DNA of 64,000 nucleotides, taken from NCBI RefSeq assembly GCF_000002865.3, contig NW_001865087.1, positions 68,009 through 132,008 on the forward strand. The letters run 5' to 3'. The translations under genes and the position numbers were made by a program. This stretch comes from Monosiga brevicollis MX1 (lineage: Eukaryota; Opisthokonta; Choanoflagellata; Craspedida; Salpingoecidae). Positions 1-64,000 of this stretch are shown piece by piece. The notes beneath the pieces were generated by a model. That model ran no database searches. It was given only the letters and a program-made list of their open reading frames with translations, and was not told the DNA's origin. Each line of letters begins with the position of its first letter. Position 1 is the stretch's first letter.

Positions 1-16
1 GTTCGTGCCGTGTGTG

Positions 17-56
<40 letters not shown>

Positions 57-813
57 CTCTCTGTCTCTCTATGGGCGCTCGCTCGCTGGCTCTGGGTCTT
101 GGCAGTGGCGGCGTCGGGGTTAGGCGACTGTGCGTGGGCGACTGTGCGTGGGACATCGATTAGCAGACCCAAACTGGCGTTGTCTCAGGTCATTCATGTA
201 GTCTTCCAAACGAACCGACGTGCCTCCTGCTTCTACTTGTGTGTGTGTGTGTGTGTCAGCATGCACCACGCACCACTGTCGAACACGCTCCCAGCTACGA
301 GCATTCAGACGCACACGATCGCTTGAGTAAGGCATGCATGCACAGTCATACAGCAGTGGCGAATGGATCAGCTCCGCTGCCCTTTCCCACTTGAACATGA
401 GGATTTTAAAGTTTTATTGAAACTTTACATCGGTCCTCTCCAAAATAGTACACCCAACAGAGCTTAAGTGTATCAATGATTACACTATCTAAAAAGTAGG
501 GGCAGAACCCCAACACGAGCCCGTGGTTTCCAACCTCAGAGCAAGTCCAAGTATATTTGAATCAGTTTGAAAGGCTTTTTTCATCTGAAAACGATACAAA
601 CACGAATCAATCGTCAATCAAGTGTAAACGTTATTACACTTTATCTTAGCCTACCTGACCAACCTTGATGGCTCTGGACGATGGACCTAAAAAGTATTAT
701 ACATTCACTTTCGCCCTGAATCACCGCAAACCTGAAACAGGTCGGAGGCCGAAAAGTATTTTACTAGCCATCCCACCATGTTGTCTTGAAGTATTTTACT
801 TCTGTTCACCGGG
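1..813. other. non-coding left flank
   Basis: No open frame with coding character was seen. The stretch holds a (TG)n microsatellite at 18-54 and a shorter (GT)n at 237-257, then AT-richer sequence from about 400 to 660. A TTTATT (reverse of AATAAA) lies at 413-418, but no minus-strand gene can be seen to use it. The last 150 bases are presumably the 5' leader of the FG-GAP gene. Confidence 0.5.
18..54. repeat. (TG)n microsatellite
   Basis: About 18 uninterrupted TG units after a single GCA interruption. Simple dinucleotide repeat with no coding role visible. Confidence 0.95.
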
Positions 814-2207
814 ATGCAGCAGCATGGCCCCGTGCGACTGCTGCTGCTGCTGCTGCTGCTGCTGCCCGCCTTGGGGAGGACAGGGGCAGCTAGCAGCTTG
901 ATTGCGGTGCGTGAGGGGGCGGATCCAGCCATGTTCGTGCTCTCGGTCAATGCGACGCGGAATCTAGTCATTAATAGCTCGCAGCATGTCCGGTTGGTGC
1001 CGCCGGACAGCACAGACTGGCCGCTCAGCCTGTCCGCCACCATGGCACGGTCGAGCGTTTGGCTCGGCTGCAGCCCGGCCTGTTCTGGGTCCAGCCCGAG
1101 GCGCGGACGATTGACATCAGGGGCACACCGTCGTACGTGCACGCGGCTGATGTGGATGGCGACGGCTGGCCCGACCTCTTGGTCACGCGCTACGTCGACG
1201 ACGGACTGGTCTGGTACCGCAACATGGGTCACGGCCGCTTTTCGGACGAGCTACCTTTGCAAGACTCGAGCGACCGTGTAATTAACGGGCCCCGCTGCGT
1301 GCGCACCGCCGACTTCAACCAGGACGGACGCTTGGACATAGTGGCGGTCGGCTCCGGCAACGACGTTGTGGCTTGGTTTCCCAACCTCGGCAACGGCACC
1401 TTTGGGCGGGGTCATGTCATTTATGACAATGCCCAAGGGGCTTATGCCGTCTTTGCCGCCGATCTCGACCAGGACGGGTACCCCGACGTGCTCAGCACCA
1501 GCTTTTTGGATCAAACCATTGCCTGGTACCGCAACACGCAGGGTGATCGGCCGCTCAACGCCCCTGCTACGGGCTTCTCGACCGTCCGCCCCCTGCCGAC
1601 CTCTGTGAAAAGCGCCCGCGCCGTTTGGGCGGCCGATCTCGACGCCGACGGTTACCCAGACGTGCTGAGCGCCACTTCGAATGGAGATGGCGTTGGATGG
1701 TTTCAAAACCTACGCAACGGCTCCTTTGCCCGCCAACGGCCCCTGGACCCCTTGGCCAGCGTGGCGGGGCCGCGCAGCATTCGGGTCGCTGACCTCGATC
1801 GCGACGGCCATCCCGACTGCTTGGCCGCCGGCGTCCTCAATCACGAGGTGGCCTGGTTCCGCAATCTCGATGGACTTGGCAACTTCTCCTCGCAGCAGAC
1901 CCTGACCACGGCCCTGCAAGCCCCGCATGCCGCCCTGCCCGCTGACCTCAACAACGACGGCCTGCCCGACCTTGTCGTCGCTGGCAGCCGCAGCGACGCC
2001 GTTGCCTGGTTCCGCAACACGGGTGCCTTGGAAGCCACAAACCCCAATTCAACCTGGAGCGTTGACCCCCTTCTCCTGACCAACTCTGTTGATGAGGTGC
2101 TATCCATCACGGCTGCCGACTTTGATGGCGATGGCCGCCTCGACCTGGCCAGCGCCAGTCCCTACGACGCGACCGTCGCCTGGTACCGCAACGCCGACTG
2201 GTTGTAA
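814..2207 (+). CDS. secreted FG-GAP/VCBS seven-repeat propeller protein (one frame break)
   Basis: The ATG at 814 opens a signal peptide whose hydrophobic core is poly-Leu encoded by a (CTG)n run near 837-863, followed by GRTGAASS. From about 1059 to the stop at 2205-2207 there are seven repeats of about 50 residues. Each has an acidic calcium-type loop (DVDGDGWPD, DFNQDGRLD, DLDQDGYPD, DLDADGYPD, DLDRDGHPD, DLNNDGLPD, DFDGDGRLD) and usually ends in AWYRN or AWFRN. This is the FG-GAP/VCBS pattern of integrin-alpha-like beta-propellers, and seven repeats would close one propeller. No membrane segment follows, so a secreted product is inferred. The signal-peptide frame and the repeat frame differ by one base between about 1020 and 1059. 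No intron of plausible length separates them, so a one-base loss in the assembly (or a real frameshift) is likely. It appears to be single-exon, unlike its neighbours. Confidence 0.8.
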
Positions 2208-2339
2208 ATGCACATGGTGGCTGAAGGCATCAATGAGCACATGATATTCAGGTTGTTGACGCCTCCAGCCACCATCATCCCCGACTTGCCGAGGCCGTGC
2301 CGAATCGACACGAATCATCCAGCAGCACTGACGGCGATG

Positions 2340-2345
2340 AATAAA
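2340..2345 (+). promoter_or_regulatory. polyadenylation signal AATAAA
   Basis: Canonical AATAAA 133 bases after the stop of the FG-GAP gene, in the right orientation. Confidence 0.6.
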
Positions 2346-3490
2346 TATCTTACGACATGAGTAAACACTATTAGTATTAACATTTCTGCATAAACTCGAT
2401 TAGCTTCTACATCAACTCCACGTTGACTTTCCTTGTCTTCTTCATGTCGCGTTGTTAGGACCATAGATCAGAGATGATGTCAATTGAAGTCATTGTCCTC
2501 GGAGAAAGTGTGACCAAGACCCTTCTTTCAAGACATTGTGTGAAACTGAGATTATCCCCTAGTCTTAACTCAGTGCAGAAAGCAGAGATGAAGCCTCATC
2601 CTTGCTCACGCTCAGAGAGACGCATGCAGCTCCCGCCTGACGTCAGAGACCTGACCATCCCCCAGTTTACCTTACACACTTTCACACAGCGCTCTGTGGC
2701 TCTCTCACTCTCGTTCCACCTCTGACCCTCATCTCTAAAACCACCTTCGTTTCCGTGAAACTCTCTCTTCACCCTTGACTATCAGCTTATGCTTGAAACA
2801 ACCTTTCGCACCATCTCTGAATCACACACCCCACCTCCCTCCCTCTCTCGCTCTCCTGCATGCGTTCCATTCACTCTCTCATTCTCTCACGACTCGTGCT
2901 GCTGCGTTGAATGAGAAACGGCAGCGCGACCCAATCCCCCCCACCGCTTGGCCTCATCGCGGCGACCCCTAGTAAGCCCTCTACCCCTCACACACATGCA
3001 TGACGCTCCACCCACCACCCGTGTTTCCCTCCCCTCCCGGCATACGGCATCCAAGTCATCCAGCACATATATCGCTCGCTGCCTGTTTTGTCGATGCGGT
3101 CCTCCCTTTTAGCGCTTGCGGCTCGAGGCGACGGCAGCGCTCCGCTCCGTCTCTGGCCCGCTGTCCCCGCTTGTGCAGGTCGTCCTCCTTGTTGTTGTTG
3201 CTGTTGTTGGCTCTGCGTGTTTGAGACCTTGGCTGCCACAGCATTGCGTTGGAGGATCACAGTGCCGCGCGTATCGCATCGTTCAAAGTCAAAGTCAACT
3301 CATCATTCACACACACAGAAAAAAAAAAAAAAAAATCAACAGCTCACTTGGCTCACGGTGCTTGCCGCTTCCCCCCTCCCTCTCCCGCGTCGGCGCCTTT
3401 CTGTAGAGTCGCTGCAGCAGCCGTACCAAGTCAGCGCCCCCATTTCATCCGCTGGGCTTGCGCATCTGGGCCGGGCCACACAACCTCAAC
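2346..3490. other. intergenic region, pyrimidine-rich leader of the TPR gene
   Basis: No convincing gene. From about 2690 to 2900 the plus strand is rich in C and T (CTCTCACTCTCG-like), the usual state upstream of genes in this window. An A-rich run lies at about 3319-3335. The segment probably contains the promoter and 5' untranslated region of the gene starting at 3491. Confidence 0.5.
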
Positions 3491-6400
3491 ATGGCGGACG
3501 TGGCCGGGGCCGCAGTCGTGCGTGAGGCTGACACGGCGACACACCAGCTCGCTGCTGCCGAGCCCGAGCCACTCGACGCGGCCGCCCCCGATGATGCTTC
3601 TTCCAACGTGGACGAAGACAATAGCATTGCCAGCCATACCACCTCCGACTCGAGCGCCATCCGCAGAAACATGAGGTGTGTCCAAATCTCTGCTCTCGAC
3701 CCCGCGCTGTGTGCCGTTGTTCCCCTAGCGCCATTGTCCCCTGTGGTCCTTCAGCTCCATCGCTGTCATCACAACCCAGATGCCATACCTTGTTGTCACC
3801 TTCTCGGTTTTGATGTTGATTTTTTTTTTTTTTTTCCTCATTTCATGGGGCTCCCACTCCTCCGTCGCCACTAGTCCACACATGCCCACAGGTGCCGGGT
3901 ACAAGGTGCCACGGCGAGTCTATTCCTTGGACCAAAAGGCCTTGAGCCACCATGCCTCAGCCCTCGTGATCCTGAACCGCACCACATCTGGTAGTCTTGG
4001 CAGCTCCCGCATCTCCATCTCCTCAAACCGTGACCTGCGCGACATGCGTGAACCCAACAGCCCGAGCCTCCCCTCCCCCAATCATGCCAGCCATCGATAC
4101 AGCGCTGGCAGCTCCCTCGCTGCTGCTGCCATGACCCTGGCTCGACTCCAAGCCGCCGACAGTGACGAGGTGTCCATTTCCCCGTCCTCCTCGTCGCAGC
4201 CATCCCGCATCCACTCTCAAAACCACTCCCAAAGTCACTCCCAAAATCACTCCCACCGCCCCAGCTTTGCCATCAGTAGCGGTGAAGAGGTTCTCTCACC
4301 CGGTCCGCTTCACAGCGCCAAGAGCGCTCCCAACTCACCCCACCACCACAACCCTCACATCAGCCATGTACACAACTTCAATCACAGCCTCAACAGCCTT
4401 GATGTCGACGCCAGCACCGCCGCTCAGGCTGCCGCCCAGGCCGCCATCAACTCCACTCAGCGACGCCCCGGGTCGGCCTCCAACCTCAACACGCCCAACA
4501 GTGCCAATGCCAGCTTTGGCCTCACCTCCCCCACCCCCAGCGACGCCGCCGCCCTGCGTCAAAGCCTCACCTCACCCCTCTTTCCAGGCAACGAAGCACA
4601 CTCCCGCCGCTCCTCCTCCATCAACTCGCTCATCAACTCGGGACTCGACATCATTACTCAGCCAAACTCTCGCTCACAAACCAGCCCAAACCCCATGAGC
4701 CGCACCGCCAGCCTTGCCCGCCAGCGCTCCAACGTGCCAACCTCCACCCGCCCCAACATTCGCCGCGTGGGGCGCTCCAACACTCGCAGTAGTGACCTCA
4801 CTGATGCCAACGGCGTCACAGCCACCAACCGCTCTCGCTCCCCCTCGCCCCCTTCTGACCAGCAAAACCCCAATGGCCTTGGCGACATCAACGAGACCAG
4901 TACTTCAGATGACTCCAGACGGGGCAGCTGGATCAGTGAACAGGCCATCCGCCGCATGTCCGAAGACGCCGGTTACCTCATCCCCCACCACAACCGCACC
5001 TCCATTAGTCGCGAGAGCAGTGCCGCTTCCCTCACAGCCTCCCAGAACCGCCCCTTTAGTAGCCACCTGGCTGGCGCCTTCTCGGCCACACCCTCCCTTC
5101 CCAGCACAGAAGAGGAATACCTTGCCCCCAACCCGCCGCCCGCCGTCCACCATCGAACTCTCCGAAGCAGAGCGTCGTGACCTTAGCATCTCGCCAGCGC
5201 CTTCTCCGAGCATCAGTCGACGTACCTCCCTCCTGGCCCCGGTCACCGAGCTGCAGGACGATGATGCGCTTGATCTGCTGCTGCAAGCCCAAGAGCAGCG
5301 CCATCTAGGACACTTCTCCCGCGCCATCTCCCTTTATAGTTCTGCCCTCAGCCTCGGCCTTCACACCCCCGCCTATGCCGTGGCCGCCCAGCTCAACCTT
5401 GGCCTATGCTTTGAGGCCATTGGCACTTTCGACTCGGTTAGCTTCCCCCCCCCCCCCCCCCTTTGACTCAGGCTTGCGTGGCCCCCGGTGCCTCGCCCCT
5501 CGCCCCTCGCCCCTCGCCCCTCGCCCCTCGCCCCTCGCCCCTCGCCCCTCGCCCCTCGCCCCTCGCCCCTCGCCCCTCGCCCATGCCCCCTCATCTCGTC
5601 GTCCATGGCATCATACGTAGGCGGAGGTTGAGTATCGCAACGCCCTCAACCTGGCCCGCCAAGCCAAGGACCAGGGTCTCGAGGCTGAATGTTATTCTCA
5701 CCTCGGCATTGCCTTGGAAGCCCTTCACCGCCCCACTGATGCCCTCGAAGCACACCTCACTGCCTATTCCATGGCCTCGGAGGCAGGCCTTTACCGACTT
5801 CAATCCTCAAACGCCAGCAACATTGCTTGTGCCCTTGTGATCAACGGTCACAAGGAAGAGGCAAGTAGCGATCCGGTTCTTCTGGGCAAACATAAACATG
5901 TGCACGCATTTGCGCGCGCGCGCCACGTTCTCTCCTTCAGAAGAGTAAAGAAAACTGCCTGGCCTTGAATTATGCGCTGTGCAGCGCATGTGTATTGCGA
6001 AGGATTGCTGACCGAAGCAACACTTGATCCTGAATTTTACTCTCTAGGGTCTCAAATGGCATTTGACCGCCCTCGAGGAGCTTCAGCAAGCGTGTGGTGA
6101 CCACCTTGACGATGCCGACATCAAGGGTATGTCGTGTGAAATTTATCCCTTGCAATCGGCGTCGCAAACCCTGTTTGTAGCACTCAGACTGGACTCATCG
6201 TCACATGGTCACCTCTCTGTCCACTGCAAAATTGTGCGCCCATCAGATCTTCAGGTGTGCCACTGCCATGTGGGTATCGTGGCAGCTGAGGCTGGCCTCT
6301 ACGACATGGCAGTCTTGCATTTCTCCGAGGAGTTTGAACTTGCCATCGCACATGTGGACGCTTCGCTGGAAGCTCACCAGGTGAGTGGTTGCTCTTGGCG

Positions 6401-9400
6401 TGATGCACAGCGGGCCTCAGACTTCCCACACATTGCCCGCCGACTCATCAATGCTTGTTCAATATGCCAGGAGCTTGTCGAAGTTGCAGAACGCTTGGTT
6501 CATTTTCACATTGTCTGCAACGCCTATCCCAAGGCCGTCGACATCTTGGATCGCATCGTCACCGTTTTACGCCCCTCAATCCAGGAAAGTCAGCGCACAC
6601 TGCAGAGTCACTCGCGCCGGCACCGCAGCAGCCATTCTTCTAGCAAGCGCTTTGGCCGCTCAGCCTCCTCCGCCTCCAATGAGAGCGATGGCGCAACACC
6701 TATCGAAGCTAGTCGTAGCCCCGAGCCGTTGGGAACCCCCCGTTCTCAATCACAGGGCGCGTTGCCTGCAATGAGCGAGGGCGCGGCAGCCGGTCCGGGC
6801 GGTCCCGCGCCTCTGCGCAAAGGCGGATCATCCAATTCTCTTTTTGACGACCGACCCACCATGCGCCTCCTCAAACGCGCCAGCAAGCCGCTCATGCGCT
6901 TGGTGGATCATGCCGACTCGGGCAACGAAGACGTTCAAGTCGCAGTGTCTGCAGCCCGAAGCCACTATGAACTCTTGGCAGACGTTCTCAGCAATCTCGG
7001 TGCCCTTCACGTGATGCTTCAGGACGTAAGTTTGAATCTCAGACCGCCCCTGCCGACCCCGTGACGCTCGCTTTGACTCATTCCCCTTGCCACAAACCTT
7101 TTTTTTGTTTTTCGACACAGTGGGACAAGGCCATGGAGGCCTACATGGAACGGCGGGCTCTGTTAACCGCCCTCTGTGACCACGGTCCCGAGTCACTGGA
7201 AGACCAAGCCGACGTTAACATGCGTCTGGGCCTCATTGCTTTGGCTAAATTCGACTACGTGGTGCGTTTGATGGCATGAACCTTGTTGCACTTCGCCACG
7301 AGGTCGTTTCAGGAAACTGTAACTGGTTCGCATGCACCCAAGCGTTTTCGTGCCTGCAAAATCTGACCATGCTTGCCATGTTGCAGCACGCCACCACCTT
7401 CTTCAAGAATGAAATGGAGATCCGCAATCTCGCGCGCGATTCCGCAGGCCACGCCGTCGCCATGACCAACTTGGGCCACGCCTTGGTGCGCAGCGGCAAT
7501 GTCGTGGGTGGGGCTCGCGTTCAAGAAAAGGCTTTCCAACTCTTTAGCAACTACTTGAACGACCCCATCGGCAAAGCCCGTGCTCATCGAGAGCTTGCTG
7601 CTGCTTTTACGGCGGCCGACTCTCCTGACATGGCCATCGAACACTACGAGGCGGTGCGTGCGGGTCGCCATGTTGACATGATCTCCTGCTCAACGCTTCT
7701 TTCAGTTTTTGTGAAATGACGTATTCTCACATCCAACGCGTTTGATTGTTGGCAGATGCTAAGTATCTTGAGTTGTGAGTCTGCTCCATTGATGGAAGGT
7801 GATGCGCACTTGGAGCTAGGTGCCATCTATCTCTCCCTAGGCAACCCGGATGCCGCCACGCACCATTTTAGGTATGTTCGCGTCGACTTGCTATCTGCCC
7901 GATTGGCTCGCGAGCTATCCCACTCATTTTACATGGATTGCCCATCTGCCTTCAGCACGTGCATCGAGTTGGCTGTCGACAATCATCTCCCACGTCTCGA
8001 GAGTGAAGCATTCCGGTAGGTGGCGCAGCCAAACAATCATCCCGTACAGGACGCTTTGAATTGTTGCAAGCCATGCCTGGGACAGGCTTTTGTCTGCCTT
8101 TGGGTGTGAGTCTCTCTTCCTCTTTGACTAATCGGTGGCCTCGTGTGCCCGTGCCTGGCCTTTTGGGGTTGCACAGTCAATTTGGTATGGGCTGTGAGCT
8201 GATGAACAAGCTGGAGGCAGCCATCGAGGCTTATCGCACCTCCCTCTACGTGTGTCGCGAGAATGGCTGTGACGCCACGCAACATGTGCGTTACCTGATC
8301 AGGGTTACTTTGTTGAAATGTCTTTTTTCTCTCTCTCTCTCTCTCTCCTCCAGATCGAGCATTGCATTGAGCTTCTGACGCGCACACGCACGCAATATTT
8401 GCCTGGATGTCACGTCATAGGTTGTCTGCTACTTGTCTCTCGGGAATGCGTTACTGGACCAGTACAACTACATGACCGCGCGCACGTGTTTTGAGCAGGC
8501 TTTGAGCATCATCCGACAGGGTGTAAGCAGTTCTGTCGTTTCTGAGTTGATCTGTGACCCGGGTTGTCCAAGCCTTGTTTTAGTCTCACAAAAAAAAAAA
8601 AAACGTTCCGCCCATGTGATCTTTCTCGCGCGCCTGTCATTTTGCGTCAACAGATGGAAGCCGACATCTTATCCAAAGCCGAGGCCCTTTGTGGTGCCGC
8701 AGAGGCCAGCTTTCATTGTCTTGAGCTCGACGAAGCCATCGCCTACTATGAAGAATACCTCACGGCCTTTGAGTATCTTCCATTCGAAGGTAAGCTTGAT
8801 TTTCCCCTTCCTTATTTATTTACTTTTTTTTTTTTCTGTTTTCGTCACTCGCTCTCCCATACGCTTTTTGGTCGTTGCGTGTTGATCCACCTCGCTCGCC
8901 ACGGCTTTGTGAAAAATATCTCACCCTTGAAACATTTATTCAAATGCAGAAAATGTGGCTTTGTTGGTGGCTTTGACCAACGTGGCGACGGCCTGCGCGC
9001 AAAGTGGTCGCCTCACTGAAGCTGCCAACTACCTGCAACGCGCCTTTGAGATGGAACAGGCACAGAGCAGCGACCCAAGTGGAATCTTGTGCGTAGCCAT
9101 CTATGTGGACAGGGCGTTCGTGTGTAATTGCCGCTTCATGTCCATGTCGCCACCGCTCTCATGTGCGTTACAAAACCAATGACCAATGTTCCAGGGATGA
9201 TTGGCAGCACGGATTCCGCCTTTCTCTCTATGGAGACATACTTCTCAACCTTGGTGATACACAGGCAGCCGCCGAGCCTCTGACTCGGGCTAGGTATCAT
9301 CTGCAGGTGGTACGTATCCTCGACTTTTTCCCCCCACGGCCAAATACGCAAGCTCGTTATGCGAATGGCCCTAACTTTGGGCCAATCATCACGGGTAATT

Positions 9401-9700
9401 GCGTTCTTTAGGCCTACAGTCGTGATCCCGAGGCACGCATGGATTACGCCATGAATCTGACCCGAATTTCCAAGGTGGGGGCTAGAGTTGACCCACGTCC
9501 GATGGTCGGTCGACAAGCCGTTTGCACTGTGGCCTGCCCTGACTCATTCTCTCTTGTGTGGTCTCATGGAACAGATGCACTCCATCCTGCACAATCATGA
9601 ACGGGCAGACCAATACACTCATCTAACTGAAGAATGTATTTTTGAGGACGAGCAATTTGTTCATATCCCAGATCGCAAGCCCGAGGTCATGCCGATCTAG
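3491..9700 (+). CDS. large Ser-rich tetratricopeptide-repeat (TPR) protein, 18 exons
   Basis: Exons proposed: 3491-3675, 3875-5436, 5621-5860, 6048-6126, 6247-6380, 6471-7025, 7121-7261, 7387-7653, 7756-7871, 7956-8015, 8071-8103, 8177-8285, 8421-8522, 8654-8789, 8950-9088, 9195-9309, 9412-9474, 9575-9700. The first third is low-complexity, Ser/Asn/His-rich and probably disordered. TPR-like helices start near 5240 (HLGHFSRAISLYSSAL) and continue to the end, for example YLSLGNALLDQYN and LGDTQAAAEPLTRAR. A second Ser/Arg-rich insert lies at about 6590-6850. TPR arrays are protein-binding scaffolds; the partner is unknown. The intron after 5860 has a GC donor (gcaagt). Exon 2 contains one base too many: the frame shifts between about 5105 and 5150 with no possible intron, so an assembly insertion is likely. 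The length would be about 1,387 residues. The small exons at 7956-8103 are the least certain. Confidence 0.75.
5443..5583 (+). repeat. poly-C run and 7-bp CTCGCCC minisatellite inside a TPR-gene intron
   Basis: A run of about 17 C just after the donor at 5437 is followed, from about 5491, by roughly 13 head-to-tail copies of CTCGCCC. Both lie inside the second intron, between exons ending at 5436 and starting at 5621. Confidence 0.9.
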
Positions 9701-10072
9701 CCAAACCCAATCCCCGATGCATCATCTTTCTTTACGCCGTGACAGTCTATATGCCCTGATGCACCACGGACGTTGCACAACGCTCCACAACTGGTCCACA
9801 CTAGCATGTGACCTTTGTGGAGTAGTCGCAATCTTCATTTTAGACGTATCTGATCATGGTACCTCTCCCGCTTTTTACGGGCAGGCTGGTTCCATAAGCG
9901 CTTTGTGTTTCATTTCTCTTCTTGACGTGAATTTTCTGTTTCATGGCTGTCATCGAGTCTGTCTGTGTCTGCGTGTGCATGTGCGTGTTCGTTTGTTTGC
10001 TCGTGTTTTCATGTTCCCACTGTGAATGCGTGTTCTGTTCACATGCCAATTGGCTTGGTCCGTTTGAATGCA

Positions 10073-10078
10073 ATTAAA
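10073..10078 (+). promoter_or_regulatory. polyadenylation signal ATTAAA
   Basis: Common variant signal 373 bases after the TPR-gene stop and just before the convergent VPS9 gene. Distance and orientation fit the end of the TPR transcript. Confidence 0.5.
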
Positions 10079-10146
10079 GAAAGACCGATTACCTCACCTG
10101 CAACGACCTATGGCTCTGGCTCATAAAGCGGGCACGGCATACGGGC

Positions 10147-13497
<3,351 letters not shown>

Positions 13498-13639
13498 CTT
13501 GTACGGGCTGAATTCGAGTTGGGGTGCCAGATCCAAGCCCGCCAGGCTAAGAACATGAGCGAAGCGCCCGCCGGGGTGAGTGAGGCGAAGGAGCACAGCC
13601 GAGAGGGGAGGAGGGGAGATTGAGCACACAGCACACCGC

Positions 13640-14045
13640 AGAGTAGAGACCTCAGCAGAGGGACAGGGACACATTGAGCACAAAAGCACAAAGCGCAGAA
13701 CGCAGAGAAGCGGGGACAGAGGTGCAGGAGCACCGAGCACCGAGCACAGAGGGTACAGAAGCATAGAGCACAGAGGATAGAGCGTATAGACAGGGGCACA
13801 GCGCACAGAGGGTACAGAGCACCGAGCATACAGAGAGGCACGGCGCACCGAGGGCATACAGCGAGAGGGAGCACGGCACACCGAGGGCATACAGCAAAAG
13901 GAAGCACGGCGCACCGAGGGCGCACCGAGGGCACACAGAGAGAGGGAGCACGGCGCACCGAGGGCACAGCGAGGGCGCGCCGAGGGCACACCGCGAGGGC
14001 GCACCGCGAGGGGTTCAGGAGCACCGAGCACAGGGCTCACCGAGA
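13640..14045. repeat. degenerate minisatellite upstream of the VPS9 gene
   Basis: Imperfect units around GCACACCGAGGGCATACAG and GAGCACCGAGCACAGAGG, about 18-33 bases long, repeat for 400 bases. They keep long frames open, but the predicted peptides are only repeat translations (Ser/Val/Cys/Pro), so no gene is called. Position corresponds to the 5' flank of the VPS9 gene. Confidence 0.8.
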
Positions 14046-14780
14046 TCTGAGAAATGAGTGCAGAGATGGAGGTTGAGGTTGAGGCGAAAGCAGAGGGACG
14101 AGGCGAGTCTTGGGGTGTGTCCAGAGGTACAGAAGATTGGAGAGTCGACTTACGTTTGTGAGTAAGGCAAAATCAGAGATTTGTGCGTGGCGTTGAGACG
14201 TTTTAGAGAGTTTTTGTGGATATCAGAGACACTCAGAGAGGGGATAGAGACAAGATTCGGAGGACGAGCCAGAGGTGGAGACTGTGTCAGTGACCTTTTC
14301 CAGAGAAGCATGCTTCTCACACAGAGCTTCTGGTTATATTTTCGTGCAGAATGAGAGATTCGGTTGAAAATGGTTCATATATCAGAGAGACGCGACGTTC
14401 ACTGACCTCCAACTGTCTGACAATTACAAGCTTGCTGTTGTACCTTTGATACCATATGTGCAAGCGAAATCAGTGAGATTCGCGCTTTTTTTTTACGAGC
14501 ACTTCATCTGTTACATCCGATGTATACATTAAACGTCGTTCAAGTGTGACACTACAGTAACCTTATACACGATATACCACTCAACGTGTATACCAAAGTC
14601 TGACTCGATGTATAATTTTAAATGGGTTTCCTAGTTTAAAAGAAACAAGCAGCGGCGCCGGCGCTCAACGACACAACACACTGACACCGCCACCGCCGAC
14701 GAGGAGGACGTTCAAGACGGCATCGGACCACCATCGTATCACCGTTTGCACCCGTATGCAGGTGAGAGGGGACATGCTGC

Positions 14781-14834
<54 letters not shown>

Positions 14835-15511
14835 CACGCACACGCACACTTAAAAATTAAAACATGCCCAGATGACTGAACTGCTGCTGCTCCTCCTCCT
14901 CCAACTGCTGCTGCTGCTGCTGCTTGGGGGTGACCTCCTTTGCTGTTTGCGTGTTGTGCTTGCTTGTTTTGCTTTACCGCTATGATCCACCCCCACCCCC
15001 TCTCCTATCGCCGGTTGACCTAGCTGGTGCCACCGCCATGCTCCCGCTTGTTCTCGTTGTTGGCCTGGATCGGACTGACCGATACCAGTGTGCCGCTCCC
15101 CTCCGTCCTGAAGCATTGGCACTGTCAAAGACGCCCTTTCCTCTCATCTATCACTCATCACTCGTCCACCTTTTGCTGCGCTAAACAAGAACTGGCAGCA
15201 ATCTCACTGCGCTCTCTCCATCTCTCCCTCTCTCCCTTCTCCGCTCACTCTCTCGCTCACTCTCCCCCTCCCCCACCACCACCACCACCATTAGCCTGCT
15301 TTTACTCCCCCGATGAACCTTTCTTGCCCTCACCACGCTGAACAACCCTGCCATTCTGCTGTCACTTCAACACAGAGCATTGCTCGTTGTAGAGCCAAAC
15401 TCGCTGGCAACTAGAGCCAATTTCTTCAAGTACTCCGCCTCACCCGCCATCCCCACGACCAACCAAGAATAACCCTAGTCTTGCGTTACACCTCCGCGTT
15501 GGTGCACAAGG
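14046..15511. other. intergenic region between divergent VPS9 and ZYG11-like genes
   Basis: No supported gene. AT-rich stretch at about 14440-14640, (CA)n at 14782-14831, CTG-type triplets at about 14881-14925, then pyrimidine-rich sequence on the plus strand at about 15210-15270, probably the promoter and leader of the gene starting at 15512. Confidence 0.5.
14782..14831. repeat. (CA)n microsatellite
   Basis: About 25 CA units in the intergenic region. Confidence 0.95.
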
Positions 15512-18500
15512 ATGGCATCGCTCGAGGCGTTGTGTCTACAGACCCTGGCCCGGGCCTGGTTGGCCCATCAACGCCAGATTGAACGCGACGGCCGACCTTG
15601 CTCCGCCTCTGACCGTCCCCACCAGAGTCACACTGAGGATATTGCTGCCCACCACGGCTACGCGGAACACACAGACGACAATGATGGCATCGAAGATGAG
15701 AATCTCGACAGCAAACGCCTGGAAGACCCCGACCATGACCCTGACCCGCTCTCCGTCTCCGTTAAAACTTGGCTCGAGGCTGGAGAACAGCCCAGCATCC
15801 TCCGCAGCTTTCACGACCACTGGCTGAAAATCAGCACTCCCGACTCGGCCACGGCCCGCGCTGGCCAAGCTCTTGATCAAATCGCCCTTGCCCCTGCCTG
15901 GCTCCAACCCACCCTCGCCATGTATGCCGAAGCCATCGAGGTAACCTTCGTTTTCCCTCCCATATCGCCTTGCTTGGAAATGACAAGCAGAACGCGGCTA
16001 TTTTTCAACCTCGCCCTGCTTCTCCTGCTCGCGTCTCCGCTTTGGCCTCACGCACATCTGCCCCTCTCTGCTCCAACCAATTACACTCGCAGCGCGAAGA
16101 GCTCTATCTTGGAGGACGCATCAGCCGACCACCCTTTCCCACCTTTGTGCGCTCTCAAAACGACGACGGCTCAGCCCGCTGCCAACTTCATGGTGTACGT
16201 TCGTCACGTCACCCACCAAGCGCACTCGTGACCCTTTTCTGCTGTACACTCACCGCTGCCCCAACCACCCTGTCTCCTTTGACATCCTAGTTTCTCTGGC
16301 AATACGACCTCAGACCTCAAGATTTGGAATTGTTGGTGCAGCATCCCCTCTCCACCTTTATCTGGCGACCTTTGGACACGTGGAGCGAGCCCTTTGAATC
16401 GGGCGCCCTGGCTGCCATGCTGTACGACCAGACCACATCGATCCCACCCCGGGCCTCGCCCTTTGTTCTTCGTTTTCTGGACACCACTGTAAACCACACA
16501 GCAACCTCTCCCGAACCCGCCCACTCAATGAAGCCCCCTCCCAACTTGGTCGTTCCCATAGGCTGCTCCCCTCGCTTCGTGTCTGCGATATTCGTTGCTA
16601 CAGCCAGAACCTGCTTTATTCCAATCTACTCCTCTCCCAGGCGTCCCCTTCCATCGAGCAGCTAACGCTCCATGGCCTTCGCTTTGTAAGCCGAGACCCC
16701 ACGCCACCCCTTGACTCGCCACCCTTTCTGCGTTTTGCCCTTACTTGCCCATCATCATATGGTTTGCTTTGATCCTCGAGCGCCTCTCAGACCGTCGACT
16801 TTTTGCCTTCGCTGGTCAATTTAACATCCCTGGATGTGTCTGGCACCAAATTTGGCAACGAGCATGTATGTGGCCCTCTGCCAACACCGTTTTTCGAGCG
16901 TCTTCTGCTTTTATACAGCGCAAACTGACGGGGCATATTTTGCCTCGATCCCCTGACACCTATAGCTGAAACTGCTCACCCAAAGTCCGGTGGCCGCGAC
17001 GCTACGAGAATTTTACGCCGCCGACACACCTCTATCTTTGCCCCTCAGCGCTTTATTTGGCAAGCTTACCAACCTTCGCAAGCTTTCACTGGCCGAAGTG
17101 GCCAGCCTCAAGTCTCACTTTGGCGTAAGTCCTCACGTACTCGAGACAACAAACAACAGCCTACTGCACTTTGTCATATGTCCTTGGGATCGCCTCCTTG
17201 TTTGACTGTTCCTCTGTCGCCTGCCCATTCTCGTAAGCCTCGTACTCATTGGCCCATTGTGTTCTCTTTAGTCCAATGAAGCTGTTCTACAGGACCTGGA
17301 GGCGTTGGCTCGTCACTGCCCAAAGGTGGAATTTGCTCCCTGTTCACCCCATCCCCAACCCCCTTCTTTATCCCTATCCCTCCCAGACCGTGCCATGAAT
17401 TTGCCATCATCTTATTTCGGCCTGCTTCGACCCCACAGCTTGAATGGTTGGACCTGACCGGATTGCACGTGGACCTCGACGTTCTCACCGTACGTCGTGT
17501 CCGCATTTGCCGACACACACGCACGTGACCTCTTCGCCTTTGAACCCGGGATCGGTGAAATTTGCTCTTTCACCCTGACCTTTGCATCAACCGCACTCGC
17601 ATCAACCGCAGTGGCTTGGACGGTACTGTCCTCACCTTCAGTACCTAGGGCTAGTTAATACGACCTTCGATGCACCAGATGTGCTGGCCAGATTCCCTAC
17701 TACACGTCCCAACGATGGCGCAAATAGAACACCACCCTCCGATGACCCTTTTGGCAGTACTGATCTGCCGGATGAACGCCCAACTGAAGCTGATCTCGCA
17801 CCCCTGCGCCCCATCATGGCCATCGCCAATGGTGAACTTGAACATATTGCGCGAGGCCTCATGGAGCTCTCGCCCCTGCTCGAGTCTGCCATCGGCTCCG
17901 TCTGCTCGGCTCTCTTCTCCACGTTGACGAGAAATCCACAGCCCATGCCCGTAGAGCTTTTCGAGCGTTGCATCACCCTGATTCGTTGGCGACGCCACAT
18001 AGCTACCTCGCAACCCGAGCCCACGGCGGCCCCCGTCATCACAGGCTTGACCGCGGTCATGTTTGCTCTCCTTGATCGTCAAGTTTGTTCCGACATTCCC
18101 GTTCTGTTGCGCCACAAGGCTGTGACCGAACTATGCTTGTGTTTACAGCAACTGGTCTGCGCGACGAGCGTTGTCCGAAACATGTGTCTTGTTTTGGAAC
18201 GCTTTGACCCATTCTCAGACCTCGCCCCTATCAGCGTCCCGCTCTTTGGCGCCCTCATGCGCTATCTTGGGCATGACCAACTGATGCAACTCGACGCCCG
18301 CACCCTACGCGCCATCGTGAGCCTCTTGGCCCACTACCTCGGCATTTTGCATCCTCCTCTGAAAGCAGCCATGCTTGACTACACCCCGGACTTTGGCAGC
18401 CGGGTTGGTCTGCCGTGACCTCGTTTGCTGGTGCTGTTGCATGATGCAAGACGCGTTTGGTGATGTGCTTCGTCCCTCACCAACCTCGCCTGTCTCGCCA

Positions 18501-19981
18501 ATTCGCGTAGCTGCGCCATTTGCTCGAACTCCTCTGGAGTACCGGAGTGGATCAAGCCGAGAACCATGACATCAACTTCATCTTGGAAGCCATCTTCTCG
18601 CTGCTGTGGAACATCACGGATGAGTGTCCTATCAATTCGCGACGCGTGTTGAGCACAGATCTTTTCGACTATGCCTTTCGAATCAAGCTTCCGGTACGTC
18701 CTCATGGCTTGTGCCCGCCGCTACTGTCAATGGCGCCACCACTCATCCCTCACCCTGTTCTCTTCAACAGACCATTATTCAAGCCAAACAATACAACATC
18801 TTGCGTGCCATGATGGGCCTACTTGCCAATATGAGCGAGGTTCACACCTTGACGCACAAGTTGGTCCAGCACCCTGTCCTTTTGCGCAGCCTATTGATGC
18901 TGTTGCAGGATGAATATCGTCAGCGCCCGTCACCAGCAGCTGGACAGCACGACCCTCACGCTTATTCCTCGGTGCGTGTGCCTTCTTTTCAACTCCCAAC
19001 CCCCAACAAACACACACACGCACTTTTTCCGTTTATTCTTTGTCGACACTATGAGCCAAAGAAAGCATGCTGGGATGCAGGTGCAGCAGTGTTAGACCCA
19101 TGACAGCTGACCGCATCTGTATCGTTGCTGCTCGATCCTATGTTAGTCGGACCTCGAGTTGACCTACAACGTCGTGGGAATTTTGTGCAACATCATGTCA
19201 GTGTGCGACCATAAGGGGCTGCGTCTTACTCCGAACATCAAGAGTCGATACGACTCTATTCCGTTCCACGTGGTACGTTTCTCAACGCCCAGCCGACCTT
19301 CCCCTTGGCCTTGACCCGCAACCACTCTCACTGCGCCTTGCGTCCTCGCAACAACGATAGATTGCCGCAGTTGAATCGTGGCCCAAGGCCAATTTGGACC
19401 GCTGCTGGATCAACTACCGGACCTTGCGGCCGCTTCAGGAGCATCTGCGTTGTCGGCGCCACCACATTCAAGAACCTATCCTCATTTGGGCCACCTGGGC
19501 CATCTGGCAGCTTTGCCGAACCTTGCGTGCGTCCATCTTTATGCTCTGCTCCCTCCTTGACGGTCATCAAACGCCCATGCTTTTTATCAAGCACGACTGT
19601 CTGCGGCCTGATCCATGTTGTACGCTGGCTCACCACCGCCTGCTTTTGTTTTCTGTGCAGCGGATACCTTCATTCCCATGACAGTGCATGAGGGTGTTTT
19701 CTTCGATCTGCGAGCCGTCGCAAGTTTACCGACCGTGCCCGCCACCGTCACAAACTACTCCCGCCTGGCTTTGGATCTGTATGTTGACACGTATCCTGCA
19801 TATTGTTTCAGTCAGCAGTCGCGACCGAGCTTCTAAAAGATGGACCGTATTTTAACCTGCACTGACCTCATTCTTGTTGCACACGCTTCAACCCACGTTG
19901 TGTAGATGTCGTGCAAAAGCACCGCGACTGGGCTTGCAAGACCTCATCCGCTTTTGGGACGACCAACCGCTACTGACATGA
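15512..19981 (+). CDS. ZYG11/ZER1-like leucine-rich plus armadillo protein (CUL2 substrate adaptor family)
   Basis: Fifteen exons: 15512-15940, 16093-16194, 16291-16421, 16562-16685, 16791-16865, 16966-17124, 17272-17325, 17439-17489, 17612-18403, 18511-18693, 18771-18971, 19147-19272, 19361-19526, 19661-19778, 19906-19981. They sum to 2,787 bases, 928 residues. After an acidic N-terminal region come leucine-rich repeats (LVNLTSLDVSGTKF, LTNLRKLSLAEVASL, LEWLDLTGL, LQYLGLVN). From about residue 400 there is an all-helical armadillo-like half with family-specific segments: SLLWNITDECPINSRRVL, MMGLLANMSEV, and WPKANLDRCWINYRTLRPL followed by ILIWATWAIWQLC. In animals ZYG11 and ZER1 are CUL2 ubiquitin-ligase receptors that read N-terminal glycine degrons. 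The LRR-then-ARM order and these segments match. Whether this protist protein binds CUL2 is inference; no VHL-box was confidently located. Confidence 0.8.
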
Positions 19982-20664
19982 ATTGGGCGCAAAGCGCCAA
20001 ACGCCGCGCAACATCACTTTGACGTGACAGCCAAGCATCGCATGACTGATCATTCTTACTTGCCAAACAAACAAAACCACGCAAGAGGAATTTGTGCATA
20101 GCACTATGCTGCGGATGTAGCATTATCCCTTCTGGCTTGAGTCTCGGTCTGCTTCATTGATGCTGTGGAGTCGCACTGAATTTGTAATCCGCTTGAGAAG
20201 TTATTATCAAATGCAATCAGCACATTTATTTGTTCTGAATTGGTTGTTGGCCTGAGGTTGCGCGAGCCAAGTTCTTGTCGTAACCGCGCGGCGAAATACG
20301 ACGAGAAAGGGCTTCGGCTTCATACATATTATTTGTACACTACAAGCACTCACGAACACCAAACATGTTTACACACTCGGCCCACTCGCACCCCAAATCA
20401 AAACTCTTCAACTACAAACCCAGAGATCGTGAGCACTGGCAACGGCGACCGCCAGGAATTTTGACATCATCCTACAAAATCGCGCAAATAGGCCGCACTT
20501 GACCACGAGGTCTCTCTGGCCAGAGCTCACGAAACAAGCACCGAGTCGCTCAAAAGACTTTATCGGGCTAAAAAGAAAAAAAAGAAAAAAACACATGGAA
20601 AGACATGACACTGCGAAACATCGCAACGATCGAACTGAAGACACGGCGCATCCGGCCCGCCAAC
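19982..20664. other. convergent intergenic region
   Basis: 3' flanks of the ZYG11-like gene (+) and the pseudokinase gene (-). No open frame with coding character. TTTATT at 20225-20230 is a minus-strand AATAAA 435 bases past the pseudokinase stop and might be its poly(A) signal. An A-rich run lies at about 20570-20590. Confidence 0.5.
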
Positions 20665-23600
20665 TCAGGCGTTGGTGTCACCAGACGTTACATCAACGCC
20701 CTGCTTGATGGCCATACGAACCGCCGCGATGTCATCAAGCGAGAGCTGCAGGTTGAACAGTGCGTCGCCGGAATGAGTGAGCGGGCCATGCATCTAGAAC
20801 AGAGCGATAGGAAATCATCCATGCATCACAAAAAGGCGCGTACACACCTGTTTAACGGCGAGGCGGATGGGCTCGGTGCCAAAACTGACAAATTTGGTCA
20901 CAATTTCCTTTTGAGACAGACCATACACCGACTCGCCCATCATGCTCACAATCACATCGCCCACGACCAAACCGGCGGCCTCGGCTGCACCACCGGCATC
21001 CAACTGTGTAACAGCGACTGGGGCACTTCCTGCTCATGCATGAGTTTCACACATTCAGCATACATGAGCAAACAGTGCGAATTCCCGGTCATGAGGTCGG
21101 CATGGGTCGGCGCACTAATGATATCGAAGCCACCAGGAATGGTTAGGAAGAGCGGTCCGCACAGACATACCTTTGATCACAAAGCCAAACCCTGAAGGGC
21201 CCTTTTTGAGAGTGATTTGGCGCAAGTCGGTATGCAAATCCGGAGTCTAAGGCGATTCAATCAAAGAAGCAATTCAGGACACCATGGGACAGGGGTGAGC
21301 AGGCCACAAGGGCTGGCAGTTGGTAATTGGATGCAACCCACACACGCCTAAACACATACCTGCAGGGTCTTCATGGCTGCCTGTGCCTGGCGCTTGGCGA
21401 CGGAAATCTCGTCCTCACCAGACGCAGCAGCGGCGCCCGTGGCTGGGACGTTGTCACCCCATACTTGACGTTGTCGCTCCACGGGAGCCCCTGGACTTGA
21501 CAACGCCTGCTCAATGGCTTCTCCTCGCATGTAGCCATTGCTCTTCACGCCGCCGTGCAGCGCATTAGCCCCTTCGCTGCCCAGGAGATTTTTGCGCTGC
21601 TGCCGCTGCGCCTCGATGCGACGAATCTCCTCTAGCTCCCGCTGCTGCTGCATCGAAAGTTGGCCGGGTGGGGCGCCCGGTCCACCCTGTGGGGCTGGCG
21701 CACCACGACCGAGATGCCCGTACATGCCTTGCGGTGGTGGATGCATGGGTGGGCCTTGCCTCAGGTTGGGAAAGGATCCCGGTGGCGGTTGATAGTGATA
21801 ACGACCACGGCCACCGTGAGGAGGGTACTGCGCACCGTACATCCCTGGTGGCGGTCCATAACCCGGACCGCCACCATACATCTGCTGCTGCTGTTGCAGA
21901 TAGGCAGCGTAGTAGGGGTCGTAGCCAGCGGGCCCATACTGCCCATACCCGCCCGGTGGTGGTCCATAGCCTTGAGGGCCATAGCCCGGGGGCGGTGGGC
22001 CATAGCCCTGGTAAGGCGCCCCGCCCGGATAGCCACCAAGTCCGCGACCGCGAGCCATGCCAGGTGGGATAGCGCGTACTTGTGGCCCGACACCACGCCC
22101 AGCCATCATGTGTTGTGGATGGTGTGGTTGCTGCTGCTGTTGTTGTTGCGTGTACGGGGGTGGGCCTCCTTGCTGCTGTGGGAACCCATACTGTTGTTGC
22201 TGTGGATGTGGCTGTGGCTGTTGTTGCTGCCAAAAAGGAGATGCACAGGTGAGCGGCAGTAGCAGGGCTTATTCGAGCAGCGGCGCGAGTTTGCAGGCAG
22301 GGGGGGCAAAGCCGGGGTGTCACGTACTGGGCCGGGGTTCGCCCGGGGAAGGAGCGGGGGTGGTGTTTGGGCCGCGGCTTGTTCACGAATGATACGGTCA
22401 TTCATGTATTCACCGTCATCCATATCTACAGCAGATGAATGGCAAGGCGGAAGTGAGACAAGTCTGTCGCGGGTGAACGCCGGCCCTACTCTTATGCGGG
22501 TAGCAGATAGCACACGTACTGAGTTTAGCTGCTGCTGCTGCGATGGCATCTTCATTGACATAGTTGCCATTGCTGCTGGGGCCCTCGTCGTCGTGGTCAG
22601 CATCCTGGGCAGGGGTAGACGCTGTCTCTGTGGGGGCGGGTGCTTGAGCACCATCCGCTTCAGAAGCGGCAAACCCAAAGCCATCATCACCATCGCCATC
22701 GGAAGCTGGGGCGGGCATGGGCGGGGCGCCGGTGTTGACTGCGTTCTTATCCGGTAACGCTTCTGCGGGCGGCTGGCCTGGAAGGTGTGGAAGGTCTTTG
22801 CCATGCGCGGAAGCGAGGGTACTCAGCTCCTGCTGATGGGCCTGCTGCTGATTCATGTTCTCACGTAGGATGCGATCGTTCATGTAATCATCATCGCCAC
22901 GAGGTAAGATGCCCGCTGCGGCTTGAGCTGCCACGTCCTCGTTGACGTATTCATGCCCATCATCTTCAGGCTCAGCAGGGCAGCCAGCATTGATGGCACG
23001 AGCTGGGGGCTCGGGCATGGCTTCCTCTGCTTCGGAAGAGGGTGCGGGAGCCGCTTTCACAACAGGCTCGGTTGAAGCATCCGCGGCAGGTGAAGCATCC
23101 GCGGCAGGTGGAGCGTCCGCAACAGGTGGAGCGTCCGCGGTGGGCTGGTCGCCTGTGACAGGGTGGTCGCCCGTACCAGGCACGGGCGTGGGGACGGATG
23201 GCTCGGCAGGTTGGGCGGAGGTGGGCGGAGCGCGCGCGGCGGGATCAAAGGAGGGCTGTGTAAAGCGAGGAAAAATGGTTTCTTGTGCCGGATTGGCGTG
23301 CTGGCGTAGGCGGGAGCCGACGTTGACCGCAGGCAAACGCTCATCCGGGTTCAAACACCAGCACTGCTGTAAAACCTAGAGTCGCGGCCCAGAGAGGGCG
23401 AGATGAGCAAAGAGTGGTTTGCACGGGCCGGATCATTGCGTAGCTAAGCAGGCTTGCCAACCTCGTATGTGCCCGCAGGCATGCCCTCGAGCGGCGGTAG
23501 GTAGTGGCCCTGGCGCAACCATTCGAGCATTTTGTTCAAAGGCACGCTAGCCCAAGGCTTGACGCCAAAAGCAAAGATTTCTGGGTAGGAGTGTCGAGAT

Positions 23601-24900
23601 GATGGCGGGTGCGAGCCATGAGCGATGGGCGTGAGCGTGGGCTGAAACGCGACAAAAGCGTTCGCATCATGGAGGCAAGGGCTCACCCCAGCAGGCGACG
23701 CCGAGGCTGTAGACATCGCTGTCGGGCATGGGACGGGAGCCTTCAAAGAGCTCCGGGGGCAGCCAGCGAAGGGGCTGGTTCGAGAGGGTAACATCATCAT
23801 TGTGAAAGTCCTCGTAATCACTCTCGGAGACGGCCATGCCCACGCCAAAGAGACTGAGTTTGAGCTGAAATTGAGAGGTCACAAAGGCGCTACGAGCCCC
23901 AATGTCTTGAATCAGGACATCCCGGGTATGCAGGAAGGCGACGGCCTCGGCTAGCTGACAGCACAGGTTGAGTTGGTGCTGCAGTGAAAGCTGAGGCTCA
24001 TCCTCGTCGTCGGCGATCCGCGAAGAGCGGAGCACGTGGAGCAGGGTGCCCTTGGAACAGGCCTCCATGAGGACAAAGGTTGGAGCTCTGCGGTTGGCAA
24101 GGAATGATTGGATACGAGAGCCCAGGCGTGGGCAAGGATGAGGGTGAGGGCTCAGAGAAAAGGCAGGCGCTTGGAGGATGCGTGGAGACTCTTATGAACA
24201 GACGTGGAAAAATGGGCGGCCACGAGCTGGAGGACGTTGGGGTGCTCCAGCTGGCGGAGGAGCAGGGCGGTCTTTTTAAAGCCGTCGGCCAGATCGGGAA
24301 GGAGAGAAATTTCCGAGCCAAACATGAGAACGGAGCGTGGAAAGGCACCACCGGCCAAGCCCCGAGCCTGCGAGGTAACGTGAGATTCACATGGGACCGG
24401 GGTGGGTTAGCTGCGGCGCTGGGCAGCGCGGCGGGCGGGCATAAGGTGCTCAAGGGAGAGGGGTGGGGTGCGCCAGGCAATGATACCTCGGCTTCAGAAA
24501 CGGTACCAAAACGACCACAGCCAAGTTCGTTGGTGACGTTGACGGCAGATCGTTCAACGGAGAGGTCGCTGAACTCAGCAAGGTCTTCGGTGCCGGTTTC
24601 CATGGGAATGTAGCTGGCGTTGACGGCTTGTTGGAGCACGTTGGCACCGGTGTTCTTATTGGCGGATTTGGACGCCTTGGAGCCATCATCATCAAAGCTG
24701 CGGCCAGCGCAGACGGCACCAATCACAACCCCGGCGACGAGGACAGCCACGGCCCATACCATGACATTTTCAGAGTCTGAGGGCGCAGAGGCGTCAGCGG
24801 AAGTGGGAGCGTTGTCCGACTGAGGCTGGTAGGGTGGCGGAAGAGCGGTGGCGGAGGCCAGGAGCAGGCAGAAAAAGGGGAGCACCAGCCGCATCGCCAT
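20665..24900 (-). CDS. receptor tyrosine pseudokinase with YVNE/YMND motifs and C-terminal PDZ domain
   Basis: Ten exons, minus strand: 24900-24487, 24367-24204, 24087-23687, 23580-23462, 23375-22520, 22425-22328, 22226-21360, 21246-21171, 21029-20848, 20793-20665; 3,306 bases, 1,101 residues. Order: signal peptide (MAMRLVLPFFCLLLASATA), ectodomain of only about 25 residues, membrane helix about 46-66, YIPM at 97-100, kinase-like domain about 125-390. The P-loop is intact (GCGRFGTV), but the beta3 lysine is Phe154 (VLMF), the catalytic loop reads IQDIGARS, and DFG is LFG (Leu272). The PLRWLPPELFEG, EIFAFGVKPW and QQCW segments mark it as tyrosine-kinase family. Loss of these residues predicts no phosphotransfer. 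The tail has Tyr509 and Tyr638 in YVNED and Tyr530 and Tyr658 in YMNDR. A Gly/Pro/Gln/Tyr-rich region follows, then a PDZ domain at about 979-1057 (GFGFVIKG, AAGLVVGDVIVSMMGESV). The start at 24900 was chosen because it begins the signal peptide; an in-frame Met lies upstream. Confidence 0.85.
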
Positions 24901-25720
24901 GATGGACCCAGCTGCTTGGGCACGTGTGCCGGCACAAGCTGCTTGGGCCATGATGGAGTCCTTGTTTTCCCCCTTGGAGAACGTGCTGGCCACAAAGGGG
25001 AAGCCAGGACCACACAGGCAGACCCCAGCGCAACCTAGAAGCGCGAGCAAAAGTCGCCAGGAGGTGGAAGGTATCATGAGCAAGCACACGCAAGCTGCAA
25101 GAAATACACGGACGCACAAATCAAGAGCTGGGACGACCAAATGCGTGAGTGTTTGTGTGGCTGTGCGCAGAGGGATTGCGAGCGAAGGCCGGAACGGGCA
25201 AGGGAAGAAGGAGGACAAGGTGCAGCCAAGGTGTTGTAGCCAGCTCAATCCAAGGATTCAAAGGCTCATGCCAAGCACCAAGCACCTCATTTGCTTGAAT
25301 GCTAGCGCACACAGCATTGGAAGCAAGCGAGGCGAAGCGGGCGTTGACGGACGGAAGGAAGCGCGGGAGAAGCGGAAGGCGCGCTGCGGCCGGGGGGCGG
25401 TGCCTCGTGATTGTATGTGAAATAAGACCAGAGATGGGACGAATCAATGGATAAAAATCTGTATCATGGACCACCAGCAGACGCGCATGCTTCAATGCCT
25501 TGCAGTTCGTAAGTCGTTGAGCAGGGAGAACCGGGGAAGCAACGCATCGGGGGAGCACGACGGCGCTGCCATTTCGGTTTTTTTTTTTTTTTTTTTTTTT
25601 GAATGCACGCACTTGTTAAGATTCGAGGTTGCGTTCTCTAAAGTGAAGTATTCCAGCTGGCATATTTGAACAGGTGTTCTCAACACTTGTTCTCGCCGAG
25701 CAGGGGCGAGGAGGAGTCGA
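24901..25720. other. divergent promoter region between pseudokinase and small orphan gene
   Basis: Head-to-head spacing of 820 bases. The pseudokinase frame stays open upstream of 24900 on the minus strand, but without recognisable protein features. A run of 23 T occurs at 25578-25600. No other gene seen. Confidence 0.5.
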
Positions 25721-26105
25721 ATGTCAGATTGTTTGGATTTTGCCGGACTCGGAAACGAAAACCAATTCGACTCCTTCACAGCCCAGGCCGCCACCGATGC
25801 CGCCGAGCCGAGCCTGCAACTACGTGGGCAAAACAGTTTTGTCCTGCGTGGTAAGCCGCAGTGATGGAGCCCAAGGGCAAGCAGCATGGCGTGGCTCTCT
25901 AGAAGAAGACCAAGTCAACCCTCCATCCATCCAACACCGCAACCCAAGTCACGACGACCGAGCACCGACAAAGCTGATTCTTGCCCAACACCCAACACCC
26001 AACGCCAAGCCACAACCAGGACGACGGAAATCGCTCGGCATTCGCAAGTCTGATACCAACTCGGCAGGCGCGTCGGCTAGCATGATGCCCGAGCAGCACA
26101 AGTAA
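25721..26105 (+). CDS. small two-exon orphan protein (about 110 residues)
   Basis: Exons 25721-25850 and 25903-26105. The donor gtaagc and acceptor tctctag join in frame (CGT G | AA GAA). The product starts MSDCLDFAGLGNEN and ends MMPEQHK. It is hydrophilic, with a basic patch (PGRRKSLGIRKSD) that contains a plausible phosphorylation site for basophilic kinases. No membrane segment, signal peptide or known domain is visible. Support comes from the clean splice junction, the coding-like composition on both sides of it, and an ATTAAA signal 57 bases after the stop. I do not recognise the family. Confidence 0.55.
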
Positions 26106-26161
26106 TGGCTGCGTTAGCAGTACACGGCGCCCAGTGGTGTGTAACTTTTTCAGACGACTAC

Positions 26162-26167
26162 ATTAAA
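26162..26167 (+). promoter_or_regulatory. polyadenylation signal ATTAAA
   Basis: 57 bases after the stop of the small orphan gene, same strand. Confidence 0.5.
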
Positions 26168-26347
26168 AAGTTGTGCGTGAACGGTGTCCAACCCCACGAT
26201 ATCTGACCACACGACGAGCACATTCCACCCCTCAGCGCATATCCCACCCTGGACTGTTTCCCATCAAGCTTCGGTGCATTTTGGACGCCCCACCCCTACC
26301 CTACCTCTCGAGCCCCCAGGCTGATTATCGGCGAGCGACGGAAGCAT

Positions 26348-26810
26348 GCATGACCGGGACCAAGCGTGGCGTCTACTCGAGCAGCACTCGATTTGAGGCC
26401 AGGGTCCCCTTGGTGCTGCCGCCAGTGCTCCAGTGCTCGTAGCCGTGATACATGACGAGTACACAAACACCGTGCATGCTGTGCTGAATCATGAAACAGG
26501 TAAGCTGCAGTCCACCTCAGATGACGACAAGGCAGTCATCTGTCCCCCCATGAGTACAATTAATGGGATTCTGCTTGATCCCACGACTCGCACAAAATCC
26601 AACCATGGTGACATGATATCTGTGTCTGTGTCTGTGTCTGTGTCTGTGTCTGTGTCTGTGTCTGTGTCGGTGTCGGTGTCGGTGTCTGTGTCAGTGTCTG
26701 CGTCTGTGCAAATTTCCTTTTATTCCCGATCCGGCAAGGTGGAGGTGCAGTCCGAGCTCCCTTTGACATGCGCGCGTGAGGTGCTGGCTGAGTGCGAGCG
26801 ACGCGCCTGA
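26348..26810 (+). CDS. uncertain short protein with (Ser-Val)n repeat, frame break near the 5' end
   Basis: A coding-like frame runs from about 26397 to the stop at 26808-26810: VLVAVIHDEYTNTVHAVL, then a Ser-Val run encoded by the (TGTGTC)n repeat at 26621-26708, then VQISFYSRSGKVEVQSEL and ending AECERRA. The only good upstream ATG (26348, MTGTKRGVYSSSTRF) is in a different frame. No intron fits between them, so either a one-base assembly error near 26400 or a different 5' exon is needed. AATAAA at 26994 supports a plus-strand transcript ending here. No domain recognised; the repeat could instead be intronic. Confidence 0.35.
26621..26708 (+). repeat. hexanucleotide (TGTGTC)n repeat, possibly coding
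   Basis: About 14 units of TGTGTC with late variants (GGTGTC, TCAGTG). Six is a multiple of three, so the repeat leaves the frame open and would encode alternating Ser and Val. Confidence 0.9.
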
Positions 26811-26993
26811 AAAGAAAAGTCGCTCACAGTGTTCGCTTGCAGTCTCTACTTGTCAGACATTCGGTGCACAAAATACCGGTTAACGAAGCGATTTTAAGAC
26901 TTTTCGTAGTTTTAAACAACATTAACTTGTATCTTTCCTTTAAACGGTTGACACTTTAAGTAGATACATTATAGCTTCTTGTAGGTCTTGACC

Positions 26994-26999
26994 AATAAA
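26994..26999 (+). promoter_or_regulatory. polyadenylation signal AATAAA
   Basis: Canonical signal 184 bases after the stop at 26810. Confidence 0.5.
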
Positions 27000-27858
27000 A
27001 GTCTGACAATTTGGGGAATCGGCGAAACACGGTTTTTCCTGCTTCAATCATACAGAAAGCAAAAGCAAACGGGAACCGCATCTTCACAGTCATTGCGTCA
27101 TTCTCGCCTATTTTGGGCAGAGCGGGTCATTCAAGTGTATAGTCTGTTACACTTTTAAAATAAATAAATAATTCTCCCGTTTTTTGATTTATCAAACCCG
27201 TTACGATTGGCTTAATAAACAGACTCTGCACCAATAAATCCAAATCTACAATCAATTTGAACATGTTTATGCCACTAGATCTATACAGATTTGTATTTTC
27301 TCCGTTTATCGGGTTGCAGTCGTTGTTGCCTTGGCGCTGCACATTTTCCCTTGTTCATCACAACCGGACGACGACAGGCGGAAGAGGTTTGGCCAAATCG
27401 TCGTGCTCCCGCCAGCCGTTCCGGTGTTTAGCCTTGGCTGCTTGCGCGTTTTCCTCGCCTGTGAGGTGGTGGTCTGGTTGTTTTGGGTTTCTGTCTGCTG
27501 CTCTGTGGCGTGGTTTGTTCGAATCCCGTTGTGAGCGCTCAGCTGGTTGACACAGACAGGCGGTTGATCGTGCATTTGGCGGCCGCGTCGTTTTCAAGTT
27601 GTGGGTGGTGAGGAGTGCAGATCCCAGACAGGCAGAGCCAGAGTCGTGCGCCTGGAGATAAGGGAAACGCTCCGCACCCCCAGCCCACTGAGAGGGGGCT
27701 CGGCTCGTTGGCAACGCATCCTTGTTCCTTTTTCCGTTTCATCTCTTGGCGTGCCATGTTTGACGCACATCTTTGCCCGCCCGGTTCTGGCCTTGGCGTT
27801 TTTGTCCATGGCGTGCCTGCCAATGGGTTTCCATTCCATAGTCGTCTCCCTCCGTTTG

Positions 27859-27902
<44 letters not shown>

Positions 27903-28233
27903 CCTCGCGGGAGGTTCTTTGAAAAGAAATCCAATAGCCATAGCATCCCTGCGCCCCCTGCTGCATCGTGTTTAGCAACAGCAGCAGCATTCACATTCGC
28001 CGCCATCAAGTCCCGCCCCCACCTCGTCCTGCCATGCCCCCTCTTGAGTGCCTCTCTGAACCAGCCATACACACCACGCGCGCGACACTCTGTGTCAGCC
28101 CCGAGAGAGCGTTTTCTCTTCTCTCTCTCTCTTTTTCTCTCTCTCTCCCTCTCTTGTCTTTTGGTTCTGTGGTTATGACATTTGGTAGCAGTATCACTGA
28201 GCTGCTACTTAGTGTTGGTCTGTGTGTGTGTGT

Positions 28234-28271
<38 letters not shown>

Positions 28272-28675
28272 CTTGTCGATTTTGTTTTGTTTTGTTTTTC
28301 TGGTCACTCCTCTGCCCTCTCTCTTCCTCTCCTCTCTCTTCCTCTCTCTCTGTTTTGTTGTTGCCTTCTGGACCTTTGATGCCTGGTCTGGGATTTGGAT
28401 GCCTCCCCCACACCCCCGTCCGCTTGCCGCCATCGCTTCAAGCCAACTCATCTTTTTCTTTCCGGCTGGTTGTGCCCTTTTTTTTTTTATCGACTCGCGC
28501 GCTCGCTCATTAGATTCTTTTGGATCCCCTTCCCAACCAGTGGTGCCCCATTTTCTTGCCGTTTGCCCCTTTGGCCAGCTTCAAGGCCTTTTTGGGTCTC
28601 CTGCACACGCTCGAGACGTGTGGGGAGACGAGTTTGTTTGTTTGCCTTTTTTTTTTCGAGGGGTGACCGTTGAGG
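27000..28675. other. intergenic region and leader of the GSK3 gene
   Basis: First 300 bases AT-rich. Then (TG)n at about 27862-27899 and CT-rich tracts on the plus strand at about 28117-28155 and 28237-28268, with T runs near 28480 and 28648. No supported gene. The pyrimidine tracts lie on the coding strand of the downstream gene. Confidence 0.5.
27862..27899. repeat. (TG)n microsatellite
   Basis: About 18 TG units upstream of GSK3. Confidence 0.9.
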
Positions 28676-30758
<2,083 letters not shown>

Positions 30759-31619
30759 GCAACGATCCGCACATACATCCTCAGCCCGAGTTTTTGAGCC
30801 GCACATTGCTGCCTTGGCTGCGGAATGTCATTGGCCTTTGATTCTCGCCATTCTCTCGACGATCTTGGTTTTTGGGAAGGCGTTGTTGGTCACGGTGCCC
30901 CAAAAAAATTCTTTTTGTGTATTGTGAACTTGTTCCGTTTTGCTTCCTCTCTTGACTTGAAGCTTCAGAAATGCCGTGTTCAATGTTGCTTAACTGCCTC
31001 TTTGTTCCCCTTGTTGTGTCGTAATCCCCCGTGCCTCTTTGTCTCACTCACAAGCGCTTGACGTTTTCTACGCAACCAGTCAAGCCGGAGGAGGAAGAGG
31101 AAGGTGTTTGCATGCGAATGCTTGTCAACGGCGCGTGCAAAACCTGTGTGCCGATGTGCGGTGCGTTCCGCGCACGAGCCAGTCTAGTCGAGATGACAAG
31201 CCCTTGCCCGGCACACCTGGATGCGCTGCATCTCAAGCCATGCTTGATTTGCCCGACTGGTGGTGGTGGTGGTGGTGGTGATCAAATTGATGGACTCGGT
31301 TCAAGTCGGGATCAATGCATGTCAAGGCTATGCCCATGGGCGAGCCTGCAGGCAGGGAATCACCACTTCAAGCCCCGTATGAAACTTTTAACATTAAAAA
31401 AAAAACGCATTCGGAAGGACTGAACTCGGTGACACAGAGACGCGCGTGCAGGCCTCTGGCTGAAGGTCACGTCGTTGCACTCGTTCGCTCCGTGTTCCTT
31501 CTGATCACACACTCTTGGTCCCCTTGGCAGTTGGGCGGGCGCCTCAAGGACGTTTGCCAACGTCGTTGCCCTGCAGCTCAAGTCCCCCCGTAGCACGACA
31601 AGCCAGCTCGTCTCGTCTC

Positions 31620-31702
<83 letters not shown>

Positions 31703-32476
31703 TTCGGTCAAGATTCGCGAAAGGGCATTGCGTAACACGTGCCACACCATGAGCAGGACTTTACCACACGTGCTTGTCACCTTAAAAGGTGAATAATGTG
31801 AATAACTTCACACACGTGATGCAGTTGTACCACACGTTGACTTGTTTCGGCTCCGAAACCGTCAAACGACGATCATCTCACATCATTCTCACACACCCTG
31901 ACTTGTGCGTCTCTCTGCCTGACTACAAACTAAAACTACATCTCTCTATTCAAACTCACTTTCTGCACCCTTTCTCTGGTTTTACCACTGCTTCAACATG
32001 GAAAAAAGCTTCTCCAAAGACCATTTCTCTGCTCAATTACCCCAGAACCACACACACCTCTACTCAGCCCCAACCCCTCACCCCATCTCTCTGCCATCTT
32101 GCCTCCTCTTTCCCGCCCTCGTGTCGTCGTGACCCGCGTCGCTGCCATTTTTCTCCTCCTGCTGCTCCCTGCTGCTCCCTGCCCCCTTCTTCCCTCTCTC
32201 TCTCTTCTCTCTCTTCTCTCCCTTCTCTCCCTTCTCCTTTCTCCCTTCTCCCTTCTCCGTCTTGATCTCCAGGAACGATTTTATTATTGGCACATGGTGT
32301 GCCAGCTGCCGACTTGACGACGCGAGCGCCTGAACAAGAAAGACTCTCCCCGTTACTCCTCCTCCTTCTTCTTCTGCGGTACAGCTGAGCCCGTTTTGCA
32401 TTTGCAGATCAACAACACCGGTCAGACGCTCTGGCAGCAGCAGCAGCAGCAGCAAAGTACTCCTAGACCGTCAAAC
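30759..32476. other. intergenic region between GSK3 and the ABCG gene
   Basis: No supported gene. Contains GTGGTG triplets at about 31260-31280, an A run near 31397, a long (CT)n at about 31618-31696 and pyrimidine-rich sequence at about 32185-32265 on the plus strand. The last part is the probable leader of the ABCG gene. Confidence 0.5.
31618..31696 (+). repeat. (CT)n microsatellite upstream of the ABCG gene
   Basis: About 39 CT units, pyrimidines on the coding strand of the downstream gene. Confidence 0.95.
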
Positions 32477-35175
32477 ATGGGTCTCCTTGATACCGGCAGC
32501 CACCGCCCGGGTCGGCCCAACGGCGAGCAGGCCGAGGCCATGCGTCGAAAGAGCTCTATGTCATATGCCATTGATCTATCTGCCAGCTCAGCCTCCCGCC
32601 TCACCTCCACCCGCCCCACTACCCTGCGCTTCCAAAACATCCGCTGGACCGTCAAAACCTCAAGTGGTGATAAGGAACTCCTCCATGGCATCACCGGTGA
32701 AGTCAAGCCGGGCGAAGTCCTTGCCATCATGGGTCCGTCTCCCCCCTATCGGCCAGGCCACAGCATCGCCCGTGACCTCTTACGCCCTCGCCCTTACCCT
32801 CGCCCTCGCACCCACTCCTCCCCTGCATACTAGGTCCGTCCGGAGCTGGTAAAACGTCACTCATCCAAATGCTCTGCGGACGCGAACGCCACGATGAACT
32901 CCCCGATTCAGGCATCACCCTCAACGGCCATCCCCTTGACAAACGCCAGCGACGACGCATCTCCTACGTCATGCAAAATGACGTCCTCCTGAGCAACCTC
33001 ACCGTCTACGAAACGCTCAAATATGCCGCCCTCCTCCGTCTCCCCGGTCACTATACCCATCAGGAAAAAATGCAGTGCGTCGAAGACGTCATCGACGCCC
33101 TCGGCCTACGACATGCCACTGAAACCATCATCGGCAATAACGTTCGCCGCGGCGTCTCCGGTGGCGAGAAAAAGCGCGTCAACATTGGCGTCGAACTCAT
33201 GGCCGACCCCGCCGTCATGATCCTCGACGGTATGCCCATGTCCAGCAACACCCACTCCATCCCTGTGCCCGGACCTCACTCACAGCCCAACCTCAACCCC
33301 AATAGAGCCCACCTCTGGCCTGGACTCGAGCACGGCCCTTCATCTCATTGGCCTCCTCCGCAAGCTTGCAACCAACCAGCAACGCACCGTACGTTTCAGC
33401 CGCGGGGAAGAGAGAGAAGAACAGGAACTAGAAAAAAACAAAAGCATCGCTGGCTCCATGATGGCCATCTCACGCATTGCTACCCGACCACTAGATTGTT
33501 GCAAGTTTGCATCAACCATCATCCCAGCTGTTTGCGCACATGGACAAGTTGCTCCTTTTGGCCAAGGGCGATGTCGCCTACTTTGGTCCTGCCAACGCCG
33601 CCACCGCCTATTTCCGCCAGGCTAACATGCCGTGCCCCCCCGAGTTCAATCCTTCCGACTACTTTCTTGATGTCTTGACCGACCCTGAACGCCGTCAACG
33701 CGCCGTCGACTTTTACAATAGCAAGCAATTTGTGCCTCCCAAAGCTGGCAAAGAGATCTCCGGGCCTCGCATCCTTGACCTTGATGCTTCCCTCAGCGAG
33801 TCGTCCCTGGACTCTGCCCCCGCGCCAGTCACAAGTGCTTCATTGCCCTTGCCTCTGGGTGGCGGTGATGGTAATGATGATGAATTGGCCGGCGATCGCT
33901 GGCCCATCGGCTGGTGGGCTCAAACTAAAATTCTCATGTCCCGCTCCTTCAAGCAAAGCAAGGGTGAATTCTGGACTTGGATCAACTTTTGCCAGGGCGT
34001 TGTCATTTCCGTCGTCGTGGCGGCCCTCTGGTGGCAAACCCCAGAGCGCGAGGTAACATCTTGATCATTTTGAACAGCCGACCCTCAACCCATAAAGCGC
34101 TAAAACTGAAAAACCCGATGCACCAACTTGGACTCACCGTGTTTGTATACCCCCGCTTGCAGTCCCGCCTGCAGGATCGCGTCGGGTATTCGTTCTTCGG
34201 GCTAGTGTACTGGTCCTTTCAGATGCTTTTCTTGGCCACCCAAGTCTTCCCGAGCGAGCGTGACGTGCTTACCAAAGAGCGTGCCTCGGGATCATATCGT
34301 CTCTCGGCCTACGTCGTTGCCAAGTCGATTAGTGAGCTGCCGTTACTTGTGGCCCTCCCCACCTTCTTCTTCGTTGTCACCTACTGGAGTGTTGGCCTCG
34401 AAGGCGGCTACCGTGCTCTCTTTGCTTGGATGATCCTACTTCTCTGCTCCTTTACCACGTCAAGCATTGGTCTCTTTTTGGGTGCCAGCGTCCTCAACGG
34501 CAAGCGTGCTGCAACGGCTGCTACCGTTTTCATGCTCACATCCATGCTTCTGGGCGGATTTTACGTTCAGTACCCGCCCCCAGGCCTTGAGTGGGCCAAA
34601 TACCTCTCCCTGATCAAATACGGGTATGTCATTCCTTCCTTATGCACACGCCCGTGCTTCAAACCGGCGGCGAGTGGTGCCGTGCCGCACGGCCTCATCA
34701 AACCGACCGCTTTCATGATGGCGCCACCCATGTATAGGTACCATTCTCTTTTGGCGTTGGAGCTTGACCAGTCTGACTTGTTCTTTACATGCGATGTTGA
34801 ATCCTCCGCTTACGATGTGAGTGGCTGGTTGCCTCCCCTCAGGAAATGGTTGCATGTGCCATGATCCTCATTCCACCCTTCCAACATTCTATAGGCGTGC
34901 AATGATCCACTTACGCGCGCACAGGGCATCCCCGCTCGCGATGTGCTCGCCCAATATGACGTATGTTCACCTCCCTTTTTTTGCTTCTTTGTTTGTGTTA
35001 TTTGTGTTGATTTTCCTGGGCACCTTCTGGCCTTGCTGACCATTCCTTGCCTTCTCTGCGCCAGGTGGACGACCGAGTCTGGCTCAACGTGATTGCTCTC
35101 ATCCTTTTTGCCCTCTTCTTCCGTATTGCGGCCTATCTAAGCCTCAAATACCTGCTGTTCCGCCATTCAAGCTGA
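32477..35175 (+). CDS. ABCG-family half-transporter
   Basis: Eight exons: 32477-32732, 32834-33229, 33306-33388, 33495-34052, 34163-34623, 34738-34816, 34925-34960, 35065-35175; 1,980 bases, 659 residues, normal for ABCG half-transporters. The ATP-binding domain comes first: Walker A GPSGAGKT, Q-loop SYVMQNDVLL, signature VSGGEKKR, Walker B with D-loop VMILDEPTSGLDS, and H-loop SLHQPSS. The membrane domain follows, with helices around VVISVVVAALWWQ, FFGLVYWSFQMLFLA, LLVALPTFFFVVTYW, LLLCSFTTSSIGLFLG, VFMLTSMLLGG and the last one at LNVIALILFALFF. This NBD-before-TMD order is diagnostic of subfamily G (white/ABCG1/ABCG2). It should work as a dimer; lipid, sterol or xenobiotic export is possible but the substrate cannot be read from sequence. 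Confidence 0.92.
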
Positions 35176-35954
35176 ATCTGACAGCATGTTTTCTCATTCC
35201 GCATCGCTTTCCTCTCCTCCTTTCTTTCTCGTCTGGAGTTTTACTTGGAGTTATTTGGCCTGCGCGGTCCGACAGCTGTGCTGTCTCTCTCGTGCCCGTG
35301 CTTGCCTTTACTGACCTTCGTTCTTGACCCCGTTCTTCGAATTGACCTTCCTTGTTGACCTTCCATTCTGATGGATTCTCGACTTTTTACGTCAAGCCCA
35401 GTTCTGACTCGCAAACTCTTGGAAAACCTCAGGGTGGGCGCAGTTCCGCGTGAGCTTGAATTTTTCTGACTGTCTGGTAGTAGAAAGACGCGCATAGAAA
35501 CACTAAGTTTCCTCGCAACAGGTCAGGGGCCAGTTTTTGGCGCCCAAACACAGCACGTCGTACATTTGCCACAGGCACATACTCTAAACAGATTTGTGGA
35601 CAGTAACAAGAGCATGGCCCTGCACAAGAAGAACGAAAACCGATAAGGGATAAAACACGACTCGCCCAAAGGGCGCATCGCTTGGGTGTGGCAGAGCACA
35701 CATGAATCAAGAGGACACAACCATAATGTGCTCAAGCACATACAAGCACATACAAGCACATACAAGCACATACAAGCAGACGTTCATACACACTGACAGT
35801 GCACACAAGGGAAACGGCACGGGCAACGGCAAGTTGGCGAAAATGAAAGGACAACAAGGACAGCTGTGCCGCAGTACTCTGCTGCATACGCTTTGCAGAG
35901 AGTCTGCAACGCGGCAATCTGGTCACAACCATCAAAGGCATGACGCAAGCAACC
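35176..35954. other. convergent intergenic region (ABCG and PLK 3' flanks)
   Basis: No gene seen. Contains four tandem copies of a 10-base unit at 35733-35778. Confidence 0.5.
35733..35778. repeat. 10-bp tandem repeat (CAAGCACATA)n
   Basis: Four near-perfect units in the 3' flank of the Polo-like kinase gene. Too short and gap-free to be a CRISPR-type array. Confidence 0.85.
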
Positions 35955-38897
35955 CTATGCGCGCTGGGGGCTGGATTGCCGGCTCTTGCTCAACATGTGG
36001 TTGATAACGTCGGTGGCGTAGGACAGGCGGGCCACGAGGACATCAATGCTGGCATGCTTGCTGCGGCTGATCTCATCGAGGGTGTAAACGCGCGTTTCGC
36101 CCTCCGTGTCGATGAAGGCAACTGTATCGCGTGGACCGTTGACCACGACCTTGGTATGATCAAAAAAGTTGATTTGGACAATGCCAATGTTGAGGCGAAA
36201 CACAATGGCATGCTTGGTGCGAAGCCACTTCTTCACAAATGGCATGTCCGTCGTCTGCGCCGAGGCCTTGGCCAGTGCCGCGGGACCCTAATGGAGTTTC
36301 AACAAAAACCCCCGGTGCGTGAGAGTGTGCCGACGGGCGATTATGATCGCAACAGGATCAGACCAAAGCATGTGCCCCTGGGGGCAAGGAGTTCGCCGCA
36401 AGCCAGGCCGAAGTAATTGTCTTACGTCCTGCAAGTTGTCACGCATGTAATCGCGAAAGTACTTGAGAAGAGCGATCTTCTTGGTCATGTCATCGGGGAA
36501 AGAATCCAGGGTCATGGCCGTCGTGGCTCCGCCCTTGCGCTCACGATTTGTAAACTCAACGTGACTAAAAACGTAAAACGCGAGGCAAAGACGGGCGGCA
36601 GGAGCAAGGATATTAGGGAATTGGTGCAAAACGAGTCTGTTGCAGGTCTGTGTGGCCTCGGCATGATGCAAAACGGAACGCACTGGAGATCGGAGGAGAG
36701 CACCATCTTTGTGTTATCGTTGAAGAGGACGCCAACACTGTCGTCAGAGAGCTGGTAGCCCAAGCCATACTTGTACGAGTAATCGATCCATTTGGTCACG
36801 GCATAGCCGGCCTTGGCCTCGGGGGCAGGGGCCTCCATGGGCTCGCGATACGAGGCGGCAGCTTGCAGGGCCGTCACTTGTGAAAGGCGCGTGTAAAGGG
36901 CCTGCAGGTTGTCGTTTGCAGCTCGCGGGGTGGTCGAGGGAGTTGTGGTCGAAGTGGCGGCGACAGATGCTACGCGGTGTGTTTGAGTGGGTGCAACGGT
37001 CTTGGGGTGGGGATCGGTGCTGCGCATGTCGATGACCTTTGGCGCAGGCTTGCTGATATGGCGGGCATCCTCGCGGTTGGTGTTGAGTGATCCAAGGGGG
37101 GCGCGGCCGCTAGGGACGAGGCTCTCGGCATGAATCTTAGCACCCACTGAAGTGGTGGTGACGGGGTTCTCCAAGTTGGTGTGAGCCGAGCCGGGCTGGG
37201 CGCGGTAGGTGGCCGCGGGGCGCACCTGGCCAGGGATGCCGGCAAAGTCTGGAGTCATGTGCAGGGCCTTGATGGGCATGCGCTGAGGGATGTACGCGCT
37301 GCCTGCCAAGAAGGGATGGCGCATAATCTCCTCGCAGTTGGGTCGGCACTTGGGGTCACGGTGCAGCAACATGCGAATCAGGTCGACAGCCTCGGGGCTG
37401 ATCTGAAGGGTAGAAGGAAAGCTGTAGTCGTTGCGCTTAATTTTGCTGTACGTAGTCTTGATGTCACGTGTTTCAAAGGGAGGGCGGCCCACGATCATGG
37501 TGTAGAGGATGCAGCCGATGGACCAAATGTCCACCTCAAAGCTGTGTCCCGAGTCCTTGCCCTCGAGAATCTCGGGGGCAATGTAGTTGGGGGTACCGCA
37601 GAGCGTGCGTTTGCGTTCGCCATCATGGGTCAGGGCGGTGGCCAGGCCAAAGTCGCCGACCTTGACCTGCATCTCTTCGTTGAGGAAGAGGTTGCCCAGC
37701 TTGAGGTCACGGTGGATGACTCGGCGTGCGTGCATGTGGGCTGTGGCTTCGACAATCTATGCGGAGCGGTGTCCACCACGGAAAGGAAATCAGTTTGATG
37801 AAGAACGCAAGCAAAGGGGGAGTGAGCAGAGTGGCAACGGCTGTGTGGACACACCTGAAGCAGGAACCAGCGAGCCTCGATTTCCGACATGCCACGGCGG
37901 CGCTTGTGCAGCTCCATCATTGACTGAAATGAAGAAAAAGGTCGTGAGGGAACTCAGCACGCGCCGGTGTGTGTGTGGGGAACGATGGACATATATGACC
38001 AGTGCATTTTCGCAGGCAGCGTAACGGGCAAGAACGAACGAGGATGTGTCGAAGGAGCATACCTGGTTGGAGCAGATCTCGAGCAAGATATAGACGTTGT
38101 GTTCATCTTCAAAGTAGCTGTGGAAGCCGACAATGTACTTGTGGGTGAGCGAGCGGTGAATCTGGATTTCGCTTTTCAGCTAGATGGGGCGGGCAGACCG
38201 ATGGTGAGAATGGCCGTGCACAGTCGATGTGGGAAGCGCGACGGTGTTATTTTTCTCGAGGACTGCACGATGCGCTTGCATGGTGGTCCTTTTTCCTCCC
38301 TCCCTCTCTTTTATTGCGTTTATTTCCTGGCGTGAATGCTGTTTGCGACGGGCAGGGCAGGCGCACTTTTTCTTTGGCACGGTGCTTGCTGAGGGAGGAT
38401 TTGGCCACGATCTTGCCGGCATAGACACGCTTGGTCATGCTATCGGTGAGCTTGTAGCATTGGGCAAAGCCACCCTGAAGAAAACCGGACGAAACGGACC
38501 AAGGGCATGAGAGTTGCATTTGCAGCGCGGCGTGCAAAGCGCACGAGAAGCAGGTAGGGCAGCGGCAGGCACGAGTCTGTTTGGCTTCCTCTGGCTTCTC
38601 AAGTGACTGAGTTGATGTGTTTGAATGTAGATGTATTGCCCTTGAGCAGCCGCTGTAGGCGCGGCTGGGCCTTTGCAACCTGTTGGTTGTTTCGATGGGT
38701 GCTGGAGGGAGGAAGAGAGGGGAACACACCTTGCCAAGGAAGCTACCGCGAATGTACTTTGCGCCGGTGGCGGAATCCTCAATGATGGAAGGGATGCTTG
38801 ACGATGAAAAGCGGGAGCTGGAGCTGGAGGCTCGGCTTCCGGTGGTCACGGGTCGTCGCCCGTAGGCCGCGCTGCGCGCGGGCATGGCAGTCGCCAT
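35955..38897 (-). CDS. PLK1: Polo-like kinase (PLK1 type)
   Basis: Seven exons, minus strand: 38897-38730, 38474-38367, 38179-38063, 37923-37855, 37756-36684, 36564-36426, 36287-35955; 2,007 bases, 668 residues. The kinase domain has the Polo P-loop GSFLGKGGFAQCY, HRDLKLGNLFL, DFGLA and the activation-loop KRTLCGTPNYIAPE with the conserved activating Thr. A low-complexity linker precedes polo box 1 (VTKWIDYSYKYGLGYQLSD) and polo box 2 (KKWLRTKHAIVFRL, QINFFDHTKVVV). The Trp of polo box 1 and the His/Lys pair of polo box 2, which bind phosphopeptide in human PLK1, are kept, so primed-substrate docking should work. PLK1 drives mitotic entry, spindle assembly and cytokinesis. The start at 38897 is the first in-frame Met. 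The gene is in the reverse orientation to its ABCG neighbour. Confidence 0.93.
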
Positions 38898-39326
38898 CTT
38901 GGAAATAAAATTCTTAGAGAGTCTTGGACACGGGGGGCCTGTCAAGCGCTGCGCGGCAAAGCATGGATCGTGAGCGAGGCCGACGACCGTGGTAGATGGC
39001 AACTGTAGGATCAACGCAGAGCGATCGGGTCGGCAAGACGCAGGCTGCTGAGAGGGAAACAGGAGGGAGGAGGAGGCTTACTCTTGAGCCGCGAAAATGG
39101 CGGCAGCGACGCTGAGGAAAGCGGCCCACACCAGTTTGGCAGACAACAGGGCAACGATAACCTCACGAGAGCACGGGCCAGCTGCGCGCGCAACCAGAGA
39201 AAGCAACAAGCCCAGTTGCCAAATCAAAAACCGAATATCAAGCCACGCACAGACGTGAAGGAAAGAAGCGGGCAAGGTCAAGGTCAGGGCGGGGGAGAAA
39301 TGGAAGACCTGCGAGCGAGCGCACGC

Positions 39327-39361
<35 letters not shown>

Positions 39362-39796
39362 TTTTTTGAGAATTTTGAGGATTGAACATCCAGATTTCGA
39401 ATATTGGCGCCAAAAAAAGATCAAAGCCTTTGGCCTTAATTTCAATGCTACAACTATTGCAAAGCTACAGGCCGCAGATCATTGTCAGACGATATTGGCT
39501 GACGACGAATGCAGTGAGACATTGATTGAACCCCCTTCACACTTCTCTGAAACCTTTACTATAAAATCAATCCCCTTTGTCTCTCTCTTCTCTCTTCTTC
39601 TATTTCTCTCTTCTCTCTTCTTCCCTCTCTCTCTTCTCTTTCTCTCTTCTCTCTCTCTCTTCTCTCTCTCTCTCTTCTCAAACTCTCTCAAACTCTCTCT
39701 CAAACTCTCTCTCAAACTCTCTCTCAAACTCTCTCTCAAACTCTCTCTCTCTCTCAAACTCTCTCTCAAACTCTCTCAAACTCTCTCTCTCTCTCT

Positions 39797-39858
<62 letters not shown>

Positions 39859-39936
39859 GTCTCTCTCTCTCTCTCTCTCTCCACGTGGAACACCACACAC
39901 AACACACACAGCGACATTTTCGCGAGGACGAGGACG
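38898..39936. other. divergent region between PLK and PINX1 genes
   Basis: No gene supported. A (GA)n at about 39331-39357 gives CT on the PLK coding strand, while the CT tract at 39575-39881 lies on the PINX1 coding strand. Confidence 0.6.
39575..39881 (+). repeat. CT-rich tract with CTCTCTCAAA units, upstream of PINX1
   Basis: Starts as CTCTCTTCT repeats, passes through about ten copies of a CTCTCTCAAA-type unit (39675-39800) and ends as (CT)n, stopping 55 bases before the PINX1 start codon. A closely similar unit lies in mirror orientation at 62432-62712. Confidence 0.9.
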
Positions 39937-41587
39937 ATGGCGTTGGCGGAGCGTCGGGACCGGAGCAAGTACAAGTATGGCAGCGACCCGCGCGGTGCGA
40001 CGTGGTCGAATGGTACGTTGACAAACGCAATGTTGTAACAGAGGCAAAGTGGTTGGGGCTGGAGATCACCCTGGTCGTGGGTGGCGCGCTTGAAAATCGC
40101 CTGACACCCTCACGGCGCACCCTTGCCCTGTGGTGTATCTGTGGCATCATCTCGTCCCGTCGTCTAGACCAATCCAAGTTTGGATACAAGTACTTGCAGC
40201 GCATGGGCTGGTCCGATGGCCAAGGTTTAGGTCGGGATCAGAACGGCATTACCAAGCACGTCTCGGTTCGCAAGAAAAACAACTCGCTCGGTACGGAGAG
40301 ATGGCGCGGTCGCCAAGCTGACCTCTGTTTCGTTCCGCCCTCCACATACACCGCTTTTTGGGTTGTGTTTTCCAAAATGACTGCACATGAATAACGTACG
40401 CCGAGCCTTTCTCCTCACCTGGCTTTGCGGTCTGCGTCGGGCTTTAGGCATTGGTGCCGATGCCAATACAGACTACAATTGGCTCGCCACTCAAGACGCC
40501 TTCTCCGAAGTCCTGGCCGGTCTGAACGACGAAATTTGTACGTGGCCCTCTACCCTATGGGATTCACGTAACTGTCAATAACAACGCTCTTGAAACGCCC
40601 CAAGGCCCCCATCCCTGACTTTTCATGTTCTGGCCCTTGTCTCCTTAAGCGGGCAAGAAGACGGTTGATGAACAACAAGATGAGCCAAAGGGCTCGCAGC
40701 GTCAAAAATATGTCAACCGCCGCGCCCGAGCACTGTATGGGCGTTTTCAAAAGAGCAAGGACCTTTCCAAGTATTCGTCAGAAGATCTGCAGTGCATTTT
40801 TGGCGAGCAGGAGCGCCGCCCAGATCGCTTTAAGGAAGAGCCCTCTTCCGCCAAAGAAGAAGGCGATACCACCCCCGACGTGGTTCGTGATGCCTGGTCC
40901 CTCTCCCCCTCCATCCCCTCTCCATCCCCTCTCCATCCCCTCTCCATCCCCTCTCCATCTCCTATTGGCGGCTGTAGGCTCACCACTCCTTTGTTGTTGT
41001 TCCACATCTTCAGGATACCGACACTGGCGTCAAAACCTTGACGCAAGCCGTCAGCATTGGTGACTACTTTGCTGCCAAACTTGCTGGTATGTCCCCTTGC
41101 CCCTTGTTCCTTTTCTTCTTCCGTTCGTTCTTTTCCAGGTCCTTTGATGGCTTACCTTGGACTTTTCGTCATGGCTCGTCATTGCGCAGCCAAGCGTCTG
41201 GCTGCTGCCGGTGGAGCCCCTGCGTCGGCCAGCGCGGTCACGCCAGACTCCGAGGCCAACAGCCCCTTTCCCGCCTCCGACGCCAGTGAAAGCAGTGAGG
41301 CCGCTCAAGGTCAAGAAGAGGAGCAGCCCAAGAAGAAAAAGGCCAAAAAGTCCAAGAAGGAGTCCAAGAAGGAGTCCAAGAAGGAGTCCAAGAAGGAGTC
41401 CAAGAAGGAGTCCAAAAAGAGCAAAAAGAACAAGCGTGCCAAGGCGGATAGCGACGAGGACGACTCTGAGACAGCTGAAAAGGCCGCCAAGCGCGTCAAG
41501 GCCGCTGATGACCAACCAGACGCCAAGAAAAAGAGCAAGAAATCGAAAAAGGACAAGTCTATGAAGAAGAAAAAGTCCAAGGCCTAG
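39937..41587 (+). CDS. PINX1: PINX1-like G-patch protein (telomerase inhibitor / ribosome biogenesis)
   Basis: Six exons: 39937-40012, 40168-40290, 40448-40537, 40650-40882, 41014-41086, 41190-41587; 993 bases, 330 residues, as in human PINX1. The N-terminus has AERRDRSKYKYGSDP and TWSNDQSKFGYKYLQRMGW, then the G-patch (GWSDGQGLGRDQNGI). GADANTDYNWLATQDAF follows as in PINX1. The segment GRFQKSKDLSKYSSEDLQCI with FG after it matches the telomerase-inhibitory region of the family. The C-terminus is a Lys/Ser-rich tail built on a 12-base repeat encoding ESKK. PINX1/Gno1 proteins activate the DEAH helicase Prp43/DHX15 in the nucleolus, and the animal form restrains telomerase. Which role applies here is inference. 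Confidence 0.9.
41340..41415 (+). repeat. 12-bp coding minisatellite encoding ESKK
   Basis: About five copies of AAGAAGGAGTCC in the last PINX1 exon, in frame, giving a Lys/Ser-rich tail. Confidence 0.85.
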
Positions 41588-43039
41588 TCCAACTCCAGTC
41601 TCTTCTCGACGCGTGGCGTTGACTCGCGATCTTACATCGCCGTTCCGCACGGGGTGTGCTCTTTTGCCTGCCTGTGTCTTCTTGGTCAGCCCAATGTGTG
41701 TGGGCTTTGTATTGCATTCGTATGCAACTTGGCATCTGAGATGCTGTCCCCGGTGCTCTCGCCCTTTTTTGCCTCCTTGGGCACAGGCGTTGATTGCGAG
41801 AGCTACCATTGTTCTTGTCGTCGCGATTGTAGCCGTGAGTGGCGGTCCTGTTTTATCTCAAGCCGCCGAGAGTTGTGCCGCAGTGATCTGCACGGCGTTG
41901 GGCTCTTGTTTCCAGCCCAACCTCAAGTCATGATGCTGCCCTCAAAATTTACATCCAAAGTGTTCGACTTGTCACCTTGTGAACTGTGTGCAAATGTTTG
42001 TCAAAGTCGCGCGGCGCTGATTCGACGCGAACACTTCTTCATGGCGCCGTTGGCCAGGCAAAACAAACGAAACCACCACCACCACCACCACCACCACTAA
42101 CACCCCCCCCCCCCCCAAAAAAAAAAAGCACTGCCAGCTCCAAAAAAAAACACCCCTCATATTTTTGGTGTATTTCGTAATAATTTTGCTCGAATTTTAC
42201 TCGAATTTTACTCTTTCATGTTGTTTTGTTGGTGGTGTCATTCCTGTGCAAAGGGCAGCGAGAAGTGTAGTTGGCTGTTTGTAGGAGAGCGTCTGGTACG
42301 TTTCTTGATGCTTACAGCACCGGCAGTTGTGCTTTCAACACCGATAATTATACTTGGCTCGCGCTGTAACGCCAGCTGACACTTGTACGCTCGACTAACT
42401 AGCGCTTGCTCCTTGCCACAGCATTGAAACGAGAGCGAAAGGAATGGCAGAGGTAGCCCGGAGGAGGAGTTGATGACTCATGGCCGCGATGACTCATGGC
42501 CGTTGAATCATTTCAGCTCGACATGCAAGCAATTTGGGTCAGCAACAGCACACGGGACTGAATGCAGGTGCTCGACTCTGCCCCGGGCCTGCCTGCTTTC
42601 TCTTGATCCCTTGGCGCACAACGATAGGATGGGCACAGCAGTAGGCAAAAGAGATTAAATTTGAAATCATTCGGACGAAAGAAGAAAGACACCCATCACC
42701 ATCACACCCACGTCAACATCTCATGTCTTGCGGATGATGGACAGCACACAGTGCTTGCGGAGCATCACGCGGTACTAACCAGACGCCAAGGTCTTGACGC
42801 TGGCAGTGCTCAACGTGAAGCTCGCGGTGAAACTCGGAGGAAAAGACGAAAGATATATGTACATGCTCATTTTGGTCCAGAGAGAAAAGAGAGAAAGGGA
42901 GGGAGAGAAAGCCTGGCATCACTGTCTTGAGCGGTTGAGGCAACTTGAGTACGCCCTGCAGCCCCTTGCCAAGGTGTGCTCGGGATCGGGCTGCCTACTC
43001 TCGACTCCTGATTCTTGCCCACGCCAAAGCGCGCCATGA
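41588..43039. other. convergent intergenic region
   Basis: 3' flanks of PINX1 (+) and the TPR/MSS51-like gene (-). Contains a (CAC)n run at about 42076-42099 followed by a C run and an A run (42105-42127). No coding frame supported. Confidence 0.5.
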
Positions 43040-46000
43040 TCAGCGCTGCAAACCTGGAATGAGAATCTGGTAGCCATTGGCTGGGCCAACCTGCCGTGAG
43101 CCCGTCGACGCCGCGCTCAGCGAGGTGCCCGTGGACTCGAAGCTTGTTAGGGATAACGTGTCACTGCTTGTATCGTCGTTCAACGCCGTAAGCGAAGCAA
43201 AAGGGTTGGCCCCGGTGTATCGAGTCAATGGCGTTAAGAGCATGTTCTGAACCCATTGGCGCACTTGCTGGTGTGCTTCGCCTGAGGTCTGTGTGAAAAG
43301 GAGAGGAATGTTCTTGCGGTGCAAATCATCTACCACGTCCTCCATCCCGGCCGTCAACACGCGATCCAGTCCCGAACCATCCTCCTGCATGACCAATAGG
43401 ACGTCTAGGCATTCGATGACGCAGCCAAATAAAAGTGAGATAAGGTGCTTGGAGCGAGGCAAGCGCCGGTGAGCGGCCCTATCCTTGCTGAGATGATCCG
43501 AGGCCAAAGTACTAACCTGGGCGCGGTAGAAGGTGTGCAGAGGCTTCATACATGCCGGGCATTTGAATATGGCGAAGGTGTTGGACGGGAAGGTCGGCAG
43601 CGCCGGGCAAGGTGTCATCCAGCAATACGCAGGCCGCATCGCGGCTTTCAACTACTTGCCAGAGGTCGAGCGCGCCAACTTCGGGCAGGAGCGCCGCCAA
43701 CTCCAACACGGCGATACCAGCCAACGGGTGTGTGGTAGCCACATGCACCGTCAGGCGGCGGCTTTGGAAGGCCTCCAAGTTGAGGAAGCTGTTGATCATA
43801 TGGGCCACAGTCAAGGCCCACGAGAAGATGCGCGTGGTAGCCTCCACAGCACGGGTGGGGGTGTCCGGCAATGGTCGCTGCAGTCGGAGGTAGTACCACT
43901 CTTGCCACGACTTGAGCTGCTGCTTTTGACTGCCACGCCAGCGCTCGCGGGGAGCCAGGCGCTCGCGATGGAGCTGTTCAAGCTGGCGTTGTTCCTGACC
44001 CACCTCCTCCTGAAGCGGGGCCTCCCAACGAAGCTGATCAAGTTGAACAATGGTGTTTTCGCCCACGCCCAGCGTGGCAAGCTCATCATCCAAAAAACCA
44101 GCAGCCTCGAGGCGCTCGGCAATCTCACGGTGCAAATCAGCAGGGCAGCCGTCATTGCCCACGCTTTGGCGCCGCCGCATCAGGTACCAGGCGGCTAGGT
44201 CGCTGAGGTCGGGGTGAAAGTTGGAGTTTTGTTCACCAGCACGATGCTGGCGAATGGCCAACTGGCTCTGGCGCGACTGTAGCTGCAGCGTTTCATCCCG
44301 GCGCTTGCCAACCTCGTCCAAGGCTCTTTGACACTGTGCCTCCTGAGACAAATGCGGCGAGAGGTCCAGCAAAAGTCAATGCATGCCCGGTGAGTTTGCA
44401 ATCGAGAGCCAAGCAAATATCTGCCTTTCTATGGATGGGCAGGAAAAAGTGTGTTGCGGCGAGCAAAGTCTGGTGGGATGCACCTACCCGTGGGTGATTG
44501 CGGGGAAGAACGGCGAGGGCTTGTTTGTAGGAGCGCGCAGCTCCATCGAGGTCATTTATTTTTTTCAGGGCCATGCCACGACTGTAGTGAGGACGCCACC
44601 ACGCTGGTTCAAGCTGCACGGCTTGATAGGCATCCTGGGCGGCGGCACTATAGTCCATGAGGCCATAGTGTGCAAATGAGCGCATGTTAAAGGTTTGTGC
44701 CAGCTGGTGCTCCTTCTCAGCCGTGGAGTGGTCCTGCTCTTCGCTGATCTCCAGTTCGCCTTGTAAGGCATTGATGATCTTGCTCAAACAGTGCAAAGCG
44801 CTGCGATGGTAACCCTGGCCGAGTAGAATCTTGGCCTCGTGTTGCAGGTTCTCAGTGTCCTGCATGAGATTGCATCATAAGTCTGCACCTACCAGCTCAG
44901 GTTGAGCGGAAGCGTTTTCTTTCATGGGGCGCGCGCATACCTCGGGAGCCGCCACGGGTTCGGTGAGAACGACAGGCCACTTGGGTTGCGGGGAGGAGAG
45001 GTGTTGAACGACTTGCTCGAGGGAGTAGCAGGGCAGCGGGAGGTCATTGAGCTTGAAGTTGTCACCAGGGCGAGCGCGTGCCAGCAGGTGGTGGGACATG
45101 CGCGCCTTGTGTACCAGAGACAAGACAAACTGAAAGGCCAAGGCAGCGGTCAGGCGGGCGTGAACAGGCGAGTCCGAGCCGCCATGGATGGCAAGAGGAA
45201 GGGGCGTGGAGGGGGGCAGCGGCAGACCTGTTGGGGGGCTTCGAGATCGTCAAGCGCCAAGACTTCAAAGCCGGTGGCTTGCTCGTCACTACCATTCTCG
45301 CTGACCATTCCCAGGCGCGGGGGCTGGGAACAGACGGCGCGGCCAAGGCCTCCCATGTGCGAGACGCGGCGCGTGGTGACGGGTGTGGTGGTTTCAAGAG
45401 CCACGGACATTAGGCTGCATACGGAGCCGCGGGGACCCTTGATCGGGGCTGGTGCGTCTCCAGCATCTTCGTCCTCAGGCTCCTCAGCGAGGAGGCTGAG
45501 CTGTGAACTGGAGCGAGCTGTTTGATAGAGTTGGGTCACGGCGGCACTGAAGGAGGCATGACGCTTGGGTGTTGGGAGAAGTGAGGTGAGAGGGGTGTTT
45601 GAAGCTGCGGGAGCTCCACGGAGGGAGCCATTGCTAGAGCACGGATGGGGGTGGGGACAGGCAGTGATCAGGGCAGGAGAACTATGCCGGGGTTGGCGGT
45701 GGTGGGGCCTGACAAAGGGTGGCGCGACGCTCGGGCATCTTACCTGCCGCCGCGAGAGTATTTGGCAAGGATCATGGTGCGCCCGTTTTCCAGGGCTCGC
45801 AGCGAGTATGAAACGTTGTTGGTGGCTTTGATGCGGATGAGGAAGCGACCATCGTTGACGGGTCGGCGGGCGGCGAGTAGGCCTAAAAGGAAGGCCAACG
45901 TGGCACGGAAACAGGCAGGCAGGCAGGCCGGCAGGGTTGTAGAGGCGTGAGCAAAAACACGGCTGTCACGGCTTGGTGGAGATGATGTGGTAAAGGTGTC

Positions 46001-46446
46001 GATCGGGTTTGTCGACAGTTCATCTGCTGGTGTGTGGGGGTGGCTCAAGGGAAAGAGCGTACGTTCAGCACGTTGGCGGGAGATGGCGGGGTGCAGGTAG
46101 GCCGAGACGGGGAGAGCGTTGTTGTCATCGTTGTCGGGAAAACCAGAGTCTCGACTCGGGCAGGACGTGGGTTGGGAGTCTGTCTCGACAAAGCCTTCTT
46201 TATCGATGACGCCGTACTCTGGCAAGTCGGTGGGCAGATGCAACAAATGGTGAGGGCCAGGGCAGTGGAGGCTTCAAACAAGATGACTGAGCAGGCGAGT
46301 GAAGGGCTGAGGGAGTGGCACCGTGTGCTCTGTGTGCTCTGGACAAAACAATGTGTGAGAGAGGCTTTGCACTGACCTGATTCCAAAGTGGCAGTGACGG
46401 CCATGGTCGAGTTGGCAGGCCGGGCAAGCGCCGATTCAGCGTTCAT
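43040..46446 (-). CDS. TPR protein with MSS51 C-terminal-like domain
   Basis: Exons, minus strand: 46446-46377, 46218-46063, 45882-45744, 45546-45228, 45129-44941, 44859-44488, 44342-43517, 43404-43040; 2,436 bases, 811 residues if translation starts at 46446. The middle has TPR helices (GQGYHRSALHCLSKIINAL, AHYGLMDYSAAAQDAYQAVQ, RPHYSRGMALKKINDLDGAA). A Glu/Gln/Arg coiled region follows. The last 280 residues resemble the C-terminal domain of MSS51/zinc-finger-MYND proteins: SWQEWYYLR, then FSWALTVAHMINSFL, RRLTVHVA, LELAALLPEVGALDL, LLPRPDVLLVMQEDGSG and NIPLLFTQT. No MYND zinc finger is in the model. The 5' end is uncertain: a Cys-rich frame (CAACHRPRRKNVAGCAVC) continues upstream of 46446 and might hold a finger. 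Function unknown; domain assignment is moderate. Confidence 0.65.
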
Positions 46447-46928
46447 GGCGGTGCGTGGCCTGGCAGCCTCGGTCAGATTGGAGACCAATTCGACCGGGGT
46501 TGATGACAATGTGTGAGTTGTATCCTCATCAACAAGAGGGCATGTGCTGGTCGGGCGGCGTGTGCTTTGGGGACGGGCGCCGGCGAGGGTGGGTGGGGGA
46601 AGAGCGAGCTGGGGAAGAGGGGAATGCCACCGACAGACAGCACATCCAGCGACGTTCTTCCGCCTCGGCCGATGGCACGCCGCGCAATGGTAGGATAACA
46701 AAAAGGCCTTGCAGTGCTATGTTTGATTCTACGAGCGGGGAGCCAAGCAACAGAAACGTGACTGTATGCGTGCCTGCCTGTGTGAGCGAGTATGGGCATC
46801 GCAGAGCAAGCAGACCGCAGCGCAAGCAGCACGGCAAGATGGAGGAATGTGCGATGGCAAACATGTCGACACACTGTCCGCCACCATCCTCCATCTGCTT
46901 GCATGCATGGAGCCTTGTCATGACGAGC

Positions 46929-47020
<92 letters not shown>

Positions 47021-48065
47021 AAATTTTTAAATTCTTTAGGGCGGAAGGAGTTGATGTCTGGGCTCGAAGTCAGTCAAGGCCTTTGGTCGGGACTTGGCGC
47101 CACAATTGCAGGTGGCCCACCTTGTCCCGCTTCAAAGCTGATCATTGCTCTCTGCTGGTTTGGTGCGTTTGTGCTATGGGGCGGCGACTTTCAAGCCCAT
47201 AGCGTTGGCTCGACGAGCGGCGATGCCAACGGCTTTGCCAACGAAACAGGCGTATCAGTGCCCCAAAGCCCATACCAACTTGTTGGGAGTGTAGACATGA
47301 ATGAATGGATGTCTTCGTGGGACGACGGCGCGACGGTGAGTCGGTGTCCGTGTCCGTGTCCGTGTCCGTGTCGGGGAAGAAGGAAGAGGAATGAGGCGGA
47401 CACGCCGCGCCGGCGCCAAGCGACTCGCACACAGTCACTGCTTTCGTCAAATATTTTGTCAGCAAAATAGATAAAATATGCTCACTGATTTCGAGAAAAA
47501 GGTATTCCACCTAACGAACGATCAAGCCGATACGAGAGGGTAGGGGGGTTGGCAGGTCCAAGTCAGAGAATGTGCAAGTTTACATGCGGCTTTCAAAGTA
47601 AAAACCAAGGCGATTCAGAGGTATCGAGTCCGATCCACCAGTTTCAGAGAGATAGCGCGCGAGCTCGGCGACGATCTCACAAGCAAGTTGACGGGTCAGT
47701 GAATCTCGAGTCTGCAAAAGGGCAGCCGCTTCCCTCCCTCTTCCCGGCTCTCCCCTTTGCCGTACCCCGTTGCACTTGCATCGTGCTTACACATGGGGGA
47801 GGGGGCGTAGCCGGGTGGTGCTTTTGTGTCCTCTGTTGAGCTTGATGCGTCGCATTACGCTGGCCAGGATGCGGTGCAGCTGATGACTATCCGTTGATCG
47901 CTTCTCAACTCGTGCTCGCGCCCGGCGACGATTGGGTAGACGTTTGGCGAGGCGGAGACCAAGTCGGCATCTGCTTGCCTCGCTGATCGGTGGTGACAGC
48001 TTTGCTGTTTGTCCCCTCGCCCGCCCGCTCAGGGCGCACGGGCTGAATCGTTGCCACCATCAAAC
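46447..48065. other. divergent region between TPR/MSS51-like and PTP genes
   Basis: Holds a long (GA)n at 46932-47013 (CT on the strand of the leftward gene) and a short TCCGTG-type repeat at about 47346-47373. An open frame at about 47050-47450 has a hydrophobic stretch (LIIALCWFGAFVLWGG), but no start, splice or family support, so it is not called. Confidence 0.5.
46932..47013. repeat. (GA)n microsatellite
   Basis: About 40 GA units between two divergent genes; reads as CT on the coding strand of the minus-strand gene. Confidence 0.95.
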
Positions 48066-51000
48066 ATGGACAAGCACCTGGCTCCCTTTGATCCAGCGTC
48101 GTACACACGCCTGGATCTCCAGCAACCATCGCTGGATGCCATTCCGCCTTATGCGCGGGGCCGCGTCTACAACCGCTACAATGACATTCTCCCCTCGCCC
48201 GCCTCGCGCGTCATCCTGCCCGAGGAACGTGGCGATCCCGCCACGACCTACATCAACGCCAATTATCTCCCCTTTCTCGGTAACCCAAAGGCCTACATTG
48301 CCGCCATGGGCCCCCTCCCCACCACCATTCACAGGTCGGCCGGCCCGCTCGGCCCTCTTGTTCGAAGATACCTCGTGTTACTCTTTTTTGTTTTGTTTTG
48401 TTTTGTGTTCCGCTCACGCATGACTGCTCCTTGGATCGATTTCCAATCTCCAAATCAGCTTTCTGCGCATGGTGATCGAGCACAAGACCGTCGCCATGGT
48501 ATGCCCCCGCAGTCCGCCCCCACAGTCCGTCTCCGCCATCCACTGCCCGCCAAACATGCGTCGGCTTCCCTGTCTCACCATGTTCACTCGACAGGTCATG
48601 ACCACAAACTTTGAAGAAAAAGGTCGCAAAAAGTGTGAATGGTATGCATCCGTCTGTCCATCGCGCCGTGACCCAACGGTCTCCCGCTGCCCTGGACGCA
48701 CAGGCGCGCAGCCGTCTAATTCTTGCTTCTTTGCCGTTCTGAAAACTTTAGTTATTGGCCAGAGCTCCCGCAAGATACCATGGAGTTTGGCGACATCAAG
48801 GTCCTCTTCCTTCCGGTTCCCCTCACCGCCTTTCCTCCCACTCTAACCAGCCAGATCTCACCCACGGCCATTGCCCCTGGCTGGACAGGTCTTCAACGAG
48901 GGTCAACAGCAAGAGCAGTTCTTCCGCATCACCCGCTTGCGGCTGGAGCGGGGTGGCACGATCCATCGCGTTACGCACTTCTTTTACAACACATGGCCCG
49001 ATCGCGTGCGTCTGCCCATACCTGTGACTTTTGTGCAAGGGTCAACTCTCCTTCAAATTCTCATACGCCCACTTCTGCTCCGATGATTTTTTTTTTTTTC
49101 CCTCTTTTCTTCTTTTGATTCTGCTCCTACCCTGGACCCATGTTTAGGGTGTGCCACGAAGTGATGATAACGTCATGTTGACGCGTGGAGTGGTCAAGAT
49201 GCTGGCTGCCGTGCGGCGCCATCGCATCCAGACCGACAAGGCCACCAGCCCCCTTCTCGTGCATTGCTCAGCCGGCGTCGGCCGTACCGGGTGCTTTGTT
49301 CTCATTGATCAATGCTTCCGCCTTTTGGAACACAATCAACGCGTAAGCCGTCGCACCTTTGCTTGTGCACGCCCCACGCCCCACGGCCTTGTCCTCGTTG
49401 CCTCATGTACCTGGGGCCCGAACCCTCCTTCCATTCATTCGTAGCTGGATCTGGCGGCCTTGATCAAGGAAAACCGTCGCTATCGCATGGCCTTTGTCCA
49501 AACTCCCGAACAGTTTGAGTTTGCTTGGCGCACCGTCGCTGGTTACATCAACTTTCGCCTGGTGCGCATGACCTCAAATCGGCGAAGCTTGCAGGCTGAT
49601 GGCCCCATAATTTTCAGCCCGCCCTGATGCAGCCCAAGCTCACGGCGTCCGCGAACTTGTGTGTCGTAGAAAACTATGGCCCAGGCCCAAGCTACACCCT
49701 CTTCCACGAGCTCCAGTCAAGCCCCCGTGCCCGCCGCCAGAGCAAGCCCTGCACCGGTACCGGCGGCCGAGCCCTCCCCTCCAACCAGTCCCCGCGAGCC
49801 CAAGGAAGGGGACGTGCTCATTACGACCGAGGCCTACAGCAATCCGGACGGACACGACGACACACTCTCCTTTCAGGTGCCTGCCCATCCTTCAAAGTCT
49901 GCAGCCGCTTTCCCTTCTCAGGCCCCAGTTCTCTCACGTACACCTTCTCTTGGACGCCTCTGGTCGTCCTCCCAATCACGCATCCACAATTGCTAGGCGG
50001 GCATGCGCTGTATCCTCATGGAAAAGTCAGAACACTGGTGGCGCGTTTCCATGCGCAATCAGGACGGCTGGGTGCTACCTAGCCTTTTGCGTCCTGTCGG
50101 CACCACGCCAGTGCCATCGTCAGGGTCTACTGCGGCGCCAGCATCTGCCAAGCCCACTACCAAGACCCCAAGCGCGCAGACAAACACCCAAGAAGCGGCG
50201 CCAGACCTCTTTGCCACTAAATCCACCCCAGCAGCCGAGGAACCCCCGACCGTGCGTTGTTGTGTCACGCTCTCAACTGGTGTCCAGACGAGTGATGCCA
50301 CAGCCTTCCGTATGATGCACTCATGCGAAGCGTCATGCCGGCGTGAATGGCTCCTTCTGGTAGAAACAAGCTGCTTTGGGCGGCCATGATAGCCAAAGCG
50401 GATCAAGGGCGCTGTCTGCAGCTACATCTGCTTCCTCGCTGCGTTCGACCACGTCACCTTTTGATAATCCCTTCGGCAAAGAGCCACGTGCTGCCGGAAC
50501 GGCCTCGCCCACTCCCATGCAGAATCCGTTCTCGGCCAAAGCAGGCAACTTTAGACGCCCCACTCGCTCGTCCAGTTCCTCCACCACTGGTGGAGTCATC
50601 ACCAAGAACCCTTTTTTGGCCTCCATGGTAGGTCAAGGGGTGGCTTGAGTTGGGCACGGATTGATGGGACGAGGCCCAACAGAGTTGTCGTAGCTTATGT
50701 CACGATGCATTTGTTTCCCATTCCCCTCTCGGTCGTCCGCTGAGTAGAAAGTCAAGCCCGGCCAAAAGCTGCAGGCGCGACCAGAGCTCAGCTCGTCGGC
50801 CAAGTCCAGCGTGGCGACTGATGCCACGACTGCCAGCAGCATGGATACCGCGCCACCCCGGGACGATGCCGATGAGGACGAGGTTTTTGATGACCCTGAT
50901 CCTGGTGGGTCTGGTTGCAGAGGCGTGGCGCAGCGTGGGGTGGCATGGCATTGTTTTAATTTTTCTGAGGTTAGCTCATGGTATGCTCATGTTGATGACG

Positions 51001-52002
51001 AAATAGCTCCTGTGGCAAGTCCAGTCAAGCAGCAAGGGGTGAGTTCTTACGCCCCCCGCCTCCTTTTTTCAAGGAGGCCACAAGCGCATGGGCAGTCGCA
51101 AGTGGGTTTGAGTTGGGTTGACCTGGAGTGCTTGTTGTCTAGGTGCTCGAGCAAGAGCGACCTCTAACATTTGAAGAGATTATGGATCGAGCCACCCGGA
51201 TGGACGAGAACGGCGACGAGGTGTGTTCAAATTTTCGAGCCCTTGATGCATGCCGTGCAACCGTCTATTCTCAACAGAATTTTTCTGCTGAATCACAGCT
51301 CCCTCCGTCGGACGACGAGCCCGAAACTGAGGTTAAAAAGCCTGATGGCGTTGCAGCTGCGGTGGCTCGGGATCAGCCGGTTGTGCCGACTCAGCGCGCC
51401 CCGGCTGCCGAGACCACAATGCCTGTCTCCAGTGGTATGTGGCAGCGCAGCGTGGAAACATGCCACATATTCGTCGAAGGAACAAAGGGGTGTGGGTTGC
51501 GACTCACAATGGTCCTCTTTCGTTGAATCTTGACGTTGTGGTTGAATGGGTGTATTTGCAGTTGAAAAGGCACCGCGGCCAAAGGAGGCCTACCAGTCTG
51601 ATTTGCCGGTGGGTTGACTGTTGCGCGGGTCTGCCGCCATTCGCCTCGGTCATCACTCATCTTCTTTCACCACTTTGGGCAGGCTTGGACGTATGTGGAT
51701 GAGCACGGTGAGCTGCGTCGACTGGCAGATCTGGCGCCGGCTTATAAGGTACGCAGCTGCTTGCGAGGCGTGACCGAGGCGCTCGCGTGTGTGGGTTGCA
51801 TCAGTCGGCGATGCGTGCGGTTCGATTTGTGTGGCCATCCATGCTGACGCCTGTCGCTGTGCAATAGCATGAATTTTCTTTGGACCAAGCCCGGCTGCGT
51901 CATTTCAGTGAGATTGAGGGCCCGGCCATCGTGTCGCACAACCAAGAGTGGATTGAGCTTGCGACGGGTCTACCCGCGCGTGCCCTCGTCTCCGAAGCCT
52001 GA
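48066..52002 (+). CDS. non-receptor protein tyrosine phosphatase with C-terminal SH3 domain and NPF motifs
   Basis: Seventeen exons: 48066-48334, 48459-48498, 48595-48641, 48752-48800, 48889-49005, 49148-49342, 49445-49561, 49670-49876, 49997-50251, 50364-50627, 50748-50904, 51007-51038, 51143-51220, 51299-51434, 51562-51608, 51683-51748, 51868-52002; 2,211 bases, 736 residues. The PTP domain (1-278) has NRYNDILP, YINANYLPF, CEWYWPE-like YWPELP, TWPD (Asp173), VHCSAGVGRTG (Cys214) and the Q-loop FVQTPEQFEF, so it should be active. Residues about 325-375 form an SH3 domain (TTEAYS, TLSF, EHWWRVS, GWVLPSLL). NPF tripeptides at 467, 486 and 514 are EH-domain ligands. No signal peptide or membrane helix, so cytosolic. 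The PTP-to-SH3 junction depends on the intron 49562-49669, whose acceptor (gtcgtag) joins in frame. An alternative is a separate gene starting at Met 49676. Confidence 0.85.
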
Positions 52003-59447
<7,445 letters not shown>

Positions 59448-59940
59448 GGCAGGATTATGAGCTTGCCATCAGAGCCGACGTTTCTTTCCGTGAAAGATAT
59501 CGACCGATGAGATATGAATGCGAATATCAACAATCGATTGGGTTTTGTACTGATGGAAAATGGGATTCCCGGGCGAAATCACCTGTGTTTTTTAAACGAT
59601 CGACCAGCTCCCATCCATGGCAGTGAGTCTTGACCGTTGTATCTGCAGCACTTGTTTTCACGTTGCATGCTTTCTTTTTTTCTATCTTCTTCTTCATGAT
59701 CACGACACCACCCCGCATCCCTTCACCGCTGGCCCTGTCTGTGAACGGCGAAGAATTTTCGTTGTTTTCATGTAATTGGACCCTAACTCTTGTGGTTGCC
59801 CACGTGCTACGATGCGCCACGCAAAACGCGGTCAGATGCCGCAAAGGCGATGTACCAGCATCCAATTCGTCATGTGGGAAAGGGGTTTCCGTCCCAGGGC
59901 TCTAGCTTCTTCGACAATCCAGCACTGCAGCGCACATGGC
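59448..59940. other. convergent intergenic region (RTK and CIAO1 3' flanks)
   Basis: No gene seen; T-rich stretch at about 59669-59695. No canonical AATAAA was found for either gene. Confidence 0.5.
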
Positions 59941-62404
59941 TTACAAGGTTACTTCCCACACGCGTACCAGTCCATCATCAGCGCATGTGGCCAGCAAGCG
60001 ATGTTGTAAGTCGGGTTGATTGGGTGCCCAGGCCAAGCCATTCAGATCCTACAGCAGCCAAAGCGGAAAGTCAATACAGGCGAACAGCAGGTCTCCACAC
60101 ACCTAGCAATGTCAAGTACAAGTAGAGCATCATAAACGGGAAAAAGTACGCGAGGGACGGGCTGGGATCTGACCTGATCGTGTGCCTGGAACTGGCCGAT
60201 GAGCTCATAACTCGGGGTATTGGTATCGGGTTGGACGGCGGTCTATGGACAGGTCAAAGAAAGCGGGTGAAAATTTGTGGGCGGGGCGCGAGGTCAGCGA
60301 CAGCTCGTACCTCACGGAACAGGCGGACAATGTTGTCTCCGCCTGCAGTGGCGAGAATGTTTGTTTCGGGATCCCAATCGACGCTGTAGATGGGCCGGGT
60401 GTGTTGACCTGTGGATTGGGGCATGGCGTGATCAGGTGAGGCGAGTCCGAGTGATGTATCTTGTGGATCTGAGGAGGCAATCGTCGAGGACGGGGTCACA
60501 CCAGTGATGGTGGCAATGCACTTCCACTTGTCGTCACTGGCAGACGGCGTGACAATGCCTGCAAAGTCAGAACACACGAGTCGGTTGATCGCTGAGTGGA
60601 GGGTGTTGCGTAGGCATGGTGCATAGATTGAACTGTGAGCAGGCAAGGCGGCACCTTGGGGATTGCCGGGTGGAAAGGCCTGATATACGCGCAGCGTCCG
60701 ATCATCACCGACGGCAGCTGGGTGTATGAAAGAGAGAGGGAAGACAAGGATGAATGGGTTCATGCGGGGCCTTTGAGTGACGGGTAAAGCGATGGAACCG
60801 GAGTAAAGAATAAAAATGAATGAATGAGCGAAAAAAACCAACCAAGGCGAGACCCATCGGCGTTGAAGCAAATTTTCCAGACTGTTGACTGGTTGTCACT
60901 CAATGTATCACAGCAAATCCTGTGCAGCAGGGACGGATCAGCTCACAACAGAAAACGGCCTCGGTTATGTGTAGGTGCAAGTGTGTGTGATGTTGGTGGT
61001 GGCCGTGTTGCCTGAGCAGGGTGGTGGCGTTGCACGCACCAGTCGGCATTGTCGGGATCGGCGCGATAAAAGCGAATGGTGTTATCATAGCTGCACGAGG
61101 CCAAAAGCTGCGGGGGCGGGCCAGTCGAAGAGGAGCCCCGATGAGCGGACAGTAGAAAGATGAGGGAGTGGCGAAAGCAATGGAGTTCTCACGTCGCGGG
61201 TGGGGTGCCAGGCTACGGCCTTGACGTCCTGCGAGTGTTCAGCAAGAATGGCGGCACAATCAAACTCCTCTTCGTCGGCAAACCCTGTGATACAACACGA
61301 GTCGAGGGGGGTGAGGAGAGAGCGGGTACATGTGCATGCCAGCAGGTGTCGCCGCCAAAGATTGGCACGGGTCGGTGAAGAGGGGAGACTTGCATTCCCA
61401 CAGCCAGACGGTTTTGTCACGGCTACAAGTGGCAATGTAGTCACCGCTTGCGCTGAATGCAACGCCCTTGACCTGTAATACAACGCGAGGGTCGGAGGTG
61501 GGTTTGCGCGCTGTCAAGAAGGGTACGCGAGCGCATTGTGTGTGCGACGCCTACCTCATTCTCATGACCCTCGAGGGTGGCAAAGCATTCAAAGCCTAGG
61601 GTGGGTGGGGCATCAGGCGAGGGTGGGTGAGAAATTTGTATGGAGCAGCGTTTGTGGGTGGCACGGGTGTTTATGTTGACTTGACTCACCAGAAGGCCCC
61701 TTTTCCCAGACACAGGTGGTCGAGTCGAAGCTTGCAGCGGCCAGGTAGTTGCCTTCTCGGCCCCATGAGACTTTTGATAAGAACGTCGGGCAAAGCGATG
61801 GCAGAAGGGCGCCGAGATTTGACGAGCAAAAGGTACATTGGCGTGTGAGGGCGAGCAGCAAGAATGAAGATCCGAGCCCGAGGAGCTGGAAAGGCGCGTG
61901 CTGGACCTACGGCTGCGGATGGTCCCTTTTTGTGGACCTTCGAGGGTGGAGAGACAGACCCAATCACGGGCCTCGCGGGTCCACAACCGAACCGTCTGGT
62001 CGCCACTGCTCGAGGCCAGCACGGCGCCTGTGGACAAGGCAGCGGGCCGTCCCGCCCCGAAGCCTGGCGTGAGGCCATCACCACCAGGCAGCCCCAACGA
62101 AAAAGGCGGAGACAGGCGGAGAAGGCGGAGAAGACGGAGACAGGCAGGCAGGCCAAGAGACACGAGACACGAGACACGAGCAGAGCAGCGACGCGCGTAC
62201 CGGTCGGCGACCACTTGACATCCCAAACTCGATCCTCATGACCTGTGAACAGCAACAACATAGACACACGTGTCAGTCTCCTTTCCCAACCACCTGCTGC
62301 CCAAGCGCTCCCCCACCTCACATAGCATACCACCCCCTCCACCACCGCCGCTGCCGCTGCCGCTTACCCTCCAGACTCGCCACCATCTTGGCCGTCGCCC
62401 CCAT
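59941..62404 (-). CDS. CIAO1: CIAO1, WD40 subunit of the cytosolic iron-sulfur assembly targeting complex
   Basis: Fourteen exons, minus strand: 62404-62368, 62242-62201, 62027-61911, 61770-61690, 61595-61555, 61472-61394, 61284-61193, 61107-61040, 60919-60843, 60717-60655, 60558-60502, 60408-60311, 60242-60174, 60048-59941; 1,029 bases, 342 residues (human CIAO1 is 339). Seven WD repeats match CIAO1 one by one: [96 protein letters not shown] then WKCIAT, and the last blade [17 protein letters not shown]1 (yeast Cia1) with CIAO2B and MMS19 delivers iron-sulfur clusters to cytosolic and nuclear apoproteins. The intron after 61394 has a GC donor (gcaagt), the only way to keep the CIAO1 frame. 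Confidence 0.93.
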
Positions 62405-62431
62405 CTTCTCTGGTGCTCGTGCGTGTGTGTG

Positions 62432-62712
62432 AGAGAGAGAAAACGTCCAACAGTTTGAGAGAGAAGAGCTTGAGAGAGAAGAAAGAGTTTGAGAGAGTTT
62501 TGAGAGAGTGTGAGAGAGTGAGAGAGAGAAGAGAGAGAAGAGTTTGAGAGAGAAGAGTTTGAGAGAGAAGAGTTTGAGAGTTTTGAGAGAGTGTAAGAGA
62601 GTGTGAGAGAGAAGAGTTCGAGAGAAGAGTTTGAGAGAGAAAAGTGTGAGAGATCAGAGTTTGAGAGAGAAGAGTTTGAGAGAGAGAAGAGTTTGAGAGA
62701 GTTTGAGAGAGA
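62432..62712. repeat. GAGAGAGAAGAGTTT-type tandem repeat upstream of CIAO1
   Basis: About 15 imperfect units of roughly 15-20 bases (GA stretches joined by AGTTT), from 28 bases before the CIAO1 start codon. On the CIAO1 coding strand it reads as pyrimidine-rich with CTCTCAAACTCTTCTCTC units, like the tract before PINX1. Confidence 0.9.
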
Positions 62713-62863
62713 GCATCGGCCATATTATGCGGATCCTACGTATGGGAGAGCATGGGGGTAGAGTCGGGGGGTGACGGCAGCAACTTTGCCTTGTCGAGGG
62801 GGTCAAGAGGCTCCATTTCTTTCCACTCACTGACGGTTCAGCGGTGCTTGTTCGTATAAGGGG

Positions 62864-63394
62864 CTACACGATTTTATTGGCTTGCTGTTGGGCTGCCAGG
62901 GCAAGCGACCACGGGTATTCGGGCTTGTCCTAGGACGACGCAAATCAGTGGAGCACCCACCGGGCACAGACACACCACGGTCAATTCACTTGAATGCACA
63001 AGAGGTGCCAAGCGACAGATTGCCGACGATGAGCGAGATGTGTCAACAATACCTGCGGCGCCTCGTAGTATTCCTGAAAGGCCAAGTAGAGCGTGCCATT
63101 TTCGGTCCTGAAAGCGCCGGGCCCGGGCAAGGTCTGCATCGAGGCCATAAGCAAGCATGAGCAGGCCATGCTTTCAGCCCCCAACGGTCGAGGCTGTGCG
63201 CACACTCGGAACTCTTTGAAATCAAGTCATTGAGATGTCCCACCTCGGGGTCCAGACCATCCCCTTGGTCAGGTGTGGGCAGCTGCAGACAACGAGTAGC
63301 CTGCTCCAACTGTTCCTGTCGCCGTGACATCCGTGGGCTACTGGGGCTAGATTGCATCTTGGGCACTTCCAAGCTCCCAAAGCTGCCTCCATCC
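62864..63394 (-). CDS. 3' part of an unknown gene (three exons visible)
   Basis: Minus-strand exons 63394-63206, 63107-63053 and 62929-62864 join in frame (189, 55 and 66 bases). The product contains [64 protein letters not shown] and a C-terminus ending QQQANKIV. Hydrophilic, Ser/Pro-rich, no domain recognised. The next exon upstream could not be joined: a frame at about 63480-63620 (LERVMIMYELAR) is a candidate, but its phase does not fit. AATAAA at 62873-62878 overlaps the last codons, implying a very short 3' untranslated region. Confidence 0.45.
62873..62878 (-). promoter_or_regulatory. polyadenylation signal AATAAA (minus strand)
   Basis: TTTATT on the plus strand. It sits within the last codons of the proposed terminal exon; cleavage some 10-30 bases further on would leave the stop codon in the transcript. 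Confidence 0.45.
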
Positions 63395-64000
63395 CTGTCG
63401 CCCAGACGCAAACCGCGCAAGCATTGAGGTTAAAGCTCCCCCCTATAAAAAAAAAAAAAAAACCAGGCGCCTCGTTCAAACGCGCGCCAGCTCATACATG
63501 ATCATGACACGCTCGAGTGAAGAACGCGACGGCCGGAGTCCTGCGCCTGCACCATCAAACCGGCCCTCCCTACAAACCGCCACAAAGGGTTTCATGTTGA
63601 CACAGGCCGGCGCGGTGTCCACCCCAGCCATGCATGGACTTGGTGCAAGTCGAAACCTACGCGCCACCAGCTCTGTCGGTGGGCTCTGGTGTGAGACTGA
63701 GCTGCTCCATGGGCACCAATTCGCTACGAGAATGATTGGGGCTCTTTAAGCAAGCCACCCGGAAGGATTGTGCACATTGTGACCATCACAAACAAGTGGG
63801 TGTCGGGTGAGGCGGGCATGCGCGAGCGAGCCAGGGTGCATTTTGAACGATAAACGCGCTCACACGTAGTTCTCCGTGCTCAAAGCTTGCACTTCGATTC
63901 AATTCGAGAGATCCCAAGGTTTGAGACCGCTTGCGCGAGTTTGCCTTGCGTATGCATACAGGGCACGAAAGAACGTGTGAGTTGGGGGGGGGGGGGGGAA
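63395..64000. other. right edge, unresolved 5' part of the last gene
   Basis: Contains an A17 run at about 63449-63465 and a G run at 63986-63998. Probable further exons of the minus-strand gene lie here, but none can be joined with confidence. Confidence 0.4.

Follow-up and report, generated by a model that had tools for sequence, protein, structure and literature searches.

PTK7, EphB6, EphA10 and HER3 possess large ligand-binding ectodomains, and CASK, MAST and LIMK combine a kinase or kinase-like domain with a PDZ domain in one chain. Choanoflagellates harbor a very large tyrosine-kinase system. Among their RTKB receptors, three of nine are described as being without catalytic residues, and the tails of RTKB2 (RM2) are described as phosphorylated and as binding an SH2 domain (PMC3584944). 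In Phytophthora infestans, PITG_11566 is reported to join a kinase domain of the TKL group to a C-terminal PDZ domain (PMC3019232). Choanoflagellate receptor kinases that are inactive have been described, and so have kinases bearing a PDZ domain, but as separate cases. The adaptor LAT is described with a two-residue ectodomain and three YXNX sites for Grb2, and the theory developed in that account indicates that trivalent LAT can form gel-like clusters whereas bivalent LAT cannot (PMC3291652). We compare here with these systems a gene located in a window of 64,000 nucleotides of Monosiga brevicollis MX1 (contig NW_001865087.1, positions 68,009 to 132,008).

Gene model and domain layout

The ten-exon model (24900..20665, minus strand, Table 1) comprises 1101 codons encoding 1101 amino acids, with a stop at 20665. 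All nine introns are GT-AG and phases are consistent at every junction, so that the nine-intron gene proposed in the initial annotation holds at its coordinates. In 9 of the 10 exons the codon-usage score was above zero for the predicted frame and below zero for both alternatives; the low-complexity exon 7 scored -10.6, still higher than its two other frames. A synonymous-only score is a weak measure, since the exon 7 frames barely separate (5.9, 5.2 and -83.0) and values as high as +10.6 occur in intron frames. Independent support for splice 5 comes from an internal duplication, whose second copy crosses intron 5. The weak points of the predicted model are the joins of exons 6-7 and 7-8 (splices 6 and 7), where splice signals, phase and open frames are all that points to them.

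Table 1. Features of the gene, in positions of the window (all on the minus strand).
Feature	Residues	Positions	Remarks
Signal peptide	~1-20	24841..24900	judged by eye
Membrane helix	46-66	24703..24765	best Kyte-Doolittle window from residue 46, 2.73
Tyrosine-pseudokinase domain	121-382	23328..24540	PF07714 (PK_Tyr_Ser-Thr), exons 1-5
PDZ domain	983-1050	20875..21219	PF00595, exons 8-9
Duplication copy 1	~496-543	22845..22988	uninterrupted
Duplication copy 2	~618-671	22367..22622	split by intron 5
Y-x-N site 1	Y509	22947..22949	HEYVNED
Y-x-N site 2	Y530	22884..22886	DDYMNDR
Y-x-N site 3	Y638	22560..22562	GNYVNED
Y-x-N site 4	Y658	22406..22408	GEYMNDR
Exon 1	1-138	24487..24900	start, signal peptide, ectodomain, membrane helix, juxtamembrane, glycine loop; donor gtatcatt; codon score +36.1
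Exon 2		24204..24367	F154 for beta3 Lys, T171 for alphaC Glu
Exon 3		23687..24087	IQD 252-254, S259, LFG 272-274; top-scoring other match within the genome 32% identity
Exon 4		23462..23580	C-lobe; Pfam match runs through without break
Exon 5		22520..23375	C-lobe end and acidic Ala/Pro tail (Y509, Y530, Y638); codon score +40.7
Exon 6		22328..22425	carries Y658; codon score +4.1 vs -4.6 and -10.1 in other frames
Exon 7		21360..22226	P/G/Y/Q-rich tail, then charged probable helix; 289-codon open frame
Exon 8		21171..21246	PDZ part, GFGF loop 992-995
Exon 9		20848..21029	PDZ part; codon score +26.2
Exon 10		20665..20793	C-terminal end ...DTNA, then stop

The signal peptide (Kyte-Doolittle windows starting at residues 1-3 give 1.75-1.93), the outside part of about 25 residues and the single membrane helix preceding the kinase-like domain agree with what had been read from the sequence initially. 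The helix bears a G57-xxx-G61-xxx-A65 motif, and a single boundary cysteine, Cys64, is present in place of a juxtamembrane CxxC of the LAT type. No ligand-binding ectodomain of the receptor tyrosine kinase type accompanies this helix: in the exon 1 frame no Pfam match exceeded the cut-off, and the 10 frames scanned of the 15 listed upstream on the same strand gave no Pfam match at all.

A Pfam search likewise recovered the anticipated kinase and PDZ domains (E 1.1e-43 and 7.6e-9), the only families to pass its cut-off, and they are separated by the expected long tail encoded by exons 5-7; the PDZ-SH3-guanylate-kinase layout of MAGUK proteins (CASK type) was not recovered. The solved chain closest to the PDZ domain is the RGS3 PDZ (1whd, E 2.2e-7). 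When 150 of 154 counted kinase places were compared with 146 PDZ places, this gene, which was missing from the listed kinase matches and was therefore included manually, was the only same-strand pair with starts at most 5 kb apart, in a test which can miss pairs since 135 of 686 kinase candidates and 150 of 197 PDZ candidates were scored. Some 9 kb downstream of one other kinase place (C56) there are PDZ places, perhaps in a separate gene. Two orthologue searches returned 6 and 7 distant kinases and no orthologue among the 8000 best word-sharing candidates scored in each, a scope which makes this absence weak evidence. The suggestion that a kinase-fold receptor with a C-terminal PDZ domain is not known from animals is consistent with the literature searched, although such a search could not prove it. 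No paper of that literature described a dead receptor kinase combined with Y-x-N sites and a PDZ domain; the key kinome papers lie outside it, so that the protein may be listed in a Monosiga kinome.

The pseudokinase domain

The kinase-like domain belongs to the tyrosine-kinase group, the corresponding profile being favored over PF00069 (E 2.2e-16), and the best 60 of 1420 solved-structure matches were all tyrosine kinases or tyrosine pseudokinases, the top single-domain match being PTK7 (6vg3, 112 bits). Residues required for ATP and Mg binding are lost. Phe154 stands in place of the beta3 Lys (VLMF, 151-154; codon 24322-24320), as initially noted; a MAFFT alignment puts the Lys column at S150 instead, but after the glycine loop (127-132) the first Lys to occur is K169, and this loss therefore holds whatever the alignment. 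The alphaC Glu is replaced by T171 and the catalytic-loop Asn by S259, while DFG has become L272-F-G (272-274; 23852-23844), without its Asp. HRD reads I252-Q253-D254 (23912-23904); both of these changed motifs had also been recognized, but not that the catalytic Asp, D254, is kept. Residues of the fold are retained: the glycine loop (GCGRFG), the APE Glu, the F-helix Asp and a late Arg.

As a control, 19 names were picked among 30 kinase loci of the same genome, and 16 were aligned after three without a frame had been dropped. The beta3 Lys and the alphaC Glu were each present in 13 of 14 readable rows, the catalytic Asp and the Asn in 15 of 16, and the DFG Asp in all 16; L047 was the sole exception wherever a residue was missing. 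In a tree of 12 rows (5 of the 17 aligned rows being left out), the pseudokinase branch had a length of 6.94, the median for end branches being 0.85, as expected once catalysis is no longer selected; the position of a branch of this length in the tree is uncertain. Receptors of the same genome with HYR-like, kinase and CAP-Gly-like parts, recognized by eye, resemble RTKC as described for Monosiga brevicollis (PMC10263333); a search with the reverse primer for RTKC8 gave no exact match.

Tail tyrosines, Grb2 and a candidate adaptor

Residues 385-690 contain four tyrosines, all of them in Y-x-N motifs, a result reached by none of 10000 shuffles. These sites form two duplicated pairs, the internal duplication aligning with a score of 87 when the best of 2000 shuffles gave 53. 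A third copy of the docking motif, likely by eye in exon 7 (YMRGEAI, Y916), was rejected: when copies 1 and 2 were aligned to exon 7, equally high scores came from 1846 and 1747 shuffles out of 2000. None of the 32 tyrosines of the protein lies in an RM2-like EEVYxxI context. The Y-x-N motif is not special to a scaffold, since active receptor kinases of the same genome carry it too.

The genome contains at least 114 SH2 places and at least 18 RasGEF places. In 22 SH2 alignments, from 30 loci of the 114 places and including two pairs of identical stretches from overlapping loci, no convincing Grb2-type Trp was seen, with one doubtful W in L078. A direct Grb2 search after this survey yielded a Grb2 orthologue with the Trp tied to pY-x-N choice, in which a 12-residue stretch is present and the SH2 and both SH3 domains, the first in part, are recognizable; among the best 120 of 322 database entries none was nearly identical to it, the top-scoring one giving 64% over the whole query and the highest identity being 81% over 65%. 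Four sites of the LAT type coexist with a Grb2 predicted to bind them. Other SH2 domains may also read Y-x-N.

In line with the initial proposal of a scaffold devoid of catalysis and of room for a ligand domain, and phosphorylated by other kinases, which the sequence supports, we consider it rather probable that the protein is a kinase-derived, LAT-like transmembrane adaptor, phosphorylated by other kinases and tethered by its PDZ domain. A scaffold is indeed supported by losses of Lys, Glu, Asn and the DFG Asp which are spread over exons 2-3 while fold residues stay, and it takes concrete form with the four Y-x-N tyrosines and the Grb2 orthologue, a named partner. From a mechanistic point of view, a receptor tyrosine kinase would have lost its ligand-binding ectodomain and its chemistry, the remainder acting as an adaptor. 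Another tyrosine kinase of this kinase-rich cell would phosphorylate the Y-x-N sites, and the SH2 domain of the Grb2 orthologue would then bind them and recruit partners, for instance Ras exchange factors. Given a valence of up to four, several copies could be linked to one another by Grb2 complexes and gather into clusters, in the manner of LAT. By binding the C-terminus of another protein, the PDZ domain would fix the platform at a particular membrane site, and the pseudokinase would offer a protein-interaction surface, possibly for the tail-phosphorylating kinase. More tentatively, and with less than even confidence, we suggest that a receptor kinase deprived of ectodomain and catalysis gained four Grb2 sites through duplication, as well as a PDZ domain, giving an adaptor which clusters Grb2 and Ras-GEF at a PDZ-defined membrane site, independently of lymphocyte adaptors.

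Alternative readings and comparison with known systems

The dead kinase fold with its retained fold residues may also suit a HER3-like co-receptor, which would pair via the membrane helix and kinase fold, allosterically activate an active receptor kinase and be phosphorylated by it, the tail being secondary. The small-xxx-small motif of the helix is in line with this, as is the presence in the same genome of receptor kinases whose catalytic motifs are intact, but small-xxx-small motifs are common among membrane helices and no ectodomain for sensing or pairing was seen in the frames scanned, which makes this role unlikely as the principal one; it is compatible with that of a scaffold. The same anatomy could serve a PDZ-anchored sink capturing Grb2 or PDZ ligands and dampening receptor signaling, as a catalysis-free platform may compete as well as assemble; nothing in the sequence favors damping over assembly, and we regard it as very unlikely. 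An atypical nucleotide-binding or weakly active kinase, relying on D254 and the intact glycine loop, seems highly improbable: with Lys, alphaC Glu, Asn and DFG Asp all missing, the Lys-Glu pair has disappeared along with both metal ligands. A domain deprived of the VAIK, HRD and DFG motifs need not have lost nucleotide binding, and ATP binding is reported for EphB6, in which these three canonical motifs are missing (PMC7586955).

Two neighboring genes may also have been misjoined, the first coding for a receptor-shaped pseudokinase whose last exon is 5 or 6, the second for a PDZ protein, rich in P, G, Y and Q, that begins in exon 7. Exon 6 stays open for about 73 residues beyond its donor, until the stop codon at 22108, and exon 7, besides its weak codon score, contains ATGs in frame at positions 22109 and 22106. 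However, the duplication ties exon 6 to exon 5, the exon 6 donor (gtacgt) is identical to that of intron 5, phases agree throughout and the two genes would lie no more than about 220 bases apart. Exon 8, moreover, needs splicing to an earlier exon because its frame has a stop immediately before the acceptor. We therefore hold a misjoin to be quite unlikely. If the single-gene model holds, the preferred transmembrane adaptor would be a receptor-derived signaling scaffold in a close relative of animals. A natural protein uniting a dead kinase fold, Grb2-type sites and a PDZ domain would demonstrate that a unicellular relative of animals can separate receptor output from catalysis, and that receptors can give rise to LAT-like adaptor platforms.

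The likeness to LAT-type adaptors would be one of function only, and descent from the vertebrate family is not claimed. To our knowledge, LAT, NTAL/LAB and LAX contain neither a kinase fold nor a PDZ domain. They share with the present protein a very short ectodomain, one membrane helix and a long tail with multiple Grb2 sites (PMC2803307, PMC3291652), and the protein fits the definition of transmembrane adaptors given there, with a short ectodomain, one helix and a tail with several tyrosine motifs (PMC2803307). LAT has a CxxC palmitoylation pair which is missing here; this pair is also described as absent from LAX, SIT and TRIM (PMC2803307).

The kinase domains of CASK, MAST, LIMK and PITG_11566 are of the CaMK, AGC or TKL type, whereas that of the present protein belongs to the tyrosine-kinase group. 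We know of no single-pass receptor in the CASK, MAST and LIMK families. With PTK7, EphB6, EphA10 and HER3, the protein shares a tyrosine-kinase fold with broken catalytic motifs. With RTKB receptors, as described, it shares a receptor tyrosine-kinase fold, probable inactivity in some members and SH2-docking tail tyrosines, but RTKB2 has a large ectodomain, RM2 units of about 80 residues and EEVYxxI-type sites, in contrast with the Y-x-N sites, PDZ domain and lack of ectodomain seen here (PMC3584944). Finally, Eph receptors are described as ending in a PDZ-binding motif, whereas the choanoflagellate protein carries the PDZ domain itself (PMC7586955).

Gene model and N-terminal region

The receptor-shaped tyrosine pseudokinase with its own PDZ domain, described in the initial annotation, was confirmed as a ten-exon gene model (the dead-kinase gene, tabulated below) encoding a membrane helix and matching kinase and PDZ domains. 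Its introns are all GT-AG (9/9), range from 54 to 141 bases and have consistent phases at all junctions. Introns 1-4 interrupt a kinase domain that Pfam matched as one stretch (residues 121-382, E 1.1e-43), and intron 8 falls within the PDZ match (Pfam, residues 983-1050, E 7.6e-9). Support for intron 5 comes from a duplication inside the protein (residues ~496-543 and ~618-671; alignment score 87, maximum 53 in 2000 shuffles), whose copy 2 spans this intron; copy 1 is unbroken. This alignment contains one 1-residue gap between its two tyrosines and a second gap, of 7 residues, before the first tyrosine. The predicted introns 6 and 7 rest on donor hexamers (GTACGT in intron 6, as in intron 5; GTATGT in intron 7, as in intron 8), phase and open frames. 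For 9/10 exons, a codon-usage score whose training set was 16524 codons from kinase-matching frames of the same genome was positive for the predicted frame only, both other frames scoring negative. The score of exon 7, -10.6, was the best among its three frames, and synonymous choice alone gave no separation (5.9 vs 5.2 in one other frame). Since these frames are barely apart and the synonymous-choice score of intron frames reached up to +10.6, codon choice weakly supports exon 7.

The protein starts MAMRLVLPFFCLLLASATA, judged by eye to be a signal peptide, followed by ~25 residues and a helix at residues 46-66 (hydropathy 2.73). The exon 1 frame remains open upstream, with an alternative start at ~25077 ahead of another hydrophobic stretch, so that the N-terminus given here is provisional. 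Upstream, the 10 same-strand frames scanned, out of 15 listed with at least 85 residues, gave no Pfam match, and in the exon 1 frame no match passed the cut-off. Thus no hidden ectodomain was seen in these frames, in line with the earlier view that ~25 residues leave no room for a ligand domain. The juxtamembrane Y97 reads YIPM, which we take to be the YxxM form of sites bound by PI3-kinase p85.

Window positions of the dead-kinase gene, its juxtamembrane site and two other protein kinases
Feature	Position	Strand	Description
Dead-kinase gene	24900 to 20665	-	ten exons, 1101 codons + stop
Juxtamembrane Y97	24612-24610	-	
Protein kinase	36512-37756	-	POLO box match (PLK-like)
Protein kinase	29628-30758	+	GSK3-like by eye

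Catalytic residues and relatives of the kinase domain

The beta3 Lys position falls on F154 in a VAVK/VLMF reading and on S150 in the MAFFT alignment; as no Lys occurs anywhere between the glycine loop and K169, its loss holds under either placement. The alphaC Glu is replaced by T171, the catalytic-loop Asn by S259 and the DFG Asp by L272. The replacements noted initially, Phe154 for Lys and LFG for DFG, were thus borne out, and the proposed change from HRD to IQD holds for H (I252) and R (Q253), D254 itself being kept. The glycine loop, the Glu of APE, the F-helix Asp and the late Arg are also retained. For comparison, 19 names were chosen among 30 kinase loci of the genome, of which 3 were dropped for want of a frame and 16 aligned. 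The beta3 Lys and the alphaC Glu were each present in 13/14 readable rows, the catalytic Asp and the Asn in 15/16, and the DFG Asp in 16/16. The pseudokinase branch (6.94 vs a median end branch of 0.85, in a tree of 12 of 17 rows) is so long that its position is unsure, as the tree tool warned.

In the comparison with solved structures, PTK7 (6vg3, 112 bits) gave the best match over a single domain, with insulin-receptor-related receptor, a Src-Abl ancestor and ROR2 close behind; the table was headed by an EGFR entry with two stretches of ~67 bits each. The PTK7 match is not evidence of orthology. Within the genome, the best-scoring match to exon 3 elsewhere was 32% identical, so no recent duplicate was seen.

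Other kinases were met in this genome. Contig C7 carries a kinase match (86555-87166) in an open frame of 29192 residues without stop; this may be a giant protein encoded by one exon, or unread bases may have created an artefact. About 30 matches with near-identical profile spans (~12-203) in open frames of ~650-800 residues, on C9, C16, C17, C19, C28, C31, C48 and others, look like a large single-exon kinase family. Five fetched loci (L024, L025, L027, L029, L032) are receptor kinases with, by eye, HYR-like ectodomains, intact-motif kinase domains and a CAP-Gly-like end, some having Y-x-N tail tyrosines; they resemble the Monosiga RTKC receptor kinase family as outlined in PMC10263333.

PDZ domain and its combination with a kinase

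In the PDZ domain the loop at 992-995 reads GFGF and, by eye, Gln stands within SQKEI (1037-1041) where class I domains have His. The solved structure closest to this domain is the RGS3 PDZ (E 2.2e-7); of 13 matches in the genome, 3 are the dead-kinase gene itself and the other 10 score 2.1e-5 or weaker. The protein ends in DTNA, and with T at -2 and a small final residue PDZ self-binding may be possible but is speculative.

When 150 of the 154 counted kinase places and the dead-kinase gene were compared with 146 PDZ places, no gene but this one showed a kinase and a PDZ place on the same strand with starts no more than 5 kb apart. Its kinase exons were absent from the listed matches and were entered by hand; as 135 of 686 kinase candidates were scored, the survey can miss split or unscored genes. 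In the titles and abstract openings searched, no description was found of a tyrosine-kinase-group domain, a membrane helix and a PDZ domain in one protein. An oomycete TKL kinase carries a C-terminal PDZ (PMC3019232), and excerpts of PMC8512817, which treats Monosiga PDZ domains, name no kinase with PDZ. According to PMC3584944, 3/9 kinases of the Monosiga RTKB receptor family lack catalytic residues of importance and may act as scaffolds, and RM2 units of RTKB tails bind an SH2 domain once phosphorylated; both receptor kinases without activity and docking tails thus already have precedents in choanoflagellates.

A putative Grb2 docking tail and its likeness to adaptors

All four tyrosines of residues 385-690 are Y-x-N: Y509 (EYVNED), Y530 (DYMNDR), Y638 (NYVNED) and Y658 (EYMNDR). 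Four were reached in 0/10000 shuffles of that stretch. The P/G/Y/Q-rich exon 7 holds many further tyrosines outside Y-x-N motifs, and a tail motif search matched only the tail itself (single candidate scored). Human Grb2 matched four ordered exons of the same genome (C51:711766-712798; 48, 52, 74 and 64% identity), with no match there for the first 26 query residues. The encoded protein carries a Trp corresponding to the human Grb2 Trp that selects Asn at +2. A homologue search with the joined exons returned Grb2 proteins, including that of Salpingoeca rosetta. The Grb2 SH2 domain indeed reads Y-x-N, as stated for the lymphocyte transmembrane adaptor LAT (PMC3291652). A candidate Grb2-type docking array, with an apparently matching Grb2 in the same genome, is what this analysis newly brings; as sequence evidence, it supports the membrane-scaffold interpretation proposed initially.

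RasGEF matches occurred at 18 places in the genome. At C39:141170-143445, SH2 and RasGEF matches lie <2.3 kb apart on the same strand, possibly forming one SH2-RasGEF protein, through which phosphotyrosine could be linked to Ras with no need for Grb2.

For LAT, theory allows gel-like clusters to form from three Y-x-N sites bridged by Grb2-SOS1-Grb2, but not from two (PMC3291652); by analogy, the four sites of the dead-kinase protein would allow branching clusters. Transmembrane adaptors have a short extracellular domain, one helix and a long tail with several tyrosines (PMC2803307). The dead-kinase protein has the same anatomy, plus an inserted dead kinase and an additional PDZ domain.
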